Below are positions 1 to 64,000 of a stretch of 64,000 nt of DNA, one piece after another (position 1 is the stretch's first letter; every line of letters starts with the position of its first letter). The notes below the pieces were generated by a model. That model ran no database searches. It worked only from the letters and a program-made list of their open reading frames with translations, and was not told the DNA's origin. Origin of the DNA: an uncultured Caulobacterales bacterium. GTDB taxonomy: Bacteria > Pseudomonadota > Alphaproteobacteria > Caulobacterales > Maricaulaceae. The position numbers and the translations under genes were made by a program. The stretch spans positions 62,001 through 126,000 of the forward strand of contig CALFVT010000005.1 of NCBI GenBank assembly GCA_937928165.1, read 5' to 3'.

Positions 1-782
1 GCTCGGCGCTTTTTTATGGCTCCTTCTCAACTGGGTTTAAATCAGGCGGGTTTAATACACGTTACCTCGTTCCGCTCTTTGCCGATCCGGCGCAAGGCCC
101 TGCCGGCGGGTTTTTACCCCCCGTCTCATTTGACCCTGAAACCCTTGAGACCTTCGAAGTTGGTCTGAAATGGCAAAGCAGTAATAACCGCATTCGCACA
201 AATATTGCGGCCTTTACCTCTGACTATGAAGATATTCAGCTTGTGGTGTCTGAAAATGGTGCGCCGCTCACCCGTAATGCGGGGAGTGCGCGGATTAACG
301 GGATTGAGGCCGAATTTACAGCTATTGTCACACGCGGCCTAGAGCTTGCGGTCGCGACGGGCTTTACCGATGCGGATTATACCGAAGTGCAGGCGCTTGA
401 TCCGGCGCAAAATGCAATCTCGCAAGTGCAGCTTAATAATGATCTGCCCAACACGCCGAAATTCACCCTCTCAACCGCCATTGATTATGAATATAACCTC
501 GGCGTAGGTGATGTATTCTTACATGCTGATTGGGCTCATAAAAGCTCGATTGAGAATGACGCGGCCAATTCCTTCTTCCTCTCCGAAGGGGCGACAGATG
601 TGTTTAATGCCTCAATCACCTATTCCCATAATGACGGCGCTTGGTCGATTGTCGGCTTTGTCGATAATTTTACTGATGAACGCTTTATCACCTCGGGGGA
701 TTCAAACTTTGGTATTGGCTTCCATGAAGCCAATTTCAACCGCCCGCGTGAATGGGGCGTAAAGCTTAAAACGCAGTTTTAA
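1..782 (+). CDS. TonB-dependent outer-membrane receptor, C-terminal part (5' end outside window)
   Basis: The frame is open from base 3 and gives 259 residues of the C-terminal half of a TonB-dependent receptor beta-barrel. Such proteins import siderophores, cobalamin, or glycans through the outer membrane using TonB energy. Seen: the block 'GFKSGGFNTRY' followed by 'PETLETFEVGLKWQ', typical of barrel strands in this family, alternating aromatic/polar strands with many Asn/Asp turns, and a terminal Phe ('KTQF') as expected for a BAM-recognised outer-membrane protein. The first internal Met (243) is only a within-barrel residue and not a start. The plug and TonB box lie outside the window, so the substrate cannot be inferred. 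A terminator hairpin follows at 856. Confidence 0.9.
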   Translation, partial: SALFYGSFSTGFKSGGFNTRYLVPLFADPAQGPAGGFLPPVSFDPETLETFEVGLKWQSSNNRIRTNIAAFTSDYEDIQLVVSENGAPLTRNAGSARINGIEAEFTAIVTRGLELAVATGFTDADYTEVQALDPAQNAISQVQLNNDLPNTPKFTLSTAIDYEYNLGVGDVFLHADWAHKSSIENDAANSFFLSEGATDVFNASITYSHNDGAWSIVGFVDNFTDERFITSGDSNFGIGFHEANFNRPREWGVKLKTQF

Positions 783-817
783 CTTTAATAAAATTTCCTC
801 CCCCCCAAAAAAAGCAA

Positions 818-840
818 AGCGGCTGATATATTCAGCCGCT
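818..840 (-). terminator. Hairpin with T-tract on the minus strand
   Basis: A perfect 9-bp stem (AGCGGCTGA / TCAGCCGCT) with a 5-base loop. On the plus strand it is preceded by A-runs and not followed by T, so as a Rho-independent terminator it reads best on the minus strand, where it would stop transcription coming from the transposase remnant toward the receptor gene. Confidence 0.55.
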
Positions 841-855
841 CAGACGGCTGACTAA

Positions 856-888
856 CCCTGCCTTAATTGAGGCGGGGTTTTGTTTGTT
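856..888 (+). terminator. Rho-independent terminator of the TonB receptor gene
   Basis: CCCTGCC pairs with GGCGGGG (one wobble) around an 8-base loop, followed by TTTTGTTTGTT. It lies 74 bases after the receptor stop codon and is the natural transcript end of that gene. Confidence 0.65.
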
Positions 889-911
889 AGGGTGTTGTAT
901 ATTTTTAATCG

Positions 912-1073
912 CTAAGAATGAGGCTGCGGCATGGTTTGCGGTATGGTTTGGGCGGTGGTGGCGAGCAGACACGGCTCTTTCATATGTATAAGGCCCCGAT
1001 AATGGGCATACTGATGACCATGGAGTTGTTGAGCGTCGGCGAAGGAGGGTTCAATGGTTTCTTTACGGCGCTT
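912..1073 (-). pseudogene. Remnant of an IS1182-like DDE transposase (C-terminal fragment)
   Basis: Reading the minus strand from 1073 to the TAG at 914-912 gives about 53 residues including 'RRKETIEPSFADAQQLHG', 'HQYAHYRGL' and 'CLLATTAQ'. These match the C-terminal signature I know from IS1182-type transposases (RKETIERSFADAKxLHGxRYARxRGL ... CLLAAxAQNxKK), where the Glu of 'ETIE' is the last catalytic acid. The frame is closed by TAG immediately upstream (1074-1076), there is no start codon and the C-terminus has drifted, so this is a dead fragment. No terminal inverted repeats or target duplication were identified. It implies an old insertion between the receptor and the membrane-protein gene. 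Confidence 0.6.
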
Positions 1074-1238
1074 CTAGATGGTTTGCTCCACAATCCGTGA
1101 GGGGGTGGCGCCAAACTTTCAAGCGTCACAATCCTTAAAGCCGTCTGTTGGGGGTAAGGCTTGCGTAATTTAGCCCATTGAATCAAAAATCCCCGCGAAA
1201 AGCGAAGCTGCAAGCGATAGCTGATATTAAGGCATAAA

Positions 1239-1262
1239 AAAACCGCCCCTTAGGGCGGTTTT
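1239..1262 (-). terminator. Rho-independent terminator of the CmpX-like gene
   Basis: A 10-bp perfect stem (AAAACCGCCC / GGGCGGTTTT) with a 4-base loop. On the minus strand it is followed by a run of T, and it sits 20 bases beyond the stop codon of the minus-strand gene ending at 1283. Confidence 0.85.
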
Positions 1263-1282
1263 CGTGATAATTTCAAATGGGT

Positions 1283-2473
1283 TTACTTAAACCACTTTGC
1301 TAATTTCTTACCGGCCCATTCGCGCCCGCCAAGACCGAAGGCGAGTGCACCGCCAACACCGGCTGCAAAAGCTGCGGCGCCAAGGCCATAGCTAAAGGCT
1401 GTGTCGACAATTTCTTCACCCAGTTCCATGGAGCGTAGGCCCATGAATGTGAAGATTAAAATGGCGGCATATTTAATAATATTACCTGCTAAGTCGCCAG
1501 CGGTTTGGGTGACGATTTTTGAGATAAAGTTTGCGATGAACAAACCCGCACCAATGATAATTGCGCCTAGAACAACACGGCCGCCGACCTCAAGAAGGGT
1601 GTTAAAGATTGATGTCAGCTCAGGAATACCCAAAGCTTTCATGGCGGCGGTTAAGCCCATTAAGACAATGCCGATAAAAGCAATATTAGCGATAATCTTG
1701 GACGGAACAACACTTGATGTGCTGCCGTCGAGGCTACCGAGAGTTTTTAGAGAATTATCAACACCAAGTGCAGGCAGTGTGCTTTGTACCAAATTAGACA
1801 CAAAACGGGCAATAAAGACTGCGATTGCTAATGCGAGAGCTGCGATCAGAATATTTGGAATATAAAGCAGAACTGTATTGAGCATATCTGCGACAGGTTC
1901 TGAAACGCCGGGGATGTCCCAAATACCAATAGCGGTGATACCAAAGAAGATCATAACAATGGCACTGGCGAGTCCGCCAAGGCTTTTTGAAATCTTAGTT
2001 GTGGGGGCGTCATCAGTACCTGCAAAGCCAAAACGTTCCGCGAGGCGGTCAACCTGCGCGGCTTCTAATGTGCTTGTAAGGGCTTCTTTGACGACTTTCG
2101 CCATCATTGCGCCGATCGCAAGAACAACAGCACCGATAACAAGTTGCGGTAAGTAGTCGAAAACACTAGTTAGCATGGTTTTGATGGGCTCAAGAGCGTC
2201 GCTCACGAGCGGAAATTGCGAAAGACCCATTAAAATAAAGACAAGCCATAAAACCCAAAATACGGCTTTGGAAAGAGATTTACCAATATTTCCGCCCGTT
2301 GTTTGGGCTTTGCGGCCAAGGCCTGTGCGGTTGATGACTTTGGCAACAACGCCGGCGAGTATCTTTGAAATAATATACCCAATAAAGATGACGATTAAAG
2401 CAATCGCAGGGCCAATTAAAAAATGTAAACCTTCGGGCAAGAACTTACCCAATGACGCAGTTACGCTATCCAT
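1283..2473 (-). CDS. CmpX-like membrane protein with conserved TM-helix repeats (mechanosensitive-channel related)
   Basis: A 396-residue integral membrane protein built of repeated hydrophobic units: a TM segment near residues 15-40, then repeated blocks such as 'LPQLVIGAVVLAIGAMMAKV', 'IPNILIAALALAIAVFIARF' and 'GGRVVLGAIIIGAGLFIANF'. This recurring pattern (two helices with a Gly/Ala-rich segment and a following amphipathic linker) is the conserved TM-helix repeat family that includes Pseudomonas CmpX and is related to small-conductance mechanosensitive channels. An inner-membrane role in osmotic or envelope stress is inferred. The start is ATG 2473, five bases after a clean GGAGG. A GTG seven codons upstream has its SD only one base away and is less likely. 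The C-terminus is Gly/Ala rich and ends in a basic stretch. Confidence 0.75.
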   Translation of the reverse strand: MDSVTASLGKFLPEGLHFLIGPAIALIVIFIGYIISKILAGVVAKVINRTGLGRKAQTTGGNIGKSLSKAVFWVLWLVFILMGLSQFPLVSDALEPIKTMLTSVFDYLPQLVIGAVVLAIGAMMAKVVKEALTSTLEAAQVDRLAERFGFAGTDDAPTTKISKSLGGLASAIVMIFFGITAIGIWDIPGVSEPVADMLNTVLLYIPNILIAALALAIAVFIARFVSNLVQSTLPALGVDNSLKTLGSLDGSTSSVVPSKIIANIAFIGIVLMGLTAAMKALGIPELTSIFNTLLEVGGRVVLGAIIIGAGLFIANFISKIVTQTAGDLAGNIIKYAAILIFTFMGLRSMELGEEIVDTAFSYGLGAAAFAAGVGGALAFGLGGREWAGKKLAKWFK

Positions 2474-2579
2474 AATATCCTCCAGATAAAGCACCCCTCC
2501 AATGGAGGCTTTTGTATCTATTAACAGATGTTAACTCATATGTATATGAACATAAACCTAACATGAACACGTCGTTAAT

Positions 2580-2593
2580 GTGCGGGCCCGCAC
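2580..2593. repeat. 14-bp perfect palindrome upstream of the CmpX-like gene
   Basis: GTGCGGGCCCGCAC is a perfect inverted repeat about 107 bases upstream of the minus-strand start at 2473, in the region shared with the plus-strand small ORF. It could be an operator or a cruciform-forming site. Nothing else in the sequence tells which. Confidence 0.3.
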
Positions 2594-2680
2594 CTCTGGA
2601 CCTGCCGTCTTTGGGCCTATGTGATTAACCAGGCTTCCTTTTTACTTTTGTTGAGCGGCGGCTTGCGGTAAGTGATGGTT

Positions 2681-2788
2681 ATGAGATCTGTCCCGATAAA
2701 AAATAAAGCTTTGTTATGGGCGTTGACTGTAACCGCCTTTGGGCTTTTGGCTTTGGCAATATTGCGCCTTAAGGGCGGAGTGTTATGA
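2681..2788 (+). CDS. Small single-pass membrane peptide, coupled to the downstream thioredoxin-like gene
   Basis: A 35-codon reading frame beginning 'MRSVPIKNKALLW' followed by one hydrophobic helix (about residues 10-29) and a short basic tail 'RLKGGVL'. Its stop codon overlaps the start codon of the next gene as ATGA (ATG 2785, TGA 2786-2788), the arrangement expected for translational coupling. GGTAAG lies 8 bases upstream of ATG 2681, and an in-frame ATG at 2675 is an alternative start. I know no family for it. The positive-inside N-terminus, single TM helix and coupling to a thiol-redox protein suggest a small membrane partner or leader peptide. It is too short for composition to prove that it is coding. 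Confidence 0.45.
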   Translation: MRSVPIKNKALLWALTVTAFGLLALAILRLKGGVL

Positions 2789-3417
2789 AAGAGTTGCGGG
2801 TTACAGGCGTTTTAATCGCTTTTATGATATTATTTGCGGCGGCGCGATGTGTCGACGGCCTTGGCAATTCAGGGCCCATGACGCTCACCCAAGGCACAGC
2901 GCAATTAGAGTCTATACTTGATGAGATCGCCTATACAAGTCCAGATATAGACGGAAACAATAAAGCCGTCATCTATCAAATTTCCTTCCGTGGCTGTCCG
3001 CCCTGTATTCAATCTCATGAAAATATCTTGCCTCAGCTGCAAGATGCGGGGGTTGAAACGCGGCTTGTGACAACGGCGCGGCGTCATCAAAGCAGCGCCA
3101 AAGAACGGGCTGCAGTTGTTGAAAATATACGCCGCAGGGATTGGAGTTTTACACAAATGTGGTGGGCGGAGCGTCACCCGCGCCGCTTTTATGCACAAAC
3201 TGATTTACCCCCTGTAGAGGGTGATGCGGCGCGCGAAGCGGATTTACAGGCGCTACAATCCCATGTCGATGCGCTTGCGCAGCTAATGGCTCTAAACGGT
3301 CATATTTTTGGTTATCCGGCGTTAATTTGGAAATCTGCAGGTGGCCAATATAAAGCTGCAGTTGGTTATAATCCTAACTTGGCGGTGCGTATTTTGTCAG
3401 ACATAGAAGACACTTAA
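2785..3417 (+). CDS. Exported thioredoxin-fold protein with a CPPC active site
   Basis: A 210-residue protein with an N-terminal hydrophobic export segment (residues 7-20) and a thioredoxin-like core containing 'YQISFRGCPPCIQSH', where the CxxC pair sits after a beta strand as in thioredoxins and DsbC/DsbG-type proteins. 'FGYPALIWK' near residue 178 has the cis-Pro-like position before a strand. The active-site dipeptide Pro-Pro is uncommon (thioredoxin has GP, DsbA PH, DsbC GY). A periplasmic thiol oxidoreductase or isomerase role is inferred. 'AARC' after the hydrophobic segment resembles a lipobox but has Arg at -1, so lipidation is doubtful. The start ATG is preceded by GGAG at 4 bases and overlaps the stop of the small membrane ORF. 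zapE follows 22 bases later. Confidence 0.7.
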   Translation: MKELRVTGVLIAFMILFAAARCVDGLGNSGPMTLTQGTAQLESILDEIAYTSPDIDGNNKAVIYQISFRGCPPCIQSHENILPQLQDAGVETRLVTTARRHQSSAKERAAVVENIRRRDWSFTQMWWAERHPRRFYAQTDLPPVEGDAAREADLQALQSHVDALAQLMALNGHIFGYPALIWKSAGGQYKAAVGYNPNLAVRILSDIEDT

Positions 3418-3439
3418 TTATGGGTAAAGGTATTTAATT

Positions 3440-4540
3440 ATGGGGCCCGTCGAAACTCTCCTGACGCAGCGTATAGAGGCGGGCCGTTTACTGCGTGATG
3501 ACGCGCAAGTGGTTGCGGCGGAGAAACTTGATAAACTTATATGCCGGCTTGAGGCTTATGATCTATTACCGAGTTTTTTGACGCGCTTATTTCATAAGCC
3601 CAAACCGCCGATTGGGCTTTACCTGTGGGGCGGGGTAGGGCGTGGTAAGTCTATGCTTATGGACTGGTTCTTTGATGCGGCTCCTCTTGAGGCCAAACAA
3701 CGGGTTCATTTTCATGCTTTTATGATAGATGTTCATAGGCGGATTAATCTGGCCCGAAAATCTGTGGAGGGCGATCCGATTGCGCCTGTTGCCAAAGACA
3801 TTGCAAAGTCAGCGCGGCTATTATGTTTTGATGAATTTCACGTTACAGATATTACGGACGCTATGATCTTATCCCGCTTGTTCGAAGCGCTTTGGGCGCA
3901 AGGAATTGTGGTGGTGGCTACTTCAAACCGCCCGCCAGATGGGCTTTATAAAAACGGGCTGAACCGCGCTTTATTTGAGCCTTTTATTGATATGATGGCG
4001 GTGCATTTAATTATTCACGAATTTGCTGGAGAGACGGATCACCGCCTGCGGCAACTCTCTGCTGCGCCGGTTTATTATGCTCCGCTCGGCGCGGCGGCGG
4101 ATGACGGTATAGAGGCGGCGTGGAAACGGCTTATTGGCGCGGCTGTGCCCCGTGAAGCCTGCTTAACTGTGCAGGGGCGGGATATGTGTATTCGCCGCGC
4201 CGCAGCGGGAACGGCGCGGGCGAGCTTTCAGCGGCTATGCGGAGAAGCGCTCGGGGCGGCGGATTACCTCCGTCTCGCGCAGGCATTTCAAACGATTATT
4301 TTGGAAAATGTGCCGCAAATGGGGCCAGATATGCGCAATGAAGCCAAACGCTTTGTGACCCTGATTGATGCGCTTTATGAAACGCGCACCAAATTAATCA
4401 TGTCCGCCGCCGTTGAGCCGCAAGACCTTTATGTGGACGGAACAGGCGCGTTTGAATTTGAGCGCACCGCAAGCCGCTTGATTGAAATGCGAAGCCGTGA
4501 TTATTTAGCGGAGCGGCGTATTTGGCCGCAAAAGACTTAA
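3440..4540 (+). CDS. zapE: Cell division protein ZapE (AFG1-like P-loop ATPase)
   Basis: 366 residues of the AFG1/ZapE AAA-like ATPase family. Seen: Walker A 'GGVGRGKSMLMDWFF' near residue 65, 'FHAFMIDVHRRI' shortly after it, Walker B 'ARLLCFDEFHVTDITDAM' near 130 and the sensor-like 'VVVATSNRPPDGLYKNGLNR'. In E. coli ZapE acts at the constricting Z-ring. The mitochondrial homologue assists membrane-protein quality control. Length agrees with the family. GTAAAGG lies nine bases before the ATG. It starts 22 bases after the thioredoxin-like gene and is followed by an alpha/beta-hydrolase lipoprotein 12 bases later, so the three probably share a transcript. Confidence 0.93.
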   Translation: MGPVETLLTQRIEAGRLLRDDAQVVAAEKLDKLICRLEAYDLLPSFLTRLFHKPKPPIGLYLWGGVGRGKSMLMDWFFDAAPLEAKQRVHFHAFMIDVHRRINLARKSVEGDPIAPVAKDIAKSARLLCFDEFHVTDITDAMILSRLFEALWAQGIVVVATSNRPPDGLYKNGLNRALFEPFIDMMAVHLIIHEFAGETDHRLRQLSAAPVYYAPLGAAADDGIEAAWKRLIGAAVPREACLTVQGRDMCIRRAAAGTARASFQRLCGEALGAADYLRLAQAFQTIILENVPQMGPDMRNEAKRFVTLIDALYETRTKLIMSAAVEPQDLYVDGTGAFEFERTASRLIEMRSRDYLAERRIWPQKT

Positions 4541-4552
4541 GAAAGGTTGGCT

Positions 4553-5539
4553 GTGAAACATATACTCATTGGCACTATTTTATCCGGCCTAACCATGGGA
4601 TGGGGCGGCTGCGCGACCAAAGATGCCCCCACAGAGCTTGCCAGTGTTATGTCGGATATATATATCGCGCCTGCGGATTATACGGCCCACCGCGCGCAAC
4701 AAAAGCTTTTTGAGGTCGAAGGCGGGAATATCGCTTTTACTGATCACGGAACCGGCCCAGTGATTGTGCTTATACACGGCGTGCCGACCTCATCATGGAT
4801 GTACCGCAAAGTGGTGCCGCAGCTACAAAACAACATGCGCGTGATAACGGTCGATCAACTTGGTTACGGTAGTAGTGAAAAACCAAGCCGCGAGGATGTC
4901 GATTATAGCCCCGCCGCACAGGCACGCCGCATAGAGGCTTTGCTCACCTCGCGCGGGGTGAGTGAATATTCTATATTAATGCATGACATGGGCGGGTTAA
5001 CCGCTTGGGAAATGTTATCTCATAAACCGGAGGCGATTGAAAACCTTGTTGTGCTGAATACGATCACTGGAAAAACCGGATTTGAGCATCCAAATATGGA
5101 AGCGGGTTTTATTACCAAACAGCTCATGAAAGCCTATACATCAAGCTTAACGAGCGCGGCTATTCTTGACCGTACTTTTGGAGATTTGGGCTTGAAAGGC
5201 CAATATAAACTAACGGAAGAAGAATGTTACGGCTATGTACGGCCTATGCGCGAAGGGGCAGATGATGCCTTGTTTAGTTTTTTCACCAATGTAAATGATG
5301 ATCTTTTTGCTGATCTGGCTGCAAAGCAAACCGCTTGGCCGGATTATAAGGGGCGAGTTATGGTGATGTGGGGGGCGAAAGATGAAATCCTAACCTCACG
5401 CCAAGTCCAAACCTTACAGGCGGCTTTTAACATTCCAGATGACAATATTCATATTTATGAGAATAATGCCCATTTCCTCGCCGAAGAAATCCCGCAAGAA
5501 ATCGTGGCAAAAGTCACTGCGTTTATGGCGCAAAATTAA
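4553..5539 (+). CDS. Alpha/beta-hydrolase lipoprotein, haloalkane dehalogenase / epoxide hydrolase type
   Basis: 328 residues. The N-terminus is a lipoprotein signal with lipobox 'WGGC', so the protein is probably membrane-anchored outside the cytoplasm. The fold is alpha/beta hydrolase: oxyanion region 'IHGVPTSSWMYRKVVP', Asp nucleophile elbow 'LMHDMGGLTAWE', an acid candidate in 'MVMWGAKDEI' and catalytic His in 'NNAHFLAEE'. The Asp nucleophile (rather than Ser) puts it with haloalkane dehalogenases and soluble epoxide hydrolases. The Trp that usually follows the Asp in dehalogenases is Met here. Substrate is unknown. Start GTG 4553 is chosen because GAAAGG (4541-4546) is 6 bases upstream. 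A TTG at 4547 abuts that SD. Confidence 0.75.
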   Translation: MKHILIGTILSGLTMGWGGCATKDAPTELASVMSDIYIAPADYTAHRAQQKLFEVEGGNIAFTDHGTGPVIVLIHGVPTSSWMYRKVVPQLQNNMRVITVDQLGYGSSEKPSREDVDYSPAAQARRIEALLTSRGVSEYSILMHDMGGLTAWEMLSHKPEAIENLVVLNTITGKTGFEHPNMEAGFITKQLMKAYTSSLTSAAILDRTFGDLGLKGQYKLTEEECYGYVRPMREGADDALFSFFTNVNDDLFADLAAKQTAWPDYKGRVMVMWGAKDEILTSRQVQTLQAAFNIPDDNIHIYENNAHFLAEEIPQEIVAKVTAFMAQN

Positions 5540-5559
5540 AGGCCGCTCGAAGCGGCCTT
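5539..5559. terminator. Bidirectional terminator between convergent genes
   Basis: A 9-bp perfect stem (AAGGCCGCT / AGCGGCCTT) with a 3-base loop, starting on the stop codon of the hydrolase gene and lying 27 bases from the stop of the convergent YidB-like gene. The T-run on the minus strand (TTAATTTT) is better than on the plus strand. Confidence 0.65.
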
Positions 5560-5585
5560 ATTGTCTCGCCTAATTTAGGCTTAGA

Positions 5586-5999
5586 TTAGAATAACTTCTT
5601 GGCCATGCCCGCAAGGCCGCCAAGACCGCCCGCTGCGTCTAGAAGGGAGCCGCCGCTACTGGCTTTATCAACGACTTGGGGAAGGGCGGAGCGTAAGCCT
5701 TCGAGAAGGTCGCCTTCACTTGAGCCGAGCTGCGCCGCTGCAGCAGAGATTTTATCACCGCCAATAACGTCTTTAAGCTGGTCGGCAGAAATTTCAGCAT
5801 TCGCGCCGTCGCCAAGCCATGAAGACGCCACATCACCAAGGCCTTTTGACTGAAGACCGCTGACAAGACCGCCGATATCCATGCTGTCGCCGCCGCCGAT
5901 GAGGCTTCCGACAACCTGTTCCATAGCGCCGCCGCCGCTATCCATGCCTAATTTTTTTGCAACCATTGAAACTGCGAGGCTTTTGATATCCATGTTCAT
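5586..5999 (-). CDS. YidB/DUF937-like small protein
   Basis: A 137-residue Gly/Ser-rich protein. It has an N-terminal helical segment 'LAVSMVAKKLGM', glycine-rich loops 'IGGGDSMDIGGL', the block 'GLGDVASSWLGDGANAEISA' and 'LRSALPQVVDKASSGGSLL', which match my knowledge of the YidB/DUF937 family. The function of this family is not established. There is no signal peptide or TM segment. Two possible starts exist: ATG 5999 with AGAAAG only 2 bases away, or ATG 5993 with the same SD at a more normal 8 bases. The gene stands alone between a convergent neighbour and the glycosylation cassette. Confidence 0.7.
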   Translation of the reverse strand: MNMDIKSLAVSMVAKKLGMDSGGGAMEQVVGSLIGGGDSMDIGGLVSGLQSKGLGDVASSWLGDGANAEISADQLKDVIGGDKISAAAAQLGSSEGDLLEGLRSALPQVVDKASSGGSLLDAAGGLGGLAGMAKKLF

Positions 6000-6141
6000 A
6001 ACTTTCTATGTAATTTAAACGAAGGCGGACGCGGTCTATGACGCTATCCTAACCAATATGTAAGGGGCGATTTATCATATCGCAATGGGGAGAACTGCGT
6101 AAAGTTTGATGGGGGTATATGGCGGCTAAATCCGCGTCGTT

Positions 6142-7707
6142 TTATAACTCAATGCAAATACGGCCGTCTTGTTTTATTTCATAGATCGTGTAATTTTTAT
6201 TCTTCCATGTTGGACAGATATCCCCTCTTTGCGCGATATAGTCCTTTAATTCATCTCTCATAACAAAATTTAGCTGAGCGAGGACGCCGTCTTGTTGAAA
6301 AAGCTTTGCCCCGTGCTTTGCGTTTCTCACAGTGAGGGCTTGTGGTGAGTTCAAGCCTTTATCGCTGAGTACGGCGCTCATAATTCTGTCTTTATGAAAG
6401 CCGATAAGCCGGTCAGGGTAAGTCTTTGTTACATAATCAAACAGCGCGATAGTATGAATATTGTTTACAAAGTTCTTTCGTTTCGGCAAAGGCGAGTGTT
6501 CCTTGAAATTATTCCAACCAATCATAATGGTTATGCCTGTTATGACGAGGGACATCGCAATTTTTGGAAAAGGTAGTTTTTCAGTGATAGCCGACAGAGA
6601 CGTCATGAGATAAAACATATAAATAGGTAAAAGTGGAATAAAATAACGAACGGGAATGACGGGTAGAAAAAATAGGGAGAGAAATGCAAGATGTCCCATC
6701 AAAAACAGGCGGTCGAGGCTAAAGAGGCTGTCTGTTTGGCGTGGTGAGGTGAAAAAAGATTTAACCTTTAAAAAACCGAAGAGGAAAACCGTACTACACA
6801 AGAGATGTAAAAGACTTAAGCTGGTTTTGGGGCCACCCTTTGTTGTAATAGAGATGAAATCTTCAATCTCTACCCATTTGCCGATGAATATCTCGGGTAT
6901 TGTCAGAAGAAGTGCTAGTACAGACTTTATGTATATGGCGATAAAGCTCGTAACCCGCATCCAAAGGCTTAAAGGTTCGTCAAGTCCGCTCGTCTTTGAA
7001 AAATGCAAAATATTGGATATAAGATTGAATTGTGAGGAAATCCAAAGGTCAAGACCTATCGTTATAACGGTGCCAATTATAGGCAGCGCCAGTCCTTTGT
7101 AGTTTTTATGCGCGATTAAATAAATAACCAAAGCCGTATAGATCACGACACTCTCTATGCGAAAAAAGGCGGGAAGTAATATGATGAATATCCAAACCCG
7201 CGACCGGTTTTGGTCAAGCCATGCACGAATGGCGTAAAGCGACAGTATAAACGTAAAGCCGTATGCGATATTGGGCTGACCTTGTTGCTGGAAATCAATT
7301 ATAAACGCAGCAGATAGGCAGGCTGCCAAATAGGCCAGACCTAGAAGACGGGTTGAAAACCGCGGGCGAAAATAAAGATAACCTAACCAAGATGTTAGCG
7401 TCCATAAAAGTGAGTTGAAGAGGGCAATGACATAATAAGATGTACCGAATATAGCTTGAACACCGGCAATAACGAAGGGCCAACCCGGGAGAACCGAAAC
7501 TTTGCCTTCAACATAATAATCCCAGCTCCGGCCCTTTAATAAATTTTGAGCATGAAGATAATATTGAAAAAAATCTCCATTCATACTTTGATAATTGCCC
7601 AAAACATAAACGGCAGAGTATATGATAAAGGCGGCGCAAAGACATAAGGGAGCCCAATTACTTTTAATAGTGTCAGCCCAATTCTGCGCGTTAAAAGCTT
7701 TAAACAT
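6142..7707 (-). CDS. Polytopic GT-C-like membrane glycosyltransferase
   Basis: 521 residues with about eleven hydrophobic segments. The first large loop after TM1 reads 'NYQSMNGDFFQYYLHAQNLL', the acidic/aromatic first external loop of GT-C enzymes (ArnT, Pmt, DUF2029-like families), whose Asp is catalytic. The last ~100 residues are soluble and probably periplasmic. Such enzymes move a sugar from a polyprenyl-phosphate donor to a periplasmic acceptor. Start ATG 7707 is chosen for the GAGG 5 bases upstream. It overlaps the upstream flippase-like gene by 8 bases, and a GT2 lies beyond that, so donor synthesis, flipping and transfer are all present in one operon. The acceptor and sugar are unknown. 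Confidence 0.65.
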   Translation of the reverse strand: MFKAFNAQNWADTIKSNWAPLCLCAAFIIYSAVYVLGNYQSMNGDFFQYYLHAQNLLKGRSWDYYVEGKVSVLPGWPFVIAGVQAIFGTSYYVIALFNSLLWTLTSWLGYLYFRPRFSTRLLGLAYLAACLSAAFIIDFQQQGQPNIAYGFTFILSLYAIRAWLDQNRSRVWIFIILLPAFFRIESVVIYTALVIYLIAHKNYKGLALPIIGTVITIGLDLWISSQFNLISNILHFSKTSGLDEPLSLWMRVTSFIAIYIKSVLALLLTIPEIFIGKWVEIEDFISITTKGGPKTSLSLLHLLCSTVFLFGFLKVKSFFTSPRQTDSLFSLDRLFLMGHLAFLSLFFLPVIPVRYFIPLLPIYMFYLMTSLSAITEKLPFPKIAMSLVITGITIMIGWNNFKEHSPLPKRKNFVNNIHTIALFDYVTKTYPDRLIGFHKDRIMSAVLSDKGLNSPQALTVRNAKHGAKLFQQDGVLAQLNFVMRDELKDYIAQRGDICPTWKNKNYTIYEIKQDGRICIEL

Positions 7708-8077
7708 TGCTGCCTCGCACACAAAGTGAAATGCCGATTATAATCATGATGAGGCCCATAAAGTAATGGAGATTGACCTTTTCTCCAAAAATTAAAAGAG
7801 CGAGAATAGGAACAAAGATAAAAGCAAAAGCATTAAATAGATAAGCCAGTGATAAAGGCACGTCGCGCAGAGCAATCATCCATAAACCCATTGCCAAAGC
7901 ATAGGCCGCGATGACAAGACACATGAGCGCAATAATCGGTTTATTTAAGGCTAAGTTATGAGTGAAACTTGCTGTACTGTCATAGGTATATTTAAGGGCT
8001 ACATATTTCATTCCAATTTGCCCAAGCCCGATGATCATAACGGATAGACATAAAAATATAAGACTATGTCGGGGCAT
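7700..8077 (-). CDS. EamA/ArnE-like four-TM protein, probable polyprenyl-linked sugar flippase subunit
   Basis: 125 residues with four TM helices, the size and pattern of a half-EamA or ArnE/ArnF-type protein: 'IIGLGQIGMKYVALKY' in TM1, 'LRDVPLSLAYLFNAFAFIFV' leading into TM3 (the Pro-Leu-Ser-Ala-Tyr motif of this superfamily) and a final 'LIMIIIGISLC'. ArnE/ArnF flip aminoarabinosyl-undecaprenyl phosphate. Single small proteins of this type often accompany GT2/GT-C pairs. It lies between exactly such a pair, 13 bases downstream of the GT2 and overlapping the GT-C-like gene by 8 bases. A drug-efflux role (SMR-like) is the alternative, but context argues against it. Confidence 0.65.
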   Translation of the reverse strand: MPRHSLIFLCLSVMIIGLGQIGMKYVALKYTYDSTASFTHNLALNKPIIALMCLVIAAYALAMGLWMIALRDVPLSLAYLFNAFAFIFVPILALLIFGEKVNLHYFMGLIMIIIGISLCVRGSNV

Positions 8078-8090
8078 ATGGTTACCGTAA

Positions 8091-9017
8091 TTATTTGGGT
8101 TCGTCGTTCACATCAAACAAAAGAAAGGATGTGAGGAAGTTAATACCCAAGATAACGGCAAGGGCGGCAATGATAACCGTGCCCGATGTGGCCGGAATAT
8201 TGGACGCAATGGACTTGATCCAATGATAGCCGCCAAATATAGACGCAAAGATCATAAACATAAGGCCAAGAATTAAATAAACGCCAGCGATGGAAAAATT
8301 AAGCAAGCAATGGCGCACCCAAATTCTCTTGAGGAAGTTTTTAATATTGCCAAAGGCAAAACTAAAGACTTCATTTGAAAATTTTAAATGGCTCGTTTCA
8401 TCACCATATCTGGCGTGCATAGGAAATTCACATACGCTTTGCCGCGCCAAATTTAAATGAAATAGCATGTCAGATTCAAAAAAATATCGTTTTGCAATTT
8501 TATCATGATTTAAATCATCAAAGGCCGTTTTATGTATGGCAATAAGCCCGTTAGTTGGATCTGTGAGGCTATAATAACCTGAGGCGAATTTATTGGTGGC
8601 AGATAGGACCGCATTGGCAAAAAGCCGAAACTTCGGCATGCCTTCAATGTCTTGGCGGCGTAAAAACCGAGAGCCTTTGACATAACCGCAGGCGTTGTTT
8701 TCAAAAAGTTTCAAAATATCATCTGCGTATTTTGGGTTATGTTGACCATCGGAATCAATTTTAATGGCGATCTCATGACCATCATCAAATGCGGCCTTGA
8801 AACCGCGTAAGCTTGCGCCGCCGACCCCTTGGTTATCTGTATTTATTATGACCTGAACGCGGGGGTCTTTATTTTCAGTTTCGACATATCGCCCCGTCTT
8901 GTCGGGACAGGCATCATCGACCACGTAAATGGTTTTAACCTGCTTCGGAATCTGGCTTATTACATCCATAACGGCGTCTTTAGTGCGGTAGCTTGGTATG
9001 ATAACAGCCGTATTCAC
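8091..9017 (-). CDS. GT2 polyprenyl-phosphate sugar synthase with C-terminal membrane anchor
   Basis: 308 residues. The N-terminal GT-A domain shows 'AVIIPSYRTKDAV', 'IYVVDDACPDKTG', 'NQGVGGASLRGFKAAFDDG' and the metal-binding 'IKIDSDGQHNPKYADDI' (DxD-type), all features of dolichol/undecaprenyl-phosphate glycosyltransferases. Two hydrophobic helices near residues 235-260 and 275-300 follow, as in GtrB/ArnC-type enzymes. It would load a sugar onto undecaprenyl phosphate at the cytoplasmic face. The start is GTG (9015-9017). The upstream SD is weak, so the start is less certain than the family. First gene of the three-gene minus-strand operon ending at 6142. Confidence 0.8.
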   Translation of the reverse strand: MNTAVIIPSYRTKDAVMDVISQIPKQVKTIYVVDDACPDKTGRYVETENKDPRVQVIINTDNQGVGGASLRGFKAAFDDGHEIAIKIDSDGQHNPKYADDILKLFENNACGYVKGSRFLRRQDIEGMPKFRLFANAVLSATNKFASGYYSLTDPTNGLIAIHKTAFDDLNHDKIAKRYFFESDMLFHLNLARQSVCEFPMHARYGDETSHLKFSNEVFSFAFGNIKNFLKRIWVRHCLLNFSIAGVYLILGLMFMIFASIFGGYHWIKSIASNIPATSGTVIIAALAVILGINFLTSFLLFDVNDEPK

Positions 9018-9235
9018 TCTTAATTACATGTCCTTACTTTGCGTCAGAACGGGTCTTTGCGCTAAATGGGTTGACCTCGTGCGTCGCTTATATTGCACTA
9101 AATATGGGCCATAAGCCACTCCGCTTTATGTGTAAATCTAAAATTGATCGTTGTAAATTTTCGACCTATTCTGCATATAATAATAACCATAGGTTTGTGC
9201 CGCTTAAACCTGCCGCTGATAATCCTATCTTGTGA

Positions 9236-10279
<1,044 letters not shown>

Positions 10280-10303
10280 TCTGCTAGATTATAAATGTAT
10301 AAA

Positions 10304-10328
10304 GGCGGGCCAGTGGCTCGCCTTTTTT
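10304..10328 (+). terminator. Rho-independent terminator of mdh
   Basis: Eight-base-pair stem GGCGGGCC / GGCTCGCC (one wobble) with a 3-base loop followed by T6, 24 bases beyond the mdh stop codon. It separates mdh transcription from the acetyltransferase gene. Confidence 0.85.
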
Positions 10329-10343
10329 ATGGAGAGAGCTATC

Positions 10344-10889
10344 ATGAGCATCATCCTCGAAACACCGCGGCTTATTTTACGTCATGTCGATGCGCAGGCA
10401 GATTTCGCGGCGTGGGCAGATTGTTTTTCCGATGACAAAACCATGCGTTTTATTGGCGGAAAACCACAAAGCCCTGCGGCGGCGTGGCGGCATATGGCGA
10501 TGGTGATCGGGCATCAATCCATTCGCGGCTATAGTTTTTACTCGGTGATTGAGAAGTCCAGCGGTACGTGGGTAGGGCGTATTGGCCATTGGTCGCCCGT
10601 GGGCTGGCCGGAGCCAGAAGTGGGCTGGGCAGTGCACCGCGATCACTGGCGTAAAGGCTATGCCAAAGAGGCAGCGAGCGCCTGTGTGAATTATGCCTTT
10701 GAAGTTTTAGGCTGGGAGCGGGTGATACATTCCATTGAGAGCAAAAATATAGCGAGCATAAAAACGGCAGAGGTGATAGGCTCCAAACGGCTTTATAAAA
10801 TTGATGAACTGCCGCCCTTTGAGATTGAAGATTTATGGGCTTACGGCCAGACCAAAGAACAGTGGGCAGCGCGGCGTCAAGCGGGGTAG
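10344..10889 (+). CDS. GNAT-family N-acetyltransferase, RimJ/RimL-like
   Basis: 181 residues of the GNAT fold. The opening 'LETPRLILRHVDAQADFAAW' is the standard beginning of RimJ/RimL-type acetyltransferases. 'VGWAVHRDHWRKGYAKEAASA' is the acetyl-CoA pyrophosphate-binding region (Q/RxxGxA-like, here RKGYAKEA), and 'IESKNIASIKTAEVIGSKR' is the typical C-terminal helix. These enzymes acetylate N-termini, amines or antibiotics. The substrate is not predictable. Start ATG 10344 has GGAGAG 7 bases upstream. An ATG at 10329 overlaps that SD. It sits between mdh and sucC, apparently as a separate unit. Confidence 0.85.
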   Translation: MSIILETPRLILRHVDAQADFAAWADCFSDDKTMRFIGGKPQSPAAAWRHMAMVIGHQSIRGYSFYSVIEKSSGTWVGRIGHWSPVGWPEPEVGWAVHRDHWRKGYAKEAASACVNYAFEVLGWERVIHSIESKNIASIKTAEVIGSKRLYKIDELPPFEIEDLWAYGQTKEQWAARRQAG

Positions 10890-11072
10890 CGCAAATGTAA
10901 CAGGCCTCTCTCGCGGCCTTCACATGAATTTGACGGTTTGCGAGATGTCTTTACGGCGGCTCCACGTATTCACGGTTGCGAGTCGCGCGCGAGATGCCTA
11001 TAACTCGGCTGAAATTCGCCTCCGCCATTGGGGAAGGGGCATTATTTAAGTGAATAAACACGGATATTTTCC

Positions 11073-12266
11073 ATGAACATACATGAATATCAGGGCAAAG
11101 CAGTTCTGAAAAGCTTGGGCGCGCCCGTATCAGAAGGCGTTGCCATTTTTAGCGCCGATGAGGCCAAGGCGGCGGCTGAAAAACTTGGCGGGCCTTTATG
11201 GGTTGTGAAGTCGCAAATCCATGCGGGCGGACGCGGAAAAGGTAAGTTCATCGAAAGCTCTGCCGGAGAGGCTGGCGGGGTTCGCCTTGCGCGCTCTGTG
11301 GATGAGGTCGTTGAAAATGCCAAACAAATGCTCGGCGCTCATTTGGTCACGGCGCAAACAGGCGAGGGCGGCAAGCAAGTGAACCGCCTTTATATCGAAG
11401 ACGGCTCCGATATTGAAACAGAGCTTTACCTGTCCATCATTATCAACCGCGATACGTCCCAAGTTTCCTTTATTGCCTCCACAGAAGGCGGGATGGACAT
11501 CGAAGCGGTCGCCCATGACACGCCGGAAAAAGTGATTAATTTCGACGTCGATCCGGCGACGGGCTTTATGCCCCATCACGGACGGACGCTCGCTAAGGCG
11601 CTGGGCCTAACGGGCGATTTGGCGAAACAATGCCGTAAGCTTGGGCAGACGCTCTATAATGGGTTCCTCGCCAAAGATATGTCCATGCTAGAGATTAACC
11701 CGCTCATCGTGACCGAAGATGGCCGGCTGCATTGTTTGGATGCAAAAATCAGCTTTGATGAAAATGCGCTGTTCCGTCATCCGGATATTCAAGAGCTACG
11801 CGATATTACCGAAGAAGACCCCAAAGAGACTGCGGCCAAGAAATTTGATTTGTCCTATGTGGCCCTTGACGGTAATATTGGCTGTATGGTTAACGGCGCA
11901 GGCCTCGCGATGAGTACCATGGATATCATTAAACTCTACGGTGCAGAGCCCGCTAACTTCCTCGATGTCGGCGGCGGCGCGACCAAAGAGAACATTGTCG
12001 CGGCCTTTAAGATTCTAACGTCCGACGATAATGTGAAGGGTATTCTCATTAACATCTTCGGCGGCATTATGAAATGCGACGTCATCGCCCAAGGCACAGT
12101 CGATGCCGTCAAAGAAGTCGGCCTCGAAGTCCCCCTCGTCGTGCGCCTCGAAGGTACGAACGTCGAAGCGGGCAAAGATATCATCAATAACAGCGGCCTC
12201 AACGTGATTGCGGCGGATGATTTGGATGATGCCGCGCAAAAGATCGTGAAGGCGGTTGCGGGTTGA
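11073..12266 (+). CDS. sucC: Succinyl-CoA ligase (ADP-forming), beta subunit
   Basis: 397 residues, the normal length. N-terminal ATP-grasp domain begins '[19 protein letters not shown]' and carries '[12 protein letters not shown]'. '[15 protein letters not shown]' supplies the Mg-ATP residues, and the C-terminal ligase domain has '[16 protein letters not shown]' and '[14 protein letters not shown]'. With SucD it converts succinyl-CoA to succinate with substrate-level phosphorylation. The 183 bases upstream contain a short GGCC hairpin but no clear promoter. Unlike most alphaproteobacterial sucCD pairs, sucD does not follow directly. A small frameshifted ORF begins on the sucC stop codon, and sucD starts 323 bases later. 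Confidence 0.97.
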
Positions 12267-12579
12267 GGGTTAAGGTTATTAGTAAACTTGATCATATCGA
12301 AACGATCGGTGGAATGGAGCGTCCTAAGGAATATTCAGCCGTGGTGGTCGAAACATATTCCGGTATAAAGCCAGGAAAGTCTTCTAGAGTTCATGTTAGA
12401 CCTGTAGCTGGCCAAGATGACTTTAATTCTGCCGTAGATGTTGAATGCTGTAGAGATATGAGAAAAAATATCCAATCGGAACTAAGTTTCTGATTTGGGC
12501 AAAAAATATCAATCGAGAAGGTACGCCCATTATATATTCATATCATAGTTGGCCGTTCGAAATCGTGAGAGACGAATAG
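12263..12579 (+). pseudogene. Hypothetical ORF between sucC and sucD, interrupted by a -1 frameshift on an A6 run
   Basis: From TTG 12263 (overlapping the sucC stop) frame one runs 76 codons to TGA 12491-12493. If the reading frame slips back one base at the A6 run (12463-12468), an uninterrupted frame continues 36 codons to TAG 12577-12579. The joint product of about 105 residues reads '...DVECCRDMRKN' then 'YPIGTKFLIWAKNINREG' and '[18 protein letters not shown]'. The second part looks like real protein (regular strands, SYHSWPFE motif) and ends 10 bases before sucD. The site is A-AAA-AAT, matching the X-XXY-YYZ slippery pattern, but a missing A in a homopolymer (mutation or assembly error) is the simpler reading. 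Codon use is AT-rich with AGA codons, unlike sucC/sucD, suggesting acquired DNA. Function unknown. The TTG start is uncertain. Confidence 0.5.
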
Positions 12580-12589
12580 GAAAATAGAA

Positions 12590-13474
12590 ATGTCAGTATT
12601 AATCAATAAAGATACCAAAGTTATCACTCAAGGTATGACGGGTAAAACTGGTACGTTCCATACGGAACAGGCCATGGCTTACGGCACGAAAATGGTGGCG
12701 GGCGTCACGCCGGGTAAGGGCGGAACCACCCATTTGGGCCTTCCCAATTATGATACGGTTGCCGAGGCCAAACATGCCACCGGCGCGACGGCTAGTGTGA
12801 TTTACGTGCCGCCGCCTTTTGCGGCAGATTCGATCCTTGAAGCCATTGACGCCGAAGTCGAGCTGATTATCGCGATTACCGAAGGCATTCCGGTGCGCGA
12901 TATGATCCCCGTTAAGCGGGCTTTGCAAGGCTCCAAGTCTCGCTTGATCGGGCCAAACTGCCCGGGTGTTTTAACCCCCGATGAGTGCAAGATCGGGATT
13001 ATGCCCGGTAAGATTTTCCAAAAAGGCACCTGCGGCGTGGTTTCACGCTCCGGCACGTTGACCTATGAAGCGGTTTACCAGACCAGCCAAGTTGGCCTTG
13101 GCCAAACCACGGCCATTGGCATTGGCGGCGACCCAATTAACGGGACAAACTTTATCGATTGCCTCGAGCTTTTCTTACATGACGACGCGACCAAGCAGAT
13201 CATTATGATCGGCGAGATTGGCGGCTCGGCCGAAGAAGAAGCGGCGGAATATATTGCTCATATGGCCAAGAAAGGGATTCAAAAACCCATGGTCGGCTTT
13301 ATTGCCGGGCGCACCGCGCCTCCGGGCCGCACAATGGGCCATGCAGGCGCGATTGTATCGGGCGGCAAAGGCGGCGCAGACGACAAGATTGCGGCGATGG
13401 AAAAAGCGGGCATTAAAGTCTCTGACAGCCCCGCCAAACTCGGCGTGACAATGATGGAATTATTAGGGCAGTAA
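12590..13474 (+). CDS. sucD: Succinyl-CoA ligase (ADP-forming), alpha subunit
   Basis: 294 residues, normal length. Seen: '[18 protein letters not shown]' in the CoA-binding Rossmann domain, '[14 protein letters not shown]', '[20 protein letters not shown]', and the phosphohistidine loop '[14 protein letters not shown]', where the His carries phosphate between ADP and succinyl phosphate. Pairs with SucC upstream. AGGA lies eight bases before ATG 12590. The 323-base separation from sucC, occupied by an unrelated frameshifted ORF, is unusual. sucA follows after 63 bases. Confidence 0.97.
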
Positions 13475-13537
13475 CTCCGCTCTCATCAATCTTGTTTCAA
13501 ATTTTACCCCATAGAGATTATCCCTAAAGAGATTAAA

Positions 13538-16519
13538 ATGACAGATAAGCCGCGCTCTGAGCAGAACCAACAATTTCTTGATACAGTTTTTTTAGACGGC
13601 GGCAATGCGGCTTATCTGGAGCAAATGCAGGCCCGCTATGCAGAAAACCCAAATAGCGTTGATGCGAGTTGGCAGGCCTATTTCTCTAACCTGTCGGAAG
13701 AGCGCAGTAATGCGGTGAAAAACGCGCAGGGGCCAAGCTGGAAACGCCCAGATTGGCCTTATGATCAAGCCAGTGAAATCACCTCTGCTTTGACCGGGGA
13801 TTGGGGCGATGCTGCGCCTAATGCCGGATCTAGTTTAGCGGCCAAAATTGCGGCCCAAAGCGCAGGCGATGTGTCCGAAGCGGATGTTCGCCGCGCTACC
13901 AAAGACAGCCTGCGGGCGCTTATGCTCATTCGGGCTTACCGTATGCGCGGTCACTTGATTGCTAATCTTGACCCGCTGGGCCTGCATAAGCCTGATACCC
14001 ATCCAGAACTAGACCCCGCGACCTACGGTTTTAGCGGTGCCGATATGGATAGAGAGATTTTTATTGACGGCGTGTTGGGACTTGAAACTGCGAGCCTGAA
14101 TAAAATTTTGGAAATCGTGAAACGCACTTATTGTTCGACCTTTGGTATTCAGTTCATGCATGTGTCTGACCCCACGGAAAAGACATGGCTGCAAGAACGT
14201 ATTGAAGGGCCCGATAAAGAGATCAGCTTTACCAAAGAAGGCCGTCTCGCGATTTTGCAAAAACTCATTGAAGGAGAAAGCTTCGAGCAGCTCCTTCATA
14301 AGCGCTATCCGGGCACAAAGCGCTTCGGCATTGATGGGGCGGAGAGCCTCTTGCCGGCGCTTGAGCAAATTATTAAACGCGGCGGGCAGCTTGGGTTGAA
14401 AGACATTAATTTCGGCATGCCCCATCGGGGACGCCTCAATGTCATGGCTTCTGTGATGAAAAAGCCCTATTCGGCGATTTTCTTTGAATTTCTCGGCGGC
14501 GTTGCGGCGGGCGGTGAAGATTACGGCTCTGGGGATGTTAAATATCATTTGGGCGTCTCCGATGACCGTGAATTTGACGGCAATAATGTGCATTTGTCCC
14601 TCGCGCCCAACCCGTCCCACCTCGAGGTGGTCGCCCCTGTTGTCATGGGCAAGACCCGCGCTAAACAGCAGATGGCTTCTGGAACGTATCAATCCCACAA
14701 CCCCGAACAAGTCATGGCAGTTATCCTACACGGGGATAGCGCCTTTGCAGGGCAGGGCATTGTCATGGAAAGCTTCCAGCTCTCACAGCTTGAAGGCTAC
14801 CGCACAGGCGGCACCATTCATGTCATTGTGAATAACCAAATCGGCTTTACCACAACGCCGGATGAGTACCGCTCGGGTCAATATTGCTCGGATGTGGCCT
14901 TTATGGTCGAAGCACCGGTTTTTCATGTGAACGGTGATGACCCCGAAGCCGTGGTTTATGCGGCGCGGATTGCAACAGAATACCGCCAAAAATTTGGTAA
15001 AGATGTGGTGATTGATATTATTTGCTATCGCCGCTATGGCCATAATGAAGGGGATGACCCCAGCTTTACCCAGCCTTTAATGTACGGCGTGATTAAAAAT
15101 CTTGAAAGTACAGCCAAGACCTATGCCAAACATTTAATTGGGCAAGGGGATTTGACCGAAGCGGATTATCAAAAGCGAGTTGACGATTTTTACAGCTATC
15201 TTGATGGCCAATTTGACGAGGCCAAGACCTTTGAAACTAAGGAGCCAGATTGGCTGCGCGGTGTATGGCAGGGCCTGAGTAAGCCCGATGAAGGCGACCG
15301 AAAGCGCCGAGGCGAAACTTCGGTTGATAAGGCTATGTTGAAAGATATTGGCACAAAAATTACAACTGTGCCCAACTCGGTTAATATGCACCGCACCCTT
15401 AAAAAAGTGATCCAAGCGCGCGCCGACCGAGTTGAAAAAGGCGCAGATATTGATTGGGGTCTTGCGGAACATCTCGCCTTTGGTAGCCTTATTCTCGAAG
15501 GCCATCCTGTGCGCTTGTCAGGTCAAGATTCAGAACGCGGTACGTTTTCCCAACGCCAATCGCGCTTCATCGACCAGAAGGATGAGAGTAAATATACGCC
15601 GCTGAATAATTTGGCGGATGGCCAAGAATATTACCAAGTGCTTAATTCTCATTTGTCCGAAGAGGCCGTGCTTGGATTTGAATATGGATTCTCAGGCGCA
15701 GCGCCCCATGCCCTGACCTTGTGGGAGGCGCAATTTGGTGATTTCGCCAATGGCGCGCAGGTGATGGTTGACCAATTTATCTCGAGTGCAGAACAAAAAT
15801 GGCTACGCCTATCGGGCCTCGTCATGCTGCTGCCGCATGGTTATGAAGGCCAAGGGCCGGAGCATAGCTCTGCCCGTCTGGAGCGTTACCTGCAAATGTG
15901 CGCGGAAGATAATATGCAAGTGGTGAACCTATCGACGCCGGCGAATTATTTTCACGCTCTGCGCCGCCAAGTGAAACGCCGCTCCAGAACGCCTTTGATT
16001 GTCATGAGTCCAAAAAGCCTGTTGCGCCATAAGCTTTGCGTTTCGACCTTTGATGAAATGGCCAGCGGGTCAGAGTTTCATAGATTATTATGGGATGATG
16101 CGGAGTACCGCCCAGAGATTAGCGAGATTACCCTGAAGGCTGATAAAGATATTCGCCGCGTGGTTTTATGCTCGGGGAAAGTTTATTATGACCTCTTCGA
16201 GGAACGGGAACGCCTTGGCTTGAACGATGTTTATCTACTCCGGCTTGAGCAGTTTTATCCTTACCCGGATGATGCCGTGCAGATGGAATTGAAGCGGTTT
16301 AAAAATGCCGAAATCATCTGGTGCCAAGAAGAGCCGAAAAATATGGGCGCATGGTCTTTTATCAATCCGCTTGTTGAGGAAAGCCTCATCGCCATTGACG
16401 CCAAACAAACCCGCGCAAAATATGTCGGACGCCCCGCTTCGGCCTCGACAGCGACGGGTATCAGCGCTAAGCATAAAAAAGAACATCAAGCCGTCCTTGA
16501 CGGCGCATTTGCAAAGTAA
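13538..16519 (+). CDS. sucA: 2-oxoglutarate dehydrogenase E1 component
   Basis: 993 residues, thiamine diphosphate-dependent E1 of the 2-oxoglutarate dehydrogenase complex. It decarboxylates 2-oxoglutarate and transfers the succinyl group to SucB lipoate. Seen: N-terminal E2-binding segment 'FLDGGNAAYLEQMQARYAEN', 'RAYRMRGHLIANLDPLGL', 'NFGMPHRGRLNVMASVMKKP', the TPP region 'HGDSAFAGQGIVMESFQLSQ' with 'VNNQIGFTTTP', and the C-terminal transketolase-like half including 'LPHGYEGQGPEHSSARLER'. Followed after 6 bases by sucB, so the two are co-translated. Confidence 0.97.
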   Translation: MTDKPRSEQNQQFLDTVFLDGGNAAYLEQMQARYAENPNSVDASWQAYFSNLSEERSNAVKNAQGPSWKRPDWPYDQASEITSALTGDWGDAAPNAGSSLAAKIAAQSAGDVSEADVRRATKDSLRALMLIRAYRMRGHLIANLDPLGLHKPDTHPELDPATYGFSGADMDREIFIDGVLGLETASLNKILEIVKRTYCSTFGIQFMHVSDPTEKTWLQERIEGPDKEISFTKEGRLAILQKLIEGESFEQLLHKRYPGTKRFGIDGAESLLPALEQIIKRGGQLGLKDINFGMPHRGRLNVMASVMKKPYSAIFFEFLGGVAAGGEDYGSGDVKYHLGVSDDREFDGNNVHLSLAPNPSHLEVVAPVVMGKTRAKQQMASGTYQSHNPEQVMAVILHGDSAFAGQGIVMESFQLSQLEGYRTGGTIHVIVNNQIGFTTTPDEYRSGQYCSDVAFMVEAPVFHVNGDDPEAVVYAARIATEYRQKFGKDVVIDIICYRRYGHNEGDDPSFTQPLMYGVIKNLESTAKTYAKHLIGQGDLTEADYQKRVDDFYSYLDGQFDEAKTFETKEPDWLRGVWQGLSKPDEGDRKRRGETSVDKAMLKDIGTKITTVPNSVNMHRTLKKVIQARADRVEKGADIDWGLAEHLAFGSLILEGHPVRLSGQDSERGTFSQRQSRFIDQKDESKYTPLNNLADGQEYYQVLNSHLSEEAVLGFEYGFSGAAPHALTLWEAQFGDFANGAQVMVDQFISSAEQKWLRLSGLVMLLPHGYEGQGPEHSSARLERYLQMCAEDNMQVVNLSTPANYFHALRRQVKRRSRTPLIVMSPKSLLRHKLCVSTFDEMASGSEFHRLLWDDAEYRPEISEITLKADKDIRRVVLCSGKVYYDLFEERERLGLNDVYLLRLEQFYPYPDDAVQMELKRFKNAEIIWCQEEPKNMGAWSFINPLVEESLIAIDAKQTRAKYVGRPASASTATGISAKHKKEHQAVLDGAFAK

Positions 16520-16525
16520 CATATT

Positions 16526-18082
16526 ATGACTGATATCAAAGTCCCAAATGTAGGCGAATCCGTCTCCGAAGTCACAATCGCCACATGGTTTAAAAAAATC
16601 GGTGATGCAGTCAAAAAAGACGAAGCTATTGTCGAACTTGAAACCGATAAAGCAGCCCAAGAACTTGTCTCCCCTGAAGATGGTGTATTAACAGAGATTG
16701 TTGTTGCCGAAGGTGAAAACGCCGAAGTCGGCGCACTGATTGCGCGGCTCGGCGCGGCGGGTGATGCGCCCAAAGATGATGCGCCCAAAGCGAAGGAGCC
16801 GGAAAAAGAGGCTCCTAAAAAAGACAGGCCTAAAGAGGCGGCTCCGACAGCGCCTGCTAGCGGCGGCTCAGAAGTGGCGATTAACGTTCCCAATGTCGGC
16901 GAGAGCGTGACGGAAGTGACCGTCGCGAGTTGGATGAAAAAGCCCGGCGATGCGGTGAAAAAAGACGAAGCCATTGTGGAACTTGAAACCGATAAAGCGG
17001 CGCAAGAACTGGTCTCCCCTGAAGATGGAGTGATGGGTGATATTTTAGTCGCCGAAGGGGATGTGGCAGAAGTTGGCCAGCAAATCGCGGTGCTCCTTGC
17101 GGGGGCCAGCGGCGGCGCGTCTAAAGCTGACAGCAAAGCGCCAGAGACGGCAGCAAGCCCTGCGCCTAGCAGCGGGTCAACGGATGGATCGACGGGCGGG
17201 ATCGCCATGCCGTCGGCCCAGCGGGTGATTGCTGAAAACGGCCTTAACGCCGATGCTATCACCGGAAGCGGTAAAGATGGCCGAATTACCAAGGGCGACG
17301 CCTTAGAGGCGAAAGCTAACCCGCCGGCCGCTGTTACCGCGCCTGCGCCCGCTGCAACGCCGTCTGCGCCGCGTGATTTGGGCCCGCGAGAAGAGCGCGT
17401 GCGCATGTCCCGCCTGCGCCAAACCATTGCGCGCCGCTTGAAGGATGCACAAAATACGGCGGCCATGCTAACCACTTACAACGAAGCGGATATGAGCGCC
17501 GTTATGGCCATGCGCGCCCAATATAAAGAGACTTTCCAAAAGAAACACGGCATTAAACTGGGTTTCATGAGCTTTTTTGTCAAAGCCTGCGTTCAAGCTC
17601 TCAAAGACGTACCTTCTGTCAATGCGGAGATCGACGGTACGGATATTATCTATAAAAATTTCTATGATATTTCGATTGCGGTTGGTACGGATAAAGGCCT
17701 TGTTGTACCTGTGCTGCGCGGCTGCGATGAGCTCTCCCTTGGCGGGATTGAAAAAGGTATTACGGCCCTTGGCGCAAAGGCGCGGGACGGACAGCTGTCT
17801 ATGGATGATATGAGCGGCGGAACTTTCACTATTTCTAATGGCGGGGTTTATGGATCGCTTATGTCCTCGCCCATCCTCAATCCGCCGCAATCGGGCATTT
17901 TGGGCATGCATAAAATCGAAAAACGCCCAGTTGTGGTCAATGATGAGATTGTCATTCGCCCGATGATGTATCTGGCCCTGTCCTATGATCACCGGATTGT
18001 CGACGGCAAAGAAGCTGTGACCTTCTTGGTGCGGGTAAAAGAATGCCTCGAAGATCCGGAGCGTCTGCTTCTTGACCTTTAG
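16526..18082 (+). CDS. sucB: Dihydrolipoyllysine succinyltransferase (E2) with two lipoyl domains
   Basis: 518 residues, about 100 more than the usual 2-oxoglutarate E2, because it carries two tandem lipoyl domains (about residues 3-76 and 118-191; lipoyl Lys42 and Lys157 in '[10 protein letters not shown]'). Residues 26-54 and 141-169 are identical between the copies, while the DNA (16601-16687 versus 16946-17032) differs at scattered, mostly synonymous sites. An Ala/Pro/Lys linker separates them. The peripheral E3-binding domain lies near 210-245 ('[18 protein letters not shown]', '[12 protein letters not shown]'), and the catalytic acyltransferase domain follows with '[15 protein letters not shown]' (HRxxDG). 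Two lipoyls are usual in pyruvate E2s and unusual for SucB, but sucA directly upstream and the sequence '[15 protein letters not shown]' identify it as SucB. Confidence 0.95.
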
Positions 18083-18106
18083 GCTTTAAAGACAGTTAAA
18101 ACATAA

Positions 18107-18137
18107 AGAGCTCTGTTTTGACAGGGCTCTTTTTTTT
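18107..18137 (+). terminator. Rho-independent terminator of the sucCDAB unit
   Basis: Ten-base-pair stem (AGAGCTCTGT / ACAGGGCTCT, one wobble) with TTTG loop and a following run of T, 24 bases after the sucB stop. It separates the suc genes from lpd, which must have its own promoter. Confidence 0.9.
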
Positions 18138-18173
18138 ATGCTTTAATGGGGCCGTTCAAAGAGGGAGGACATT

Positions 18174-18611
18174 ATGAGTGATGTGAAAAAGCAAGGCGCG
18201 GGGCCGTTATTTTGGGGAATCGCGATTATTGCCCTGTTGTGGAACGCCATGGGCGTGATGAGCTATATCGGATCACATTTCATTACTGAGAGCGAATTAA
18301 TTGCAGCTTACGGAGACGAGGGCGCTAAAATTTTAGCCAATACGCCCATATGGGCCACGGCTGCTTATGCAGTCGCCGTCTTTGCAGGATTGCTGGGGAG
18401 CATAGGCTTATTGCTACGTAAAAAATGGGCTTTTGCTCTATTTAGCCTCTCCCTTATTTGCGTTGTTGTTCACCATTTATGGGGTCATTATTCTGGCGGC
18501 TATAGCGTCACAAGCGCCGCCGAGAAAATCATTGGGCTGCTTGTTTTACTCTTGGCCGTTTTCTTTGTTTGGTGGTCTCGGAAGAAGGCGGCGGACGGGA
18601 CGCTTGTTTAG
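18174..18611 (+). CDS. Small four-TM membrane protein of unknown function
   Basis: 145 residues with four TM helices: about residues 12-34 ('GPLFWGIAIIALLWNAMGVM'), 61-82, 86-106 and 116-136, ending in a basic tail 'WWSRKKAADGTLV'. The loop after TM1 is acidic and polar ('SELIAAYGDEGAKILANTP'). Proteins of this shape are common and uncharacterised in alphaproteobacteria and are sometimes loosely labelled sugar transporter, for which I see no evidence. A strong GGAGG lies five bases before the ATG. It follows the sucB terminator and has no operon partner. The repeat-rich region follows. Confidence 0.6.
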   Translation: MSDVKKQGAGPLFWGIAIIALLWNAMGVMSYIGSHFITESELIAAYGDEGAKILANTPIWATAAYAVAVFAGLLGSIGLLLRKKWAFALFSLSLICVVVHHLWGHYSGGYSVTSAAEKIIGLLVLLLAVFFVWWSRKKAADGTLV

Positions 18612-18715
18612 ATTCTAAATAGGCATTGAGGGAAAGCCTAACAGTGTCATTTTGTTATGCCCCCTCGTTGTTATGTCTCCTTGGCTTGACCTAAAGCTTT
18701 GTCTTTATCAGTTTG

Positions 18716-19004
18716 GATTCTCGCTTTCGCGGGAATGGACGGAATTAGAAGGCATTCCACAGACACGCCCCAATAGACTTACCCCAAAAACCGTGCATTC
18801 CCGCGCATGCGGGAATCTCAGTCACCTAGATTGGAGTAAGAGATTCCGGCTTTCGCCGGAATGGACGGAGTTAGAAGCCATCTCAGTAGACACGTCCCAA
18901 ACACCGTACATTCCCGCGCATGCGGGAATCTCTACCATTTTGCTTCACTCTATAGATTCCCGCCGCAGTTTATCCCTGTGAAAACAGGGGTGGGAACGGA
19001 CGGA
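18716..19004. repeat. Composite palindromic repeat array (2.4 units of 113-126 bases)
   Basis: Unit starts at 18716, 18842 and 18955. Units one and two each begin GATTC(T/C)-hairpin-GGAATGGACGG and later contain the identical hairpin ATTCCCGC-GCAT-GCGGGAAT (18797-18816 and 18910-18929). Unit two's first hairpin is ATTCCGGC-TTTC-GCCGGAAT. Between the hairpins both units share 'GACAC' and 'CCCAA'-type segments. Unit three begins GATTCCCGCC and carries an internal CCCTGT-GAAA-ACAGGG stem (18974-18989) before GGAACGGACGG. The GATTCCCGC...GCGGGAATGACGG theme is known from dispersed palindromic repeats (REP/MITE-like) in many proteobacteria. The alternation of two different hairpins in tandem is the specific feature here. 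Confidence 0.7.
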
Positions 19005-19309
19005 AAACAGATAAACTTCTCTATCAATGTAAGGCCCATCAATGTAAGGAAGGAAAATTCCCAAGATATATCCACGCCCATCAACCATGCCTTATATTAC
19101 CTTCATCACCTTTTGGGACAGGCAAGTGATCGTTGGCGGGCTTTAAGGTGTGATTGGTGCGAATAGCTTGTGGATTAACGCCCGCAGGTCTCGCCGGACG
19201 CTCTGTAATATACTTTTTAATAAGTGTATAAGGTGAAAGCTGGGATGGCCTAGACCTAATGGCTGTCTGGGGCCTTTGAAAAAGCCAATCTCGCAGCATG
19301 CGTAGCGTC

Positions 19310-19464
19310 AAAATAGGTTCCTCGTAAGTCTTTTGGGAACCTATTTTAGCGGAGCACCACAAATGCAAATTTGTGGCCCCGGCAGACGTTACCGCTTCCT
19401 ATCAATGTGATAGGCGGCACCCGTTTGCGTCAAACAAAGATATTTGGTTCCCATCGTAAATGGG
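19310..19464. repeat. Cluster of four hairpins upstream of lpd, possible structured RNA
   Basis: Four inverted repeats follow each other: 19310-19347 with a perfect 12-bp stem (AAAATAGGTTCC / GGAACCTATTTT, 14-base loop); 19357-19376 with an 8-bp stem (CCACAAAT / ATTTGTGG) closed by GCAA, a GNRA-type tetraloop on the plus strand; 19398-19414 with a 7-bp stem (CCTATCA / TGATAGG); and 19450-19464 with a 5-bp stem (CCCAT / ATGGG). This could be a small RNA, part of the lpd leader (start 19652), or residue of a mobile element. No T-run marks a terminator. I cannot tell the strand. Confidence 0.45.
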
Positions 19465-19651
19465 TATGCTGCGAATTGTCCAAACTGCGCCTTATTGGCG
19501 GCGGTCAGCATAAGCTTGCGGAAAAATATTCTAATATGGCGATTTAATCTCCCGTAAAGGCCGACCCTATTGCGGTGAAGCTTTATCATAGCGATTGACC
19601 CGTTTCATATCCTCGCTTAAACGAACAGGAATAAAACTTATGGAGTGCAGC

Positions 19652-21043
19652 ATGGCAGAGACATATGATATTCTAGTGATTGGCGGCGGGCCGGGCGGTT
19701 ATAATTGCGCCATTCGCGCCGGACAATTAGGCCTGAAAGTTGGCTGTATTGAAACCCGAAAAACCCTTGGTGGCACCTGTTTGAATGTGGGCTGTATTCC
19801 GTCCAAGGCGCTTCTTCATGCAACGGAAATGCTTGAAACGGCGGAGAAACATTTTGACGGCATGGGCATTACCACCGGCAAGATTGGCTTTGACCTTGGT
19901 AAAATGATGGCGGCCAAAGAAAAGACGGTCTCCGGCCTGACGGATGGGATTAAATATCTGTTTAAGAAAAACAAAGTCGACCATATTGAAGGCTTTGGCA
20001 AAATTATTGACGCCCAAACTGTTGATGTAGACGGTAAAACCTATAAGACGAAAAACATCGTCATTGCTACAGGCTCCGAAGTGGCGACCCTTCCCGGCAT
20101 AGAGATTGACGAGACTCGAATTGTCTCATCTACGGGAGCGCTTGAGCTCAAAGAAGTTCCGAAAAAACTCCTCGTGATTGGCGGCGGCGTGATTGGCCTT
20201 GAGCTCGGTTCAGTCTGGCGGCGCCTCGGCGCAGAAGTGACCGTGGTTGAATATCTCGATCATATTATGCCAGGCATGGACGGTGAGGTGCAAAAACAAG
20301 CCCTTCGTATTTTCAAAAAACAAAAGATGAAATTCGAGCTTGGCCGTAAGGTGACAGGTATTGATAATAGTAAAAAATCTGGCCTTAAGGTTCAAACCGA
20401 AGCCAGTGCCGGCGGAAGCCCGAAAGATATTGACGCGGATGTTGTGCTGGTCTGTATTGGCCGCCGCCCGTTCACAGATAATCTCGGCCTTGACGGCGTA
20501 GGTGTTGCCACCGACAAGCGCGGTTTTATTGAAACCGATCATTATAAAACATCTGTGCCCGGTATTTTTGCCGTGGGGGATTGTACCGTCGGGCCAATGC
20601 TCGCCCATAAGGCAGAAGATGAAGGGGTTGCGGCCGCCGAAATTATTGCCGGTAAAGCGGGCCATGTGAATTATGATGTCATTCCGGGGGTGGTTTACAC
20701 TGCGCCGGAGATTGCCTCTGTTGGCAAGACAGAAGAAGACTTAAAAGCAGCAGGCGTGCCTTACAAGAAAGGGAAATTCCCTTTCAGTGCCAATTCTCGC
20801 GCGCGGGCTAATCACGCGACCGACGGCTTTGTTAAAATTCTCGCCCATGCAGAAACTGATGAAATTCTTGGCGTCCATATGATTGGGGCGCATGTGGGTG
20901 ACTTGATTGCTGAGGTCTGCGTGGCGATGGAATTCCGCGCCGCCAGTGAAGATATTGCCCGCACATGTCATGCCCATCCAACGATTACCGAAGCCGTGCG
21001 CCAAGCGGCCATGGACGTCGAAGGTTGGACGATGCAGATGTAG
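19652..21043 (+). CDS. lpd: Dihydrolipoyl dehydrogenase (E3)
   Basis: 463 residues, flavoprotein that reoxidises dihydrolipoyl groups of 2-oxoacid dehydrogenase complexes with NAD. Seen: FAD motif 'YDILVIGGGPGGYNCAIRAG', redox disulfide 'GGTCLNVGCIPSKALLH', NAD-binding 'KLLVIGGGVIGLELGSVW', second FAD motif 'VPGIFAVGDCTVGPMLAHKA' and C-terminal His-Glu pair in 'CHAHPTITEAV'. Start ATG 19652 is chosen because GGAG lies six bases upstream and the Rossmann strand follows directly. In-frame upstream starts would add a 19-residue tail. The only E3 gene in the window, so it probably serves both SucAB and the branched-chain complex encoded at 49435-52835. Confidence 0.96.
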   Translation: MAETYDILVIGGGPGGYNCAIRAGQLGLKVGCIETRKTLGGTCLNVGCIPSKALLHATEMLETAEKHFDGMGITTGKIGFDLGKMMAAKEKTVSGLTDGIKYLFKKNKVDHIEGFGKIIDAQTVDVDGKTYKTKNIVIATGSEVATLPGIEIDETRIVSSTGALELKEVPKKLLVIGGGVIGLELGSVWRRLGAEVTVVEYLDHIMPGMDGEVQKQALRIFKKQKMKFELGRKVTGIDNSKKSGLKVQTEASAGGSPKDIDADVVLVCIGRRPFTDNLGLDGVGVATDKRGFIETDHYKTSVPGIFAVGDCTVGPMLAHKAEDEGVAAAEIIAGKAGHVNYDVIPGVVYTAPEIASVGKTEEDLKAAGVPYKKGKFPFSANSRARANHATDGFVKILAHAETDEILGVHMIGAHVGDLIAEVCVAMEFRAASEDIARTCHAHPTITEAVRQAAMDVEGWTMQM

Positions 21044-21103
21044 TTGGGCAAATGTAATTAATGCTCATATAAATCCACGGGCTCTTTCCATGGTTTAATA
21101 TTC

Positions 21104-21136
21104 ACCGAAGCTTGGGGTGCAAGCTTCGGTTTTTTT
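21104..21136. terminator. Bidirectional terminator between lpd and the winged-helix regulator gene
   Basis: Perfect 10-bp stem (ACCGAAGCTT / AAGCTTCGGT) with a 7-base loop followed by T6 on the plus strand. Its right end touches the stop codon of the convergent regulator gene (21135), so it may serve both genes. Confidence 0.85.
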
Positions 21137-21431
21137 ATGAGCCTAACAAGGCGCGCATCGCGCCGAGGTAATCGATCCAAGCGGCGCGGCCTGGATCTGT
21201 GAGGTGGATAAGGGTTTGTGGCCGTTTGCCGTTATATCCCTTTTCTTGGCGGATATAACCAGCCGTCTCTAATTTGGTCAGGTGGGTTGAAAGATTACCA
21301 TTACTCGTACCCGTTTTTTTAAGGAGTTCCGGAAAACTCGCCGGATTAACCGTGGAGAGATAAGCCATAATACCAAGCCGCAAACGCCCGTGAATGACGT
21401 CGTTGATATTATCTATGGGGTTACTATCCAT
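21135..21431 (-). CDS. Winged-helix transcriptional regulator
   Basis: A 98-residue single-domain winged helix-turn-helix protein. 'DVIHGRLRLGIMAYLS' opens the domain, 'SFPELLKKTGTSNGNLSTHL' is the HTH with recognition helix, 'TKLETAGYIRQEKGYNGKRP' is the wing and 'THIHLTDPGRAAW'-like residues close it. This is the ArsR/MarR-related 'transcriptional regulator, winged helix DNA-binding' family often co-encoded with a membrane protein. Start ATG 21431 overlaps the end of the upstream membrane-protein gene (stop 21424-21426), giving translational coupling. A TTG at 21455 is less likely. Two palindromes in the divergent promoter region (22085-22143) are its likely operators. No metal-binding Cys pairs are seen. 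Confidence 0.8.
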   Translation of the reverse strand: MDSNPIDNINDVIHGRLRLGIMAYLSTVNPASFPELLKKTGTSNGNLSTHLTKLETAGYIRQEKGYNGKRPQTLIHLTDPGRAAWIDYLGAMRALLGS

Positions 21432-22044
21432 TTTTACTCTCACCGCGCATCTCAAGATAACCCGGAAGAGTCATGGTTAGAAACACGCCCAAAGCTGCGA
21501 CGAAATATATAGCGGTTTCGCGGGTGAGTAAAAGGGTTATTACCATCATCGCGCCGGCGATAACGGCACTTGCGCGTATATAGGTCTTGCGGGTGAGCCC
21601 GCCGAGAACCGCGTGATTAAGGGCGCTAAGGCCGAAAGCGACAGGGATGATGCTATTATAAGCGGTGCTATCCAATTTACCCATTCCAACGCCAATAACG
21701 GTTGTGATGGCAAAGGCAGAGATAAGAACACCTGTTGATATGCCAAGATTAGCACCGACGCGGTTAAGAAGTGAGTTGGATCCGAGCTTTTTACCGGTCC
21801 GCTTGCCGAGCCGCACAGAAAGGAACGTGCCTATAAGGCCATAGCTAAGCCATAATAAACCGGCCTTATCGATGGTTAGCGGTAAACGCTCCGAGAGAAT
21901 AAGCCCATGCAGAATAAGTGTTGGGATCAATAGACTGCTCCACATGAGCTGAAAGGGGCCGCCAAGTAGCGGAGTTTGCGCGCCGTCTTTCGCAAGCTGC
22001 GCCGCGAAATCCAAGTCGGATAAGAGGCTTGATTTATCTGTCAT
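21424..22044 (-). CDS. Six-TM membrane protein co-encoded with the winged-helix regulator
   Basis: 206 residues with a soluble N-terminus ('LLSDLDFAAQLAKDGAQTPL') and about six TM helices, e.g. 'FQLMWSSLLIPTLILHGLIL', 'GLLWLSYGLIGTFLSV', 'LGISTGVLISAFAITTVIGV', 'AIYFVAALGVFLTMTLPGYL'. Genes of this kind are found directly upstream of small winged-helix regulators in many alphaproteobacteria. I know no assigned function. A regulatory or sensing partnership with the regulator is inferred from the overlap only. The gene is divergent from DUF2141 at 22169 with paired operator-like palindromes between. Confidence 0.6.
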   Translation of the reverse strand: MTDKSSLLSDLDFAAQLAKDGAQTPLLGGPFQLMWSSLLIPTLILHGLILSERLPLTIDKAGLLWLSYGLIGTFLSVRLGKRTGKKLGSNSLLNRVGANLGISTGVLISAFAITTVIGVGMGKLDSTAYNSIIPVAFGLSALNHAVLGGLTRKTYIRASAVIAGAMMVITLLLTRETAIYFVAALGVFLTMTLPGYLEMRGESKNG

Positions 22045-22084
22045 ATATATACTCCGTTATATCTCAATTTAACTATAACAAAAA

Positions 22085-22105
22085 TTAGTTTGCATTTCAA
22101 ACTAA
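22085..22105. promoter_or_regulatory. Operator-like palindrome, site 1
   Basis: Perfect inverted repeat TTAGTTTG-N5-CAAACTAA, 41 bases upstream of the membrane-protein start (22044, minus) and about 64 upstream of DUF2141 (22169, plus). The same sequence recurs as site 2, centred 38 bases further on. A two-fold symmetric site in a shared divergent promoter next to a winged-helix regulator gene is the standard layout of an autoregulated operator. Confidence 0.7.
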
Positions 22106-22122
22106 ATTATGATTAAAGGCCC

Positions 22123-22143
22123 TTAGTTTGTAAATCAAACTTA
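22123..22143. promoter_or_regulatory. Operator-like palindrome, site 2
   Basis: TTAGTTTG-N5-CAAACTTA matches site 1 in 15 of 16 arm bases. It lies 26 bases upstream of the DUF2141 start, in the position of a core promoter, so binding would be expected to repress that gene. Confidence 0.7.
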
Positions 22144-22168
22144 ATTTTAAAACAAACAAAAGGAAATA

Positions 22169-22621
22169 ATGATGTTAAAATTGACTAAAATACTTCAACT
22201 TACGGGGTTTGTCGCTGCGGTATGTTTATCTGTGCCGATGGCAAGTGCAGCGGATGAGACGAATATACGCCTTGTCATTAAAGATATAAAAGCTGTGGAT
22301 GCCCCGCTTTATATATCTGTGCAAAGCCGAGATGATTACCGGAGCTCTCGTTCGGCTAAATCATTTATTATTAAAGCCCCATCGCGTGAGATATTTAACG
22401 AATCGTTTCAAATTCCCGCAGGCGACTATGCGGTGTCAGTTTGGCATGATCTTGATAAAGACAATTCATTCACAATGGATAAGAAATGGCGACCGCTCGA
22501 TGGTTGGGCCTCATCAGGGCCAGAACTTAAAGGGGATCCAAAATTTGATGATGTTAAATTTAAGGCCGCGCAAGATGGTCAAGTGATTGAGATATCTATG
22601 CATTACGCTGCGAAAACATAG
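22169..22621 (+). CDS. Exported DUF2141 domain protein
   Basis: 150 residues with a cleavable signal peptide ('LTGFVAAVCLSVPMASAADE', cleavage after ASA). The mature part is a DUF2141 beta-sandwich: 'INLV..'-type first strand 'NIRLVIKDIKAVDAPLYISV', 'PAGDYAVSVWHDLDKDNSFT' (the conserved YAVxVxHDxDxN signature), and 'GWASSGPELKGDPKFDDVKF'. Function of the family is unknown. Members are secreted small proteins. AGGA lies before tandem ATG codons (22169, 22172). The gene is under the two operator-like palindromes and is followed 9 bases later by the SMR gene. Confidence 0.85.
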   Translation: MMLKLTKILQLTGFVAAVCLSVPMASAADETNIRLVIKDIKAVDAPLYISVQSRDDYRSSRSAKSFIIKAPSREIFNESFQIPAGDYAVSVWHDLDKDNSFTMDKKWRPLDGWASSGPELKGDPKFDDVKFKAAQDGQVIEISMHYAAKT

Positions 22622-22630
22622 GAGATTAAA

Positions 22631-22953
22631 ATGTCAGCATGGGGTTATTTGGCCATTGCGATTGGGTTTGAAGTGGCGGGGACGCTGCTGCTTAAGATGT
22701 CAAACGGCTTTGAGAAACTGGCTTTCGGCATGGCGGCTATCGCCTGTTATTCCGTTTGCTTCTGGTTTTCGCCCCGGCCCTTAAGGTGATTCCGGCGGGG
22801 ATTGCCTATGCGGTCTGGGCGGGCCTAGGTATTGTTTGTGTTGCGGTGTTGTCTTTTGCCCTTTTTGGACAAAAGCTCACGGGACCGCAATATGGCTTTA
22901 TCGGCTTGATTTTAGTCGGCGCGGTTGGCCTTAACCTAACGCAGCAAGCTTAA
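22631..22953 (+). pseudogene. SMR-family (SugE/EmrE-like) transporter with a one-base frameshift
   Basis: From ATG 22631 (GGAG upstream) frame one reads 'MSAWGYLAIAIGFEVAGTLL' with the membrane Glu of SMR proteins, through 'GMAAIACYSVCFWF', then runs into TGA. Frame minus one carries the continuation 'APALKVIPAGIAYAVWAGLG' and 'FGQKLTGPQYGFIGLILVGA' to TAA 22951-22953. Adding one base near 22764-22771 (TGGTTTTCGCCCC) restores a 107-residue, four-TM SMR protein of normal length. SMR proteins are proton-coupled drug/guanidinium exporters that work as dimers. Both halves are well conserved, so the lesion is very recent or a sequencing/assembly error in the T4/C4 runs. It is probably co-transcribed with DUF2141. 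Confidence 0.85.
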
Positions 22954-24590
22954 GGCTCTGGAGATGTCGGAATTTCAATCGGCAAGACTTTATTTGCGGG
23001 CACATTGGACAGCCCCATTTGATTGCCGTTTTGAAATTTAATCACAATCCGTTCGGCCTTTTCAAAGCTGCCGAGGCCAAACGTAATTTTGCGCGTCCCG
23101 TCAGAACCGAGCCCTTGCCCGGCAATGACCTGTTTATAACGATGGGTCCAATCGGGCAGGGTCAGCATGATTTCTGCGTTTAAACTGGCGGCGGTATCGG
23201 GAAAGTCGAGGGTAATATAATTATTCTCAAACGGCTCACTAATATAAGCCAGTGACGGCCCTGCGGCATTGGCCCAAATAAGGTCGGGCCGTCCGTCTTC
23301 GTTAAAATCGGCTACAAGCGGCGCAATTCCGAAATAGGGATTAACTCCGCCAGATCTTTTTTCAACGGGCGTAAAGCTCTGCCCATTACCTAAGAGGATT
23401 TTACCATTATAGCGCATCATGAAAGCTTGCATTGGCATACGCGCGTAGTTTTGGCTCATGAGGATATCTTCATAGCTATCGAGATTAATATCGGCAAAAA
23501 TAGCCCCCCAACCAAAGCCGTAACGGCTAACTTTGGCGGCTTTTGCGGTATCGCTATAACTCACGCCGTCATTATTATGAAACAGCATATGATGATGATT
23601 AAACTTTGCGTCTTTCGGAAGATCACCGCGCAAAATAAACGGCGGCAGAGTATAACCTACATTAGAGAAAAAGGCGTCCATCCAGCTGTCATTATCATAA
23701 TCCCCAATGGCAATGCCCATGGGATAGGAATAATCTGATGGATTGGGCTGCGGGAAAAACCCTATGCCTTTATTATTAATATAGGTTTCAACCTTACCCG
23801 TATCTTGCGCGACGACAAGATCAGAAAACCCGTCTCGGTTCATATCGGCAAAGGTTCCAATAAAGCTATTATGCTGCCGCCAAACGCCCCATTCCTTGGA
23901 GACATCTTTGAACTCACCGCCGCCTATATTCATAAATAAATGGCTAAAACCGCCGTAACCATCACTAAAAATAGTCTCCCCTTTGACGCGGCCTATTTTA
24001 AGATAACCGGCTATATATAAATCGACTAAACCATCCTTATTAATATCTCCAAGACCAATAGAGAGTGGCGTGGTATTATCGGCATTATTGCCGCTGCCGC
24101 CAAGCTTCAGCGGGAGTTTGCGGCTGCTGAATTGTCCGCCTTGGTTTTCGTGATACCATATCCCGCTCTCTCGTGCAGTGAAAAGGTCAACATCACCGTC
24201 TTCGTCAAAATCGATATGGGCCGCGCCGTGAGTGGCGTCATTTTTATCTTTTGTAAGGATGATATCTAAGGGGTTAAATTGACCGTTTTTATACTTAAAA
24301 AAGCCATCACCTTGATTATCTCCGCCGCCTAAAAATAACTCGTCTTGACCGTCTGCGTCGACATCAAAGACGGCGCTAGCGAGAAAAGGAAGAGAGGTTT
24401 TTAAACTTATTTCATGTATAAAGGGAAGCTCAACTTGCGTGAAGCGAAGGGCGGTTTTCCCTTGTGGAACTTTTTCTCCCTGCCAGGCGCGAAGCATTAA
24501 GATGGCTCCGAAAAACATAGCTATGGGGATGAAGGTAAAGCAGAGAATGAGCGTTTTAAATGAAAACTTGTCAGTCGCTTCGGTTATCAT
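22950..24590 (-). CDS. Membrane-anchored FG-GAP/VCBS repeat protein with ASPIC/UnbV-like C-terminus
   Basis: 546 residues. One N-terminal TM anchor (about 12-31), then a beta-propeller with seven calcium-binding DxDxDG-type loops: 'DVDADGQDELF', 'DFDEDGDVDLF', 'DINKDGLVDLY', 'DMNRDGFSDLV', 'DYDNDSWMDAF', 'DINLDSYEDIL' and 'DFNEDGRPDLI'. That count fits one seven-bladed propeller. The end 'GQGLGSDGTRKITFGLG' and 'ERIVIKFQNGNQ' resembles the ASPIC/UnbV domain of CRTAC1-like proteins. Such proteins act outside the cytoplasm, probably in adhesion or glycan/protein binding. No enzyme activity is evident. Its stop overlaps the convergent SMR stop by 3 bases. The gene stands alone with xerC 70 bases upstream on the same strand. 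Confidence 0.85.
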   Translation of the reverse strand: MITEATDKFSFKTLILCFTFIPIAMFFGAILMLRAWQGEKVPQGKTALRFTQVELPFIHEISLKTSLPFLASAVFDVDADGQDELFLGGGDNQGDGFFKYKNGQFNPLDIILTKDKNDATHGAAHIDFDEDGDVDLFTARESGIWYHENQGGQFSSRKLPLKLGGSGNNADNTTPLSIGLGDINKDGLVDLYIAGYLKIGRVKGETIFSDGYGGFSHLFMNIGGGEFKDVSKEWGVWRQHNSFIGTFADMNRDGFSDLVVAQDTGKVETYINNKGIGFFPQPNPSDYSYPMGIAIGDYDNDSWMDAFFSNVGYTLPPFILRGDLPKDAKFNHHHMLFHNNDGVSYSDTAKAAKVSRYGFGWGAIFADINLDSYEDILMSQNYARMPMQAFMMRYNGKILLGNGQSFTPVEKRSGGVNPYFGIAPLVADFNEDGRPDLIWANAAGPSLAYISEPFENNYITLDFPDTAASLNAEIMLTLPDWTHRYKQVIAGQGLGSDGTRKITFGLGSFEKAERIVIKFQNGNQMGLSNVPANKVLPIEIPTSPEP

Positions 24591-24660
24591 ATTTATAGCC
24601 CTTATTTGAGCTTATTAACGTGCCGTAATTACCTCTGTATTTCAATATTTAAAACCGTGA

Positions 24661-25632
24661 TTACGTCGCCGTTTTATGTGTTTTGCGGCGAGCCCGTGGA
24701 TGGGCATTATTGTGAATGCCAATTAAGCGTGTCGCATCAATATGGGTATAGCGCTGGGTTGTGGAAAGGTTCTCATGACCCAAGAGGGTTTGGATTGTAC
24801 GTAAATCACCGCCGCCCGCCAAAAGGTGGGTGGCAAAACTATGGCGTAGCGCGTGGGGCGTTGTTGTTTCGGGTAGACCCAGAAATCCGCGAAGGCGGCG
24901 AATCTCGGCTTGAATGATTTCTGCGCGCAGCACGCCGCCCCGCGCGCCGCGAAATATTGGGGCGTCTGGGTCTATGACATAGGGGCAGTCTTGAGCGTAA
25001 GCATTCACGGCCTCGCGGACTGCTGGTAAAATAGGAACAATCCTCATTTTACCGCCTTTACCCGTGATTCGCAGGACATCACTGAGTGGGAGATCGCTTT
25101 GACACAGGCTGAGAACCTCGGCAATACGCAGGCCTGCCCCATATAACAGGCACATTACCGCATGATTACGTTGGGTAATCCACGGTTTTTGCGCCGCTCG
25201 AGCGGAGCAGGATTTAAGGCTGTGGATGTCGGTAAGTTTTGCGGCTTGGCTCTCGGTTATGGCTTTGGGTAAAGGGGCGTTGGCCTTTGGTCCTTTTACA
25301 AGCGCGATAGCCGCATTTTTCACGCTCCATCGGCGTTCAATATAGCGAAAAAATGTCCTAAGTGCCGAGAGATGGCGGGCAAGGGAATTAGGGGATAAGC
25401 CGTTATCCCCGCGCCGCCGCGCGGAAATATAGCTGCGAAAATCACGCAGGCTAATGTCGGAAATATGAGCTAATGTTAAAACATGGCCGTGATGCCCTGC
25501 CATAAACTCAAAAAAAGCTGAAATATCTCGCTCATAAGCAAGAGCCGTTTTAGGCGAGACGCGGCGTTCACCAGAGAGATGATCCAAAAAAGCGCAAACC
25601 ATGTCGCGGCTTGATATAGTAGGAATAGCCAT
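24661..25632 (-). CDS. xerC: Tyrosine recombinase XerC
   Basis: 323 residues. The N-terminal SAM-like DNA-binding domain (residues 8-105) has 'VSPKTALAYERDISAFFEFM'. The catalytic domain has the Arg in 'LLYGAGLRIAEVLSL', Lys in 'RITGKGGKMRIVP', 'HALRHSFATHLLAGGGDLRT' (His-x-x-Arg), 'LLGHENLSTTQRYTHID' with the final His and Tyr nucleophile. XerC resolves chromosome dimers at dif with XerD. The good conservation, normal length and divergent placement next to an Fe-S scaffold gene argue for the chromosomal enzyme rather than an integrase. No attachment-site repeats are seen nearby. Confidence 0.93.
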   Translation of the reverse strand: MAIPTISSRDMVCAFLDHLSGERRVSPKTALAYERDISAFFEFMAGHHGHVLTLAHISDISLRDFRSYISARRRGDNGLSPNSLARHLSALRTFFRYIERRWSVKNAAIALVKGPKANAPLPKAITESQAAKLTDIHSLKSCSARAAQKPWITQRNHAVMCLLYGAGLRIAEVLSLCQSDLPLSDVLRITGKGGKMRIVPILPAVREAVNAYAQDCPYVIDPDAPIFRGARGGVLRAEIIQAEIRRLRGFLGLPETTTPHALRHSFATHLLAGGGDLRTIQTLLGHENLSTTQRYTHIDATRLIGIHNNAHPRARRKTHKTAT

Positions 25633-25720
25633 GACTTAAGCTGCCATAGAGAAGGTTAATAAAGGGTATGATGATACAGCATTTCTTTGCTTTCTTAGGT
25701 TTAAAGCTTATATATTTCGT

Positions 25721-26152
25721 ATGATTGATGATTTATATAATCAAGATATTTTGGCACTATCTGCGCAGTTGCAAAATAAACGCCTTGATATGCCTCATGG
25801 CTCCTCGCGCGAAGTTTCAAAACTTTGCGGCTCGGAACTGGAAATAGATGTGAATCTTGATGGTGGAGTGGTGAGCGAAACCGCCTTGCGGGTGCAGGCT
25901 TGCGCCCTCGGGCAAGCCGCTGCGGCCATTTTACAAGACGCCATTATTGGGGCGAACCTAGAAGAGGTGATTGATGCGCGCGATAAGCTAAGAGCCATGT
26001 TAAAACAAGACGGGCCGTCGCCGTCAGGGCGTTTTGCAAAACTCGCTTTGCTGCACGGCGTTTCGGAATATCCTGCGCGCCATACGTCCACGCTTTTAGC
26101 TTTCGAAGCAGCGGTAAAAGCAGTAAGTGATGCTTTAGAGTTATCCGAATAA
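25721..26152 (+). CDS. IscU/NifU-like Fe-S cluster assembly scaffold protein (alphaproteobacterial type)
   Basis: 143 residues of the IscU/NifU N-terminal fold. The first conserved Cys is in 'SKLCGSELEIDVNLDGGVV' and the second in 'QACALGQAAAAIL'. The position of the third Cys of classical IscU is occupied by 'PARHTSTLLAF' with His. The Asp after the first Cys (CGD) is Ser. This variant is the one I know from many alphaproteobacteria, where it is encoded near yidD and thrS. Whether it still assembles clusters is unclear because two cluster-ligand positions differ. The SD is weak. Divergent from xerC (88 bases), and followed 33 bases later by the DUF5060 gene. Confidence 0.8.
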   Translation: MIDDLYNQDILALSAQLQNKRLDMPHGSSREVSKLCGSELEIDVNLDGGVVSETALRVQACALGQAAAAILQDAIIGANLEEVIDARDKLRAMLKQDGPSPSGRFAKLALLHGVSEYPARHTSTLLAFEAAVKAVSDALELSE

Positions 26153-26185
26153 CACGGTTACTATACACAAGCTCAAGGAGAGCAC

Positions 26186-27967
26186 ATGGCATATAACTAC
26201 AAGAATATCATGGGTGCTATAACCCTCGGTTTTGCTGTTACGCTATCAGCGTGTCGTCCCCAACTAAGCACCGACTCTGCCGCAGTTATAACAGGAGAGA
26301 CGAAGGTTTGGCATGCTGTTACGCTATCTTTTGAAGGGCCGGAATTAACTGAAAGCCGAGAAACTTTTTTAAATTACCGCATGGACGTAAGCCTGACATC
26401 ACCGTCGGGCCAGCAGCAATATTACGCAGGATATTTTGCCGCTGATGGGGAGGCTGCGGAAACATCTTCTGATAAGGGGAGTCAGTGGCATGTCACTTTT
26501 AACCCAAATGAGGCAGGGGAATGGAATTATAAAGCCATTTTTAAATCAGGTCCTAAAGCTGCGATTGAAGAGAATAGTAACATAAGTAGTGCTGGATATT
26601 TTGATGGCGCAGAAGGACGGTTTGAAATTGCAAAGATAATACTCGACCCAAAAGCGCATGATTTTCGTAAAAAAGGTGTATTGGCAGATGTGAAAGGGCG
26701 TTACCTTCAATATCAAGGTACGCAGGATTATTTTTTAAAAACTGGTGCGGGGTCGCCTGAGAATATTCTCGCATTTGAAGGTTTTGACGGAACATATGAT
26801 GCGGGAGGAATAAATTTTCCAGCGCTAGGTGAGAATCAACTTCACGGGTTTGAGCCTCATCTTGGTGATGCGCAGGCAAATGATCCGACATGGCAAGGCG
26901 GCAAGGGGGCGGCGATCTTGGGTGTTGGTAATTACTATAAATCCGCCGGGGTGAATGCTCAATATCTTGTGGCCATGAATGTTGAAGGCGATGGGCAAGA
27001 CGTCTTCCCGTGGATAGCTCATGATCAGCCATATGTTTTTGATGTATCCAAGCTGGCACAGTGGCAAAGAGTGCTTAGTCATTTTAACCATCAAGGCGTC
27101 TTGATCGACTTTCTTTTCACTGAATGTGAAAATGAGAGTATTTTTGAAGCATGGGACGGCGTTAAAGTTGGCGAAGACTTTGCTGATAGCCGTAAGCTAT
27201 ATTACCGTGAAATGGTGGCGCGCTTTGGTCATTTAAACGGAATTATCTGGAATTTAGGTGAGGAAAACGGCGTTATTGGCAATACAGGCCGCTCACCTTA
27301 TCGCGACCCAACGACGCCGCGTCAACGGGGGCTCTTTGCGGATTATATTGCAAAGCTCGACCCTTATGACCATGCGATTGTCAGTCATAATTGGCCTGAT
27401 GAAGAAGATGCTTTTTATGGCGACCTTCTTGGGCATGATAATTTTTCAGGAATTAGCCTTCAAGCCCATGATAATTACTTCAATAAAATTGCCGAATGGA
27501 CAGAACGTTCCGAACACGCGGGCCGTGGCTGGTTGGTTATGGTAGATGAGCCTTTGGGTTGGGAGTTCGGAGCGCGGCCGGATAGCGAAGCGCCGCGGCA
27601 TGATAAAGAACTTCGTGAAGTTTTATGGCCGAGCTTAATGGCGGGCGGCGCCGGTGTGGACTGGTATTTTGGGTGGCAAAATAATGCACCAACATCAGAT
27701 CTTTCTAACGAAGACCAACGCTCGCGCCATAATCTTTGGGTGAAATCGGCGCAGGTACGAAATTGGTGGGAAGAGAGCCTTCCGTTTTGGGAGATGAAAG
27801 CCGTTATTCCTAGTGAAGGTGACCCTTTCTTTGCACGTCCTAACGCGAATTTCTCAAGCGCAGATGATGATGCTTATGACCTTATATTAGGTTATGCTGA
27901 AGAGGAATTAGTTCTGATTGAAAACGGGGCCATAAAGCCAATTAATTTACCGCCTTTTGATCAATAA
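26186..27967 (+). CDS. DUF5060-domain lipoprotein, putative glycoside hydrolase
   Basis: 593 residues. The N-terminal signal ends in lipobox 'LSAC', so it is a lipoprotein. Residues ~38-150 form the DUF5060 beta-sandwich ('VWHAVTLSFEGPE', 'YAGYFAADGEAAETSS', 'WHVTFNPNEAGEWNYKA'). The remainder is a TIM-barrel-like domain with 'LIDFLFTECENES', 'GHLNGIIWNLGEENG' (Glu-rich end of a beta strand, likely acid/base) and 'WLVMVDEPLGWEFG' (second Glu). DUF5060 proteins accompany polysaccharide degradation, mostly in marine bacteria. Substrate unknown. The strong AAGGAG is 5 bases before the ATG. The stop codon overlaps the yidD start (TAATG). It sits inside a conserved Fe-S scaffold-yidD-thrS block, apparently an insertion. 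Confidence 0.75.
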   Translation: MAYNYKNIMGAITLGFAVTLSACRPQLSTDSAAVITGETKVWHAVTLSFEGPELTESRETFLNYRMDVSLTSPSGQQQYYAGYFAADGEAAETSSDKGSQWHVTFNPNEAGEWNYKAIFKSGPKAAIEENSNISSAGYFDGAEGRFEIAKIILDPKAHDFRKKGVLADVKGRYLQYQGTQDYFLKTGAGSPENILAFEGFDGTYDAGGINFPALGENQLHGFEPHLGDAQANDPTWQGGKGAAILGVGNYYKSAGVNAQYLVAMNVEGDGQDVFPWIAHDQPYVFDVSKLAQWQRVLSHFNHQGVLIDFLFTECENESIFEAWDGVKVGEDFADSRKLYYREMVARFGHLNGIIWNLGEENGVIGNTGRSPYRDPTTPRQRGLFADYIAKLDPYDHAIVSHNWPDEEDAFYGDLLGHDNFSGISLQAHDNYFNKIAEWTERSEHAGRGWLVMVDEPLGWEFGARPDSEAPRHDKELREVLWPSLMAGGAGVDWYFGWQNNAPTSDLSNEDQRSRHNLWVKSAQVRNWWEESLPFWEMKAVIPSEGDPFFARPNANFSSADDDAYDLILGYAEEELVLIENGAIKPINLPPFDQ

Positions 27968-28305
27968 TGAGGCAAGCAATCGCCTATATATTTAGTAGGC
28001 CCATGCTAGCCCTACTGTGGATATACCGCGCTATTATATCGCCCGCATTTTACGCGCTTGGGATTAGATGTCGCCATGAGCCGTCTTGTTCAGCCTATTC
28101 ACGCGAAGCGATTTTGCGCCATGGGCCGTGGGCAGGAGGGTGGATGACCCTTGCTCGGTTGTGTCGATGTCAGCCTTTTGGGACAAGCGGGGTTGATAAC
28201 GTGCCGGAAACTGTTACCAAGCCTGCTATATGGATGCCGTGGAAATATGGCGTTTGGCGATTAAATAAAAAGGTTGATAGGCATGATCACGATCACATTT
28301 CCTGA
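27967..28305 (+). CDS. yidD: Membrane protein insertion efficiency factor YidD
   Basis: 112 residues. YidD signature: '[20 protein letters not shown]', '[19 protein letters not shown]' and '[14 protein letters not shown]' followed by 'GVDNVPE', including the conserved Cys residues. YidD is a small inner-membrane-associated protein that assists YidC-dependent insertion. The C-terminal 30 residues exceed the usual core and end in a His/Asp stretch. Start ATG shares one base with the upstream stop (TAATG), so translation is coupled to the DUF5060 gene. Its 3' end overlaps thrS by 23 bases. Confidence 0.92.
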
Positions 28306-30220
28306 TGGTAATACCCGCGATTATGAGGCGGGCGTCACGGCAATGGCTGTGGCCAAATCTATATCCTCGGGCCTTGCCAAAAAAGTTCTGGCCGCCAAGG
28401 TCAATGGTGAGCTTCGTGATGCGTCCCGCGCGATAGAAACTGATGCGCAGATCGAATTGATTACAGCCAAAGACCCAGAAGGGCTAGAGCTGATCCGTCA
28501 TGACTGCGCCCATGTTTTAGCTGAAGCCGTGCAGGAGCTTTTCCCCGGCACACAAGTCACCATTGGCCCTGTGATTGAAAACGGGTTTTACTATGATTTT
28601 TACCGCGATGAGCCATTTTCCGAAGATGACTTTGCTGCGATTGAAAAGAAAATGGCCTTTATCATTAACCGCAATGATAAATTTGAGCGTATTGTTATGC
28701 CAAGAGATGAGGCCATTCAAACTTTTAAGGATATGAGCGAAGATTTTAAGGCGGAGCTAATAGAAGACCTCCCCGAAAGCGAGACCATTACGGTTTATAA
28801 ACAAGGGAAATGGTTTGATCTTTGCCGCGGCCCGCACCTCCCGAGTACGGGTAAGGTCGGAAAAGCGTTTAAACTCATGAAAGTCGCGGGAGCCTATTGG
28901 CGCGGGGATAGCTCCAATCAACAGCTTCAACGGATTTACGGAACGGCTTGGGCCACCCAAGAAGATTTAGATGCCCATTTGGAGATGATTAAAGAAGCCG
29001 AAGCGCGGGACCACCGCCGCCTTGGCCGGCAACTGGGCCTGTTCCATTTTCAAGAAGAAGCTCAAGGCCAAGCTTTTTGGCATGCGCGCGGCTGGACGCT
29101 CTATCAGCTTTTGCAACAATATATGCAGCGCCGCCAAACGGAATATGGCTATGAGGAAATTAAAACCCCGCAGCTTATGGACCGTAAATTTTGGGAAGCA
29201 TCTGGTCATTGGGATAAATACCGCGAAAATATGTTTGTCGCGGAAATTGCTGAAGAAGATAAGGTGTTGTCTCTTAAGCCGATGAATTGCCCATGCCATA
29301 TTCAAGTGTTTAATTTTGGGCAAAAATCTTACCGTGATCTTCCGTTGCGCCTCGCTGAATTTGGCTCTTGCCACCGCTATGAGCCATCGGGTGCGCTGCA
29401 CGGCCTTATGCGGGTGCGGGCCTTTGTCCAAGATGACGGCCATATTTTTTGCCGCCAAGACCAGATTACGGATGAAGTTAAATTATTCACGGATTTACTA
29501 AAATCGGTTTATGCGGATTTAGGTTTTGATGATGTTAAAGTGAAATTTTCGACACGGCCTGAAATCCGTGTCGGGGCGGATGAGGTTTGGGACAACGCCG
29601 AAGCTGCCCTAGAAGAAGCGGCGCGGGCATCAGGTCTTGATGTTGAACTCAATGAAGGGGACGGAGCGTTTTACGGCCCGAAGCTTGATTTTGTTCTACG
29701 TGATGCCATTGGCCGTGAATGGCAAGCGGGAACGATACAGGCGGACTTTAATCTGCCGGAACGTTTGGGCGCGAGCTATATTGGCGCGGATGATGCGAAG
29801 CATGTTCCAGTGATGCTGCACCGGGCCGTACTTGGCTCGTTTGAGCGGTTCCTCGGCATATTAATTGAAAACTACGCGGGCCGGTTCCCGCTTTGGCTCT
29901 CCCCGGTGCAGGTCGTCATCGCGACGATTACGTCCGAAGCCAATGATTACGCCGAAGAGGTCGCTACAAAAATGCGCGCGCTAGGACTTCGGGTGGAAAC
30001 GGATGTTCGTAATGAGAAGATTAATTACAAAATCCGCGAATTATCTGCTGATCGTAAAATACCGGTGATTGCCGTTGTTGGTAAAAGAGAAGCGGAAGAA
30101 GGGAAACTCGCCCTTCGACGTTTGGGATCTCAGAAACAAGAGGTTTTAACTTTGGATGATGCTTTTGCGGCGTTAGCCTTTGAGGCTACGCCGCCGGATG
30201 TGAAACGTCAGGACGGATAG
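28283..30220 (+). CDS. thrS: Threonyl-tRNA synthetase
   Basis: 645 residues, class II aminoacyl-tRNA synthetase charging tRNA-Thr. N-terminal TGS domain ('[20 protein letters not shown]'), editing domain with '[18 protein letters not shown]' and '[12 protein letters not shown]', catalytic core with Zn Cys in '[13 protein letters not shown]', motif 2 '[20 protein letters not shown]', '[10 protein letters not shown]', motif 3 '[20 protein letters not shown]', and C-terminal anticodon domain ('[19 protein letters not shown]'). Start ATG 28283 has AAAAAGG nine bases upstream. A TTG three codons earlier is not favoured. Overlaps yidD by 23 bases, and the O-antigen-ligase-like gene starts 2 bases after its stop. 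Confidence 0.97.
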
Positions 30221-30222
30221 AA

Positions 30223-31500
30223 ATGGCGGCGCAGACATCTATTGCGCCCGTAAGCCGCTTTGCTATTTTTAGTAAGTCGATTAACGCGGCTGTTGTCTTT
30301 GTCTTTTTGCTTTTAATTCCTCTTATGTCCCATGCAGGTGGATTGGGTATAGCACCGCTTGCGGCTATTATTGGTGCAGTGGGTTGGCTAACGCGCCCAA
30401 ATAAGAGCTATAAAAAATGGCCGGCTTATAAATTATGTTTGTTTGTATTCTTAGGGTGGGCTGCGATTACAAGCCTTTGGAGTCCCTATCAGTCGGGTGA
30501 CTTTTTAACTAACCCCATTAAGCTCTTATTAGGCGTCGGGTTGTTTTTAGGCTGTATAGATAGCTTGCGCCGAAGCCGAGACGCTTTGCCAGTCATGCTG
30601 CCCCATCTTTTTATTGCGATTAATGTCTTTGCTTGCGGGTTGATTATATTTGATGGCCTCTCTGCTTATGGTTTGACTTATTTGCTCGATCCGCTGCGAG
30701 AGGGGGAAGACAATATTCGAAAACTCGCTGATGCCGAGATGAATATTGGCCATTCTGTTACGGTGCTGCTTCTTTTTCTTGGGCCCGTTATGGCACTTAT
30801 GATGCAGCGTATTAAACATGGCTGGGCGATGGCCCTGTTATATGTTGTCTTATTATTATGGGCGGCAAGATTATCAGGACTGGCGGTGGGTGTTTTATCT
30901 GCGCTTGTTGTTTTGGCGGCGCTAATTCTCTCTGTTGTTGTTCCGCGGTTTGCGTTTAAACTTTCAGTGGGTGTTGCTATATGTGCGGTATTATTTGCGC
31001 CGCTTATCGGCATTCTAAGCGCCAGTTTACCGCAGGCTTGGGTGGAGCGGCTTCCGCTATCATGGGAGCACCGTGTGGTGATGTGGGATTATACGGCGAG
31101 TAAAATTTGGGAGATGCCCTTATTAGGTCACGGCTTTGATGCGGTTCGAAGCTTTGACGCAACAATGACACTTGGGGTTGTCGATAATTGGCGTATTGTC
31201 TCTTTGCATCCACATAATGCAGGGCTGCATATTTGGGTAGAAACGGGCCTGATAGGCGTGGGGCTTTCCTGTGTAGCTTTATATCTTATTGGCGCGCGCC
31301 TCCTTCCGCTTGTCGAGCGCTCTACAGCTTTTGCAATGGGCGTTACGGGGCTTATCACAGCGGCGAGTATTATATCATCTGTAACTTATGGGGTCTGGCA
31401 AGATTGGTGGTGGGCCAGTATTATCTTAGCCAGCGCTTCACTTAACCTGCTCAGTTATAAACATAGCCTAATCCTATCGCCTGATAATATGAAGACGTAA
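30223..31500 (+). CDS. O-antigen ligase-like polytopic membrane protein
   Basis: 425 residues with about ten to eleven TM helices. The large external loop before the last helices contains 'LPLSWEHRVVMWDYTASKIW' and 'LGHGFDAVRSF', then 'LHPHNAGLHIWVETGLIGVG', the H-x-H-N signature loop of the Wzy/WaaL O-antigen ligase superfamily with its Arg/His residues. Such proteins ligate or polymerise lipid-linked glycans at the periplasmic face. Ligase versus polymerase cannot be separated by sequence inspection. Starts two bases after thrS, so it may be expressed with it. Followed by a GT2 gene, an ArnT-like gene and a dolichol-phosphate-type GT2. Confidence 0.8.
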   Translation: MAAQTSIAPVSRFAIFSKSINAAVVFVFLLLIPLMSHAGGLGIAPLAAIIGAVGWLTRPNKSYKKWPAYKLCLFVFLGWAAITSLWSPYQSGDFLTNPIKLLLGVGLFLGCIDSLRRSRDALPVMLPHLFIAINVFACGLIIFDGLSAYGLTYLLDPLREGEDNIRKLADAEMNIGHSVTVLLLFLGPVMALMMQRIKHGWAMALLYVVLLLWAARLSGLAVGVLSALVVLAALILSVVVPRFAFKLSVGVAICAVLFAPLIGILSASLPQAWVERLPLSWEHRVVMWDYTASKIWEMPLLGHGFDAVRSFDATMTLGVVDNWRIVSLHPHNAGLHIWVETGLIGVGLSCVALYLIGARLLPLVERSTAFAMGVTGLITAASIISSVTYGVWQDWWWASIILASASLNLLSYKHSLILSPDNMKT

Positions 31501-31595
31501 AACTACAGGTATAACCGTAATGGCGGCTTTACTTTCAGGGTTCTATTTGCCATTTATTAGCTAGATCATACAGCGTGGGGGCTATAGGAGTTTAC

Positions 31596-32504
31596 ATGGC
31601 AGCGGAGGTTCTCTCCTTTCCGGCGAATAATGCCAAGCTTCGTATTAGTGTAATTATGGTTAGCTTCATGACGGGCCCAGCGCTTTTTGAAGCAATCACA
31701 GCCGTGATGGATGATGATAATATCATTGAATTGATTTTAGTTGATAATGGAAATGACGTCCAAACTCGCCGTAAGTTAAGTGAATGGCAAGACCGCTATA
31801 CCCGCCTTAAGTTAATTCAAGGCCATGGTAATATTGGATTTGCTAAAGCCAATAATCTTGGGGTAGGCTTTGCTAAAGGTGATTATTTTTTATTTTTAAA
31901 CCCCGACGCCATTTTAATGACGGGCACGGCTCAAAAACTTGCAAATTGCGGTAAAAAACTCAATGTGCCGTGGATAACAGGAGCGATGCTGCGGCTGACT
32001 AATGGTAAAGAACAGCGCGGCGCGAGGCGGGATATGCTGACTCCCTGGTCTGCGGTTATGAGCTTTACGCCGCTGCATCGATTGCCAATATTTCGGTCTA
32101 TCCACCGCGAGACAGAGGATGTGCCTAAAGCCCCTGAAAAAACCCCTGTTGTGAGCGGGGCTTGTATGATGATGGATAGATTAACATTTAAGGCCGTATC
32201 TGGGTTTGATGAAGATTATTTCCTTCATGTTGAAGATATTGATCTTTGCCGCCGCGTTGGCGATGCGGGCGGAGATGTTGTCTTTGTTCCTGATGCAGAG
32301 GTGACCCATTACGGCTCCACGAGCCGTGTTCGCCGTCAAACTGTTGAATGGGAAAAAGCTAAAGGCTTTATCATATATTTCCGCAAACATGCTAAAACCG
32401 GATGGGGCCGTTTCTGCGCAGCGCTTACCAGCCCATTAATTATTCTGGCGATAATGGGCCGGGCTTGGTGGATTGCGCTGCGTAGCGTGATATTGGGACG
32501 CTAA
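31596..32504 (+). CDS. GT2 glycosyltransferase, rhamnosyltransferase/WcaA-like
   Basis: 302 residues. GT-A fold with 'ISVIMVSFMTGPALFEAI', 'IELILVDNGND', 'GNIGFAKANNLGVGFAKGDY', 'FLFLNPDAILM' (NPDA in place of DxD, normal in this subfamily), 'VSGACMMMDRLTF', 'GFDEDYFLHVEDIDLCRRV' and a hydrophobic C-terminal segment 'LIILAIMGRAWWIAL'. The family transfers rhamnose or other sugars from nucleotide donors to lipid-linked glycans at the cytoplasmic membrane. Start ATG 31596 has TAGGAG five bases upstream. A GTG at 31575 precedes it. Ends 3 bases before the convergent ArnT-like gene. Confidence 0.85.
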   Translation: MAAEVLSFPANNAKLRISVIMVSFMTGPALFEAITAVMDDDNIIELILVDNGNDVQTRRKLSEWQDRYTRLKLIQGHGNIGFAKANNLGVGFAKGDYFLFLNPDAILMTGTAQKLANCGKKLNVPWITGAMLRLTNGKEQRGARRDMLTPWSAVMSFTPLHRLPIFRSIHRETEDVPKAPEKTPVVSGACMMMDRLTFKAVSGFDEDYFLHVEDIDLCRRVGDAGGDVVFVPDAEVTHYGSTSRVRRQTVEWEKAKGFIIYFRKHAKTGWGRFCAALTSPLIILAIMGRAWWIALRSVILGR

Positions 32505-32507
32505 GCC

Positions 32508-34220
32508 TTATTGGCAATCCGTTATAGACAGGACAGCGAGATCAACCTCATCGCCTTTTGAATAATTCATGCCTTTGACATGGGTGATGTTTCTAAGGCA
32601 GGTTTGGTTGTAATCAGCAATTTTTGTTAAAGAATTGAGCCGCTCTTGTGCGTCGCTGCGCTTCATATCAATAATCCATATTTGCCCTAATATATGCGGA
32701 TATTGTTTAAAGTCATCGGCTTTTTCGCCGAGTAGGATATTCGTACCGAGATAATAAATCAAGCTAGGCTCAGTAAAATGAGGAGAGCGAATAAGCGCCC
32801 CGCCGTCTCGGGGGAGGGAAATATTTTTTGCGCGCATTTGCGCTGATATTCGCGGGGCTAATTGGGTGTCTTTTAACCCGGGTAATATAAAGCCGTAAGC
32901 CGATGTAGATAAGCTAAAACCAGTGATGAATAAGCCAATTAATGCAAGTTTTATCTGTCCGCCTGCGGCGTATAGGCTTGTTGCAAGCGCGGTTAAAGCT
33001 ATCAAAACGCCTAGCCCGTAAACCCAAAACCTATCGGCTCCATAGAGAGCTTCGGCGCCGGAGGTTATGAAAATAAGGATAATAGTTGCGGCAAAAAATA
33101 GGCTCGCTCCTATGATGCGCGTGGTTTTAAAAAATTCATATTTATGAATAGAGGATATAGCTCCAGCCATTAACAGGGCTATGGCCGGATATAAAGGTAG
33201 GAGGTAATGCGGTAGCTTAGTGGGGATGACTTCCAATATGATCCAAAAGGGAATGCCCCAACATAAGAGCCAGCGAGCATTTTGCGAGCTTATTCCGCCG
33301 GTTAACGTCCTACGGGCCGCACGCATTCCATAAGACAAGGCGGTAAGTAAAAAGAGCGCGGCGGGCCAGAATAATATAAAAATAGTTAGAGTATAATAAC
33401 CCGGATAACCGCCATGCTTTTCTTGTCCGCCGGCTAGCTTTGGGGCAAGGTCGCTGCCGATCGCAGTGCCGTAAAACCCGCCGCCTGTTTCTTTGCCGAT
33501 CATAATAAACCACGGCAGGGCAATAAGACCAAAAAGGCAAATGCCAAGGGGGCTTATAAATCGTTTTATCCACTCCAATGACAGGCCTGCTCGCCGTTCC
33601 CATATGGCGGTGCTGATAAGGGCGGTGATTAAAATTGCCGGTAGGATTGGCCCTTTTATGATGACGCTCGCGCCAAGGGCCGCCCATAAAATGGTGGCAT
33701 AGCGTTTATGTTGATGGCTTAATTCATTTATCCGCAGCCTGAGCCCTGCGCCCATAACCCAAACGGAACAGGCGCATAAAGCAGCATCGGTTTTGGCAAT
33801 ATGACTTTCAAAAACAAATAAAAGACAGCTTGATAATAAAGCTGCACCAATAAAGGCGGTTTGGCGATCATAAAGGGATAATCCGGCCCAGTATAAGCCT
33901 AAGACGGCGATTAATCCGGCAAGAACCGAGGGTAAGCGGTGAACCCATATATCCCGTCTTGCGGGATTGCTAAAGAGTTTCAACATAGCCGTTTGTGCCC
34001 AATATATACCGGCAGGCTTTTTGTGACGGTCTCGATCGTGAAAGCGGATATTGACGTAATCTTGGCTTTCAAACATTTGCTGGCTAGATTGGGCGTAGCG
34101 GGCTTCGTCTCGGTCAATAGCTTGTATGGATGATAACCCAGGCAGAGAGCCAAGAAGCGTTAACAAGGTTAAGGCAATGACCATTATAAAATGGCGGGGA
34201 TGTTGAGTTTGTGTCCGCAT
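32508..34220 (-). CDS. ArnT/GT39-like polyprenyl-phosphate-dependent glycosyltransferase
   Basis: 570 residues, polytopic. After TM1 the external loop reads 'IDRDEARYAQSSQQM' and 'DRDRHKKPAGIYWAQTAM', the hallmark of ArnT/Pmt-type enzymes (catalytic Asp of the DE pair, then KPPxxYW). About ten further TM helices and a ~90-residue soluble C-terminus follow ('QMRAKNISLPRDGGALIRS'). It would transfer a sugar from an undecaprenyl-phosphate donor to lipid A, glycan or protein. Lipid A aminoarabinose transfer is one option, but no other arn genes are seen. Start ATG 34220 is chosen so that TM1 lies near the N-terminus. Starting at 34268 would add 16 residues and reach into the leader of the divergent GT2, which probably makes its donor. 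Confidence 0.8.
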   Translation of the reverse strand: MRTQTQHPRHFIMVIALTLLTLLGSLPGLSSIQAIDRDEARYAQSSQQMFESQDYVNIRFHDRDRHKKPAGIYWAQTAMLKLFSNPARRDIWVHRLPSVLAGLIAVLGLYWAGLSLYDRQTAFIGAALLSSCLLFVFESHIAKTDAALCACSVWVMGAGLRLRINELSHQHKRYATILWAALGASVIIKGPILPAILITALISTAIWERRAGLSLEWIKRFISPLGICLFGLIALPWFIMIGKETGGGFYGTAIGSDLAPKLAGGQEKHGGYPGYYTLTIFILFWPAALFLLTALSYGMRAARRTLTGGISSQNARWLLCWGIPFWIILEVIPTKLPHYLLPLYPAIALLMAGAISSIHKYEFFKTTRIIGASLFFAATIILIFITSGAEALYGADRFWVYGLGVLIALTALATSLYAAGGQIKLALIGLFITGFSLSTSAYGFILPGLKDTQLAPRISAQMRAKNISLPRDGGALIRSPHFTEPSLIYYLGTNILLGEKADDFKQYPHILGQIWIIDMKRSDAQERLNSLTKIADYNQTCLRNITHVKGMNYSKGDEVDLAVLSITDCQ

Positions 34221-34330
34221 AGCCTGCTCACTAACGTAAACTGTGACATTTGTTGAGTGAAATCTCATGGCGGTTCATTGCGGATATAGCCCGTCTATGC
34301 GAAAAGATGTTTGTTAAAGAAAGCGTTCTT

Positions 34331-35065
34331 ATGGTTTACCGTCCGCCTGAAATATCTGTTGTTGTTCCGGTTTATAATGAAACGGAAAATGTGGCGAAAC
34401 TAGCGGCTGAGATTCATGCCGCGTTAACTGGTCGTGGTTTTGAAATGATCTTTGTTGATGATGCGAGTACGGATGACACAGCAGCGGTATTAACCGCGCT
34501 TAAAGCCGAGTATCCTGCGCTTCGGGTCTTGTCTCACAAAGATAATGCAGGGCAGTCGCGGAGTCTGCGTACAGCTATTATGGCGGCTAAATCTCCGTTT
34601 ATTGCGACTTTAGATGGGGACGGCCAAAATGACCCCGCGGATATCCCGGCCCTGTTTGAGCAGCTTATTCGGGACGGTGCCCCTGAAACGCTTCAATTAG
34701 TCGGAGGGCGGCGAGTGAACCGCCAAGATAACGCGGCCAAAAAAATAGGCTCTAAAATTGGGAACGGCGTGCGCAAGTGGCTGTTAAAAGACGGAGCTGA
34801 TGATACTGGATGCGGCCTTAAGGTTTTCTCGCGGGAAGCTTTTTTACAGCTTCCCTTTTTCGATCATATGCACCGTTATATTCCAGCCCTTATGATACGC
34901 GAGGGTTTTGAGATTGAATTTGCAGATGTGAATCACCGCTCTCGGGAACATGGCGTGTCGAAATATACTAATTTTGGCCGTCTTATGGTCTCAATCGCTG
35001 ATCTTCGCGGGGTAATGTGGCTTAATCGCCGCGCTCGTAACCCAAAAGGCTGGGATGAGCTTTAA
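34331..35065 (+). CDS. GT2 dolichol/undecaprenyl-phosphate sugar synthase
   Basis: 244 residues, without C-terminal TM helices. 'PEISVVVPVYNETENVAKLA', 'EMIFVDDASTDDTAAVLTAL', 'NAGQSRSLRTAIMAAKSPFI', metal motif 'ATLDGDGQNDPADIP' and 'DTGCGLKVFSREAFLQLPFF' place it with dolichyl-phosphate mannose synthase-like GT2 enzymes. It would make a polyprenyl-phosphate sugar. Start ATG 34331 (AAAGAAAG upstream) puts the first beta strand six residues in. Further upstream starts would only add a tail. Divergent from the ArnT-like gene by 110 bases, which suggests donor synthase and transferase work together. Confidence 0.85.
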   Translation: MVYRPPEISVVVPVYNETENVAKLAAEIHAALTGRGFEMIFVDDASTDDTAAVLTALKAEYPALRVLSHKDNAGQSRSLRTAIMAAKSPFIATLDGDGQNDPADIPALFEQLIRDGAPETLQLVGGRRVNRQDNAAKKIGSKIGNGVRKWLLKDGADDTGCGLKVFSREAFLQLPFFDHMHRYIPALMIREGFEIEFADVNHRSREHGVSKYTNFGRLMVSIADLRGVMWLNRRARNPKGWDEL

Positions 35066-35173
35066 TCGCATAAAGGGCCAATTTATTAACGTCTCGTCAA
35101 GCATATCTGTTTAGTTTTAATTAACCCTGTCTTCGGTGCAGGGCTAGTTAACACATAGGCAGGTAAGGGCGTT

Positions 35174-35608
35174 ATGAAGATTTTTACGATTTTTCCGCTC
35201 TTAACCATTCCGGTTTTGATTTATAACTTTATGGCCTGGAGCGGCGCAGCTTTCAATAGTGCACAGTCAGTCAGAAACCGGCTTAACGAAGATTTCCTCT
35301 TTGTACCCATGACATCGGGCACCGATTGGACGATTACGCCGGGTCATGCCTTGATCTGTGTTGGGCTTTTAACTCTGTTTTTTGAGCTGTTGAAATCGAC
35401 GGGTATTGGCCGGGCTGCAATCATTAATCATGCATTTTCTATGGTTTTATTTATCATCTGTCTTGTTGAATTTCTTATGTTGAGTGCTTTTGCGACGTCG
35501 GTGTTTTTTTTGATAATGCTTATGTGCCTGCTTGATGTCATGGCTGGGTTTATTGTCACCCTCGCGGCGGCGCGGCGCGATATTGGCGTTGTTGGGACCG
35601 GGGATTAA
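35174..35608 (+). CDS. Four-TM membrane protein of unknown function
   Basis: 144 residues: TM near 5-25 ('IFPLLTIPVLIYNFMAWSG'), a soluble loop 'RNRLNEDFLFVPMTSGTDWT' and three further helices ('GHALICVGLLTLFFELL', 'FSMVLFIICLVEFLMLSAF', 'FFLIMLMCLLDVMAGFIV') ending in 'AAARRDIGVVGTGD'. I have seen similar proteins as conserved alphaproteobacterial hypotheticals, but no function is assigned. GGTAAGG lies before the ATG. The EAL gene begins 3 bases after its stop with a GTG, so the two are almost certainly co-translated. That link to cyclic-di-GMP turnover is the only functional hint. Confidence 0.6.
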   Translation: MKIFTIFPLLTIPVLIYNFMAWSGAAFNSAQSVRNRLNEDFLFVPMTSGTDWTITPGHALICVGLLTLFFELLKSTGIGRAAIINHAFSMVLFIICLVEFLMLSAFATSVFFLIMLMCLLDVMAGFIVTLAAARRDIGVVGTGD

Positions 35609-35611
35609 GCG

Positions 35612-37219
35612 GTGAACGATGCTATAAATGCTTATGAAGCCATTGAAACGGCCGCGAACATAGACACGGCTTTTCGGCTCTTACAGGCGGCGAGTTTTGA
35701 TTTAGTTTTAGGCCGCGAGTTAATCTGGCAGCCGTCTCTTACGGCTCAGAGGATTTTTAAAACTACGCCCCCGTCAAGTTTACTTGAGCTTTCGCAAGCT
35801 TTTCATCATATTTCCCCGCGTTTATCCGCAGCGCCCTTAAAAGCGCTCATTCCAGGGGCGCAAGCAAAGTGGCGGGCGGAGAGCTATGACGAGGCGTCTC
35901 AAACTCGGCTTTATGACATCATTATAGAACGGCGCATGGATAATGCAAAGGGAGAGGCCTGTTTTGCGGGATTTATACGGGATGTAACTCAAGATTATCA
36001 GGACGTTATCTTAGAAAAAGCACGCCGGACTGCGCAAAAAGAAATGGGCTGCGTCTCCCCAGAGGATTTTAAAGCGCAAATAACGCTTTTAACCCAGCTT
36101 GCACCGGAACATTGCCCGCAGGCCGCCATATTAACTGTTCAATTATGCAGGCTTGATCGGCTTTACGCTCATTACGGCATTGTCACTGTCGATCATATAG
36201 GCCGAGAGGTTTTGCGCCGTTTAATCGCATTTTTACCGCAAAGCCTTGCGATGATGCAGCAAGATGACGGGGTGAAATGCCTCCTCGCGGATGCGTCGCA
36301 AATTGATGTTAACAGCTTATCCAAAGCGGTTACGTCTTTTCCCGTTACAACGCCGCAAGGAATTGTGAGTATAGATTTAGATGTGAGCCTTAATCTGTTA
36401 AATGCCCCGCAAGCTCAACAAATAGTTTTGCCGTTAGCCGATAAAAAGAAAGATGCACTGCCCAATATAACCGAAGATGATATTATTGCTTTGCTCAATC
36501 AACGTAGCCTAAGTCTTGCGCTACAACCGATTTGTGAGGCCTCCAACGGTGAGCTTCATCATTATGAAGCTTTACTGCGGATTGACGATCCCTTTAAAGG
36601 GCCGCAATCGGCTTGGCGGCATATTATTGCCGCAGAAGAATATGGGCTGATCCATTTGCTCGATCATAGAGCTTTGGAGCGGGCGGCGTTACTGATGATC
36701 CGCTATCCGCATATTCATATTGCGCTGAATATCTCTGCGGGGACTGTGGGGGATATAGAAAAGCAAGATGATTACCTTCGGCAATTAGATGCCTTTCCGG
36801 CTTTGCATGAACGTTTAACTGTTGAAATGACAGAAACAATGGCTCTAGAGCAGCCCGAACTCGTGGCACAATTTGCTGAGCGGTTACAAATGCGCGGCTG
36901 CCGCTTGTCAATCGATGATTTTGGCGCGGGACATACAAGTTTTAACTTGCTTATGAGTACAGAGGCCCGCCAAATCAAACTGGATGGGAGCCTGATTGAC
37001 GGTATTTGCTGCTCTGTTAGTCAGCAAAATTTTGTCCGCCTTATGGTGGATTTTGCCGCGACCTTTAATGTGGTCCTTGTCGCAGAGCGGGTTGAAACGG
37101 CGGAAGAGCGGTTACTGCTTGCGAGTCTGGGTGTTGATTACCTCCAGGGCTATTATTTGGGCAGGCCCATCTCAGAGCATGATTTTTCTGGCCAAGCACC
37201 CAAAACCGCTTTTATTTAA
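35612..37219 (+). CDS. EAL-domain protein (cyclic-di-GMP phosphodiesterase) with PAS-like N-terminus
   Basis: 535 residues. Residues ~15-150 resemble a PAS-type sensor ending 'CFAGFIRDVTQ'. Residues ~165-275 look like a decayed GGDEF domain (regular strands but no GGDEF/RxxD). Residues ~295-530 are an EAL domain with the needed residues: 'YEALLRI', 'NISAGTVGD', 'LTVEMTETMAL', 'SIDDFGAGHTSFNLL', 'IKLDGSLIDG' and 'VAERVETAEER'. It should therefore hydrolyse c-di-GMP, with the decayed GGDEF possibly acting as a regulatory domain. No TM segment. Start is GTG 35612, only three bases after the upstream membrane-protein gene. The gene ends 5 bases before convergent gloB. Confidence 0.85.
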   Translation: MNDAINAYEAIETAANIDTAFRLLQAASFDLVLGRELIWQPSLTAQRIFKTTPPSSLLELSQAFHHISPRLSAAPLKALIPGAQAKWRAESYDEASQTRLYDIIIERRMDNAKGEACFAGFIRDVTQDYQDVILEKARRTAQKEMGCVSPEDFKAQITLLTQLAPEHCPQAAILTVQLCRLDRLYAHYGIVTVDHIGREVLRRLIAFLPQSLAMMQQDDGVKCLLADASQIDVNSLSKAVTSFPVTTPQGIVSIDLDVSLNLLNAPQAQQIVLPLADKKKDALPNITEDDIIALLNQRSLSLALQPICEASNGELHHYEALLRIDDPFKGPQSAWRHIIAAEEYGLIHLLDHRALERAALLMIRYPHIHIALNISAGTVGDIEKQDDYLRQLDAFPALHERLTVEMTETMALEQPELVAQFAERLQMRGCRLSIDDFGAGHTSFNLLMSTEARQIKLDGSLIDGICCSVSQQNFVRLMVDFAATFNVVLVAERVETAEERLLLASLGVDYLQGYYLGRPISEHDFSGQAPKTAFI

Positions 37220-37224
37220 ACCGA

Positions 37225-37956
37225 TTAAAAATTATCTTTGGCGCGGCGGATATCTCCGAGGTGCTGCGCGGTCTTTGCCCGCATAAACGGGTTAATCGCT
37301 TTTTCTAACTTAACCTGTGTTGGCACAGTTGGCTTTCCCTGCTCGCGGAGGGCTTTGGCCCGCGTAATCTCAGTGATTAGGTCTTGATTATCTGGTTCAA
37401 CCGTAAGCGCAAAGCGCCCATTTGAAAGGGTATATTCATGAGCGCAGTAAAGCAGAGTCTCTCCGGGCAAGGCGGCTATTTTGGCAAGGCTATCAAACAT
37501 ATCTTGCGGCGAGCCTTCGAATAATCGCCCGCAGCCCATTTTGAATAAAGTGTCCCCAACAAAGGCGGCGCTTGCTTGAGGGATATAGTAAATAATATGC
37601 CCTGTCGTATGCCCGGGTGTTTCAATGACTTCAATCTTTTGTGGTCCAAAGTAAAAGCTTTCACCGCCGCGCACCCCTTGAGTGAGCCCTGGAATACGCG
37701 CGGCATCATGGGCGGGACCAATAATTTCAAGGCCCGGATAGGCGGCGGCTAAATCGAGATTTCCGCCCGTATGATCCCAATGATGATGGGTGTTGAAAAC
37801 ATGCGTAAGCGTCCAGCCTTTATCTTGGCACTGGGCTGTAATCTCTTTGGCGTCGGGGGTGTCAACACTGGCGGTTAATCCGCTGTCAGGGTCATGTAGG
37901 AGAAAGCCGTAATTATCTGTAAGGCAGGGAAACATGTGAATAATTGCGCGGCTCAT
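37225..37956 (-). CDS. gloB: Hydroxyacylglutathione hydrolase (glyoxalase II)
   Basis: 243 residues, metallo-beta-lactamase fold. It hydrolyses S-D-lactoylglutathione in methylglyoxal detoxification. Seen: 'FPCLTDNYGFLLHDPDSG', metal motif 'FNTHHHWDHTGG', 'VIETPGHTTGHIIYYI' (His), 'AAFVGDTLFKMGCGRLFEG' (bridging Asp) and 'YCAHEYTLSN'. C-terminal helical domain with 'NPFMRAKT', typical of GloB. A CAGGAG is five bases before the ATG. The divergent neighbour is a methyltransferase gene, an arrangement I know from many alphaproteobacteria. Confidence 0.95.
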   Translation of the reverse strand: MSRAIIHMFPCLTDNYGFLLHDPDSGLTASVDTPDAKEITAQCQDKGWTLTHVFNTHHHWDHTGGNLDLAAAYPGLEIIGPAHDAARIPGLTQGVRGGESFYFGPQKIEVIETPGHTTGHIIYYIPQASAAFVGDTLFKMGCGRLFEGSPQDMFDSLAKIAALPGETLLYCAHEYTLSNGRFALTVEPDNQDLITEITRAKALREQGKPTVPTQVKLEKAINPFMRAKTAQHLGDIRRAKDNF

Positions 37957-38023
37957 AAAGGCTCCTGTGATGGGGCGTGTTTTATAATTTGTATTTTTTG
38001 CAAGAATATATCAAAAGAGGCTT

Positions 38024-38785
38024 ATGCGCCAGAGCGTCATTGATCTTGAGACATTTTACACAAGCCGGCTGGGGCGCCTCGCAGAAATTATGGCGGGGCG
38101 GCGGCTTAATGGCTTATGGCCGGATCTTACGGGCCGTCATCTTTTAGGTTTTGGCTATACGGCCCCTTATATGCGCCGCTATATAATCGCCGCAAAATCG
38201 GCTGTCTTTGCTATGCCTGCTGCGCAGGGCGCTGTGGTTATGGGCTCAGCTTCAGGTGTGAGTTCAGTGCTAACGCAAGATGACTGTTTGCCTTTTCAAG
38301 ATGCGAGTTTTGATAATGTCATAGTTGCTCACGGCCTTGAAGAAGCGGTGGATGTTCATGTTATTTTACGAGAACTTTGGCGAGTGACCATGCCGGAAGG
38401 ACGGATTGTTATCATTGCGCCAAACCGGCGCGGGTTATGGGCGCAATTTGATAAAACGCCTTTTGGGGCGGGCCGCCCGTTTAGCCGGGTTCAGCTTCGA
38501 AAAGCCTTAGAGCAGTCGGGTTTCGCACCGTCTATGAGTGCCGGCGCTGTTTATGCGCCGCCCATGAGACTCTTTGCTCGCCCGCGCCTTGCCATGGCAA
38601 GCGAGAAAATGGGAGAAACTCTTTGGCCGCATGTGTCTGGCCTTGTCATGGTTGAAGCTGTTAAACGGCTTTACGCAAAGCGAGACGGCAGCGTCGCGGA
38701 ACCGGCTGTGCGCCGCCCGATAAAAGGCGCGGTGATCGCGGACATAAATCAACACTCTTTTGAAGCTAAATCAAAGCAGCCTTAA
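38024..38785 (+). CDS. Class I SAM-dependent methyltransferase
   Basis: 253 residues. N-terminal helix 'TFYTSRLGRLAEIMAGRRL' and a Rossmann methyltransferase core: 'RHLLGFGYTAPYMRRYI' (motif I, degenerate glycine pattern), 'DCLPFQDASFDNVIVAHGLE' (the P-F-x-D-x-x-F-D motif of methyltransferase type 11), 'LRELWRVTMPEGRIVIIAPN' and 'RVQLRKALEQSGF'. Substrate unknown. It is divergent from gloB and often paired with it in this class. A role in glyoxalase metabolism is not established. GAGG lies four bases before the ATG. A chorismate mutase-like gene follows 41 bases later. Confidence 0.8.
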   Translation: MRQSVIDLETFYTSRLGRLAEIMAGRRLNGLWPDLTGRHLLGFGYTAPYMRRYIIAAKSAVFAMPAAQGAVVMGSASGVSSVLTQDDCLPFQDASFDNVIVAHGLEEAVDVHVILRELWRVTMPEGRIVIIAPNRRGLWAQFDKTPFGAGRPFSRVQLRKALEQSGFAPSMSAGAVYAPPMRLFARPRLAMASEKMGETLWPHVSGLVMVEAVKRLYAKRDGSVAEPAVRRPIKGAVIADINQHSFEAKSKQP

Positions 38786-38826
38786 AGATATCTCGACAGG
38801 GCAGAATGAAATCCGCATAAAGCATT

Positions 38827-39585
38827 ATGGATAAGAAGAAAGCTTTTAATATTCATCAGGTTCGCCGTGATATTGACCGGGTTGATAATGCCTTATTGTC
38901 ACTTATAGCAGAGCGTCTTGATTTGGCCCGCTATGTTAAACAGGCCAAACGAGGCGGCGCTGTTTGGCGGCCCGCCCGAGAAGAATCTCACGTCCGTGAT
39001 CTTGCGCAAGCAACGCGCCATAGCTCGCCGGCTTTGGTATCGCGTATATGGGCAGAACTCATGAGTGCTAGCCTGTCAATCCAAGGTCCGCTCACGGTTC
39101 ATATTGGCCTAAAGCTTGACCGTGGCGGGCAGGTTTTATCGTTAATTCGCGGCCGGTTTGGGGCCTCACTTCCATTCATTGAACATCCGTCTGAAACGGC
39201 GGCTTTGGCGGCGGCTTATGGGGATGAAAATGCCGTTGCCGTCGTTGCTGCGCCGGGACCAGGGGCGCGGTGGTGGAGTGCTTTAACGCAAGGCGGCGCG
39301 ATGGCTGAACTTAAAATTATGGCCCGTTTGCCGCGTTATGATGCGTCTGAATGGCCACAGGCCGTTGCCGTGGCCCTTGGCGATATCGCACCATCTGGTG
39401 ATGATATAAGTCTAATCGTGACGAGTGAGCCTGAAAGCTTACCGCAAGACGCCATTATCCGCGCTGAAACAGGGGGGCAGGTCTTAGCCAGTCTTAAAGG
39501 CTTTACGGCGCCAAATGATCTCGGAGATAAGCTAACGGTTATTGGTGTTTTACCTGCCCCATTGTCGCATCATAATAATATTTAA
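38827..39585 (+). CDS. Chorismate mutase-like protein with an extra C-terminal domain
   Basis: 252 residues. Residues ~8-90 are an AroQ-type chorismate mutase helix bundle: 'VRRDIDRVDNALLSLIAERL' with the conserved Arg/Asp pattern, 'LARYVKQAKRGG' (Lys) and 'PAREESHVRDL'. The remaining ~155 residues are an alpha/beta region ('EHPSETAALAAAYGDENAVA', 'LGDIAPSGDDISLIVTSEPE') that resembles a degenerate prephenate dehydratase-like domain without its TRF catalytic motif. It would convert chorismate to prephenate for Phe/Tyr synthesis. In related genomes hisC and tyrA usually follow, but here a convergent YdcF gene follows instead. The SD is weak. Confidence 0.75.
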   Translation: MDKKKAFNIHQVRRDIDRVDNALLSLIAERLDLARYVKQAKRGGAVWRPAREESHVRDLAQATRHSSPALVSRIWAELMSASLSIQGPLTVHIGLKLDRGGQVLSLIRGRFGASLPFIEHPSETAALAAAYGDENAVAVVAAPGPGARWWSALTQGGAMAELKIMARLPRYDASEWPQAVAVALGDIAPSGDDISLIVTSEPESLPQDAIIRAETGGQVLASLKGFTAPNDLGDKLTVIGVLPAPLSHHNNI

Positions 39586-39594
39586 AGCCTAGAT

Positions 39595-40260
39595 TTAATA
39601 AGGCGTAGCGGTATGTGTTTCGGCGGGGCCTTGCCGCAGGGGCGGCGTGCCTCGGCGGTGTTTATTGCGGATGAAACTAAGGATTAACTTACCATATTCT
39701 TGTATCATGCGTTTAAACTGCACCGTATCTTTCCACCATGAGGCGGCATTATCTTCGCGAACGGGGTAAGATGTTATACCCACACGCCCGGCTGCATTTC
39801 CAATCTCAATTTCAGCCCTTGGCATGTGATAGGCGGAGGTGACCAATATGATTTGATCATAGCTTAGCGCATGGGCCCAATTTGCTGTTTGCCTTGCATT
39901 ATCAATGGTATCTGTAGCTTCATCCATGTCTACGCAGCATGCGGCGAGCTCTTCAGGTAAGTCTAATGCCGCAAGAATGGTTTCGCGCGATATATTGGCG
40001 TTTGTGCCGGAAATTAAAAGCCGCTCGGCTTGCCCCTTTTTTAAAAGCTCTGCCCCTGCATTGAGCCGGTCACCGCCTTTGCCCGTCCAAACAACAATAC
40101 CGTCCGCTTTGCTTAGGCTATGGGGTGTTTCAAGTCTTGAGACTTTAACGGCGAAAGCGATAAAACCGAGGATTAAGCCGGCAGTCATAAGCCCTATGAC
40201 AAATAAAATATAGCGTCCAAAGGCACGTCCAGCGGATCGTTTGACGGGCTGCGGCGTCAT
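39595..40260 (-). CDS. YdcF-family (DUF218/SanA-like) membrane-anchored protein
   Basis: 221 residues: N-terminal TM anchor (about 12-34) and a DUF218 domain: 'DGIVVWTGKGGDRLNAGAEL', 'RLLISGTNANISRETI', 'DEATDTIDNARQTANWA', 'IILVTSAYHMPRAEIE'. The family includes E. coli YdcF, SanA and ElyC, linked to envelope and peptidoglycan-precursor homeostasis. The chemistry is not settled. The ATG overlaps the ftsX stop as ATGA, so it is translationally coupled to ftsX and ftsE, which supports a cell-envelope role. Ends 9 bases from the convergent chorismate mutase-like gene. Confidence 0.85.
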   Translation of the reverse strand: MTPQPVKRSAGRAFGRYILFVIGLMTAGLILGFIAFAVKVSRLETPHSLSKADGIVVWTGKGGDRLNAGAELLKKGQAERLLISGTNANISRETILAALDLPEELAACCVDMDEATDTIDNARQTANWAHALSYDQIILVTSAYHMPRAEIEIGNAAGRVGITSYPVREDNAASWWKDTVQFKRMIQEYGKLILSFIRNKHRRGTPPLRQGPAETHTATPY

Positions 40261-41165
40261 CGAGTTTTATGCTTTTTTTGCGGCGCGCGCCATGCGATCA
40301 GGCCGCTAACACCTGTGCAGGCGATAATAAAAACTAGAATTAATATTACAATCCATACAATATCCGACAAATTTAAACTAAGACGCTGCATCAAGCTATC
40401 ACCTTTTTCAAGGATGAAACCATTCCATAATAATGCAATAATTAATCCGCCGAAGACGCCGATTAAGGCCCCGCGTGCGGATAGCTTTAGCGTTCGTATG
40501 ATGAAAAGCTTGGCAACAAAGGGGCGGGATGCTCCAGAGCGATATATAATTTTTAAAGTCGACGCAAAGGCGCTCATCACCGATTGTGTGGCAAAGCCGG
40601 CGATCACGGCGCTTGCGGCTAAAACGAGTATAAGAATTAGGCTAGCTGTGCGGTAAAGCGCGTGGCCTAGCGTTTCAAATTCATTTCGCCATGCGGCGTG
40701 ATTATCAACTAAGGTGTTAAGGTTTAAAGGTGCGAGCCAATTTTCAATTTGCTCGGGCCGAATGTCGCGCTCAGCTTCAAGGCTGAAGAATAGCGGGAAT
40801 GGTAATTCTTCGGCGCTTGTATTCGGGCCCAGCCACGGCTCAAGCCGTGCCGTCATGTCTGCTTGGCTTAGGATATTAACACGCAGCGGCGGTGTGAAAC
40901 TTTCAAGCCGCTCAGTCACGCGCGTAATAATAATGTCTTGGTTTTCCGGCGCTACGCCAAAAACTTGTAAGCTCGCCGTGCCGTAAAGCTCATTTTGCCA
41001 CTCAGTTCCAAGGCGCAAGCCTTGACGGCCAGCAAGTAAGGCGAGAGTCGCTAAAAAGGCCATGATGGCTAAAACGGCTAAAAGCGGGCGGTCTGTCTCC
41101 TTGCGCTTGGGTAAAAGCGGCTGTGCAGCGGGTAGGCCGAGTATATTTTCTAACGGGGTACTCAT
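40257..41165 (-). CDS. ftsX: Cell division ABC-transporter permease-like protein FtsX
   Basis: 302 residues. A TM helix near 27-45, a ~120-residue periplasmic domain ('LQVFGVAPENQDIIITRVTE', 'LFFSLEAERDIRPEQIENWL') and three C-terminal TM helices ('ASLILILVLAASAVIAGFA', 'GALIGVFGGLIIALLWNGF', 'IVWIVILILVFIIACTGVSG') give the FtsX topology. With FtsE it couples ATP hydrolysis to peptidoglycan hydrolase activation at the division site. Overlaps both neighbours by ATGA (ftsE upstream, ydcF downstream). Confidence 0.88.
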   Translation of the reverse strand: MSTPLENILGLPAAQPLLPKRKETDRPLLAVLAIMAFLATLALLAGRQGLRLGTEWQNELYGTASLQVFGVAPENQDIIITRVTERLESFTPPLRVNILSQADMTARLEPWLGPNTSAEELPFPLFFSLEAERDIRPEQIENWLAPLNLNTLVDNHAAWRNEFETLGHALYRTASLILILVLAASAVIAGFATQSVMSAFASTLKIIYRSGASRPFVAKLFIIRTLKLSARGALIGVFGGLIIALLWNGFILEKGDSLMQRLSLNLSDIVWIVILILVFIIACTGVSGLIAWRAPQKKHKTR

Positions 41166-41920
41166 TCGCCTTGCCCGCGTATTTTTGAAATCGTCCTATC
41201 GCGAATGGCAAAGACATCTGCATCATATTGTTTTAAAAGATTCTGGTTATGGGTGGCGATAATCACGGTTGTGCCTAACCGGTTCATCTCGACAAATAAC
41301 CGTAAGAGCCGCTGGGCCATATCGGGATCAACATTACCTGTTGGTTCATCCGCCAAGAGAAGTTTAGGGCGGGTAATAATCGCGCGGGCGATGGCGGTGC
41401 GCTGTTTCTCTCCGGCGGATAATGTTGACGGATAGGCACTCATACGCGGGCTAAGTCCAACCCAGTTCATAAGATCAGCCACATCGCTGGCATAGCTATC
41501 GCGCTGCGCTCCGCTAACCCGTAAGGGCAGCGCGATATTTTCAAAGATATTGAGATCGTCAATCAGGTCAAAATCTTGGGTGACGAGACTGATTTGCCGC
41601 TGTAAGTTTTGGGTCTTTTTATCTTGAGATTGTCTGTCTGTTTTTTGCGTTACGTCCTGCCCAAAAAGATGGACATGTCCACGGCTTGGGGCGACATCAA
41701 GGCTAATTAACCGCAAAAGACTGGTTTTCCCAATTCCTGACGGCCCAGTTAAAAAACATAGCCTACCCGCCGTTAACTGCCAGTTTAAGTCCGTAAAGAT
41801 TTCCGTATTTCGGCCATAGCGCAAGCTTACACGATCAAACTGAAGAATTTCAGCATTAATCTTCGTGCCAGCCCGTATCGATAGTGGATCAGGGGTAGAT
41901 TTATTCGTGTGTTTTTGCAT
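41162..41920 (-). CDS. ftsE: Cell division ATP-binding protein FtsE
   Basis: 252 residues, ABC ATPase. Walker A 'LTGPSGIGKTSLLRLI', Q-loop 'SLVTQDFDLIDDLNIFENI', signature 'LSAGEKQRTAIARAI', Walker B 'LLLADEPTGNVDPDMAQRLL' and switch 'TTVIIATHNQNLL'. The first ~25 residues are a polar extension not present in typical FtsE (220-235 aa). ATG 41920 is used because starting at 41950 would run to the edge of the divergent zinc-ribbon gene, and an internal start before 'ILQFDRVSLRYG' is also possible. Heads the ftsE-ftsX-ydcF unit. Confidence 0.9.
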   Translation of the reverse strand: MQKHTNKSTPDPLSIRAGTKINAEILQFDRVSLRYGRNTEIFTDLNWQLTAGRLCFLTGPSGIGKTSLLRLISLDVAPSRGHVHLFGQDVTQKTDRQSQDKKTQNLQRQISLVTQDFDLIDDLNIFENIALPLRVSGAQRDSYASDVADLMNWVGLSPRMSAYPSTLSAGEKQRTAIARAIITRPKLLLADEPTGNVDPDMAQRLLRLFVEMNRLGTTVIIATHNQNLLKQYDADVFAIRDRTISKIRGQGE

Positions 41921-41950
41921 TTTAGAACATATAAACGAATCGGAAGCCAT

Positions 41951-42730
41951 ATGATACTCACTTGCCCAAATTGTTCCACGCGTTATTTGGCGAAGCCAGA
42001 AGCTATTGGAGAAAATGGCCGAACAGTTCGCTGCTCAAAATGTTCTAACACATGGTTTGTTGCGGCTGAACCGGACGTGGTAGCTCTCGAAGAGGAAACG
42101 CGCGAAGACGTTGAAACAAAGAAAAAGCTGCGCCGTGAAGATGTGGAGGCTGAGGAGGGCCCCGTAACGGGCCGGCGGCAAAGCGATTTACGTGAAGGTC
42201 TTCATAAACCAAATAATCTTAACGCCCCTGGGGCGCATGTAACGATACGTGATAAGGCGGATAAAAAACGGCGGCAACAACGTATTTTTGGTGTGACGAT
42301 GATATGGGTCACAACATTAGGATTGTTACTTCTTACGGCCGTTTTAGCCTTTATCTTCCGGCAGCCGATTGTGGAAAAATTTCCGCAAGCAAGCGTGCTC
42401 TATGATGCGTTTAAGGTGGAAGCAACAGCCAGTGGTCTTGTGCTTGAAACCCCTAAAACCGAATACATCCGTATCGACGGCGTCCCCCGCCTTGTTGTAA
42501 ATGGGGCCGTGCAAAACTTAACAAAAAAGAATAAAGATGTGCCTATGGTGAAGTTGTCAATTCTTAACCGTAATGATGAAGAAATCACTCATTGGTTGGT
42601 TCAGCCGACTCCAGAAACTATTGGCCCGCGCGGGAAAATTGAATTTGCCGCCGAATATCCTAATCCTCCCGTGGATGCAGCGTCTTTGACCTATAAACTC
42701 GCCTTAGATGATGAGGCCGTTCGCCCATAA
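41951..42730 (+). CDS. MJ0042-type zinc-ribbon protein with C-terminal TM and DUF3426-like domain
   Basis: 259 residues. The N-terminal zinc ribbon is 'MILTCPNCSTRYLAKPEAIG' with 'VRCSKCSNTWF' (CPxC...CxxC). An acidic/basic charged linker (residues 40-110), one TM helix near 117-138 ('VTTLGLLLLTAVLAFIF') and a beta-rich external domain ('VPRLVVNGAVQNLTKKNKDV', 'IGPRGKIEFAAEYPNPPVDA') follow. That layout fits DUF3426 proteins. Its divergence from ftsE (30 bases apart) is a common alphaproteobacterial arrangement, and I infer a link to division or envelope. GGAAG precedes the ATG. Ends 11 bases before the convergent DUF4175 gene. Confidence 0.8.
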   Translation: MILTCPNCSTRYLAKPEAIGENGRTVRCSKCSNTWFVAAEPDVVALEEETREDVETKKKLRREDVEAEEGPVTGRRQSDLREGLHKPNNLNAPGAHVTIRDKADKKRRQQRIFGVTMIWVTTLGLLLLTAVLAFIFRQPIVEKFPQASVLYDAFKVEATASGLVLETPKTEYIRIDGVPRLVVNGAVQNLTKKNKDVPMVKLSILNRNDEEITHWLVQPTPETIGPRGKIEFAAEYPNPPVDAASLTYKLALDDEAVRP

Positions 42731-42741
42731 CTTTACGGGGC

Positions 42742-45519
42742 TTAAAATTGTTTAAGCAGCCGTTCGAGATATTCTTTTTCAAGTTTATCGCGATCTTCTT
42801 CGGCGGCCCGGTCTCTAAGCTCTTCTAAAAGTTCGCGGGCACGTTTTTGGCGGTTTTTATTATCCAAATCAACTTGCGACTCTGAATCGATAGCATTGCC
42901 GAGCTCCCCATCTTGGCGGCCAAAGGGGTCATCCCCTTCACCGTTTTCGGCTTGCTGTCCATTCTCACCTTCACCGGGTTCATTGCGCGTATCGGCCTCT
43001 TCTGCAAGAAGGCTCCCTGCATCTCTCAGTGCTTCGATGGCTTGCTCCATTTGGCGGAGGCTTTCGTTAAAGGCCTCGTTATTTAAGGCATCATCGCTCT
43101 GGCGCATAGCGTTTAAGGCCCGGGCTAAATTTTCTTCAACATTGCCGTTATCGGCTCCGCCGCCCACGGCCTCTTCATCACCGGGCTCTTCACCGCCGCT
43201 GCCTGCGCCGGTGTCGTCTTCTGCTTCACCTGCGCCTGCTCCGGTTTCCGCCTGTTCATCTCCGCCTTGGCTTTGGCGTTCTTCTTCTAGGGTTTGAAGC
43301 TGTTCTTGTAATTCCGCAAGCCGGCCTGAGAGCTCTTGTTGTTGCCGGCGAAGCTCCCCCGGTGATTGACTGCTGCGCTGTCCGTCGGCGCTTTGTTCGC
43401 CGCTTTGGCCGGGTTGACCGTTTTCACCGTTTTGTTCCCCTTGGCTTTCCTGCTGGCCCCGCTCTTGACCTTGCTCTTGACCCTCTTGCTGATTACGCTG
43501 AGCTTCACGCTCACTTCGCTCCGTTTCGGATTTTAACTCCCGTTGTTCGCCTAAAAGTTCCGCCAATTCTTCAAGAGAGTCTTGGAGCTCTTCTGAAATC
43601 TCACCCTGTTGTGGATCACCGCCGCTCCCGCCGCCGCCGGGCTGTAGGTTGATTTCAAGGTTCTCTAAAAGCTCCGCAAGTTTTGCAAGGGCGCGGCGGG
43701 CACTATCAACATCGCCGATTTTATTGGCTTCTTCGATCGCTTTGAGGAGCGCTTGGATTTCATCTTGATTTGTGCCTTGGCCGCCGCCGTCATTGCCTGA
43801 CTCGCCGTCTTGCGGCTTCTCCAGAGCTTTTTTGCGGAGTTCTTCAAGGTAGTTATCAACAGCGCCGTTATAGCGGTCAAATAATGTATTAATTTCGCGT
43901 TGTCGTGCCCGGCGAGAAATGGCCTCTCTTAAAGCGCGCTGAGCTTCACGCATTTCTTCGAGCGCAGAGCCTAATGTGCCAAATTCGGCCCGTATAGCTA
44001 CCTTCCAAAGCTCTTCGGGGATATCGGTAATGTCCGATGTCTCATCCGCATATTTAATCTGGGATTTAATGAAGTTTAGCCCGATAAACAAAGCTGGGTC
44101 TTCGAAATAGCCAGCAGGGCTATCGGTGATAATGTCGAGGAGCTCAGCGGCTTTTTGGATATTAGGCGCGGCGCGGGTGAGGCGAAAGCGTGGTTCATAT
44201 TGATCGAAGATAGGGAAGTTTTGAACATCTTTACGGGTGAGGCGCGGTGGGCCTTGGTAGTCACTATCAATCGCCGATAACATGAGCTGGCGGTTTTCCA
44301 TAACCGCTTTGGCTAAAGGCTCAACAAATATTTTATCCGGCACCGTAAAATAAACGGTTTCTGATTGGGCGCTATGTCCATAGCCGTCAACCGCCTTAAG
44401 ATAGCCAGATACTTTCCGTCCGGCCCAAATATGTTTGGTGAGGTCAATACTAAGTTTTGATTTATTGGCTTTTCTTTGGCCTTTTGAAAACGGCATGGTC
44501 ACGCTGAGGGGATGATCTGATCCGTCTAATCGCTGCATAACAAGCTGTAAATCTTCAAGGCCGTAATCATCATTTAAAGAATAAGTCACGACAAGGCGGT
44601 CGCGTTTATCGGCGCTTGGGGGTTCATCAACCGAAATGATAGGCACTCTATCGGGAATAACCGTTAAGCCCCATAATTGTGTTTTGCGGCCCAGGCGATA
44701 TTGCGCAGTTCCGCTTTTGGTGATGGTTTGACGGGTTTCAAATAACCGCGGCCCTAATTGAGTGGGGGAGATATAGCGCGTGCGTCCTTTCAAGGCGAGC
44801 TTAAGCCGGGGTACAGTTTTAAGGCCGTTAACCCGGGTGACAAGGATTGAGCCCTCAGGCACGTCTACAAATTGATTGGTTTTAAAATATATCGGCGGGC
44901 GGCCTGTATAGGCCGGCGGGTCTATCCAGGCTTCAAAACTGACATTTTTGGTGGACATGCCATATTGCCAGACTGGCGAGACCGCATGGCGCAGGCGCTC
45001 GCGGTTGTCACCCAAGCCAAAAAGCAAAGCTACGCCAAGAAGGGCCGGGAGTATAAAGCGCAGATAATATCGATCTTTTGGCGCAAGTACCGCCCGTAAA
45101 ATTGGCCGCTCCGCACGGTCTGCGCTTTGCCGCGCCGCTGTCATGTGCCGCGCCCAAGCGGCACCTTCATGGGCATTTAGCGCCGGGCGGTCAGAAATAA
45201 CATCTAAGGGACGATGTTTAAGGCCTGAATCATGCTCAATACGGCGCATGGCCTCATTCTGGCTCGGGAGTTCAAGCTTTTGGGCATTCCATGCGGCGCG
45301 GCTTAAAAACCCGAGGGCTATGATAAGAGACAGGCCGCGCCATGGATCACCCAGATATTGCCAAACGCCAGCAAAGCTTAAGGTGAGAAACCCTAAAGTG
45401 AACGCGAGGCCTAAGGCAAGGACAGGGGCGTAGCGCTCCCAAATCAGCTGAGCCCGCGCAATATAGCTTAAGCGCGTGATCCGCGTTATTAAGGTATCAT
45501 TGTGGGGGTGGTTGTTCAT
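42742..45519 (-). CDS. DUF4175 (TIGR02302-type) low-complexity membrane protein
   Basis: 925 residues. Two N-terminal TM helices (about 33-75) and another near 155-170, a middle domain with beta-rich repeats ('GLEDLQLVMQRLDGSDHPLS', 'HIWAGRKVSGYLKAVDGYGH'), helical charged segments, then about 250 residues of Gln/Glu/Gly-rich low complexity (roughly residues 590-880), and a helical C-terminus 'RARELLEELRDRAAEEDRDK'. This is the alphaproteobacterial conserved low-complexity family (TIGR02302/DUF4175), whose function is unknown. AAGAAGG precedes the ATG. Convergent with the zinc-ribbon gene and followed upstream by lysA on the same strand, 62 bases apart. Confidence 0.88.
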   Translation of the reverse strand: MNNHPHNDTLITRITRLSYIARAQLIWERYAPVLALGLAFTLGFLTLSFAGVWQYLGDPWRGLSLIIALGFLSRAAWNAQKLELPSQNEAMRRIEHDSGLKHRPLDVISDRPALNAHEGAAWARHMTAARQSADRAERPILRAVLAPKDRYYLRFILPALLGVALLFGLGDNRERLRHAVSPVWQYGMSTKNVSFEAWIDPPAYTGRPPIYFKTNQFVDVPEGSILVTRVNGLKTVPRLKLALKGRTRYISPTQLGPRLFETRQTITKSGTAQYRLGRKTQLWGLTVIPDRVPIISVDEPPSADKRDRLVVTYSLNDDYGLEDLQLVMQRLDGSDHPLSVTMPFSKGQRKANKSKLSIDLTKHIWAGRKVSGYLKAVDGYGHSAQSETVYFTVPDKIFVEPLAKAVMENRQLMLSAIDSDYQGPPRLTRKDVQNFPIFDQYEPRFRLTRAAPNIQKAAELLDIITDSPAGYFEDPALFIGLNFIKSQIKYADETSDITDIPEELWKVAIRAEFGTLGSALEEMREAQRALREAISRRARQREINTLFDRYNGAVDNYLEELRKKALEKPQDGESGNDGGGQGTNQDEIQALLKAIEEANKIGDVDSARRALAKLAELLENLEINLQPGGGGSGGDPQQGEISEELQDSLEELAELLGEQRELKSETERSEREAQRNQQEGQEQGQERGQQESQGEQNGENGQPGQSGEQSADGQRSSQSPGELRRQQQELSGRLAELQEQLQTLEEERQSQGGDEQAETGAGAGEAEDDTGAGSGGEEPGDEEAVGGGADNGNVEENLARALNAMRQSDDALNNEAFNESLRQMEQAIEALRDAGSLLAEEADTRNEPGEGENGQQAENGEGDDPFGRQDGELGNAIDSESQVDLDNKNRQKRARELLEELRDRAAEEDRDKLEKEYLERLLKQF

Positions 45520-45581
45520 AAAACCTTCTTAGACCGAATTATGATAAAACGGCATTAAATTTTGAATAACTCGCGACAATT

Positions 45582-46865
45582 TTACACTGCGTTATGTGTC
45601 GCCGATAGCCAATCGGGCATGCTTTCAAGGCTTAACATATCCTCGAGGCTGGGCCGCTGGCGAATAACGCTAAACTCTGCACCGTTGACCATAACTTCAG
45701 GGATTAAAGGCCGCGTATTATATTGACTGGATAAAACCGCACCATAAGCCCCTGCGGAGTGAAATACGACAAGATCATCGGCTTTTAAATCGGGTAACGA
45801 TCTTTGTTTGGCAAATGTATCGCCGGTTTCACAAACGGGGCCAACAACATCATAAAGACTGCGGAGGTCACTGGTGGTCTGCATAACCGGTTCGATTTCG
45901 TGATAGGCGTCATAAAGCGCAGGGCGTATAAGATCATTCATCGCCGCATCAAGAATGGCAAATTTGCGGTCTTCACCTTGTTTGACATAAATAACGCGGC
46001 TGAGCAGCACACCGGCATTGCCAGCAATCATACGGCCCGGCTCAAAGATAAGCTCAATCTCCATATCCGCCGTAAGTTGTTTGACAAGGCGGCCATAAGC
46101 ATCGGGACCGGGCGGCACATCATTGTCGCTATTATAGGGGATGCCCAGCCCGCCGCCGACGTCAAAACTCTTAATATTATGGCCTTGGGCGCGAAGCCGT
46201 TTAATCAGTCCGCCGACTTTTTCTATCGCCGCCTTAAAAGGCGTAAGCTCTGTGATTTGGCTGCCGATATGTACGTCCACACCGATAATCTCTATATGAG
46301 GTAATTTTGCCGCTTCCGCATAGGCGGCCTGCGCCCTTGACCATGCAATTCCAAATTTATTTTCTGCTTTGCCGGTTGATATTTTTTCATGGCCGCCGGC
46401 GCTAACGTCGGGATTGACCCGAAAAGCGATAGGGGCCTTGAGCTTCATAACCCCTGCACGTTCATTCAGTACATGAAGCTCGGCTAAGCTTTCGACGTTA
46501 AAGACTTTAATGCCCGCTTTAAGGGCCATATCCATTTCAGGGCGCGTTTTTCCAACCCCTGAAAATACGATTTTTGTGCTGGGGATGCCGGCGGATAAAG
46601 CCCGTGCCAGCTCGCCGCCGCTCACTACATCTGCTCCTGCGCCCATTTTTGACAAAGTGGCCAAGACGCCTAAATTAGAATTAGCTTTGACAGAATAGGC
46701 GACTAAGGCCTTGCGGCCTGCAAAGGCCTGTGTGAAAACATTAAAATGGCGCTCTAATGTGGCCGTCGAATATATGTAAACCGGCGTGCCAGTTTTGGCT
46801 GCAATGTCGCGCAAAGGCACATCCTCGGCGTAAAGCTCGCCGTTTTTGTAATTAAAATGCCGCAT
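45582..46865 (-). CDS. lysA: Diaminopimelate decarboxylase
   Basis: 427 residues, PLP-dependent type III decarboxylase, last step of lysine synthesis (meso-DAP to lysine). 'ALVAYSVKANSNLGVLATLS' holds the Schiff-base Lys, 'GAGADVVSGGELARALSAGI' follows, 'DVHIGSQITELTPF' the His, 'FDVGGGLGIPYN' the phosphate loop, 'FEPGRMIAGNAGVLL', and 'VVGPVCETGDTFAKQRSLP' the catalytic Cys-Glu motif. Starts 3 bases after the LptM-like lipoprotein gene, a standard pair. Normal length. Confidence 0.97.
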   Translation of the reverse strand: MRHFNYKNGELYAEDVPLRDIAAKTGTPVYIYSTATLERHFNVFTQAFAGRKALVAYSVKANSNLGVLATLSKMGAGADVVSGGELARALSAGIPSTKIVFSGVGKTRPEMDMALKAGIKVFNVESLAELHVLNERAGVMKLKAPIAFRVNPDVSAGGHEKISTGKAENKFGIAWSRAQAAYAEAAKLPHIEIIGVDVHIGSQITELTPFKAAIEKVGGLIKRLRAQGHNIKSFDVGGGLGIPYNSDNDVPPGPDAYGRLVKQLTADMEIELIFEPGRMIAGNAGVLLSRVIYVKQGEDRKFAILDAAMNDLIRPALYDAYHEIEPVMQTTSDLRSLYDVVGPVCETGDTFAKQRSLPDLKADDLVVFHSAGAYGAVLSSQYNTRPLIPEVMVNGAEFSVIRQRPSLEDMLSLESMPDWLSATHNAV

Positions 46866-46868
46866 GTT

Positions 46869-47066
46869 TTAGTCGTTGAGGTCGTCAAGAATATCAATAA
46901 GATCTTCGTCTTCGGAGTTATCATCTTCAGCTTTTTGATCCTCAGCAGGAGGTGTTTTGGTTTTATCACCAAATAAAGGCGGCGGCGTTTTCAAATTTCC
47001 TGTAACGCCGCAGCCGCTCAGGGCAAAAACTGATAGAAGTAAAAGGGGAATTAAATGGCGGCGCAT
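46869..47066 (-). CDS. lptM: LptM-like small lipoprotein (YifL family)
   Basis: 65 residues. Signal 'MRRHLIPLLLLSVFALSGCG' with lipobox 'LSGC', then 'GVTGNLKTPPPLF', corresponding to the GCGxKGPLxxP motif of LptM/YifL. An acidic, probably disordered tail ends 'DLIDILDDLND'. LptM (E. coli YifL) helps oxidative maturation of the LPS translocon LptD. Location directly upstream of lysA is characteristic. The third in-frame ATG (47066) puts the signal at the proper position. ATG 47090 and 47078 are alternatives with no better SD. Confidence 0.75.
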   Translation of the reverse strand: MRRHLIPLLLLSVFALSGCGVTGNLKTPPPLFGDKTKTPPAEDQKAEDDNSEDEDLIDILDDLND

Positions 47067-47200
47067 GGTCAATCTCATATTTATTCGCATTATCTATAAT
47101 CGGTTTCCCAGTGCGCCGTCGAGTCACGAAATCATTATGACGCATTTTTAACAAGACAATGGCAGTAATTTTTTGCAAATTATAGGGAAAGGGAGATTAT

Positions 47201-47992
47201 ATGCGGTGTTTTTCAAGGTTTTGTGTCGGCGCAGTCATATGTGTGTCCGCCCCATATGTCACAGCTGATGACCAAGCCGATGAGACGGCAGAGCCGCCCG
47301 CGCTTAATGAGGAATTCCGCTGTTTTTCATCAACAGGTATTGTTAATTTCATGAAGCGGTTTGACGGGCTTGATGAAGACAAAACCGATACGATACATGC
47401 TGTTTTTGCTGCCAACATATCCGTCACAGATGATGGGGTGCTCCCAGATAAGGTCTATATAAAATCAGATACACAAGAAACTAATTTGGCCTTTGATGAA
47501 GACGGGCTTATTCAAGACTTTGAACCAAGTATCAAGGCCGCTCAAGAGGGCTCTGAGATTTGTATTCAAGATACAGCACGGGCCGGAACCCCCGTTGAGC
47601 AAGGCCGCGCTGTCTTTAATCTACCTCTAAGCGTTCGGTTTAAGAATATGAGCGGGCGCTATGATATAGCGGAGCTTCAAGATGGGCTTAAAGACGGTAA
47701 ATCATTTTATAAAAAAATGGTCGGCGGCGCGGCGGCGCTTTTAGTGCCGAAAATGACTCATATGGTCATAAGCTATGATGAGGAAGACGCGCTGCTTAAT
47801 TTGGCCGTGTTTAAAGGTAATGAACAAATCGGCACGCCAGAAGTGGAGCCGTTCAGCGGCTCTCATGTTATTCGCTTTAAAGATTTAAAAAAAGCTGGTG
47901 CGACCCATATTGAAATTTCAGGCGGCGATCATAGACTATCGCCAACCCCGTCTGTTAAAATAATGGAAAAATATGGTTTTGGCGGCGGATAG
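47201..47992 (+). CDS. Orphan exported protein
   Basis: 263 residues with a signal peptide ('CFSRFCVGAVICVSAPYVTA'), mature part acidic near the start and beta-rich ('HAVFAANISVTDDGVLPDKV', 'VIRFKDLKKAGATHIEISGG'). Two mature Cys ('FRCFSSTGI' and 'SEICIQDTA') could form a disulfide. No known domain recognised. AGGGAGA lies 4 bases before the ATG. Divergent from lptM/lysA (about 134 bases), and 116 bases precede the HIBYL-CoA hydrolase gene. Unlikely to be a shadow frame: it has a strong RBS, a proper signal peptide and a full-length uninterrupted frame. Confidence 0.65.
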   Translation: MRCFSRFCVGAVICVSAPYVTADDQADETAEPPALNEEFRCFSSTGIVNFMKRFDGLDEDKTDTIHAVFAANISVTDDGVLPDKVYIKSDTQETNLAFDEDGLIQDFEPSIKAAQEGSEICIQDTARAGTPVEQGRAVFNLPLSVRFKNMSGRYDIAELQDGLKDGKSFYKKMVGGAAALLVPKMTHMVISYDEEDALLNLAVFKGNEQIGTPEVEPFSGSHVIRFKDLKKAGATHIEISGGDHRLSPTPSVKIMEKYGFGGG

Positions 47993-48108
47993 AGGCATGC
48001 CGTTCATATTTATGGGTATATCTCACATATGATAAAATAAAACAGGGGTGGATTTTATCCCAAGCGGTGCTTATTTAGCATTAAATCATTATTCTTGAGG
48101 ACCGCCGC

Positions 48109-49161
48109 ATGAGTAAACAAATATCTTCGGACATTATTGGAAACCTTGGACGGATTACGCTTAATCGCCCGAAAGCGCTGAATGCGCTGACGCTCGAGAT
48201 GTGCGACGCTATAACTGCGCTTATGCTAGAGTGGGAAGATAATCCAGATATTGGTGCGGTTCTGATTGACGGAGCCGGAGACAGAGCATTTTGCGCAGGC
48301 GGTGATGTTATCTTGCTCCACGATAGTGGTAAGGAAAAAGATAAGCGGGCGGAGACTTTTTGGCGCAGGGAATATGCCCTGAATGAGCTTATCCAGCGCT
48401 ATACTAAGCCATATGTTAGCTTAATTGACGGTATTGTTATGGGCGGCGGCGTTGGATTATCCGTTCACGGGGAATACCGCGTGGCTGGGGATGCGACTCT
48501 CTTTGCTATGCCGGAAACCGGAATTGGTTATTTTCCCGATGTCGGCGGGACATATTTCTTGCCGCGCCTTGGTATGGCGACTGGGCAATGGCTAGGCCTG
48601 ACGGGCGCGCGGCTTAAAACGGCGCAGTGCTGCGCCCTTGGGATTGCGACCCATTATATTCCGTCTGATAAACATGGAGAGTTCACACAGGCTTTGGGTA
48701 AAGCCAAGCTTGATGGCTCGCGCGATAGTTTTGAAAAAATACTGAAACGCTTTAGCCGTAAGGCCCCGGCGGCGGAAGACCTAAACCCGTCATTAGGCGC
48801 GTTTTTCGCCGATAGTGCGGCGGAGGCTCTTGAGAATCTTGAGCGCGACGGAAGTAAATGGGCGCTAAAACAGGCGGAAAATATGCGTAAAAAATCACCG
48901 CTTGCCCTGGCCGTTACCTTTGAAGCGCTCAGACGCGGCGGACAAATGACCTTCCGCGAGGCCATGTCAATGGAACTGGATATATCGCTGAATTTTCTCA
49001 ATACGCAGGATTTCTACGAAGGCATTCGCGCGCAATTAATTGATAAAGACCGTAATCCGAAATGGTCTCATGAGAGCCTATCCAAAATCACAAAAACGCA
49101 GCAAACGCGCCTGTTTAAAAAGGCTTCAAAACCGCCTTTAGAGTTCTTTGGCGGCAATTAA
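48109..49161 (+). CDS. 3-hydroxyisobutyryl-CoA hydrolase (crotonase superfamily)
   Basis: 350 residues. Crotonase fold with oxyanion elements 'FCAGGDVILLHD' and 'IDGIVMGGGVGLSVHGEYRV', and the HIBYL-CoA hydrolase block 'ETGIGYFPDVGGTYFLPRLG', which carries the catalytic Glu/Asp of this subfamily and is longer than plain enoyl-CoA hydratases. It hydrolyses 3-hydroxyisobutyryl-CoA in valine degradation. GAGGA lies before the ATG. The next genes encode the branched-chain 2-oxoacid dehydrogenase E1/E2 and a FadJ-like enzyme, fitting a valine catabolic locus, although 273 bases separate it from them. Confidence 0.88.
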   Translation: MSKQISSDIIGNLGRITLNRPKALNALTLEMCDAITALMLEWEDNPDIGAVLIDGAGDRAFCAGGDVILLHDSGKEKDKRAETFWRREYALNELIQRYTKPYVSLIDGIVMGGGVGLSVHGEYRVAGDATLFAMPETGIGYFPDVGGTYFLPRLGMATGQWLGLTGARLKTAQCCALGIATHYIPSDKHGEFTQALGKAKLDGSRDSFEKILKRFSRKAPAAEDLNPSLGAFFADSAAEALENLERDGSKWALKQAENMRKKSPLALAVTFEALRRGGQMTFREAMSMELDISLNFLNTQDFYEGIRAQLIDKDRNPKWSHESLSKITKTQQTRLFKKASKPPLEFFGGN

Positions 49162-49434
49162 TAGCAAAACTAAAATGGATAATGCAGGCGGAGTAATTTT
49201 TCCCCAGTTGTTATTTTATGGGTATTGATTACCTATATGTCGCCTTGTTTGGGTGAAAACTACTTGTTTTTAGACGGGCGGTTGGAAATTCCGCACTGAA
49301 ATCAGGGTTTTAAGCCTAAAAAGGAAAAGAAATATTCCGGTTAAACCTTTAGATACAAATAAAATAACTGCCATAGGTTTTAGGTGGAACTTGCCTTAAA
49401 TCTTGTAATATCACGATATAAGGTGGGCGTAAGG

Positions 49435-51558
49435 ATGAATTTTATTTCAAATACGAGTGTAAACCACACAAATATGGCTGATGTTGAATCCAGCTTTGAT
49501 TGGGAAAGCATCGCTTATAAACTGCATCTATCTCGCCGTTTAGACCATGTGGAAGAGACTGAGCTTTTACCTGGAAAAGAGATATTTTATCAATTCTCGG
49601 CCCGTGGTCATGATATGGCGCAAATTATTTTAGGCAATCTGATAACTCATCCTCATGATGCGGTCAGCGGCTATTACCGCTCCCGTCCTATGTTGCTAAG
49701 CCTGGGGCTTGATCCCGAAGAAACATTGGGCAGTGCGCTGGCCCGTGCGGGTGGATATAGTGATGGACGCGATATTGGCGTTACCTTTAATCTGCCTAAC
49801 CAAAACGGTCCGATTGCTCTACCTATGTGCGGCGGTGTTGGGGCGCAATATACCCCTAATGCAGGCTGGGCGCAGGCGATTGAATATTACCGTAATGTCT
49901 TAGGCCAAAAAGATTATGACGGCGCGATGGCGCTGGTTTTGGGCGGGGAAGCCTCTGTGGCGACGAATGGTTTTTGGTCTGCGATAACTATGGCCACTAC
50001 TTTGCAACTCCCGATTTTATTTTATATTGAAGATAATGGTTACGGCATTTCTGTGACCTCTGACCTTCAAACGCCGGGGCGTAATATTGCAGAAAACCTG
50101 GCCTCATTTAAAGGCCTAACGATTTTTGACGGGGACGGTACGCAGCCGGATGAAGCAGCGGCGCTGGCCCTTCAATCGGTTAATCATGTGCGCGGGCGGC
50201 AAGGCCCAGTTTTACTTCGCCTGACGGTACCGCGTTTGTCCGGTCATTCCGCTCAAGATACGCAGACTTATAAGTCGGATGAAACTATTGCCGCAGAAAA
50301 TGCGCGCGATCCTTTGCCAAAACTTCATGATTATCTTGTGCCCAACATTCTGAGCCAAAAGAAATGGCAGGCCTTAGAGGCGAAAGCCCATGATGATGTT
50401 GCCCGCGCCCTTGAGGCGGCCCGCACCCGTGATATTGTCGAGCCGGGCCGCGTTGAAAAATTTGCGTTTACAGAACGGAATGAAAACGGCGAGATTATAG
50501 TTCAGCAAAAAGGCGGGCTTTATGAAAAGGGTCATAAATTTCCAAGCTCAAATGCTACGCCTGCCCCTGAAGGCAAGCGGATTAATATGGTCACCGCGAT
50601 TCGTAAGACACTAGACTATGAACTTGAAACCAATAATAAACTGGTTGTTTTCGGTGAAGATGTTGGGCCGAAAGGCGGGGTTCATGCGGTGACTATGGGG
50701 CTTCAAGATAAATATGGAGATAACCGCGTCTTTGATACAAGCCTGTCTGAAGAAGGCATTATTGGCCGCGCTGTTGGAATGGCGGCGGCGGGACTTATGC
50801 CTGTGCCGGAGATTCAATTTCGTAAATATGCCGAGCCAGCTACTGAGCAATTAAATGATTGCGGAACTATGCGCTGGCGAACAGGGAACCGCTTTGCCGC
50901 GCCAATGGTGGTACGGGTTCCGGGCGGGTTTTTTAAATGCGGTGATCCATGGCATAGCCAAACCAATGAAGTGCAATTTGCCCATGCGGTTGGCTGGAAA
51001 GTGGCAATGCCGTCCAATGCCGAAGATGCGGTGGGACTGCTGCGCGCGGCCATGCGCGGTAATGATCCCGTATTTTTCTTTGAGCACCGGGCTATGCTTG
51101 ATCAGGCTTGGGCCCGCCGTCCTTATCCGGGTGATGATTATCTGCTGCCCTTTGGGCAAGCGAAATTAATCATAAAAGGTGACGCCATAACAATCGTCAC
51201 ATGGGGCGCCATGGTTGAACGCTGCGAGGCTGCAGCTAAAACTATTTTGAAAGAAACCGGCCAAAGCGCGGATGTTATTGATCTGCGAACGCTTATTCCG
51301 TGGGATAAAGAGGCGGTTTTAGAGTCGGTGAAAAAAACCCACCGCTGCCTTGTTGTGCATGAAGATAACCGCACCGCAGGCTTTGGTGCCGAGATTCTAT
51401 CGGTTGTTGGCGAGGAGGGATTTCTGGATTTAGATGCGCCTTTATCGCGGCTCACCATGCCGGATATTCCGAGCCCGCATAACCCCATATTGCTGAATGC
51501 AGCGGTTCCAAGTGAAGATAAGATTGCGCAGAAAATTCGCGATCTCTTAGTCTTTTAG
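49435..51558 (+). CDS. bkdA: Branched-chain 2-oxoacid dehydrogenase E1, fused alpha and beta subunits
   Basis: 707 residues. N-terminal E1-alpha-like half (about 20-330): 'GRDIGVTFNLPNQNG', 'ALVLGGEASVATNGFWSAIT', 'ILFYIEDNGYGISV' (TPP-binding region; GDG replaced by GGE). C-terminal E1-beta half (about 390-707): 'KLVVFGEDVGPKGGVHAVTM', 'FDTSLSEEGIIGRAVGMAAA', 'QFRKYAEPATEQL', 'VVRVPGGFFKCGDPWHSQ' and 'IVTWGAMVERCEAAA'. Fused E1 is a known variant of BCKDH E1. Start ATG 49435 has AAGGTGGG upstream (10 bases). Another ATG lies at 49474. The E2 gene starts 8 bases after. No lpd is in the operon. Confidence 0.9.
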   Translation: MNFISNTSVNHTNMADVESSFDWESIAYKLHLSRRLDHVEETELLPGKEIFYQFSARGHDMAQIILGNLITHPHDAVSGYYRSRPMLLSLGLDPEETLGSALARAGGYSDGRDIGVTFNLPNQNGPIALPMCGGVGAQYTPNAGWAQAIEYYRNVLGQKDYDGAMALVLGGEASVATNGFWSAITMATTLQLPILFYIEDNGYGISVTSDLQTPGRNIAENLASFKGLTIFDGDGTQPDEAAALALQSVNHVRGRQGPVLLRLTVPRLSGHSAQDTQTYKSDETIAAENARDPLPKLHDYLVPNILSQKKWQALEAKAHDDVARALEAARTRDIVEPGRVEKFAFTERNENGEIIVQQKGGLYEKGHKFPSSNATPAPEGKRINMVTAIRKTLDYELETNNKLVVFGEDVGPKGGVHAVTMGLQDKYGDNRVFDTSLSEEGIIGRAVGMAAAGLMPVPEIQFRKYAEPATEQLNDCGTMRWRTGNRFAAPMVVRVPGGFFKCGDPWHSQTNEVQFAHAVGWKVAMPSNAEDAVGLLRAAMRGNDPVFFFEHRAMLDQAWARRPYPGDDYLLPFGQAKLIIKGDAITIVTWGAMVERCEAAAKTILKETGQSADVIDLRTLIPWDKEAVLESVKKTHRCLVVHEDNRTAGFGAEILSVVGEEGFLDLDAPLSRLTMPDIPSPHNPILLNAAVPSEDKIAQKIRDLLVF

Positions 51559-51566
51559 AGCGGTAT

Positions 51567-52835
51567 ATGGCAGATATTGATATAAAAACCCCTGTAGATA
51601 ATCAGGAAGGCACCACAATGAAGGTGCAAAATTGGCTCGTTGAAATAGGTGATTTTATTGCCAAAGATGCGCCCGTCGTGGAAATGGAAACCGATAAGGT
51701 CACAATGGAGATTGAAGCGCCGGAGGACGGTTATCTATCTGAAATTCTTGTGGGTATTGGTGCTGATGTCGCCCCGGGTGTGGTAATTGCCCGCTTAACG
51801 CAATCTGCCCCGAAAAGCGGCAATGCAGCGCCGGATTCTAGCTCCGAGGCGGCTGCGGCGGAAAAACCTGTCACGGCGCAGCAAACTATATCTGCGCCGC
51901 AAACCATTGCGGCGCCGCCCGCAAAAGAAATTCGCCTTAGCCCATCTGTACGCCGCTATATTACCGAGAATAATATTGACGTGAACGGATTAAGCGGGAC
52001 GGGAAAAGACGGACGCCTGACGCTAAAAGATGTCCAATTCGCGCCAAGCTCACTTGTCGCAAAAACTGTAACTGCACCGAACATGACAAATGCAAAAGCA
52101 AAGCCTTCTGCGAATGCTATATCCCTGATAGATCAAAAAATTCCGCATAGTTCTATGCGCCGCGCGATTGCAGATCATATGTCGAGCTCTGTTGCAACGG
52201 CTCCCCATGTGACGGCTGTGTTTGAAATGGACTTTACGGCGATTGCCGCGCACCGCGCTGCCCATAAAGCGCAATATGCGGCGCAGGGCGTTAAACTGAC
52301 CTATACGGCCTACTTCATACAGGCGTGCTGCGAAGCTATGCAGGCGGTGCCAGAGGTGAATAGCCAATGGCATGACGACGCCCTTGAAATTTTCGGCGAT
52401 GTAAATATTGGAATTGGAACGAGTCTTGGGGATAAAGGACTTGTGGTGCCCGTTTTAGGGCAAGCGCAAAGCAAAAGCTTGCTCGGTATTGCCAAAGACT
52501 TGCAAGTTATGACGCAAAAAGCGCGTGAGAATAAACTCAAGCCCGCCGATGTGCGCGGAGGGACATTTACAATCTCTAACCACGGGGTGAGCGGCAGCCT
52601 TGTTGCGACGCCAATTATTATCAATCAGCCACAATCCGCGATTTTAGGTGTCGGCAAGCTTGAAAAGCGGGTTGTTGTAGAAACGGTCAATGGCCGCGAT
52701 GCGATGATCATTAAACCTATGGCATTTGTCAGTCTCACCATTGATCACCGCGTGCTCGACGGCCATCAGACAGATGCGTGGCTCTCCCGCTTTGTTGAGG
52801 TGATTGAAAATTGGCCAAGCGCGGCGGCGTCATGA
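51567..52835 (+). CDS. bkdB: Dihydrolipoyl acyltransferase (E2) of the branched-chain dehydrogenase
   Basis: 422 residues. One lipoyl domain ('VVEMETDKVTMEIEAPEDG', residues ~35-58), linker rich in Ala/Pro, peripheral E3-binding domain ('IRLSPSVRRYITENNIDVNG', 'SGTGKDGRLTLKDV') and catalytic domain with '[20 protein letters not shown]' and 'SLTIDHRVLDGHQTDAWL' (HRxxDG). It transfers branched acyl groups to CoA. Follows the fused E1 by 8 bases and overlaps the FadJ-like start by ATGA, so it is tightly coupled on both sides. It needs an E3 such as the lpd at 19652. Confidence 0.92.
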   Translation: MADIDIKTPVDNQEGTTMKVQNWLVEIGDFIAKDAPVVEMETDKVTMEIEAPEDGYLSEILVGIGADVAPGVVIARLTQSAPKSGNAAPDSSSEAAAAEKPVTAQQTISAPQTIAAPPAKEIRLSPSVRRYITENNIDVNGLSGTGKDGRLTLKDVQFAPSSLVAKTVTAPNMTNAKAKPSANAISLIDQKIPHSSMRRAIADHMSSSVATAPHVTAVFEMDFTAIAAHRAAHKAQYAAQGVKLTYTAYFIQACCEAMQAVPEVNSQWHDDALEIFGDVNIGIGTSLGDKGLVVPVLGQAQSKSLLGIAKDLQVMTQKARENKLKPADVRGGTFTISNHGVSGSLVATPIIINQPQSAILGVGKLEKRVVVETVNGRDAMIIKPMAFVSLTIDHRVLDGHQTDAWLSRFVEVIENWPSAAAS

Positions 52836-54808
52836 GCGTTATAACCCGCATAGATGGGGATTGCCTCGTCATTACCATAGCCAATCCGCCTGTTAATGCC
52901 CTGAGTCAATCGGTTCGGATTGGCCTTACCAAAGCGTTCAAACAGATTGAAGATAATCCTAATATAAAGGCGGCCGTCTTAACGGGGCAGGGTAGGTTTT
53001 TCAGCGCTGGAGCCGATATTAAAGAATTTGGTAAAGGGCTGCTCCTGCCGACATTACCAGAGACTTTGAGCCTGATTGATCAATGTAGACTGCCTGTGGT
53101 GGCCGCCTTGCCGGGGACGGCACTTGGCGGGGGGCTAGAGACGGTGCTGGCCTGCCGTTACCGCTTATCATCACCAGCCGCTAAAATCGGCCTACCAGAA
53201 GTTAATCTTGGGCTTATCCCCGGCGCAGGCGGAACCCAGCGCTTGCCGCGCCTTATTGGAATGAAAGCTGCCGCTGAATTTGTGATTAGCGGTAAGCCCG
53301 TTAGCGCCCAAAAAGCTCATGAGCTTGGGATTATAGATGACATTATTGAAACGAATTTACTACCGCGCGCCATAGACTTTGCCACATCATTAATTGGCCA
53401 AGAGCCACGCCAAACGGTCTCCCACATGCCCGCCCCTCAAGATTGGAGCGAGGAGGCCTATGATGCGCTGATGATCAAAACGACCGCGAAAGCGCGCGGA
53501 CAGCTCTCTCCTGTTGCTGCCTTAAAAGCGGTTAAGGCGGCTTGCACCTTGCCGTTTGAAAAAGGTATGGAGGCCGAGCGCGAGATTTTCATGGAATGCC
53601 TCGCAAGCCCGCAGAGAGAGGGTCTCATTCATGGCTTTTTTGCTCAGCGCCAAGCTAAGAAAATCCCAGACATTGACGGGGTTGAGCCGATGCCGATCAC
53701 ATCTATTGGTATCTTGGGCGCGGGCACTATGGGGCGCGGCATTGCTATGTCCTGCCTCAGCGCCGGGTTTAGCGTTAAGCTCTATGACGTGCAGCCGAAG
53801 GCTCTAGCGGACGGCGTGAGCCGTATAACGGCGATGATTGACGGCAATGTTAAAACCCGCCGCATGAGTACGGCCCAAGCAGAAGCAGCCAAGGCGAATT
53901 TGACAGCGATTGACGATATGACCGCCTTTGCAGGTGTTGACCTCGTTATCGAAGCTATTATCGAAAAAATGGACGTGAAAACCGCAGTTTTCAAACAATT
54001 AGACGTCATATGTAAGCCAGATGCTATTCTGGCGTCCAACACATCTTATCTGGACATTAATCAGATTGCTGCCGCGACGTCGCGGCCTGAAAATGTTATT
54101 GGCCTTCATTTCTTTAGTCCTGCTCATATCATGAAATTATTGGAAGTGATTAAAACCGATAAAGCCAGTCCGCAAAGCCTCGCATCGGCCTTTGCATTTG
54201 GCGGGAAGCTGGGCAAAATTGCGGTGCTCTCCGGCGTCTGCGACGGCTTTATTGGCAACCGTATTTTAAAAGCTTACCGGGCGGAGGCTGAATATCTTTT
54301 GGAAGACGGCGCTCTGCCGCAAGATGTCGACCGGGTTATGCGCGAATTTGGCTTTGCGATGGGCCCATTTCAAGTCTCTGACCTCGCGGGACTCGATATT
54401 GCCTGGCATAATCGTCGCAAAGAAGATGATACGCGCGGGCCGAAGGTGCGCTATGTGGTGATTGCCGATCAGCTGTATGATCTTGGGCGGCTTGGCCAAA
54501 AAACGGGCGCAGGGTGGTATGATTATAAGGCTGGAGACCGCAGCCCGCATATATCCCCGCTTGTGAATGATTTAGTGCTCAAAGCCTCCCGCGATAAAAA
54601 CATCACGCGGCGGGTTATTGAAGATGATGAAATACGAGAGCGCATTATCAAAATTATGGCCACTGAGGGGCAAGCAATTTTGGATGAAGGCATTGCCCTT
54701 AAAGCCTCTGATATTGATTTGGTCATGATCCATGGTTACGGCTTTCCCAAATATCGCGGCGGGCTTATGTTTTACGCCGCCGCCCAGGGCATTTTGCCGT
54801 CGGCCTAA
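52832..54808 (+). CDS. FadJ-like bifunctional enoyl-CoA hydratase / 3-hydroxyacyl-CoA dehydrogenase
   Basis: 658 residues. Crotonase half (about 1-190): 'FFSAGADIKEFGKG', 'PGTALGGGLETVLACRYRLS', 'LPEVNLGLIPGAGGTQRLPR'. NAD-binding half (about 290-480): 'SIGILGAGTMGRGIAMSCLS', 'DLVIEAIIEKMDVKTAVF', 'SNTSYLDINQIAAATS', 'GLHFFSPAHIMKLLEVI'. C-terminal dehydrogenase domains: 'GVCDGFIGNRILKAYRAE' and 'EFGFAMGPFQVSDLAGLDIA'. It performs hydration and oxidation of enoyl-CoA in beta-oxidation and branched-chain acyl-CoA catabolism. Start ATG 52832 overlaps the bkdB stop (ATGA). An ATG 7 codons upstream is not favoured. Confidence 0.92.
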   Translation: MSVITRIDGDCLVITIANPPVNALSQSVRIGLTKAFKQIEDNPNIKAAVLTGQGRFFSAGADIKEFGKGLLLPTLPETLSLIDQCRLPVVAALPGTALGGGLETVLACRYRLSSPAAKIGLPEVNLGLIPGAGGTQRLPRLIGMKAAAEFVISGKPVSAQKAHELGIIDDIIETNLLPRAIDFATSLIGQEPRQTVSHMPAPQDWSEEAYDALMIKTTAKARGQLSPVAALKAVKAACTLPFEKGMEAEREIFMECLASPQREGLIHGFFAQRQAKKIPDIDGVEPMPITSIGILGAGTMGRGIAMSCLSAGFSVKLYDVQPKALADGVSRITAMIDGNVKTRRMSTAQAEAAKANLTAIDDMTAFAGVDLVIEAIIEKMDVKTAVFKQLDVICKPDAILASNTSYLDINQIAAATSRPENVIGLHFFSPAHIMKLLEVIKTDKASPQSLASAFAFGGKLGKIAVLSGVCDGFIGNRILKAYRAEAEYLLEDGALPQDVDRVMREFGFAMGPFQVSDLAGLDIAWHNRRKEDDTRGPKVRYVVIADQLYDLGRLGQKTGAGWYDYKAGDRSPHISPLVNDLVLKASRDKNITRRVIEDDEIRERIIKIMATEGQAILDEGIALKASDIDLVMIHGYGFPKYRGGLMFYAAAQGILPSA

Positions 54809-54816
54809 CGGCGGCT

Positions 54817-55974
54817 CTAAATGCGTTTTCCGGCGCCTAAGGGCGTGTGGGGCGGGGTGGACGGCACGCGGCCATAAATATGGGGCAAGGAGCAAGTTTC
54901 AATCTGGCTTAATATGCGCGTGCCAAAATGCCGGCATTCGTCGATATGGGGATAGCCGGAGAAGATAAAACTGCGAATCCCCATTTTCATATAAGATTCG
55001 ATTTCAGATAAGACTTGATCCGCGGAGCCGACAATCGCCGCGCCGCAGCCGGAGCGGGCCCGGCCAATGCCTGTCCATAAATGCCGTTCTGTATAGCCAA
55101 ATTTATCTGCAAGCTCCCGCGCTCTTTGCTGATGGGCCACGCCGAGGCTTATGCTGTCATGGGCGCGGTCACGAATGAGTTGGCCATATTCATCATCAAG
55201 CTTGCTAATAATATATTCCGCATATTCGCGGGCTTCTTGTTCGGTGTCGCGCACAATAACATGGGCGCGTAGGCCGTAATCAAGGGTACGGCCATAGGTT
55301 TCGGCGACCCTGTGGACGGCTTTCATCCGCTCTGCGAGTTTGTCTTTTGTCTCGGGCCACATGAGATAGACATCACAATGTTCCGCGCAGAGCTCAAGGG
55401 CGGGCGGGGAATAACCGCCAAAATATAAAAGCGGCCCGCCGTTCTGTTGATAGGGCTTAGCGGGAGCTGTGAGGACATTTTCAAAATTATATATCTCCCC
55501 TTGCCAATTAATTATGTCCTGCGTCCAAGCCTGTTTGAGTATATTGACCACTTCGCGGGAGCGTTGATAGCGGTAGGCACTCTCGGCCCGCTCGCCCGGG
55601 AAATCAGAGCTGATGATATTGACCGTCAGGCGGCCTTTGAGCATATGATCGAGGGTGGCTAATGTCCGCGCGAGCATAATCGGCTGCATCTCTCCACACC
55701 TTACTGCGGCGAGCATATTAATGCTGTGTGTTAGGGGCGCGCAGCCTGCGACAAAGCTAAGCGTATCTTGCCCGGTTTGATAAGAAGACGGGCATAAAAT
55801 ATTGCGAAAGCCTTGGGATTCTGCCTCACGCAATATGGCGCTGCAATGATCCCAGCTCGACTTTAAATCGTCTTGGGGTACCCCCAAAAATTGATAATCA
55901 TCGGAACAAAGGGCCGCGAACCAAGAGATTTCGGCCGCGTTTAAATCAGGGGAGGTAATGGGAACAAGGCTCAT
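54817..55974 (-). CDS. LLM-class flavin-dependent monooxygenase, SsuD-like
   Basis: 385 residues of the bacterial luciferase superfamily. 'LREAESQGFRNILCPSSYQT', 'FVAGCAPLTHSINMLAAVRC', 'ARTLATLDHMLKGRLTVNII', 'GPLLYFGGYSPPALELCAEH', 'CDVYLMWPETKDKLAERMK' and 'GLRAHVIVRDTEQEAREYAE' follow the order of SsuD-type alkanesulfonate monooxygenases. FMNH2 would come from a separate reductase, and none is nearby. Substrate unknown. Start ATG 55974 has AGGA five bases upstream (a TTG at 55989 overlaps that SD). Convergent with the FadJ-like gene (8 bases) and divergent from the Gfo/Idh/MocA gene. Confidence 0.85.
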   Translation of the reverse strand: MSLVPITSPDLNAAEISWFAALCSDDYQFLGVPQDDLKSSWDHCSAILREAESQGFRNILCPSSYQTGQDTLSFVAGCAPLTHSINMLAAVRCGEMQPIMLARTLATLDHMLKGRLTVNIISSDFPGERAESAYRYQRSREVVNILKQAWTQDIINWQGEIYNFENVLTAPAKPYQQNGGPLLYFGGYSPPALELCAEHCDVYLMWPETKDKLAERMKAVHRVAETYGRTLDYGLRAHVIVRDTEQEAREYAEYIISKLDDEYGQLIRDRAHDSISLGVAHQQRARELADKFGYTERHLWTGIGRARSGCGAAIVGSADQVLSEIESYMKMGIRSFIFSGYPHIDECRHFGTRILSQIETCSLPHIYGRVPSTPPHTPLGAGKRI

Positions 55975-56062
55975 GGCTATCCTATGCAATTATTTGCATT
56001 GCCTATCACTCAAATTAAGCTACATCAATCTGCGATCAAATTATCATGCGGCGTATTAATCT

Positions 56063-57151
56063 ATGACAGTAAAAAAATATGGTCTTATTGGCTGCGGTAT
56101 GATGGGAATTGAACATATTAAAAATGTCAACTTGCTAGACGGGGCGCAGGTTCATGCGGTTTATGATCCAGTTCCAGACCTTGCGACTCAAGCGGCAATA
56201 TTGGCGGGGGGTGCATATATTGCCAGTTCCGTGGAAGATCTAACCGCCCAGGCGGATATTGACGCGGTTATTATTGTTAGCCCTAATTTTTGCCACATCG
56301 ACAACCTAGAAGATATACAGCGCTGCCGCCAACTGCCTATATTATGTGAAAAGCCGCTCTATATATCGCCCGCGCAGGCGGCGCGGCTTGACCGCTTTAC
56401 TGCGGCGCAAAAAGCGCCCGTTTGGGTCGCGATGGAATACCGCTACATGCCGCCGATAGCGCGGATGATTGAAGAGGCTGCGGGCCTAACGGGTGGGGTA
56501 AAAATGCTAACGATTAAAGAACACCGGATTCCGTTCTTGCCCAAAATTGGTGACTGGAACCGGTTTAATAAAAATACAGGCGGCACATTAGTTGAAAAAT
56601 GTTGTCATTTCTTTGATTTAATGCGCTTGATATCCGGGAGTGAACCCATCCGCGTCAGTGCCAGCGCAGGACAAATAACCAATCATTTTGATGAGCTTTA
56701 CGGCGGCGAAGTACCAGATATTTGGGACGGCGGCTATGTAATATTTGATTTTGAAAATGGCTGCCGTGCGGCTCTAGAGCTCTGTATGTTTGCGGATGGG
56801 AGTTTATGGAATGAAGAGATTAGCGCTGTGGGCCCAAAAGGTAAGATAGAGTGCCGTATTCCAGGGCCGCAAAGGTTTTGGCCTGCCGCGCTTGGCCCTG
56901 CGCCCCATGCCGAGATAACCCGCGCCCCGCGCCGCCCTAAACGGCCTGTCACAGAACAAGTCGAAATTGATCCTAAACTAATAGCGGCGGGCGATCATCA
57001 CGGCTCAACATTTTTCCAGCACCAGAAATTCTTGGATGTCGTTAACGGCAAAGGCCGCGTTGAGGTTAGCCTAGAAGATGGGCGTAAAGCGGTGGAAATG
57101 GGTTTGGCGGCCCAAAAAGCCGCTCAAGAACACCGGGTTATTACGTTTTAA
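56063..57151 (+). CDS. Gfo/Idh/MocA-family oxidoreductase
   Basis: 362 residues. Rossmann N-terminus 'YGLIGCGMMGIEHIKNVNLL', 'VHAVYDPVPDLATQAAIL', 'ILCEKPLYISPAQAARLD' (catalytic EKP), then the substrate domain 'AMEYRYMPPIARMIEEAAGL', 'GGTLVEKCCHFFDLMRLISG', 'NGCRAALELCMFADGSLWNE', 'VNGKGRVEVSLEDGRKAVEM'. Such enzymes oxidise sugars, inositol or related polyols with NAD(P). Substrate unknown. SD is weak. Divergent from the SsuD-like monooxygenase (88 bases), and a nucleoside hydrolase gene lies beyond on the minus strand. The group could be one catabolic locus, but no regulator or transporter is present. Confidence 0.9.
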   Translation: MTVKKYGLIGCGMMGIEHIKNVNLLDGAQVHAVYDPVPDLATQAAILAGGAYIASSVEDLTAQADIDAVIIVSPNFCHIDNLEDIQRCRQLPILCEKPLYISPAQAARLDRFTAAQKAPVWVAMEYRYMPPIARMIEEAAGLTGGVKMLTIKEHRIPFLPKIGDWNRFNKNTGGTLVEKCCHFFDLMRLISGSEPIRVSASAGQITNHFDELYGGEVPDIWDGGYVIFDFENGCRAALELCMFADGSLWNEEISAVGPKGKIECRIPGPQRFWPAALGPAPHAEITRAPRRPKRPVTEQVEIDPKLIAAGDHHGSTFFQHQKFLDVVNGKGRVEVSLEDGRKAVEMGLAAQKAAQEHRVITF

Positions 57152-57385
57152 ACCAGCGTAGTCATGATGGTTACAGCTGTAGTCGTGACATATCTTTCAA
57201 ATATTTATAAAATGCGTAGCAGGGCTTTACGCGCCCGTCATCTCTCTTTCGTGCAGCCGATGTCAGCTGGTCTTTAAATAGCAATATTTTGCGGGACCGT
57301 TAAAATATTACCCGTTAAGCATGACCTAATCATTCGTTAAGCCCCTTATATAGGCAGCGTCCTTTGGGGACCCGCAAAGGCCTGC

Positions 57386-58309
57386 CTAAGGGTTGCGGCC
57401 TGTAATATTTAAGAAATTTTCTTTAATAATAGCGACATCTCCGCCGACGCAAACATGGGACTTACGGGCATTCACAGCCGTGTTTATTTGCATCTGGCCT
57501 ATATCATCCCCCGACATTGCCACGGAGAGCCCATGGGTCTCAATCGTAAAAAATTCTGGATGTAGACAGGCTATAACTGCAGAGGGATCATGAAGGCTAC
57601 AGGTGGCCTTGCCAGAGCGGTTTTGATAAAATTGCAAATAAAAGGCTCCAATAGATTTTAAAAACTCGCCGGCTTTGGGCGACGCTTGGGCCAGCCTATC
57701 AAAATCGGGCGCGGTAAATTCTATCTTATCTGTAATATCAAGGCCTACCGTTATGACATTCGCTGGCTGAGGGGCGCTGAGAACGATATGGGCGGCATGG
57801 GGGTCATTCCAAAAGTTAGCTTCAGCCGTTTCGCTCACATTGCCTTTGGCATAAAGCGTACCGCCCATAATCACGAGTTGTTGCAGGCGAGATAAAAACT
57901 GAGGATCTTTTTGAATGGCAAGGGCGACATTGGTGAGCGGGCCAACTGCGCAAAGGGTAATCTCGCCGGGATGTTTGCGGGTAATGCTAATGAGGTAATC
58001 TGCGGCGCTTAATGCTTCGGCAGAGCGGTTGGGCTCATTTATAATTATGCCGCCAAAACCGCGCGGGCCATGGACAAAATCTGCTGGCGGATTAGGGGGA
58101 ATGGATAGTGGCTGAGCTGCGCCGCGGTGAACTTTTGTTGCAGCTCCCACGCTTTCAGTCAGCCAAAGGGCATTACGTAGGGCATCGTCAATGGTGACAT
58201 TGCCAAATATAGTGGTCAGGGCTAATAGCTCTATTTGGGGATGAGCATGAGCATAATAAAAGGCCATGGCGTCATCAACGCCGGGGTCTGTATCTATTAT
58301 TAATTTCAT
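57386..58309 (-). CDS. Inosine-uridine preferring nucleoside hydrolase
   Basis: 307 residues. The family signature 'KLIIDTDPGVDDAMAFYYAH' (DTDPGxDDA, Ca-binding Asp cluster), 'ALTTIFGNVTIDDALRNALW', 'HRGAAQPLSIPPNPPADFVH' with 'VHGPRGFGG', 'LCAVGPLTNVALAIQKDPQF', 'VIMGGTLYAKGNVS', 'EANFWNDPHAAHIVLSA' and C-terminal 'LHDPSAVIACLHPE'. It cleaves nucleosides to base and ribose for salvage. Exact specificity (purine/pyrimidine) cannot be told. AAGG lies six bases before the ATG. Convergent with the Gfo/Idh/MocA gene. Confidence 0.92.
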   Translation of the reverse strand: MKLIIDTDPGVDDAMAFYYAHAHPQIELLALTTIFGNVTIDDALRNALWLTESVGAATKVHRGAAQPLSIPPNPPADFVHGPRGFGGIIINEPNRSAEALSAADYLISITRKHPGEITLCAVGPLTNVALAIQKDPQFLSRLQQLVIMGGTLYAKGNVSETAEANFWNDPHAAHIVLSAPQPANVITVGLDITDKIEFTAPDFDRLAQASPKAGEFLKSIGAFYLQFYQNRSGKATCSLHDPSAVIACLHPEFFTIETHGLSVAMSGDDIGQMQINTAVNARKSHVCVGGDVAIIKENFLNITGRNP

Positions 58310-58396
58310 AATTTTGACCTTGCCCTTTGATGGTCACCACGAAGCTCGTCTGTATAGGGCTAAGGTTTGATGATGTGTAAATCAAGTTTTGCCTTT

Positions 58397-58428
58397 TATA
58401 CAGGCATTAAAATATACAGGCATTAAAA
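58397..58428. repeat. 16-bp perfect tandem duplication
   Basis: TATACAGGCATTAAAA occurs twice with no spacing, immediately before the mscL terminator. Probably a slippage duplication in a non-coding spot. It lies beyond the T-tract on the mscL transcript side. Confidence 0.8.
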
Positions 58429-58454
58429 AACCCGTGCCGGTTAGGACACGGGTT
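58429..58454 (-). terminator. Rho-independent terminator of mscL
   Basis: An 8-bp stem AACCCGTG / CACGGGTT with a 10-base loop. On the minus strand it is followed by a run of T (the A6 at 58425-58430 on the plus strand). It lies 22 bases beyond the mscL stop codon. Confidence 0.85.
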
Positions 58455-58475
58455 AAATATTCAGATTGGCTGTAT

Positions 58476-58886
58476 TTATTTTTTCAATAAATCACGAATT
58501 TCAGCCAAGAGAACTTCATTAGCTGGCGGCGCAGATGGGGCTTCTTCTTCGGCTTTTTTCGCGTTATTCATGCCTTTGATGATCATGAATAAAACCCATG
58601 CTAGAATCGCGAAGGCAATGACGGCGTTAATGAATGAGCCATAGCTAATGGCTGCGCCTGTGCCTTCAATGACGGCGCCGCTCGCATCGACTTCAGCCGG
58701 GGTCAAAACAATTTTCTTAGAACTAAAGTCCAGACCGCCGCTAAAATGACCGATGACGGGCATAATCACATCTTCGATTAATGACTTGATAACAGTGCCA
58801 AAAGCGCCGCCCATGATGATGCCAACGGCCATGTCTAACATATTGCCCTTCATGGCAAATTCTTTAAATTCGGAAACCATTCCCAT
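58476..58886 (-). CDS. mscL: Large-conductance mechanosensitive channel
   Basis: 136 residues, normal length. 'EFKEFAMKGNMLDMAVGIIM' with the pore-lining TM1 'GGAFGTVIKSLIEDVIMP', periplasmic loop 'FSGGLDFSSKKIVLTPAEVD', TM2 'YGSFINAVIAFAILAWVLFM' and charged C-terminal helix 'NEVLLAEIRDLLKK'. MscL opens at high membrane tension to release solutes during hypoosmotic shock. GGAGGG lies seven bases before ATG 58886. An ATG two codons later is possible. A 16-base palindrome lies 68 bases upstream. Confidence 0.96.
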   Translation of the reverse strand: MGMVSEFKEFAMKGNMLDMAVGIIMGGAFGTVIKSLIEDVIMPVIGHFSGGLDFSSKKIVLTPAEVDASGAVIEGTGAAISYGSFINAVIAFAILAWVLFMIIKGMNNAKKAEEEAPSAPPANEVLLAEIRDLLKK

Positions 58887-58953
58887 AGTAAATCCCTCCA
58901 GATTTCAGTTACAAAATACTACTATGCACTATGAATTATAGACGTCAATAGGT

Positions 58954-58969
58954 GTTAACCTTGGTTAAC
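58954..58969. promoter_or_regulatory. Palindrome upstream of mscL, possible operator
   Basis: GTTAACC-TT-GGTTAAC is a symmetric site (7-bp arms, 2-base centre) in the gap between ihfB and mscL, about 68 bases upstream of the mscL start. It resembles an operator. The arms contain TTAA twice with 6-base spacing, one base shorter than the CtrA consensus (TTAA-N7-TTAA), so I do not call it a CtrA site. Confidence 0.4.
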
Positions 58970-59002
58970 TATAGATTTACAGTTAAAAGGAAGGCGGCAG
59001 AT

Positions 59003-59290
59003 TTAGCCTTTAGAGGCATCAACGCGAAGCTTTAAGTCTTTGCCGGCCCGAAAAAATGGAACATGCTTTTCTGGGACATTGACAGATGCGCCAGTTCTTG
59101 GATTGCGGCCAATGCGCGCGTCGCGCTTACGGGTTGAAAACGTTCCAAAGCCGCGCAGTTCAACCCGCGCCCCTTTTTCAAGGGTTTGAGTAATGCTCTC
59201 AAACACAACCGCGACAACCCGTTCCATCTCCTTTCGGTTAAGGTGAGGATTATCGTCATGGAGTTTGTCTATGAGTTCAGAACGTAACAT
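59003..59290 (-). CDS. ihfB: Integration host factor subunit beta
   Basis: 95 residues, typical IHF-beta. 'MLRSELIDKLHDDNPHLNRK', 'ERVVAVVFESITQTLEKG', 'RVELRGFGTFSTRKRDARIG' (beta-ribbon start) and 'RNPRTGASVNVPEKHVPFFR' with the Pro at the ribbon tip that intercalates DNA, then 'AGKDLKLRVD'. With IHF-alpha it bends DNA. Start ATG 59290 gives the normal length. An upstream start at 59326 would add an unusual 12-residue tail. Encoded after rpsA, as in many proteobacteria, but separated by a terminator. Confidence 0.96.
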   Translation of the reverse strand: MLRSELIDKLHDDNPHLNRKEMERVVAVVFESITQTLEKGARVELRGFGTFSTRKRDARIGRNPRTGASVNVPEKHVPFFRAGKDLKLRVDASKG

Positions 59291-59361
59291 AGTTTCTCTA
59301 TGCCCTAAGCAGGTCAGTTTGGTCAATATTTTTTTACGAATAGCTAAAACGGCTATGACAT

Positions 59362-59389
59362 AAAAAAAGCCCCCAAAATGGGAGCCTTT
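59362..59389 (-). terminator. Rho-independent terminator of rpsA
   Basis: Minus-strand stem AAAGGCTCCC / GGGGGCTTTT-type (G-U pair and A-U closure) with TTTT in the loop, followed by T7, 23 bases beyond the rpsA stop. Because it lies between rpsA and ihfB, ihfB probably uses its own promoter in the 120-base gap. Confidence 0.8.
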
Positions 59390-59411
59390 ACTTAATCAAT
59401 TAAATCGTGAC

Positions 59412-61100
59412 TTATTGGTCTTTGAGGGCCGCGCCGAGGATATCGCCAAGGGACGCGCCGGAATCAGCGGAGCCATATTGTTCGACCGCCTCTTTCTCTT
59501 CGGCGATTTCTAGCGCGCGAATAGACAGAGTATATTGACGGGTCTTGCGGTCATGTTTGATAACGCGGGCGTCAACTTTATCGCCGACAGCAAAACGCTC
59601 TGGGCGCTGCTCTGAGCGCTCACGAGAAAGATCATTCTTGCGAATATAAGCCGAAATTTCATTCTCTTCACCAAAGCTAACCTCAAGGCCATTGGCGTCA
59701 ACTTTTGTCACGATGCATGTGACGGTTGAATTACGGCCAATGCCGGACGCTGCGCCTGTGTCTTTCACAAGCTGCTTAACGCCGAGGGAAATGCGTTCTT
59801 TATCGGCGTCAATCTCAAGGATTTTCGCTTCAACTTCATCGCCTTTTTTATAGTCTTTCAGCGCGTCTTCGCCGGATTTATCCCATGATAGGTCTGACAA
59901 ATGGGCCATGCCGTCAATATCGCCATCAAGGCCGATGAAAAGACCGAACTCTGTGACAGAGCGGACTTCGCCTTTGATGATGGTGCCAACCGGGTAGCGG
60001 GTTGAGAAATCATCCCATGGGTTCGCTTGTGTCTGCTTAATACCAAGGGAAATACGGCGTTTCTCTTCGTCCACTTCAAGGACTTCGACATCGACTTCTT
60101 GTGATGTTGAAACAATTTTGCCGGGATGTACGTTTTTCTTCGTCCAAGACATCTCAGAGACGTGGACAAGGCCTTCAACGCCTTCTTCTAGCTCAATAAA
60201 TGCACCGTAATCAGCGATATTTGTGACGGTTCCTGTATGGCGCGAGCCAACAGTATATTTTGCAGAGGCTGCAAGCCACGGATCTTCTTGAAGCTGCTTC
60301 ATGCCAAGACTAATGCGCTGAGTTTCTGGGTTTATGCGGACAATTTTTACCATAATGGTATCACCAACAGCCAGAACTTGGCTGGGGTGAGAAATGCGGC
60401 GCCAGCTCATGTCGGTGACATGGAGAAGGCCGTCAATACCGCCAAGGTCAACAAAAGCACCATAATCGGTGATGTTCTTGACAACACCTTCGCGGGCTTC
60501 GCCTTCGGCTAATTGACCGACAAGCTCGGCGCGCTGCTCTGCGCGGCTTTCTTCAAGAATAGCCCGGCGCGAGACCACAATATTGCCGCGGGCGCGGTCC
60601 ATTTTTAAGATCATGAAAGGCTGCTCAATATTCATAAGCGGCGCGATATCACGAATAGGGCGGATATCGACTTGTGAACCGGGAAGGAAAGCGTTGAGGC
60701 CGCCAAGGTCAACCGTAAAGCCGCCTTTAACCCGGCCAACAATCGCGCCTTGTACGGGTTCTTCGGTTTCGTGAACCTTGGCCATTTTAATCCATGTTTC
60801 TTCACGGCGAGCTTTGTCGCGGGAGATAACCGCATCACCGAGCGCATTTTCAACGCGCTCAAGGTAAACATCAACATGATCGCCGACTTTAACCGTATCA
60901 TTGCTTCCGGGGGTGTAAAATTCACGAAGGGCTACACGGCCTTCGGTTTTAAGGCCGACATCGACCATGACGTAATCTTTTTCAACCGCAGTGACGAGGC
61001 CCTTAATAACAGAGCCTTCTGACATGGGGTTGGTTTCAAGGGAAGCATCCAACATGGATGCGAAATCCTCCATGGAAGGATTCATAGTTTCATTGCTCAT
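59412..61100 (-). CDS. rpsA: 30S ribosomal protein S1
   Basis: 562 residues with six S1 (OB-fold) RNA-binding domains at about 24-90, 107-172, 193-262, 278-348, 365-435 and 455-523. Domain starts are visible as 'IKGLVTAVEKDYVMVDVGLK', 'VQGAIVGRVKGGFTVDLGGL', 'REGVVKNITDYGAFVDLGG', 'HTGTVTNIADYGAFIELEEG', 'IKGEVRSVTEFGLFIGLDGD' and 'STVTCIVTKVDANGLEVSFG'. S1 recruits mRNA to the 30S subunit. GGAG is five bases before the ATG. The leader carries two hairpins (61127-61167), possibly regulatory. Preceded by aroA-cmk as in most proteobacteria. Confidence 0.97.
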   Translation of the reverse strand: MSNETMNPSMEDFASMLDASLETNPMSEGSVIKGLVTAVEKDYVMVDVGLKTEGRVALREFYTPGSNDTVKVGDHVDVYLERVENALGDAVISRDKARREETWIKMAKVHETEEPVQGAIVGRVKGGFTVDLGGLNAFLPGSQVDIRPIRDIAPLMNIEQPFMILKMDRARGNIVVSRRAILEESRAEQRAELVGQLAEGEAREGVVKNITDYGAFVDLGGIDGLLHVTDMSWRRISHPSQVLAVGDTIMVKIVRINPETQRISLGMKQLQEDPWLAASAKYTVGSRHTGTVTNIADYGAFIELEEGVEGLVHVSEMSWTKKNVHPGKIVSTSQEVDVEVLEVDEEKRRISLGIKQTQANPWDDFSTRYPVGTIIKGEVRSVTEFGLFIGLDGDIDGMAHLSDLSWDKSGEDALKDYKKGDEVEAKILEIDADKERISLGVKQLVKDTGAASGIGRNSTVTCIVTKVDANGLEVSFGEENEISAYIRKNDLSRERSEQRPERFAVGDKVDARVIKHDRKTRQYTLSIRALEIAEEKEAVEQYGSADSGASLGDILGAALKDQ

Positions 61101-61126
61101 TTTTACTCCAAAATAAAAGAGCTGGC

Positions 61127-61167
61127 CTATGGCGTATATGCCATGGACTAACCCGGACCATCCGGGT
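61127..61167 (-). promoter_or_regulatory. Two hairpins in the rpsA leader
   Basis: On the minus strand, upstream of rpsA, ACCCGGA-TGG-TCCGGGT (61151-61167, 7-bp perfect stem) is followed by CCATGGC-ATATAC-GCCATAG (61127-61146, 7 pairs counting one wobble). They lie 27-67 bases before the start codon. No T-run follows, so neither is a plain terminator. E. coli S1 autoregulates its own translation through leader structure, and a similar role here is inferred. The first hairpin could instead be the cmk transcript end. Confidence 0.4.
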
Positions 61168-61201
61168 CTTTACAAGTGCTAGATCAGGCTAAAAGGAGTT
61201 T

Positions 61202-61843
61202 TTAGTCAGACTTCGCTGCCAAAATAGCGTCACAGAGTGTGATAGCGACTTCGAACGCGCGCTCTATAGACAGATTACTCGTATCAAGCAAGTGCGCATC
61301 TTCAGCCGGTTTCAACGGGGCGATATCACGCCCGGAATCGCGGCTATCTCTTTCTTTAAGCTGGGCGAGAACGGTCTCGAAGCTAATGTCTTCACCATAG
61401 CCTTTTAATTCCTTATAGCGGCGCTCGGCACGTATTTCTGGCTCTGCAGTGACAAAGAGCTTCACCTGCGCATCGCGGCAGATGACTGTGCCAATATCGC
61501 GGCCATCCAGAACGGCGCCTTTTGCGGCAAAATCTCTCTGAAATTGTAAAAGTGCCGCGCGGACAGGGGGGTGGACGGCAATTTTTGAAGCCATCGCGCC
61601 GACGGGTCCACTTTTAAGGGCAATATCATTTAGCGTGTCAGGGGTGATGTTTTGGGCAAGCGCCGCGCAGGCTGCCCCGTCATCGGGGGAGATATCATTA
61701 TCTATCACTTGTTTAGCGACGGCGCGGTAAAGCTTGCCTGTATCTAAATAAGGCAAGCGGTAATGCCCCGCGAGTTTTCCGGCGAGCGTGCCTTTGCCGC
61801 TTGCGAAAGTTCCGTCAATAGCGAGGGTAAAGGAAGCGGGCAT
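61202..61843 (-). CDS. cmk: Cytidylate kinase
   Basis: 213 residues. P-loop 'LAIDGTFASGKGTLAGKLA' (normally DGPxGxGKxT; here FASGKGT), 'LPYLDTGKLYRAVAKQV', 'AVLDGRDIGTVICRDAQVKL' (the GRDIGT motif), 'FVTAEPEIRAERRYKEL' and 'LKERDSRDSGRDIAPLKPAE' lid region. It phosphorylates CMP/dCMP with ATP. Start ATG shares one base with the aroA stop (TAATG), giving coupled translation. rpsA follows after 101 bases. Confidence 0.95.
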   Translation of the reverse strand: MPASFTLAIDGTFASGKGTLAGKLAGHYRLPYLDTGKLYRAVAKQVIDNDISPDDGAACAALAQNITPDTLNDIALKSGPVGAMASKIAVHPPVRAALLQFQRDFAAKGAVLDGRDIGTVICRDAQVKLFVTAEPEIRAERRYKELKGYGEDISFETVLAQLKERDSRDSGRDIAPLKPAEDAHLLDTSNLSIERAFEVAITLCDAILAAKSD

Positions 61844-63249
61844 TAGGCGCTGTCTTTGACCGCTATGTTTTGGCGTAAATTTGTTGCCCCTAAACTATGC
61901 ATTTGCTCAAAAAATGCCGGGAAACTTGTGGCGATCATAGAGGCATCATCAATAGTGATTTGTCTGTGCGACATTAACCCAAGCACTAATGCGCTCATAG
62001 CGATACGGTGGTCATGATGGGTGATGACATGGCTTCCGCCTGCCGCAAGGGGATAGTCACTGCCGTTATTATAGCCGAAACCAGTCACGGTCATGCCGTC
62101 CGCCCTGTCTTCGATATGGGCACCGTTACCACGCAGCAGTTCTGCGGTGGCCGCAATCCGGTCGCTTTCTTTAACCCGAAGCTCACCTATGCCGTTCATG
62201 ATAGTTTTACCTGATGCGAAGGCGGCGGCTACAGCCAATATAGGATATTCATCAATCATAGAGGCAGCGCGGCTTTCTGGAACGACGATACCCCGAAGCC
62301 GAGAGTGTTTAACGTGAATATCTGCTATAACTTCACCGCCAAATTTATGGAAGTTATCAGCCCGCAGCCAGCCGCCCATTTCGACAAGGGTTTCAAACAA
62401 GCCTGTACGAGTCGGATTCATCATCACGTTCTCGATAACTAAATCAGACCCCGGTACGATTAATCCGGCCACCATAGCAAAGGCGGCAGATGAGGGGTCT
62501 CCGGGCACAATGATATGGGTGGCTTGAAGGGCCTGATCCGGATTGTCTAAATCGCGTTCAATCGTAATGCGGTTACGGCCGTCGCCAATATCATCAACAC
62601 GTATAGGGCAGTTAAAAGCTCTGAGCATGTTTTCCGTGTGATCGCGTGACGGCTTTTCAATTACGACGGTTCGCCCATGGGTTCTCACCCCCGCGAGTAA
62701 AATAGCGGATTTTATCTGGGCAGAGGCTTTGGGTGTTTTATATTCAATCGGCGTTAAAGCTCCGTTTGAGGTTAAATCAATCGGCAGGCGATCATCACTT
62801 GTGCAGGAAAATGCTGCGCCCATGAGGCTTAGTGGTTCTGTAATGCGCCCCATCGGACGTGATGATAGGGAGGCATCACCGGTAAACCGGGCCTGCGTTT
62901 TATATCCGGCAGCGGCTCCCATAATAAGGCGCACGCCTGTGCCTGCATTTCCGCAGTAAATATCTGTCTTTGGCTTTGCCTTCCACGGTGCTTTGCCTTC
63001 AATCTCCCATAGGCCGTCAGAGCGTTTTTCCACACGCGCGCCAAAAGCTCGTACGGCCTTGGCCGTTGACATAATATCTTCGCCCTCAAGCAGGCCGTCT
63101 ACGGTGGTGATACCCTTCGCCATAGCCCCGAGTATCAATGCACGGTGCGATATGGATTTATCACCGGGCGCTCTGACGTGCCCGGATAGGGGGCCGGAGC
63201 GCTTTGATATGGCGCCGATGCTGGCTGAGGATGACTTCAAACCTGTCAT
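61843..63249 (-). CDS. aroA: 3-phosphoshikimate 1-carboxyvinyltransferase (EPSP synthase)
   Basis: 468 residues. PEP/shikimate-3-phosphate binding begins 'HVRAPGDKSISHRALILGAM', then 'IYCGNAGTGVRLIMGAAAGY', 'TGDASLSSRPMGRITEPLSL', 'LLAGVRTHGRTVVIEKPSRD', 'VPGDPSSAAFAMVAGLIVPG', 'DEYPILAVAAAFASGKT' (catalytic Asp-Glu) and 'HHDHRIAMSALVLGL'. It makes EPSP for aromatic amino-acid synthesis. The glyphosate-loop position in 'GNAGTG' is Gly, the residue found in sensitive enzymes, unlike the Ala of class II CP4-type proteins. The N-terminal ~20 residues are a Ser-rich extension. AGG precedes the ATG at a longish distance. Confidence 0.96.
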   Translation of the reverse strand: MTGLKSSSASIGAISKRSGPLSGHVRAPGDKSISHRALILGAMAKGITTVDGLLEGEDIMSTAKAVRAFGARVEKRSDGLWEIEGKAPWKAKPKTDIYCGNAGTGVRLIMGAAAGYKTQARFTGDASLSSRPMGRITEPLSLMGAAFSCTSDDRLPIDLTSNGALTPIEYKTPKASAQIKSAILLAGVRTHGRTVVIEKPSRDHTENMLRAFNCPIRVDDIGDGRNRITIERDLDNPDQALQATHIIVPGDPSSAAFAMVAGLIVPGSDLVIENVMMNPTRTGLFETLVEMGGWLRADNFHKFGGEVIADIHVKHSRLRGIVVPESRAASMIDEYPILAVAAAFASGKTIMNGIGELRVKESDRIAATAELLRGNGAHIEDRADGMTVTGFGYNNGSDYPLAAGGSHVITHHDHRIAMSALVLGLMSHRQITIDDASMIATSFPAFFEQMHSLGATNLRQNIAVKDSA

Positions 63250-63407
63250 ATTCGCGTTTGACCTATTTTCTCATATTGACTTGATATAACGGAGCGCTTA
63301 GACGGCGCTGACGTTCAAACGCCTGCTTTTAACGCGATGCATTTAAAGCGCAAGATAAACCCTGCGCCCGCGCTAAATTTTTACAGGCTCATAATGAGGA
63401 ATAAGAC

Positions 63408-63857
63408 ATGGCCAAAACGGAGTTAGGACAAAAAATTGTTTGCCCTGAATGCGGCGAGAAGTTTTACGATTTAAACAGAAACCCGGTTCCGTGCCCAGAC
63501 TGCGCGCATATATTTGACCCCGCAGCCCTTGCGGATGTACCGCTTCCTGTCAAAGTGAAAGAGCCAAGCCCCAAAGACGCGGATGATGACGACGCAGCGG
63601 ATAATGCAGAGGTTGATGAAGAAGATATCGATGAAGATGAAGTCGCAGCCAAGGAGCTAGAGCTTGATGGTGACGATAGCGCGCTTCTGGCGGATAGTGA
63701 TAAAGATGATGATGAGGGCCGTAAGGACTTCAATGATTATGATCCCGATGAAGACGAAGACGAAGATGCAGCTTTAGTCGTCGATGATGATAATGAGCTT
63801 GATCCGCCTGACGCCGATGATGATGATGACGATGATGTTGAAGAGGTCGAAATCTAA
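63408..63857 (+). CDS. FYDLN-type (TIGR02300) acidic protein
   Basis: 149 residues. N-terminal zinc-ribbon-like 'LGQKIVCPECGEKFYDLNRN' with 'VPCPDCAHIFDP' (CPxC...CxxC), the FYDLN signature of the alphaproteobacterial TIGR02300 family. The rest is a highly acidic tail with long Asp/Glu runs (about residues 55-149) and essentially no hydrophobic core. Function unknown. Divergent from aroA across 158 bases, the usual arrangement. GAGGA lies seven bases before the ATG. A terminator follows at 63885. Confidence 0.93.
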   Translation: MAKTELGQKIVCPECGEKFYDLNRNPVPCPDCAHIFDPAALADVPLPVKVKEPSPKDADDDDAADNAEVDEEDIDEDEVAAKELELDGDDSALLADSDKDDDEGRKDFNDYDPDEDEDEDAALVVDDDNELDPPDADDDDDDDVEEVEI

Positions 63858-63884
63858 TCTGTCTTTCGAGACATTATTAAATTT

Positions 63885-63911
63885 AATCCGGCCTTGTGCC
63901 GGATTTTTTTT
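63885..63911 (+). terminator. Rho-independent terminator of the FYDLN gene
   Basis: 8-bp stem AATCCGGC / GCCGGATT with a 5-base loop followed by a run of T, 27 bases after the stop codon of the acidic protein gene. Confidence 0.9.
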
Positions 63912-63934
63912 GGCAGATAGCTCGTGGTTTTGGC

Positions 63935-64000
63935 ATGGATAAAATAACCTCTAATGATATATCTCTGGCCGCACCCATAGCTTATTCGCCATGCAGTATA
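63935..64000 (+). CDS. Possible start of another gene, cut by the window edge
   Basis: An ATG opens a frame that runs 22 codons to the end of the window ('MDKITSNDISLAAPIAYSPC'). No clear ribosome binding site precedes it, and the start lies only 24 bases after the terminator T-run. Too little sequence to identify. It may be chance. Confidence 0.3.
   Translation, partial: MDKITSNDISLAAPIAYSPCSI

Follow-up and report, generated by a model that had tools for sequence, protein, structure and literature searches.

The window, that is, the whole 64,000-nucleotide stretch of DNA that was analysed, carries sucB and lpd with an ORF of 145 amino acids between them (18174-18611), and two tandem homologues of this ORF were found there in three relatives (L271, L272 and L273). 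The 1040 bp between the DUF gene and lpd hold REP-like palindromes and an RNA gene. The palindromes (18716-18933, types ATTCCCGCGCATGCGGGAAT and GATTCCGGCTTTCGCCGGAAT) recur beside many of the RNA copies described below and also elsewhere. At 19310-19464 the first-pass annotation had noticed a run of four perfect hairpins, for which it proposed either a small RNA or a leader of lpd. All four stems were found in the sequence, inside the 3' domain of an RNA gene that extends well beyond them, over about 400 bases (approximately 19102-19482 of the window, plus strand).

Extent and architecture of the RNA gene

The extent of the RNA gene body (19102-19482, ends approximate) was delimited by three lines of evidence: a match at 19102-19290 to the covariance model R2, with 168.4 bits and an E value of 4.8e-45 for a copy that itself belongs to the training set; covariation of the 3' domain, which extends to 19474; and the fold of the whole RNA, which gave a z score of -4.6 in comparison to shuffles. 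Upstream lies a promoter-like motif, ATATATCCACGCCC ... TTATATTA (19066-19099, plus strand), with the box ATCCACG at 19070 and a -10-like element at 19092-19099. In 21 copies aligned by that box, ATCCACG was exact in 18, and a -10-like TA-rich stretch followed it at a spacing that was near-constant by eye. The pattern WATCCACGCCCN12-14TWATWTT had three matches in the genome, every one of them at an RNA copy, while a sigma-70 consensus scan called no promoter upstream of the RNA gene in the window. A DnaA box was considered as a possible reading of the sequence TTATCCACG. As for the 3' end, the first-pass annotation saw no terminator that would explain the hairpins, and the consensus scan called none at this RNA gene. 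The T-run is missing here, but by eye a degenerate terminator-like hairpin is retained at about 19484-19505 (plus strand), and most other copies finish with both a hairpin and a short T-run. The window copy, being without the T-run, may be decaying.

The RNA begins with the hairpin P1 (19104-19151), whose helices 1 and 2 were paired in 78.2% and 76.7% of the alignment cells, respectively, and whose 7-nt apical loop GTGATCG (19126-19132) contains UGAUCG, which is self-complementary only when G.U pairs are allowed. Within P1, GGACA (19116-19120) forms the 5' strand of a long-range 5'-3' helix and can pair with TGTCC (19477-19481), its 3' strand, which was assigned from the centroid fold and from covariation in relatives; the centroid structure of the window copy includes GGAC/GUCC. 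The central domain (19152-19290) follows, closed by GATTGGT (19152-19158) and GCCAATC (19284-19290), and it contains a hairpin with a conserved loop, GATGGCC-TAGACCTAAT-GGCTGTC (19244-19267), paired in 94.2% of cells with two-sided changes at three of seven pairs.

The 3' domain (19291-19474, closing helix TCGCAGCAT / ATGCTGCGA) contains the hairpins noticed earlier. Because its outer 9-bp helix (19291-19299/19466-19474) surrounds all four stems, what had been described as a run of hairpins is the interior of one closed domain. The fold of 19280-19485 had an energy of -82.8 kcal/mol in comparison to -51.1 +/- 4.1 kcal/mol for 200 shuffles (z score -7.7, no shuffle being as good), and the minus strand was weaker, with a z score of -5.8. 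In an alignment of 12 paralogues (A2), the 8-bp hairpin (19357-19364/19369-19376, loop GCAA) was paired in 100% of cells, and the GNRA-type loop assigned to it at first was borne out by GCAA or GTAA in the six copies that have the hairpin. The 7-bp hairpin (19398-19404/19408-19414) corresponds to two helices paired in 83.3% and 91.7% of cells, the latter figure being that of its inner five pairs. The 12-bp hairpin (19310-19321/19336-19347) is an optional subdomain, kept in part, with pairing in 70.7% of cells and in at most five copies. The 5-bp hairpin (19450-19454/19460-19464) was weak, with 62.5% of cells paired in comparison to 56.5% for shuffles, 21 of 500 shuffles equalling it, and a two-sided change at one of five pairs. 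Its 3' arm fits 19420-19429 better, and the competing terminal stem 19420-19429/19455-19464, which bears a large conserved loop (19430-19454), was paired in 89.3% of cells with two-sided changes at seven of ten pairs; the 5-bp hairpin was rejected in its favour.

Copies, covariation and distribution

The model R2, which comprises P1 and the central domain and was trained on 15 diverse paralogues, gave 26 matches in the 2.6-Mb genome of this marine bacterium (15 of them the training copies), the weakest with an E value of 6.8e-19, and R1, a central-domain model built from 8 copies, gave 21. Three R2 matches are cut by contig ends (C9, C14 and C23); as C9 could be the opposite end of C14 or of C23, the distinct genes number at least 25. 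A blastn search of the genome returned 5 matches, and 61 with further searching, mostly partial, with REP-like repeats among them. Common to the copies are the ATCCACG promoter-like motif, the 5' hairpin, the central domain and a variable 3' domain. A compact subfamily (C6, C2c, C20b, C5d and four more) is without one central hairpin, and a tRNA-Glu(TTC) gene immediately precedes a divergent copy, C4c (L049, 1349-1423 for the tRNA gene and about 1480-1900 for the copy). The earlier suggestion of a small RNA has accordingly gained ground, a covarying structured RNA with a common promoter-like motif being present at 26 places.

Several copies carry additional sequence. In L036 (C20) and L045 (C26) a palindromic repeat of about 70 bases, CTGCCGGGGCCTTTT..TATATTTAATCCACTGGATTAAATATT..CACCTCCAAAG, is inserted in the central domain; it occurs also in L037 and L040, and similar sequences are found elsewhere. 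In L037 (C16) and L043 (C18) a hairpin-rich insertion of about 70 bases (..CAATCGATACGGTGTATCGATTG..) lies at the same point, in the first central-domain hairpin, and C26 has an insertion resembling the CAATCGATACGGTGTATCGATTG type at another place in the central domain. Behind the full C5a copy there is a second, partial 3' domain (L046, about 3100-3250), which suggests recombination between copies.

Covariation, whose absence from relatives the first-pass annotation would have taken as a refutation, was strong among the paralogues of this genome. For the central domain (alignment A1, 8 paralogues), 95.0% of cells were paired in comparison to 77.8% for shuffles, with two-sided changes at 28 of 48 pairs (one three-pair helix showing none) and 33% to 44% pairing in slid controls. 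For P1 and the central domain together (A4, 15 paralogues), 88.8% of cells were paired in comparison to 70.2% for shuffles, with two-sided changes at 43 of 62 pairs; weakest was the upper helix of P1 (76.7% of cells, two-sided changes at two of eight pairs). For the 3' domain (A2), 88.6% of cells were paired in comparison to 75.5% for shuffles, with two-sided changes at 20 of 45 pairs; the measure of further pair types did not go beyond shuffles (107 of 500). In all three alignments none of 500 shuffles matched the observed pairing or covariation score and slid controls were paired at 33% to 46%, where the counts are not independent since the copies are related. The clearest covariation was that of the domain-closing helix (GATTGG/CCAATC, GATAGG/CCTATC, AGTCAG/CTGGCT). 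Wobble cells comprised 184 G.T in comparison to 17 A.C, indicating the plus strand. These secondary-structure statistics refer to paralogues of one genome, and the comparison across genomes covers the loop and the 5'-3' helix. In relatives, helices P2 and P5 were located by complementarity and were therefore excluded from the covariation count.

The genes beside the copies in this genome were, by Pfam, GroEL-, PhoH-, RecJ-, thiolase-, release factor-, DNA methylase (CcrM)-, CysS- and argininosuccinate lyase-like, besides lpd, and the 30 of 44 neighbour ORFs that were scanned revealed no functional theme. The nearest downstream ORF of at least 90 aa was co-directional in 11 of 22 cases (25 of the 26 copies were examined, three of which have no such ORF). 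The flanking genes of these copies and of the relatives' copies seldom correspond; in the pairs that do, such as L171/L103, the RNA is placed elsewhere, L174/L145 being a possible exception with a shared position.

Other genomes were searched mainly with R3, a model trained on 27 copies of relatives and 4 of this genome, which leans on P1 because the underlying alignment A5 joins the clades well only there. Within the same GTDB family, R3 had matches in 21 of 118 other genomes (22 of 119 when the own genome is counted) and in 16 of 89 of the better assemblies, and its matches span 6 of 19 genera, the own genus included. The richest other genomes had 19, 16, 15, 14 and 14 matches; a few of the 21 genomes had a weak best match (E values of 0.002 to 0.005). 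Judging by identical match scores, G011 is probably Hellea balneolensis, so that the window would belong to its family. The other 97 family genomes had no R3 match at E<=0.01 and none was found in 384 further genomes sampled from the class, under filters so strict (26 scored candidates per genome for the family and 8 for the class) that these absences are not proof. With R2 at E<=1, 7 of 40 other family genomes matched, the match in G023 (E value 0.49) being unconvincing; blastn and R1 found nothing in 60 and 98 other genomes among the relatives, respectively, and a first pattern taken from the central domain found nothing in genome contigs or in viral contigs. A pattern of the P1 loop, GGNCAGGCAANNGNNCNTTGGNTGGC, picked out 54 stretches among 84,980 species genomes, of which 48 were Robiginitomaculum or Hellea records, five came from one Alphaproteobacteria MAG and one from Aliiroseovarius, an unrelated genus. 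R2 also matched 53 of these 54 loci at E<=0.0014, with scores that include the contribution of P1 itself, and missed the one in Aliiroseovarius. The P1-loop pattern had no match in viral contigs, and the blastn query had none in phage or plasmid collections.

No Rfam 15 model matched the window at gathering score. At E<=10 there were seven hits in 18600-19700, all at 18782-19058 and outside the RNA, and at E<=5 there were six hits at eight copy loci, none within the RNA and only a tRNA-Glu at gathering score. A literature search, in which subscription journals were thinly covered, found no description of this RNA. The family is thus absent from Rfam 15 and apparently undescribed, and it is so far known only from Robiginitomaculum, Hellea and relatives, which make up part of one alphaproteobacterial family.

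The apical loop and the long-range helix

The apical loop of P1 has 7 nt (e.g., GCGUACG) between strongly conserved flanks. We examined it in a single register for all copies, using the hits of R3 and R2 outside this genome together with its own copies. The 80 copies of relatives were 79 of the 135 R3 matches outside the own genome plus one R2 match, those left out being mainly from genomes already represented by pattern loci; 77 of the 80 were used (L254, L255 and L257 were unanchored), as were 24 of the 25 own copies that have a P1 (C15, with the loop CGCGCG, was unanchored). Of the 36 distinct 12-nt loop windows, 28 held a perfect palindrome of at least 6 nt, in comparison to a mean of 4.5 and a maximum of 14 in 2000 rounds of shuffling; with G.U allowed the number was 32, in comparison to a mean of 15.9 and a maximum of 26. 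Counted by copies, the perfect palindrome was present in 79 of 101. In the other genomes alone 23 of 29 distinct loops (shuffle maximum 10) and 60 of 77 copies were palindromic, where the R3 hits are biased towards such loops since R3 was trained on that type; in the own genome it was 8 of 11 distinct loops (shuffle maximum 6) and 19 of 24 copies. Control windows shifted by -14, +12 and +24 held palindromes in 1 of 47, 1 of 69 and 4 of 58 cases, respectively.

Eleven different perfect hexamers were observed, namely CGATCG, CGTACG, TGATCA, GTGCAC, TGTACA, ACGCGT, GTATAC, CGCGCG, ACCGGT, ACTAGT and TGCGCA, of which the own genome carries five. UGAUCG occurs in the window copy and in several genomes, and imperfect loops were CGGACG (C20b and L123), CGTAGG (C2d), GAGATCG in G078, TCGCGTARG in G011 and GCGCGTTA in G124. 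The inner dinucleotide of the loop, which was left free in the pattern, was the self-complementary AU, UA or CG in 52 of 53 family loci. Since neighbouring loop bases are unable to pair with each other in cis, this switching points to pairing between molecules, an argument that has been published for OLE L9.3 and GOLLD L21a (PMC12286853). With the exceptions named above, the loop covaries as a palindrome, a feature of homo-oligomerising ornate RNAs.

The second feature compared across genomes was the 5'-3' helix. The strand that follows the lower stem of P1 (GGGAC, GGGGC or AGGGC) is complementary to sequence behind the 3' domain (GUCCC, GCCCC or GCCCU). A helix of at least 5 bp was formed in 22 of 25 relatives' loci, in comparison to at most 16 of 25 when the tails were dealt out anew; ten further loci had been set aside by eye for a doubtful assignment of the 3' hairpin, and with these included 25 of 35 loci reached 5 bp, in comparison to at most 18 with redealt tails. 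In the own genome the helix is mostly a constant GGAC/GUCC with little covariation.

A family of candidate self-associating RNAs

Taken together, the results are probably best explained by a new family of structured noncoding RNAs, encoded in many copies scattered over the genome, whose members associate homotypically into dimers or larger assemblies, a reading to which we assign a probability of about 0.7. Each gene would have its own promoter-like motif, give rise to a putative transcript of roughly 250 to 450 nt and often end in a terminator. The predicted fold consists of P1 at the 5' end, a multibranch domain in the centre and a 3' domain, with the 3' end of the RNA pairing back into P1, and the apical loop of P1 would usually present a self-complementary hexamer. 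As the loop covaries as a palindrome and its adjacent bases cannot pair in cis, two RNA molecules would kiss via this loop; as different copies of one genome bear different palindromes, like would pair with like. Copies lie scattered among unrelated genes, mostly at different sites in each species, suggesting that they are gained and lost. Most likely the RNAs would work in trans, either as homodimers or as components from which larger RNA assemblies are built. More tentatively, and with somewhat less than even confidence, we picture about two dozen paralogous RNAs per cell that sort themselves by largely non-matching palindromes into dimers or larger RNA-only complexes of their own kind and whose genes are semi-mobile.

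A different explanation, brought up along with the small RNA at the outset, is that the RNA is a cis-acting leader of lpd, either an attenuator or a riboswitch. The RNA gene precedes lpd on the same strand, and the missing T-run of the window copy would permit read-through. However, the RNA was absent from all 12 lpd loci inspected in other genomes (nine of these genomes have it elsewhere), and in four relatives (G007, G036, G078 and G130) the site is closed, sucB, DUF and lpd following each other with 71 to 124 bp between DUF and lpd as judged by tblastn match ends. Since the position upstream of lpd is not conserved, the copies adjoin genes as unrelated as those listed above and the downstream ORF is co-directional in only half of the cases, the leader was rejected as very improbable. 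The same closed site would be expected if the copies were non-autonomous mobile DNA elements of MITE or REP type, with hairpins that serve transposition and no function as RNA; their number, dispersal and mostly non-orthologous sites agree with this, and REP-like palindromes adjoin them. There is also a single Y1 transposase gene in the genome (C7:47452-47811), which could be REP-associated; at the ends of the copies no consistent terminal repeats were seen by eye. On the other hand, most helices show compensatory changes with an 11:1 excess of G.T over A.C, the promoter-like motif stands at a near-fixed distance and the loop palindrome varies yet mostly remains palindromic. Moreover, the 30 of 44 neighbour ORFs scanned contained no transposase family. 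A purely mobile element is thus unlikely, although mobility and an RNA function may both hold.

The palindrome itself bears on two other explanations. Multicopy families of small RNAs in which the seed loop varies are common, and the loops of the present copies vary, as would be expected of trans-acting regulators whose loops pair with mRNAs or other RNAs and not with themselves; but a seed that pairs with mRNA has no reason to stay palindromic in 28 of 36 distinct loops, and the surroundings of the loop are strongly conserved, so that we consider such regulators decidedly unlikely. Palindromes are also typical of the sites of dimeric DNA-binding proteins and methylases, and the loop might accordingly be a protein-binding DNA or RNA site in which the capacity to dimerise is incidental. 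No single DNA motif fits eleven different perfect hexamers, however, and the palindrome is placed in the apical loop of a hairpin, which leaves very little probability for a protein site.

The self-association proposed here has several precedents. The dimerisation initiation site of HIV-1 has a six-base loop palindrome flanked by purines, of the types GCGCGC and GUGCAC, which the present loop resembles, although no relationship in sequence or context is claimed. OLE is described as a homodimer held in part by the kissing loop L9.3, whose palindrome switches among GGCC, GAUC and AGCU (PMC12286853). Like OLE, the present RNA is a large structured bacterial noncoding RNA with a palindrome-switching loop and a probable dimer. 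The hosts of OLE named in PMC12265935 are Gram-positive bacteria, whereas the present RNA has many copies per genome and another host clade, and since it matches no Rfam 15 model it was not assigned to OLE. GOLLD and ROOL are described as RNA-only homo-oligomers with symmetric kissing loops, often near tRNA islands, the inner dinucleotide of GOLLD L21a switching from GC to CG and many GOLLD RNAs exceeding 800 nt (PMC12286853). The AU, UA and CG switching and the position of C4c behind a tRNA gene are reminiscent of these, but the present RNA is shorter than GOLLD, has no Rfam match, is dispersed in many chromosomal copies and had no phage, plasmid or viral match by the blastn query and the two patterns. 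The family therefore appears to resemble OLE, GOLLD and ROOL in kind, while it would be new in its clade, its copy number and the presence of several palindromes per genome.

The homo-oligomeric RNA-only complexes of OLE, GOLLD and ROOL have been called unprecedented among natural RNAs, with poorly understood function (PMC12286853, PMC12585600). The present case suggests that behind a plain-looking series of hairpins there can be an RNA gene family confined to one clade and absent from Rfam 15. If the proposed reading is true, it would add a further family of homo-oligomeric RNAs, and one that is present in the type strains R. antarcticum DSM 21748 and H. balneolensis DSM 19091. With many copies per genome and several distinct palindromes per cell, both orthogonal self-assembly and the purpose of such RNAs would become open to genetics and to in vitro assembly.
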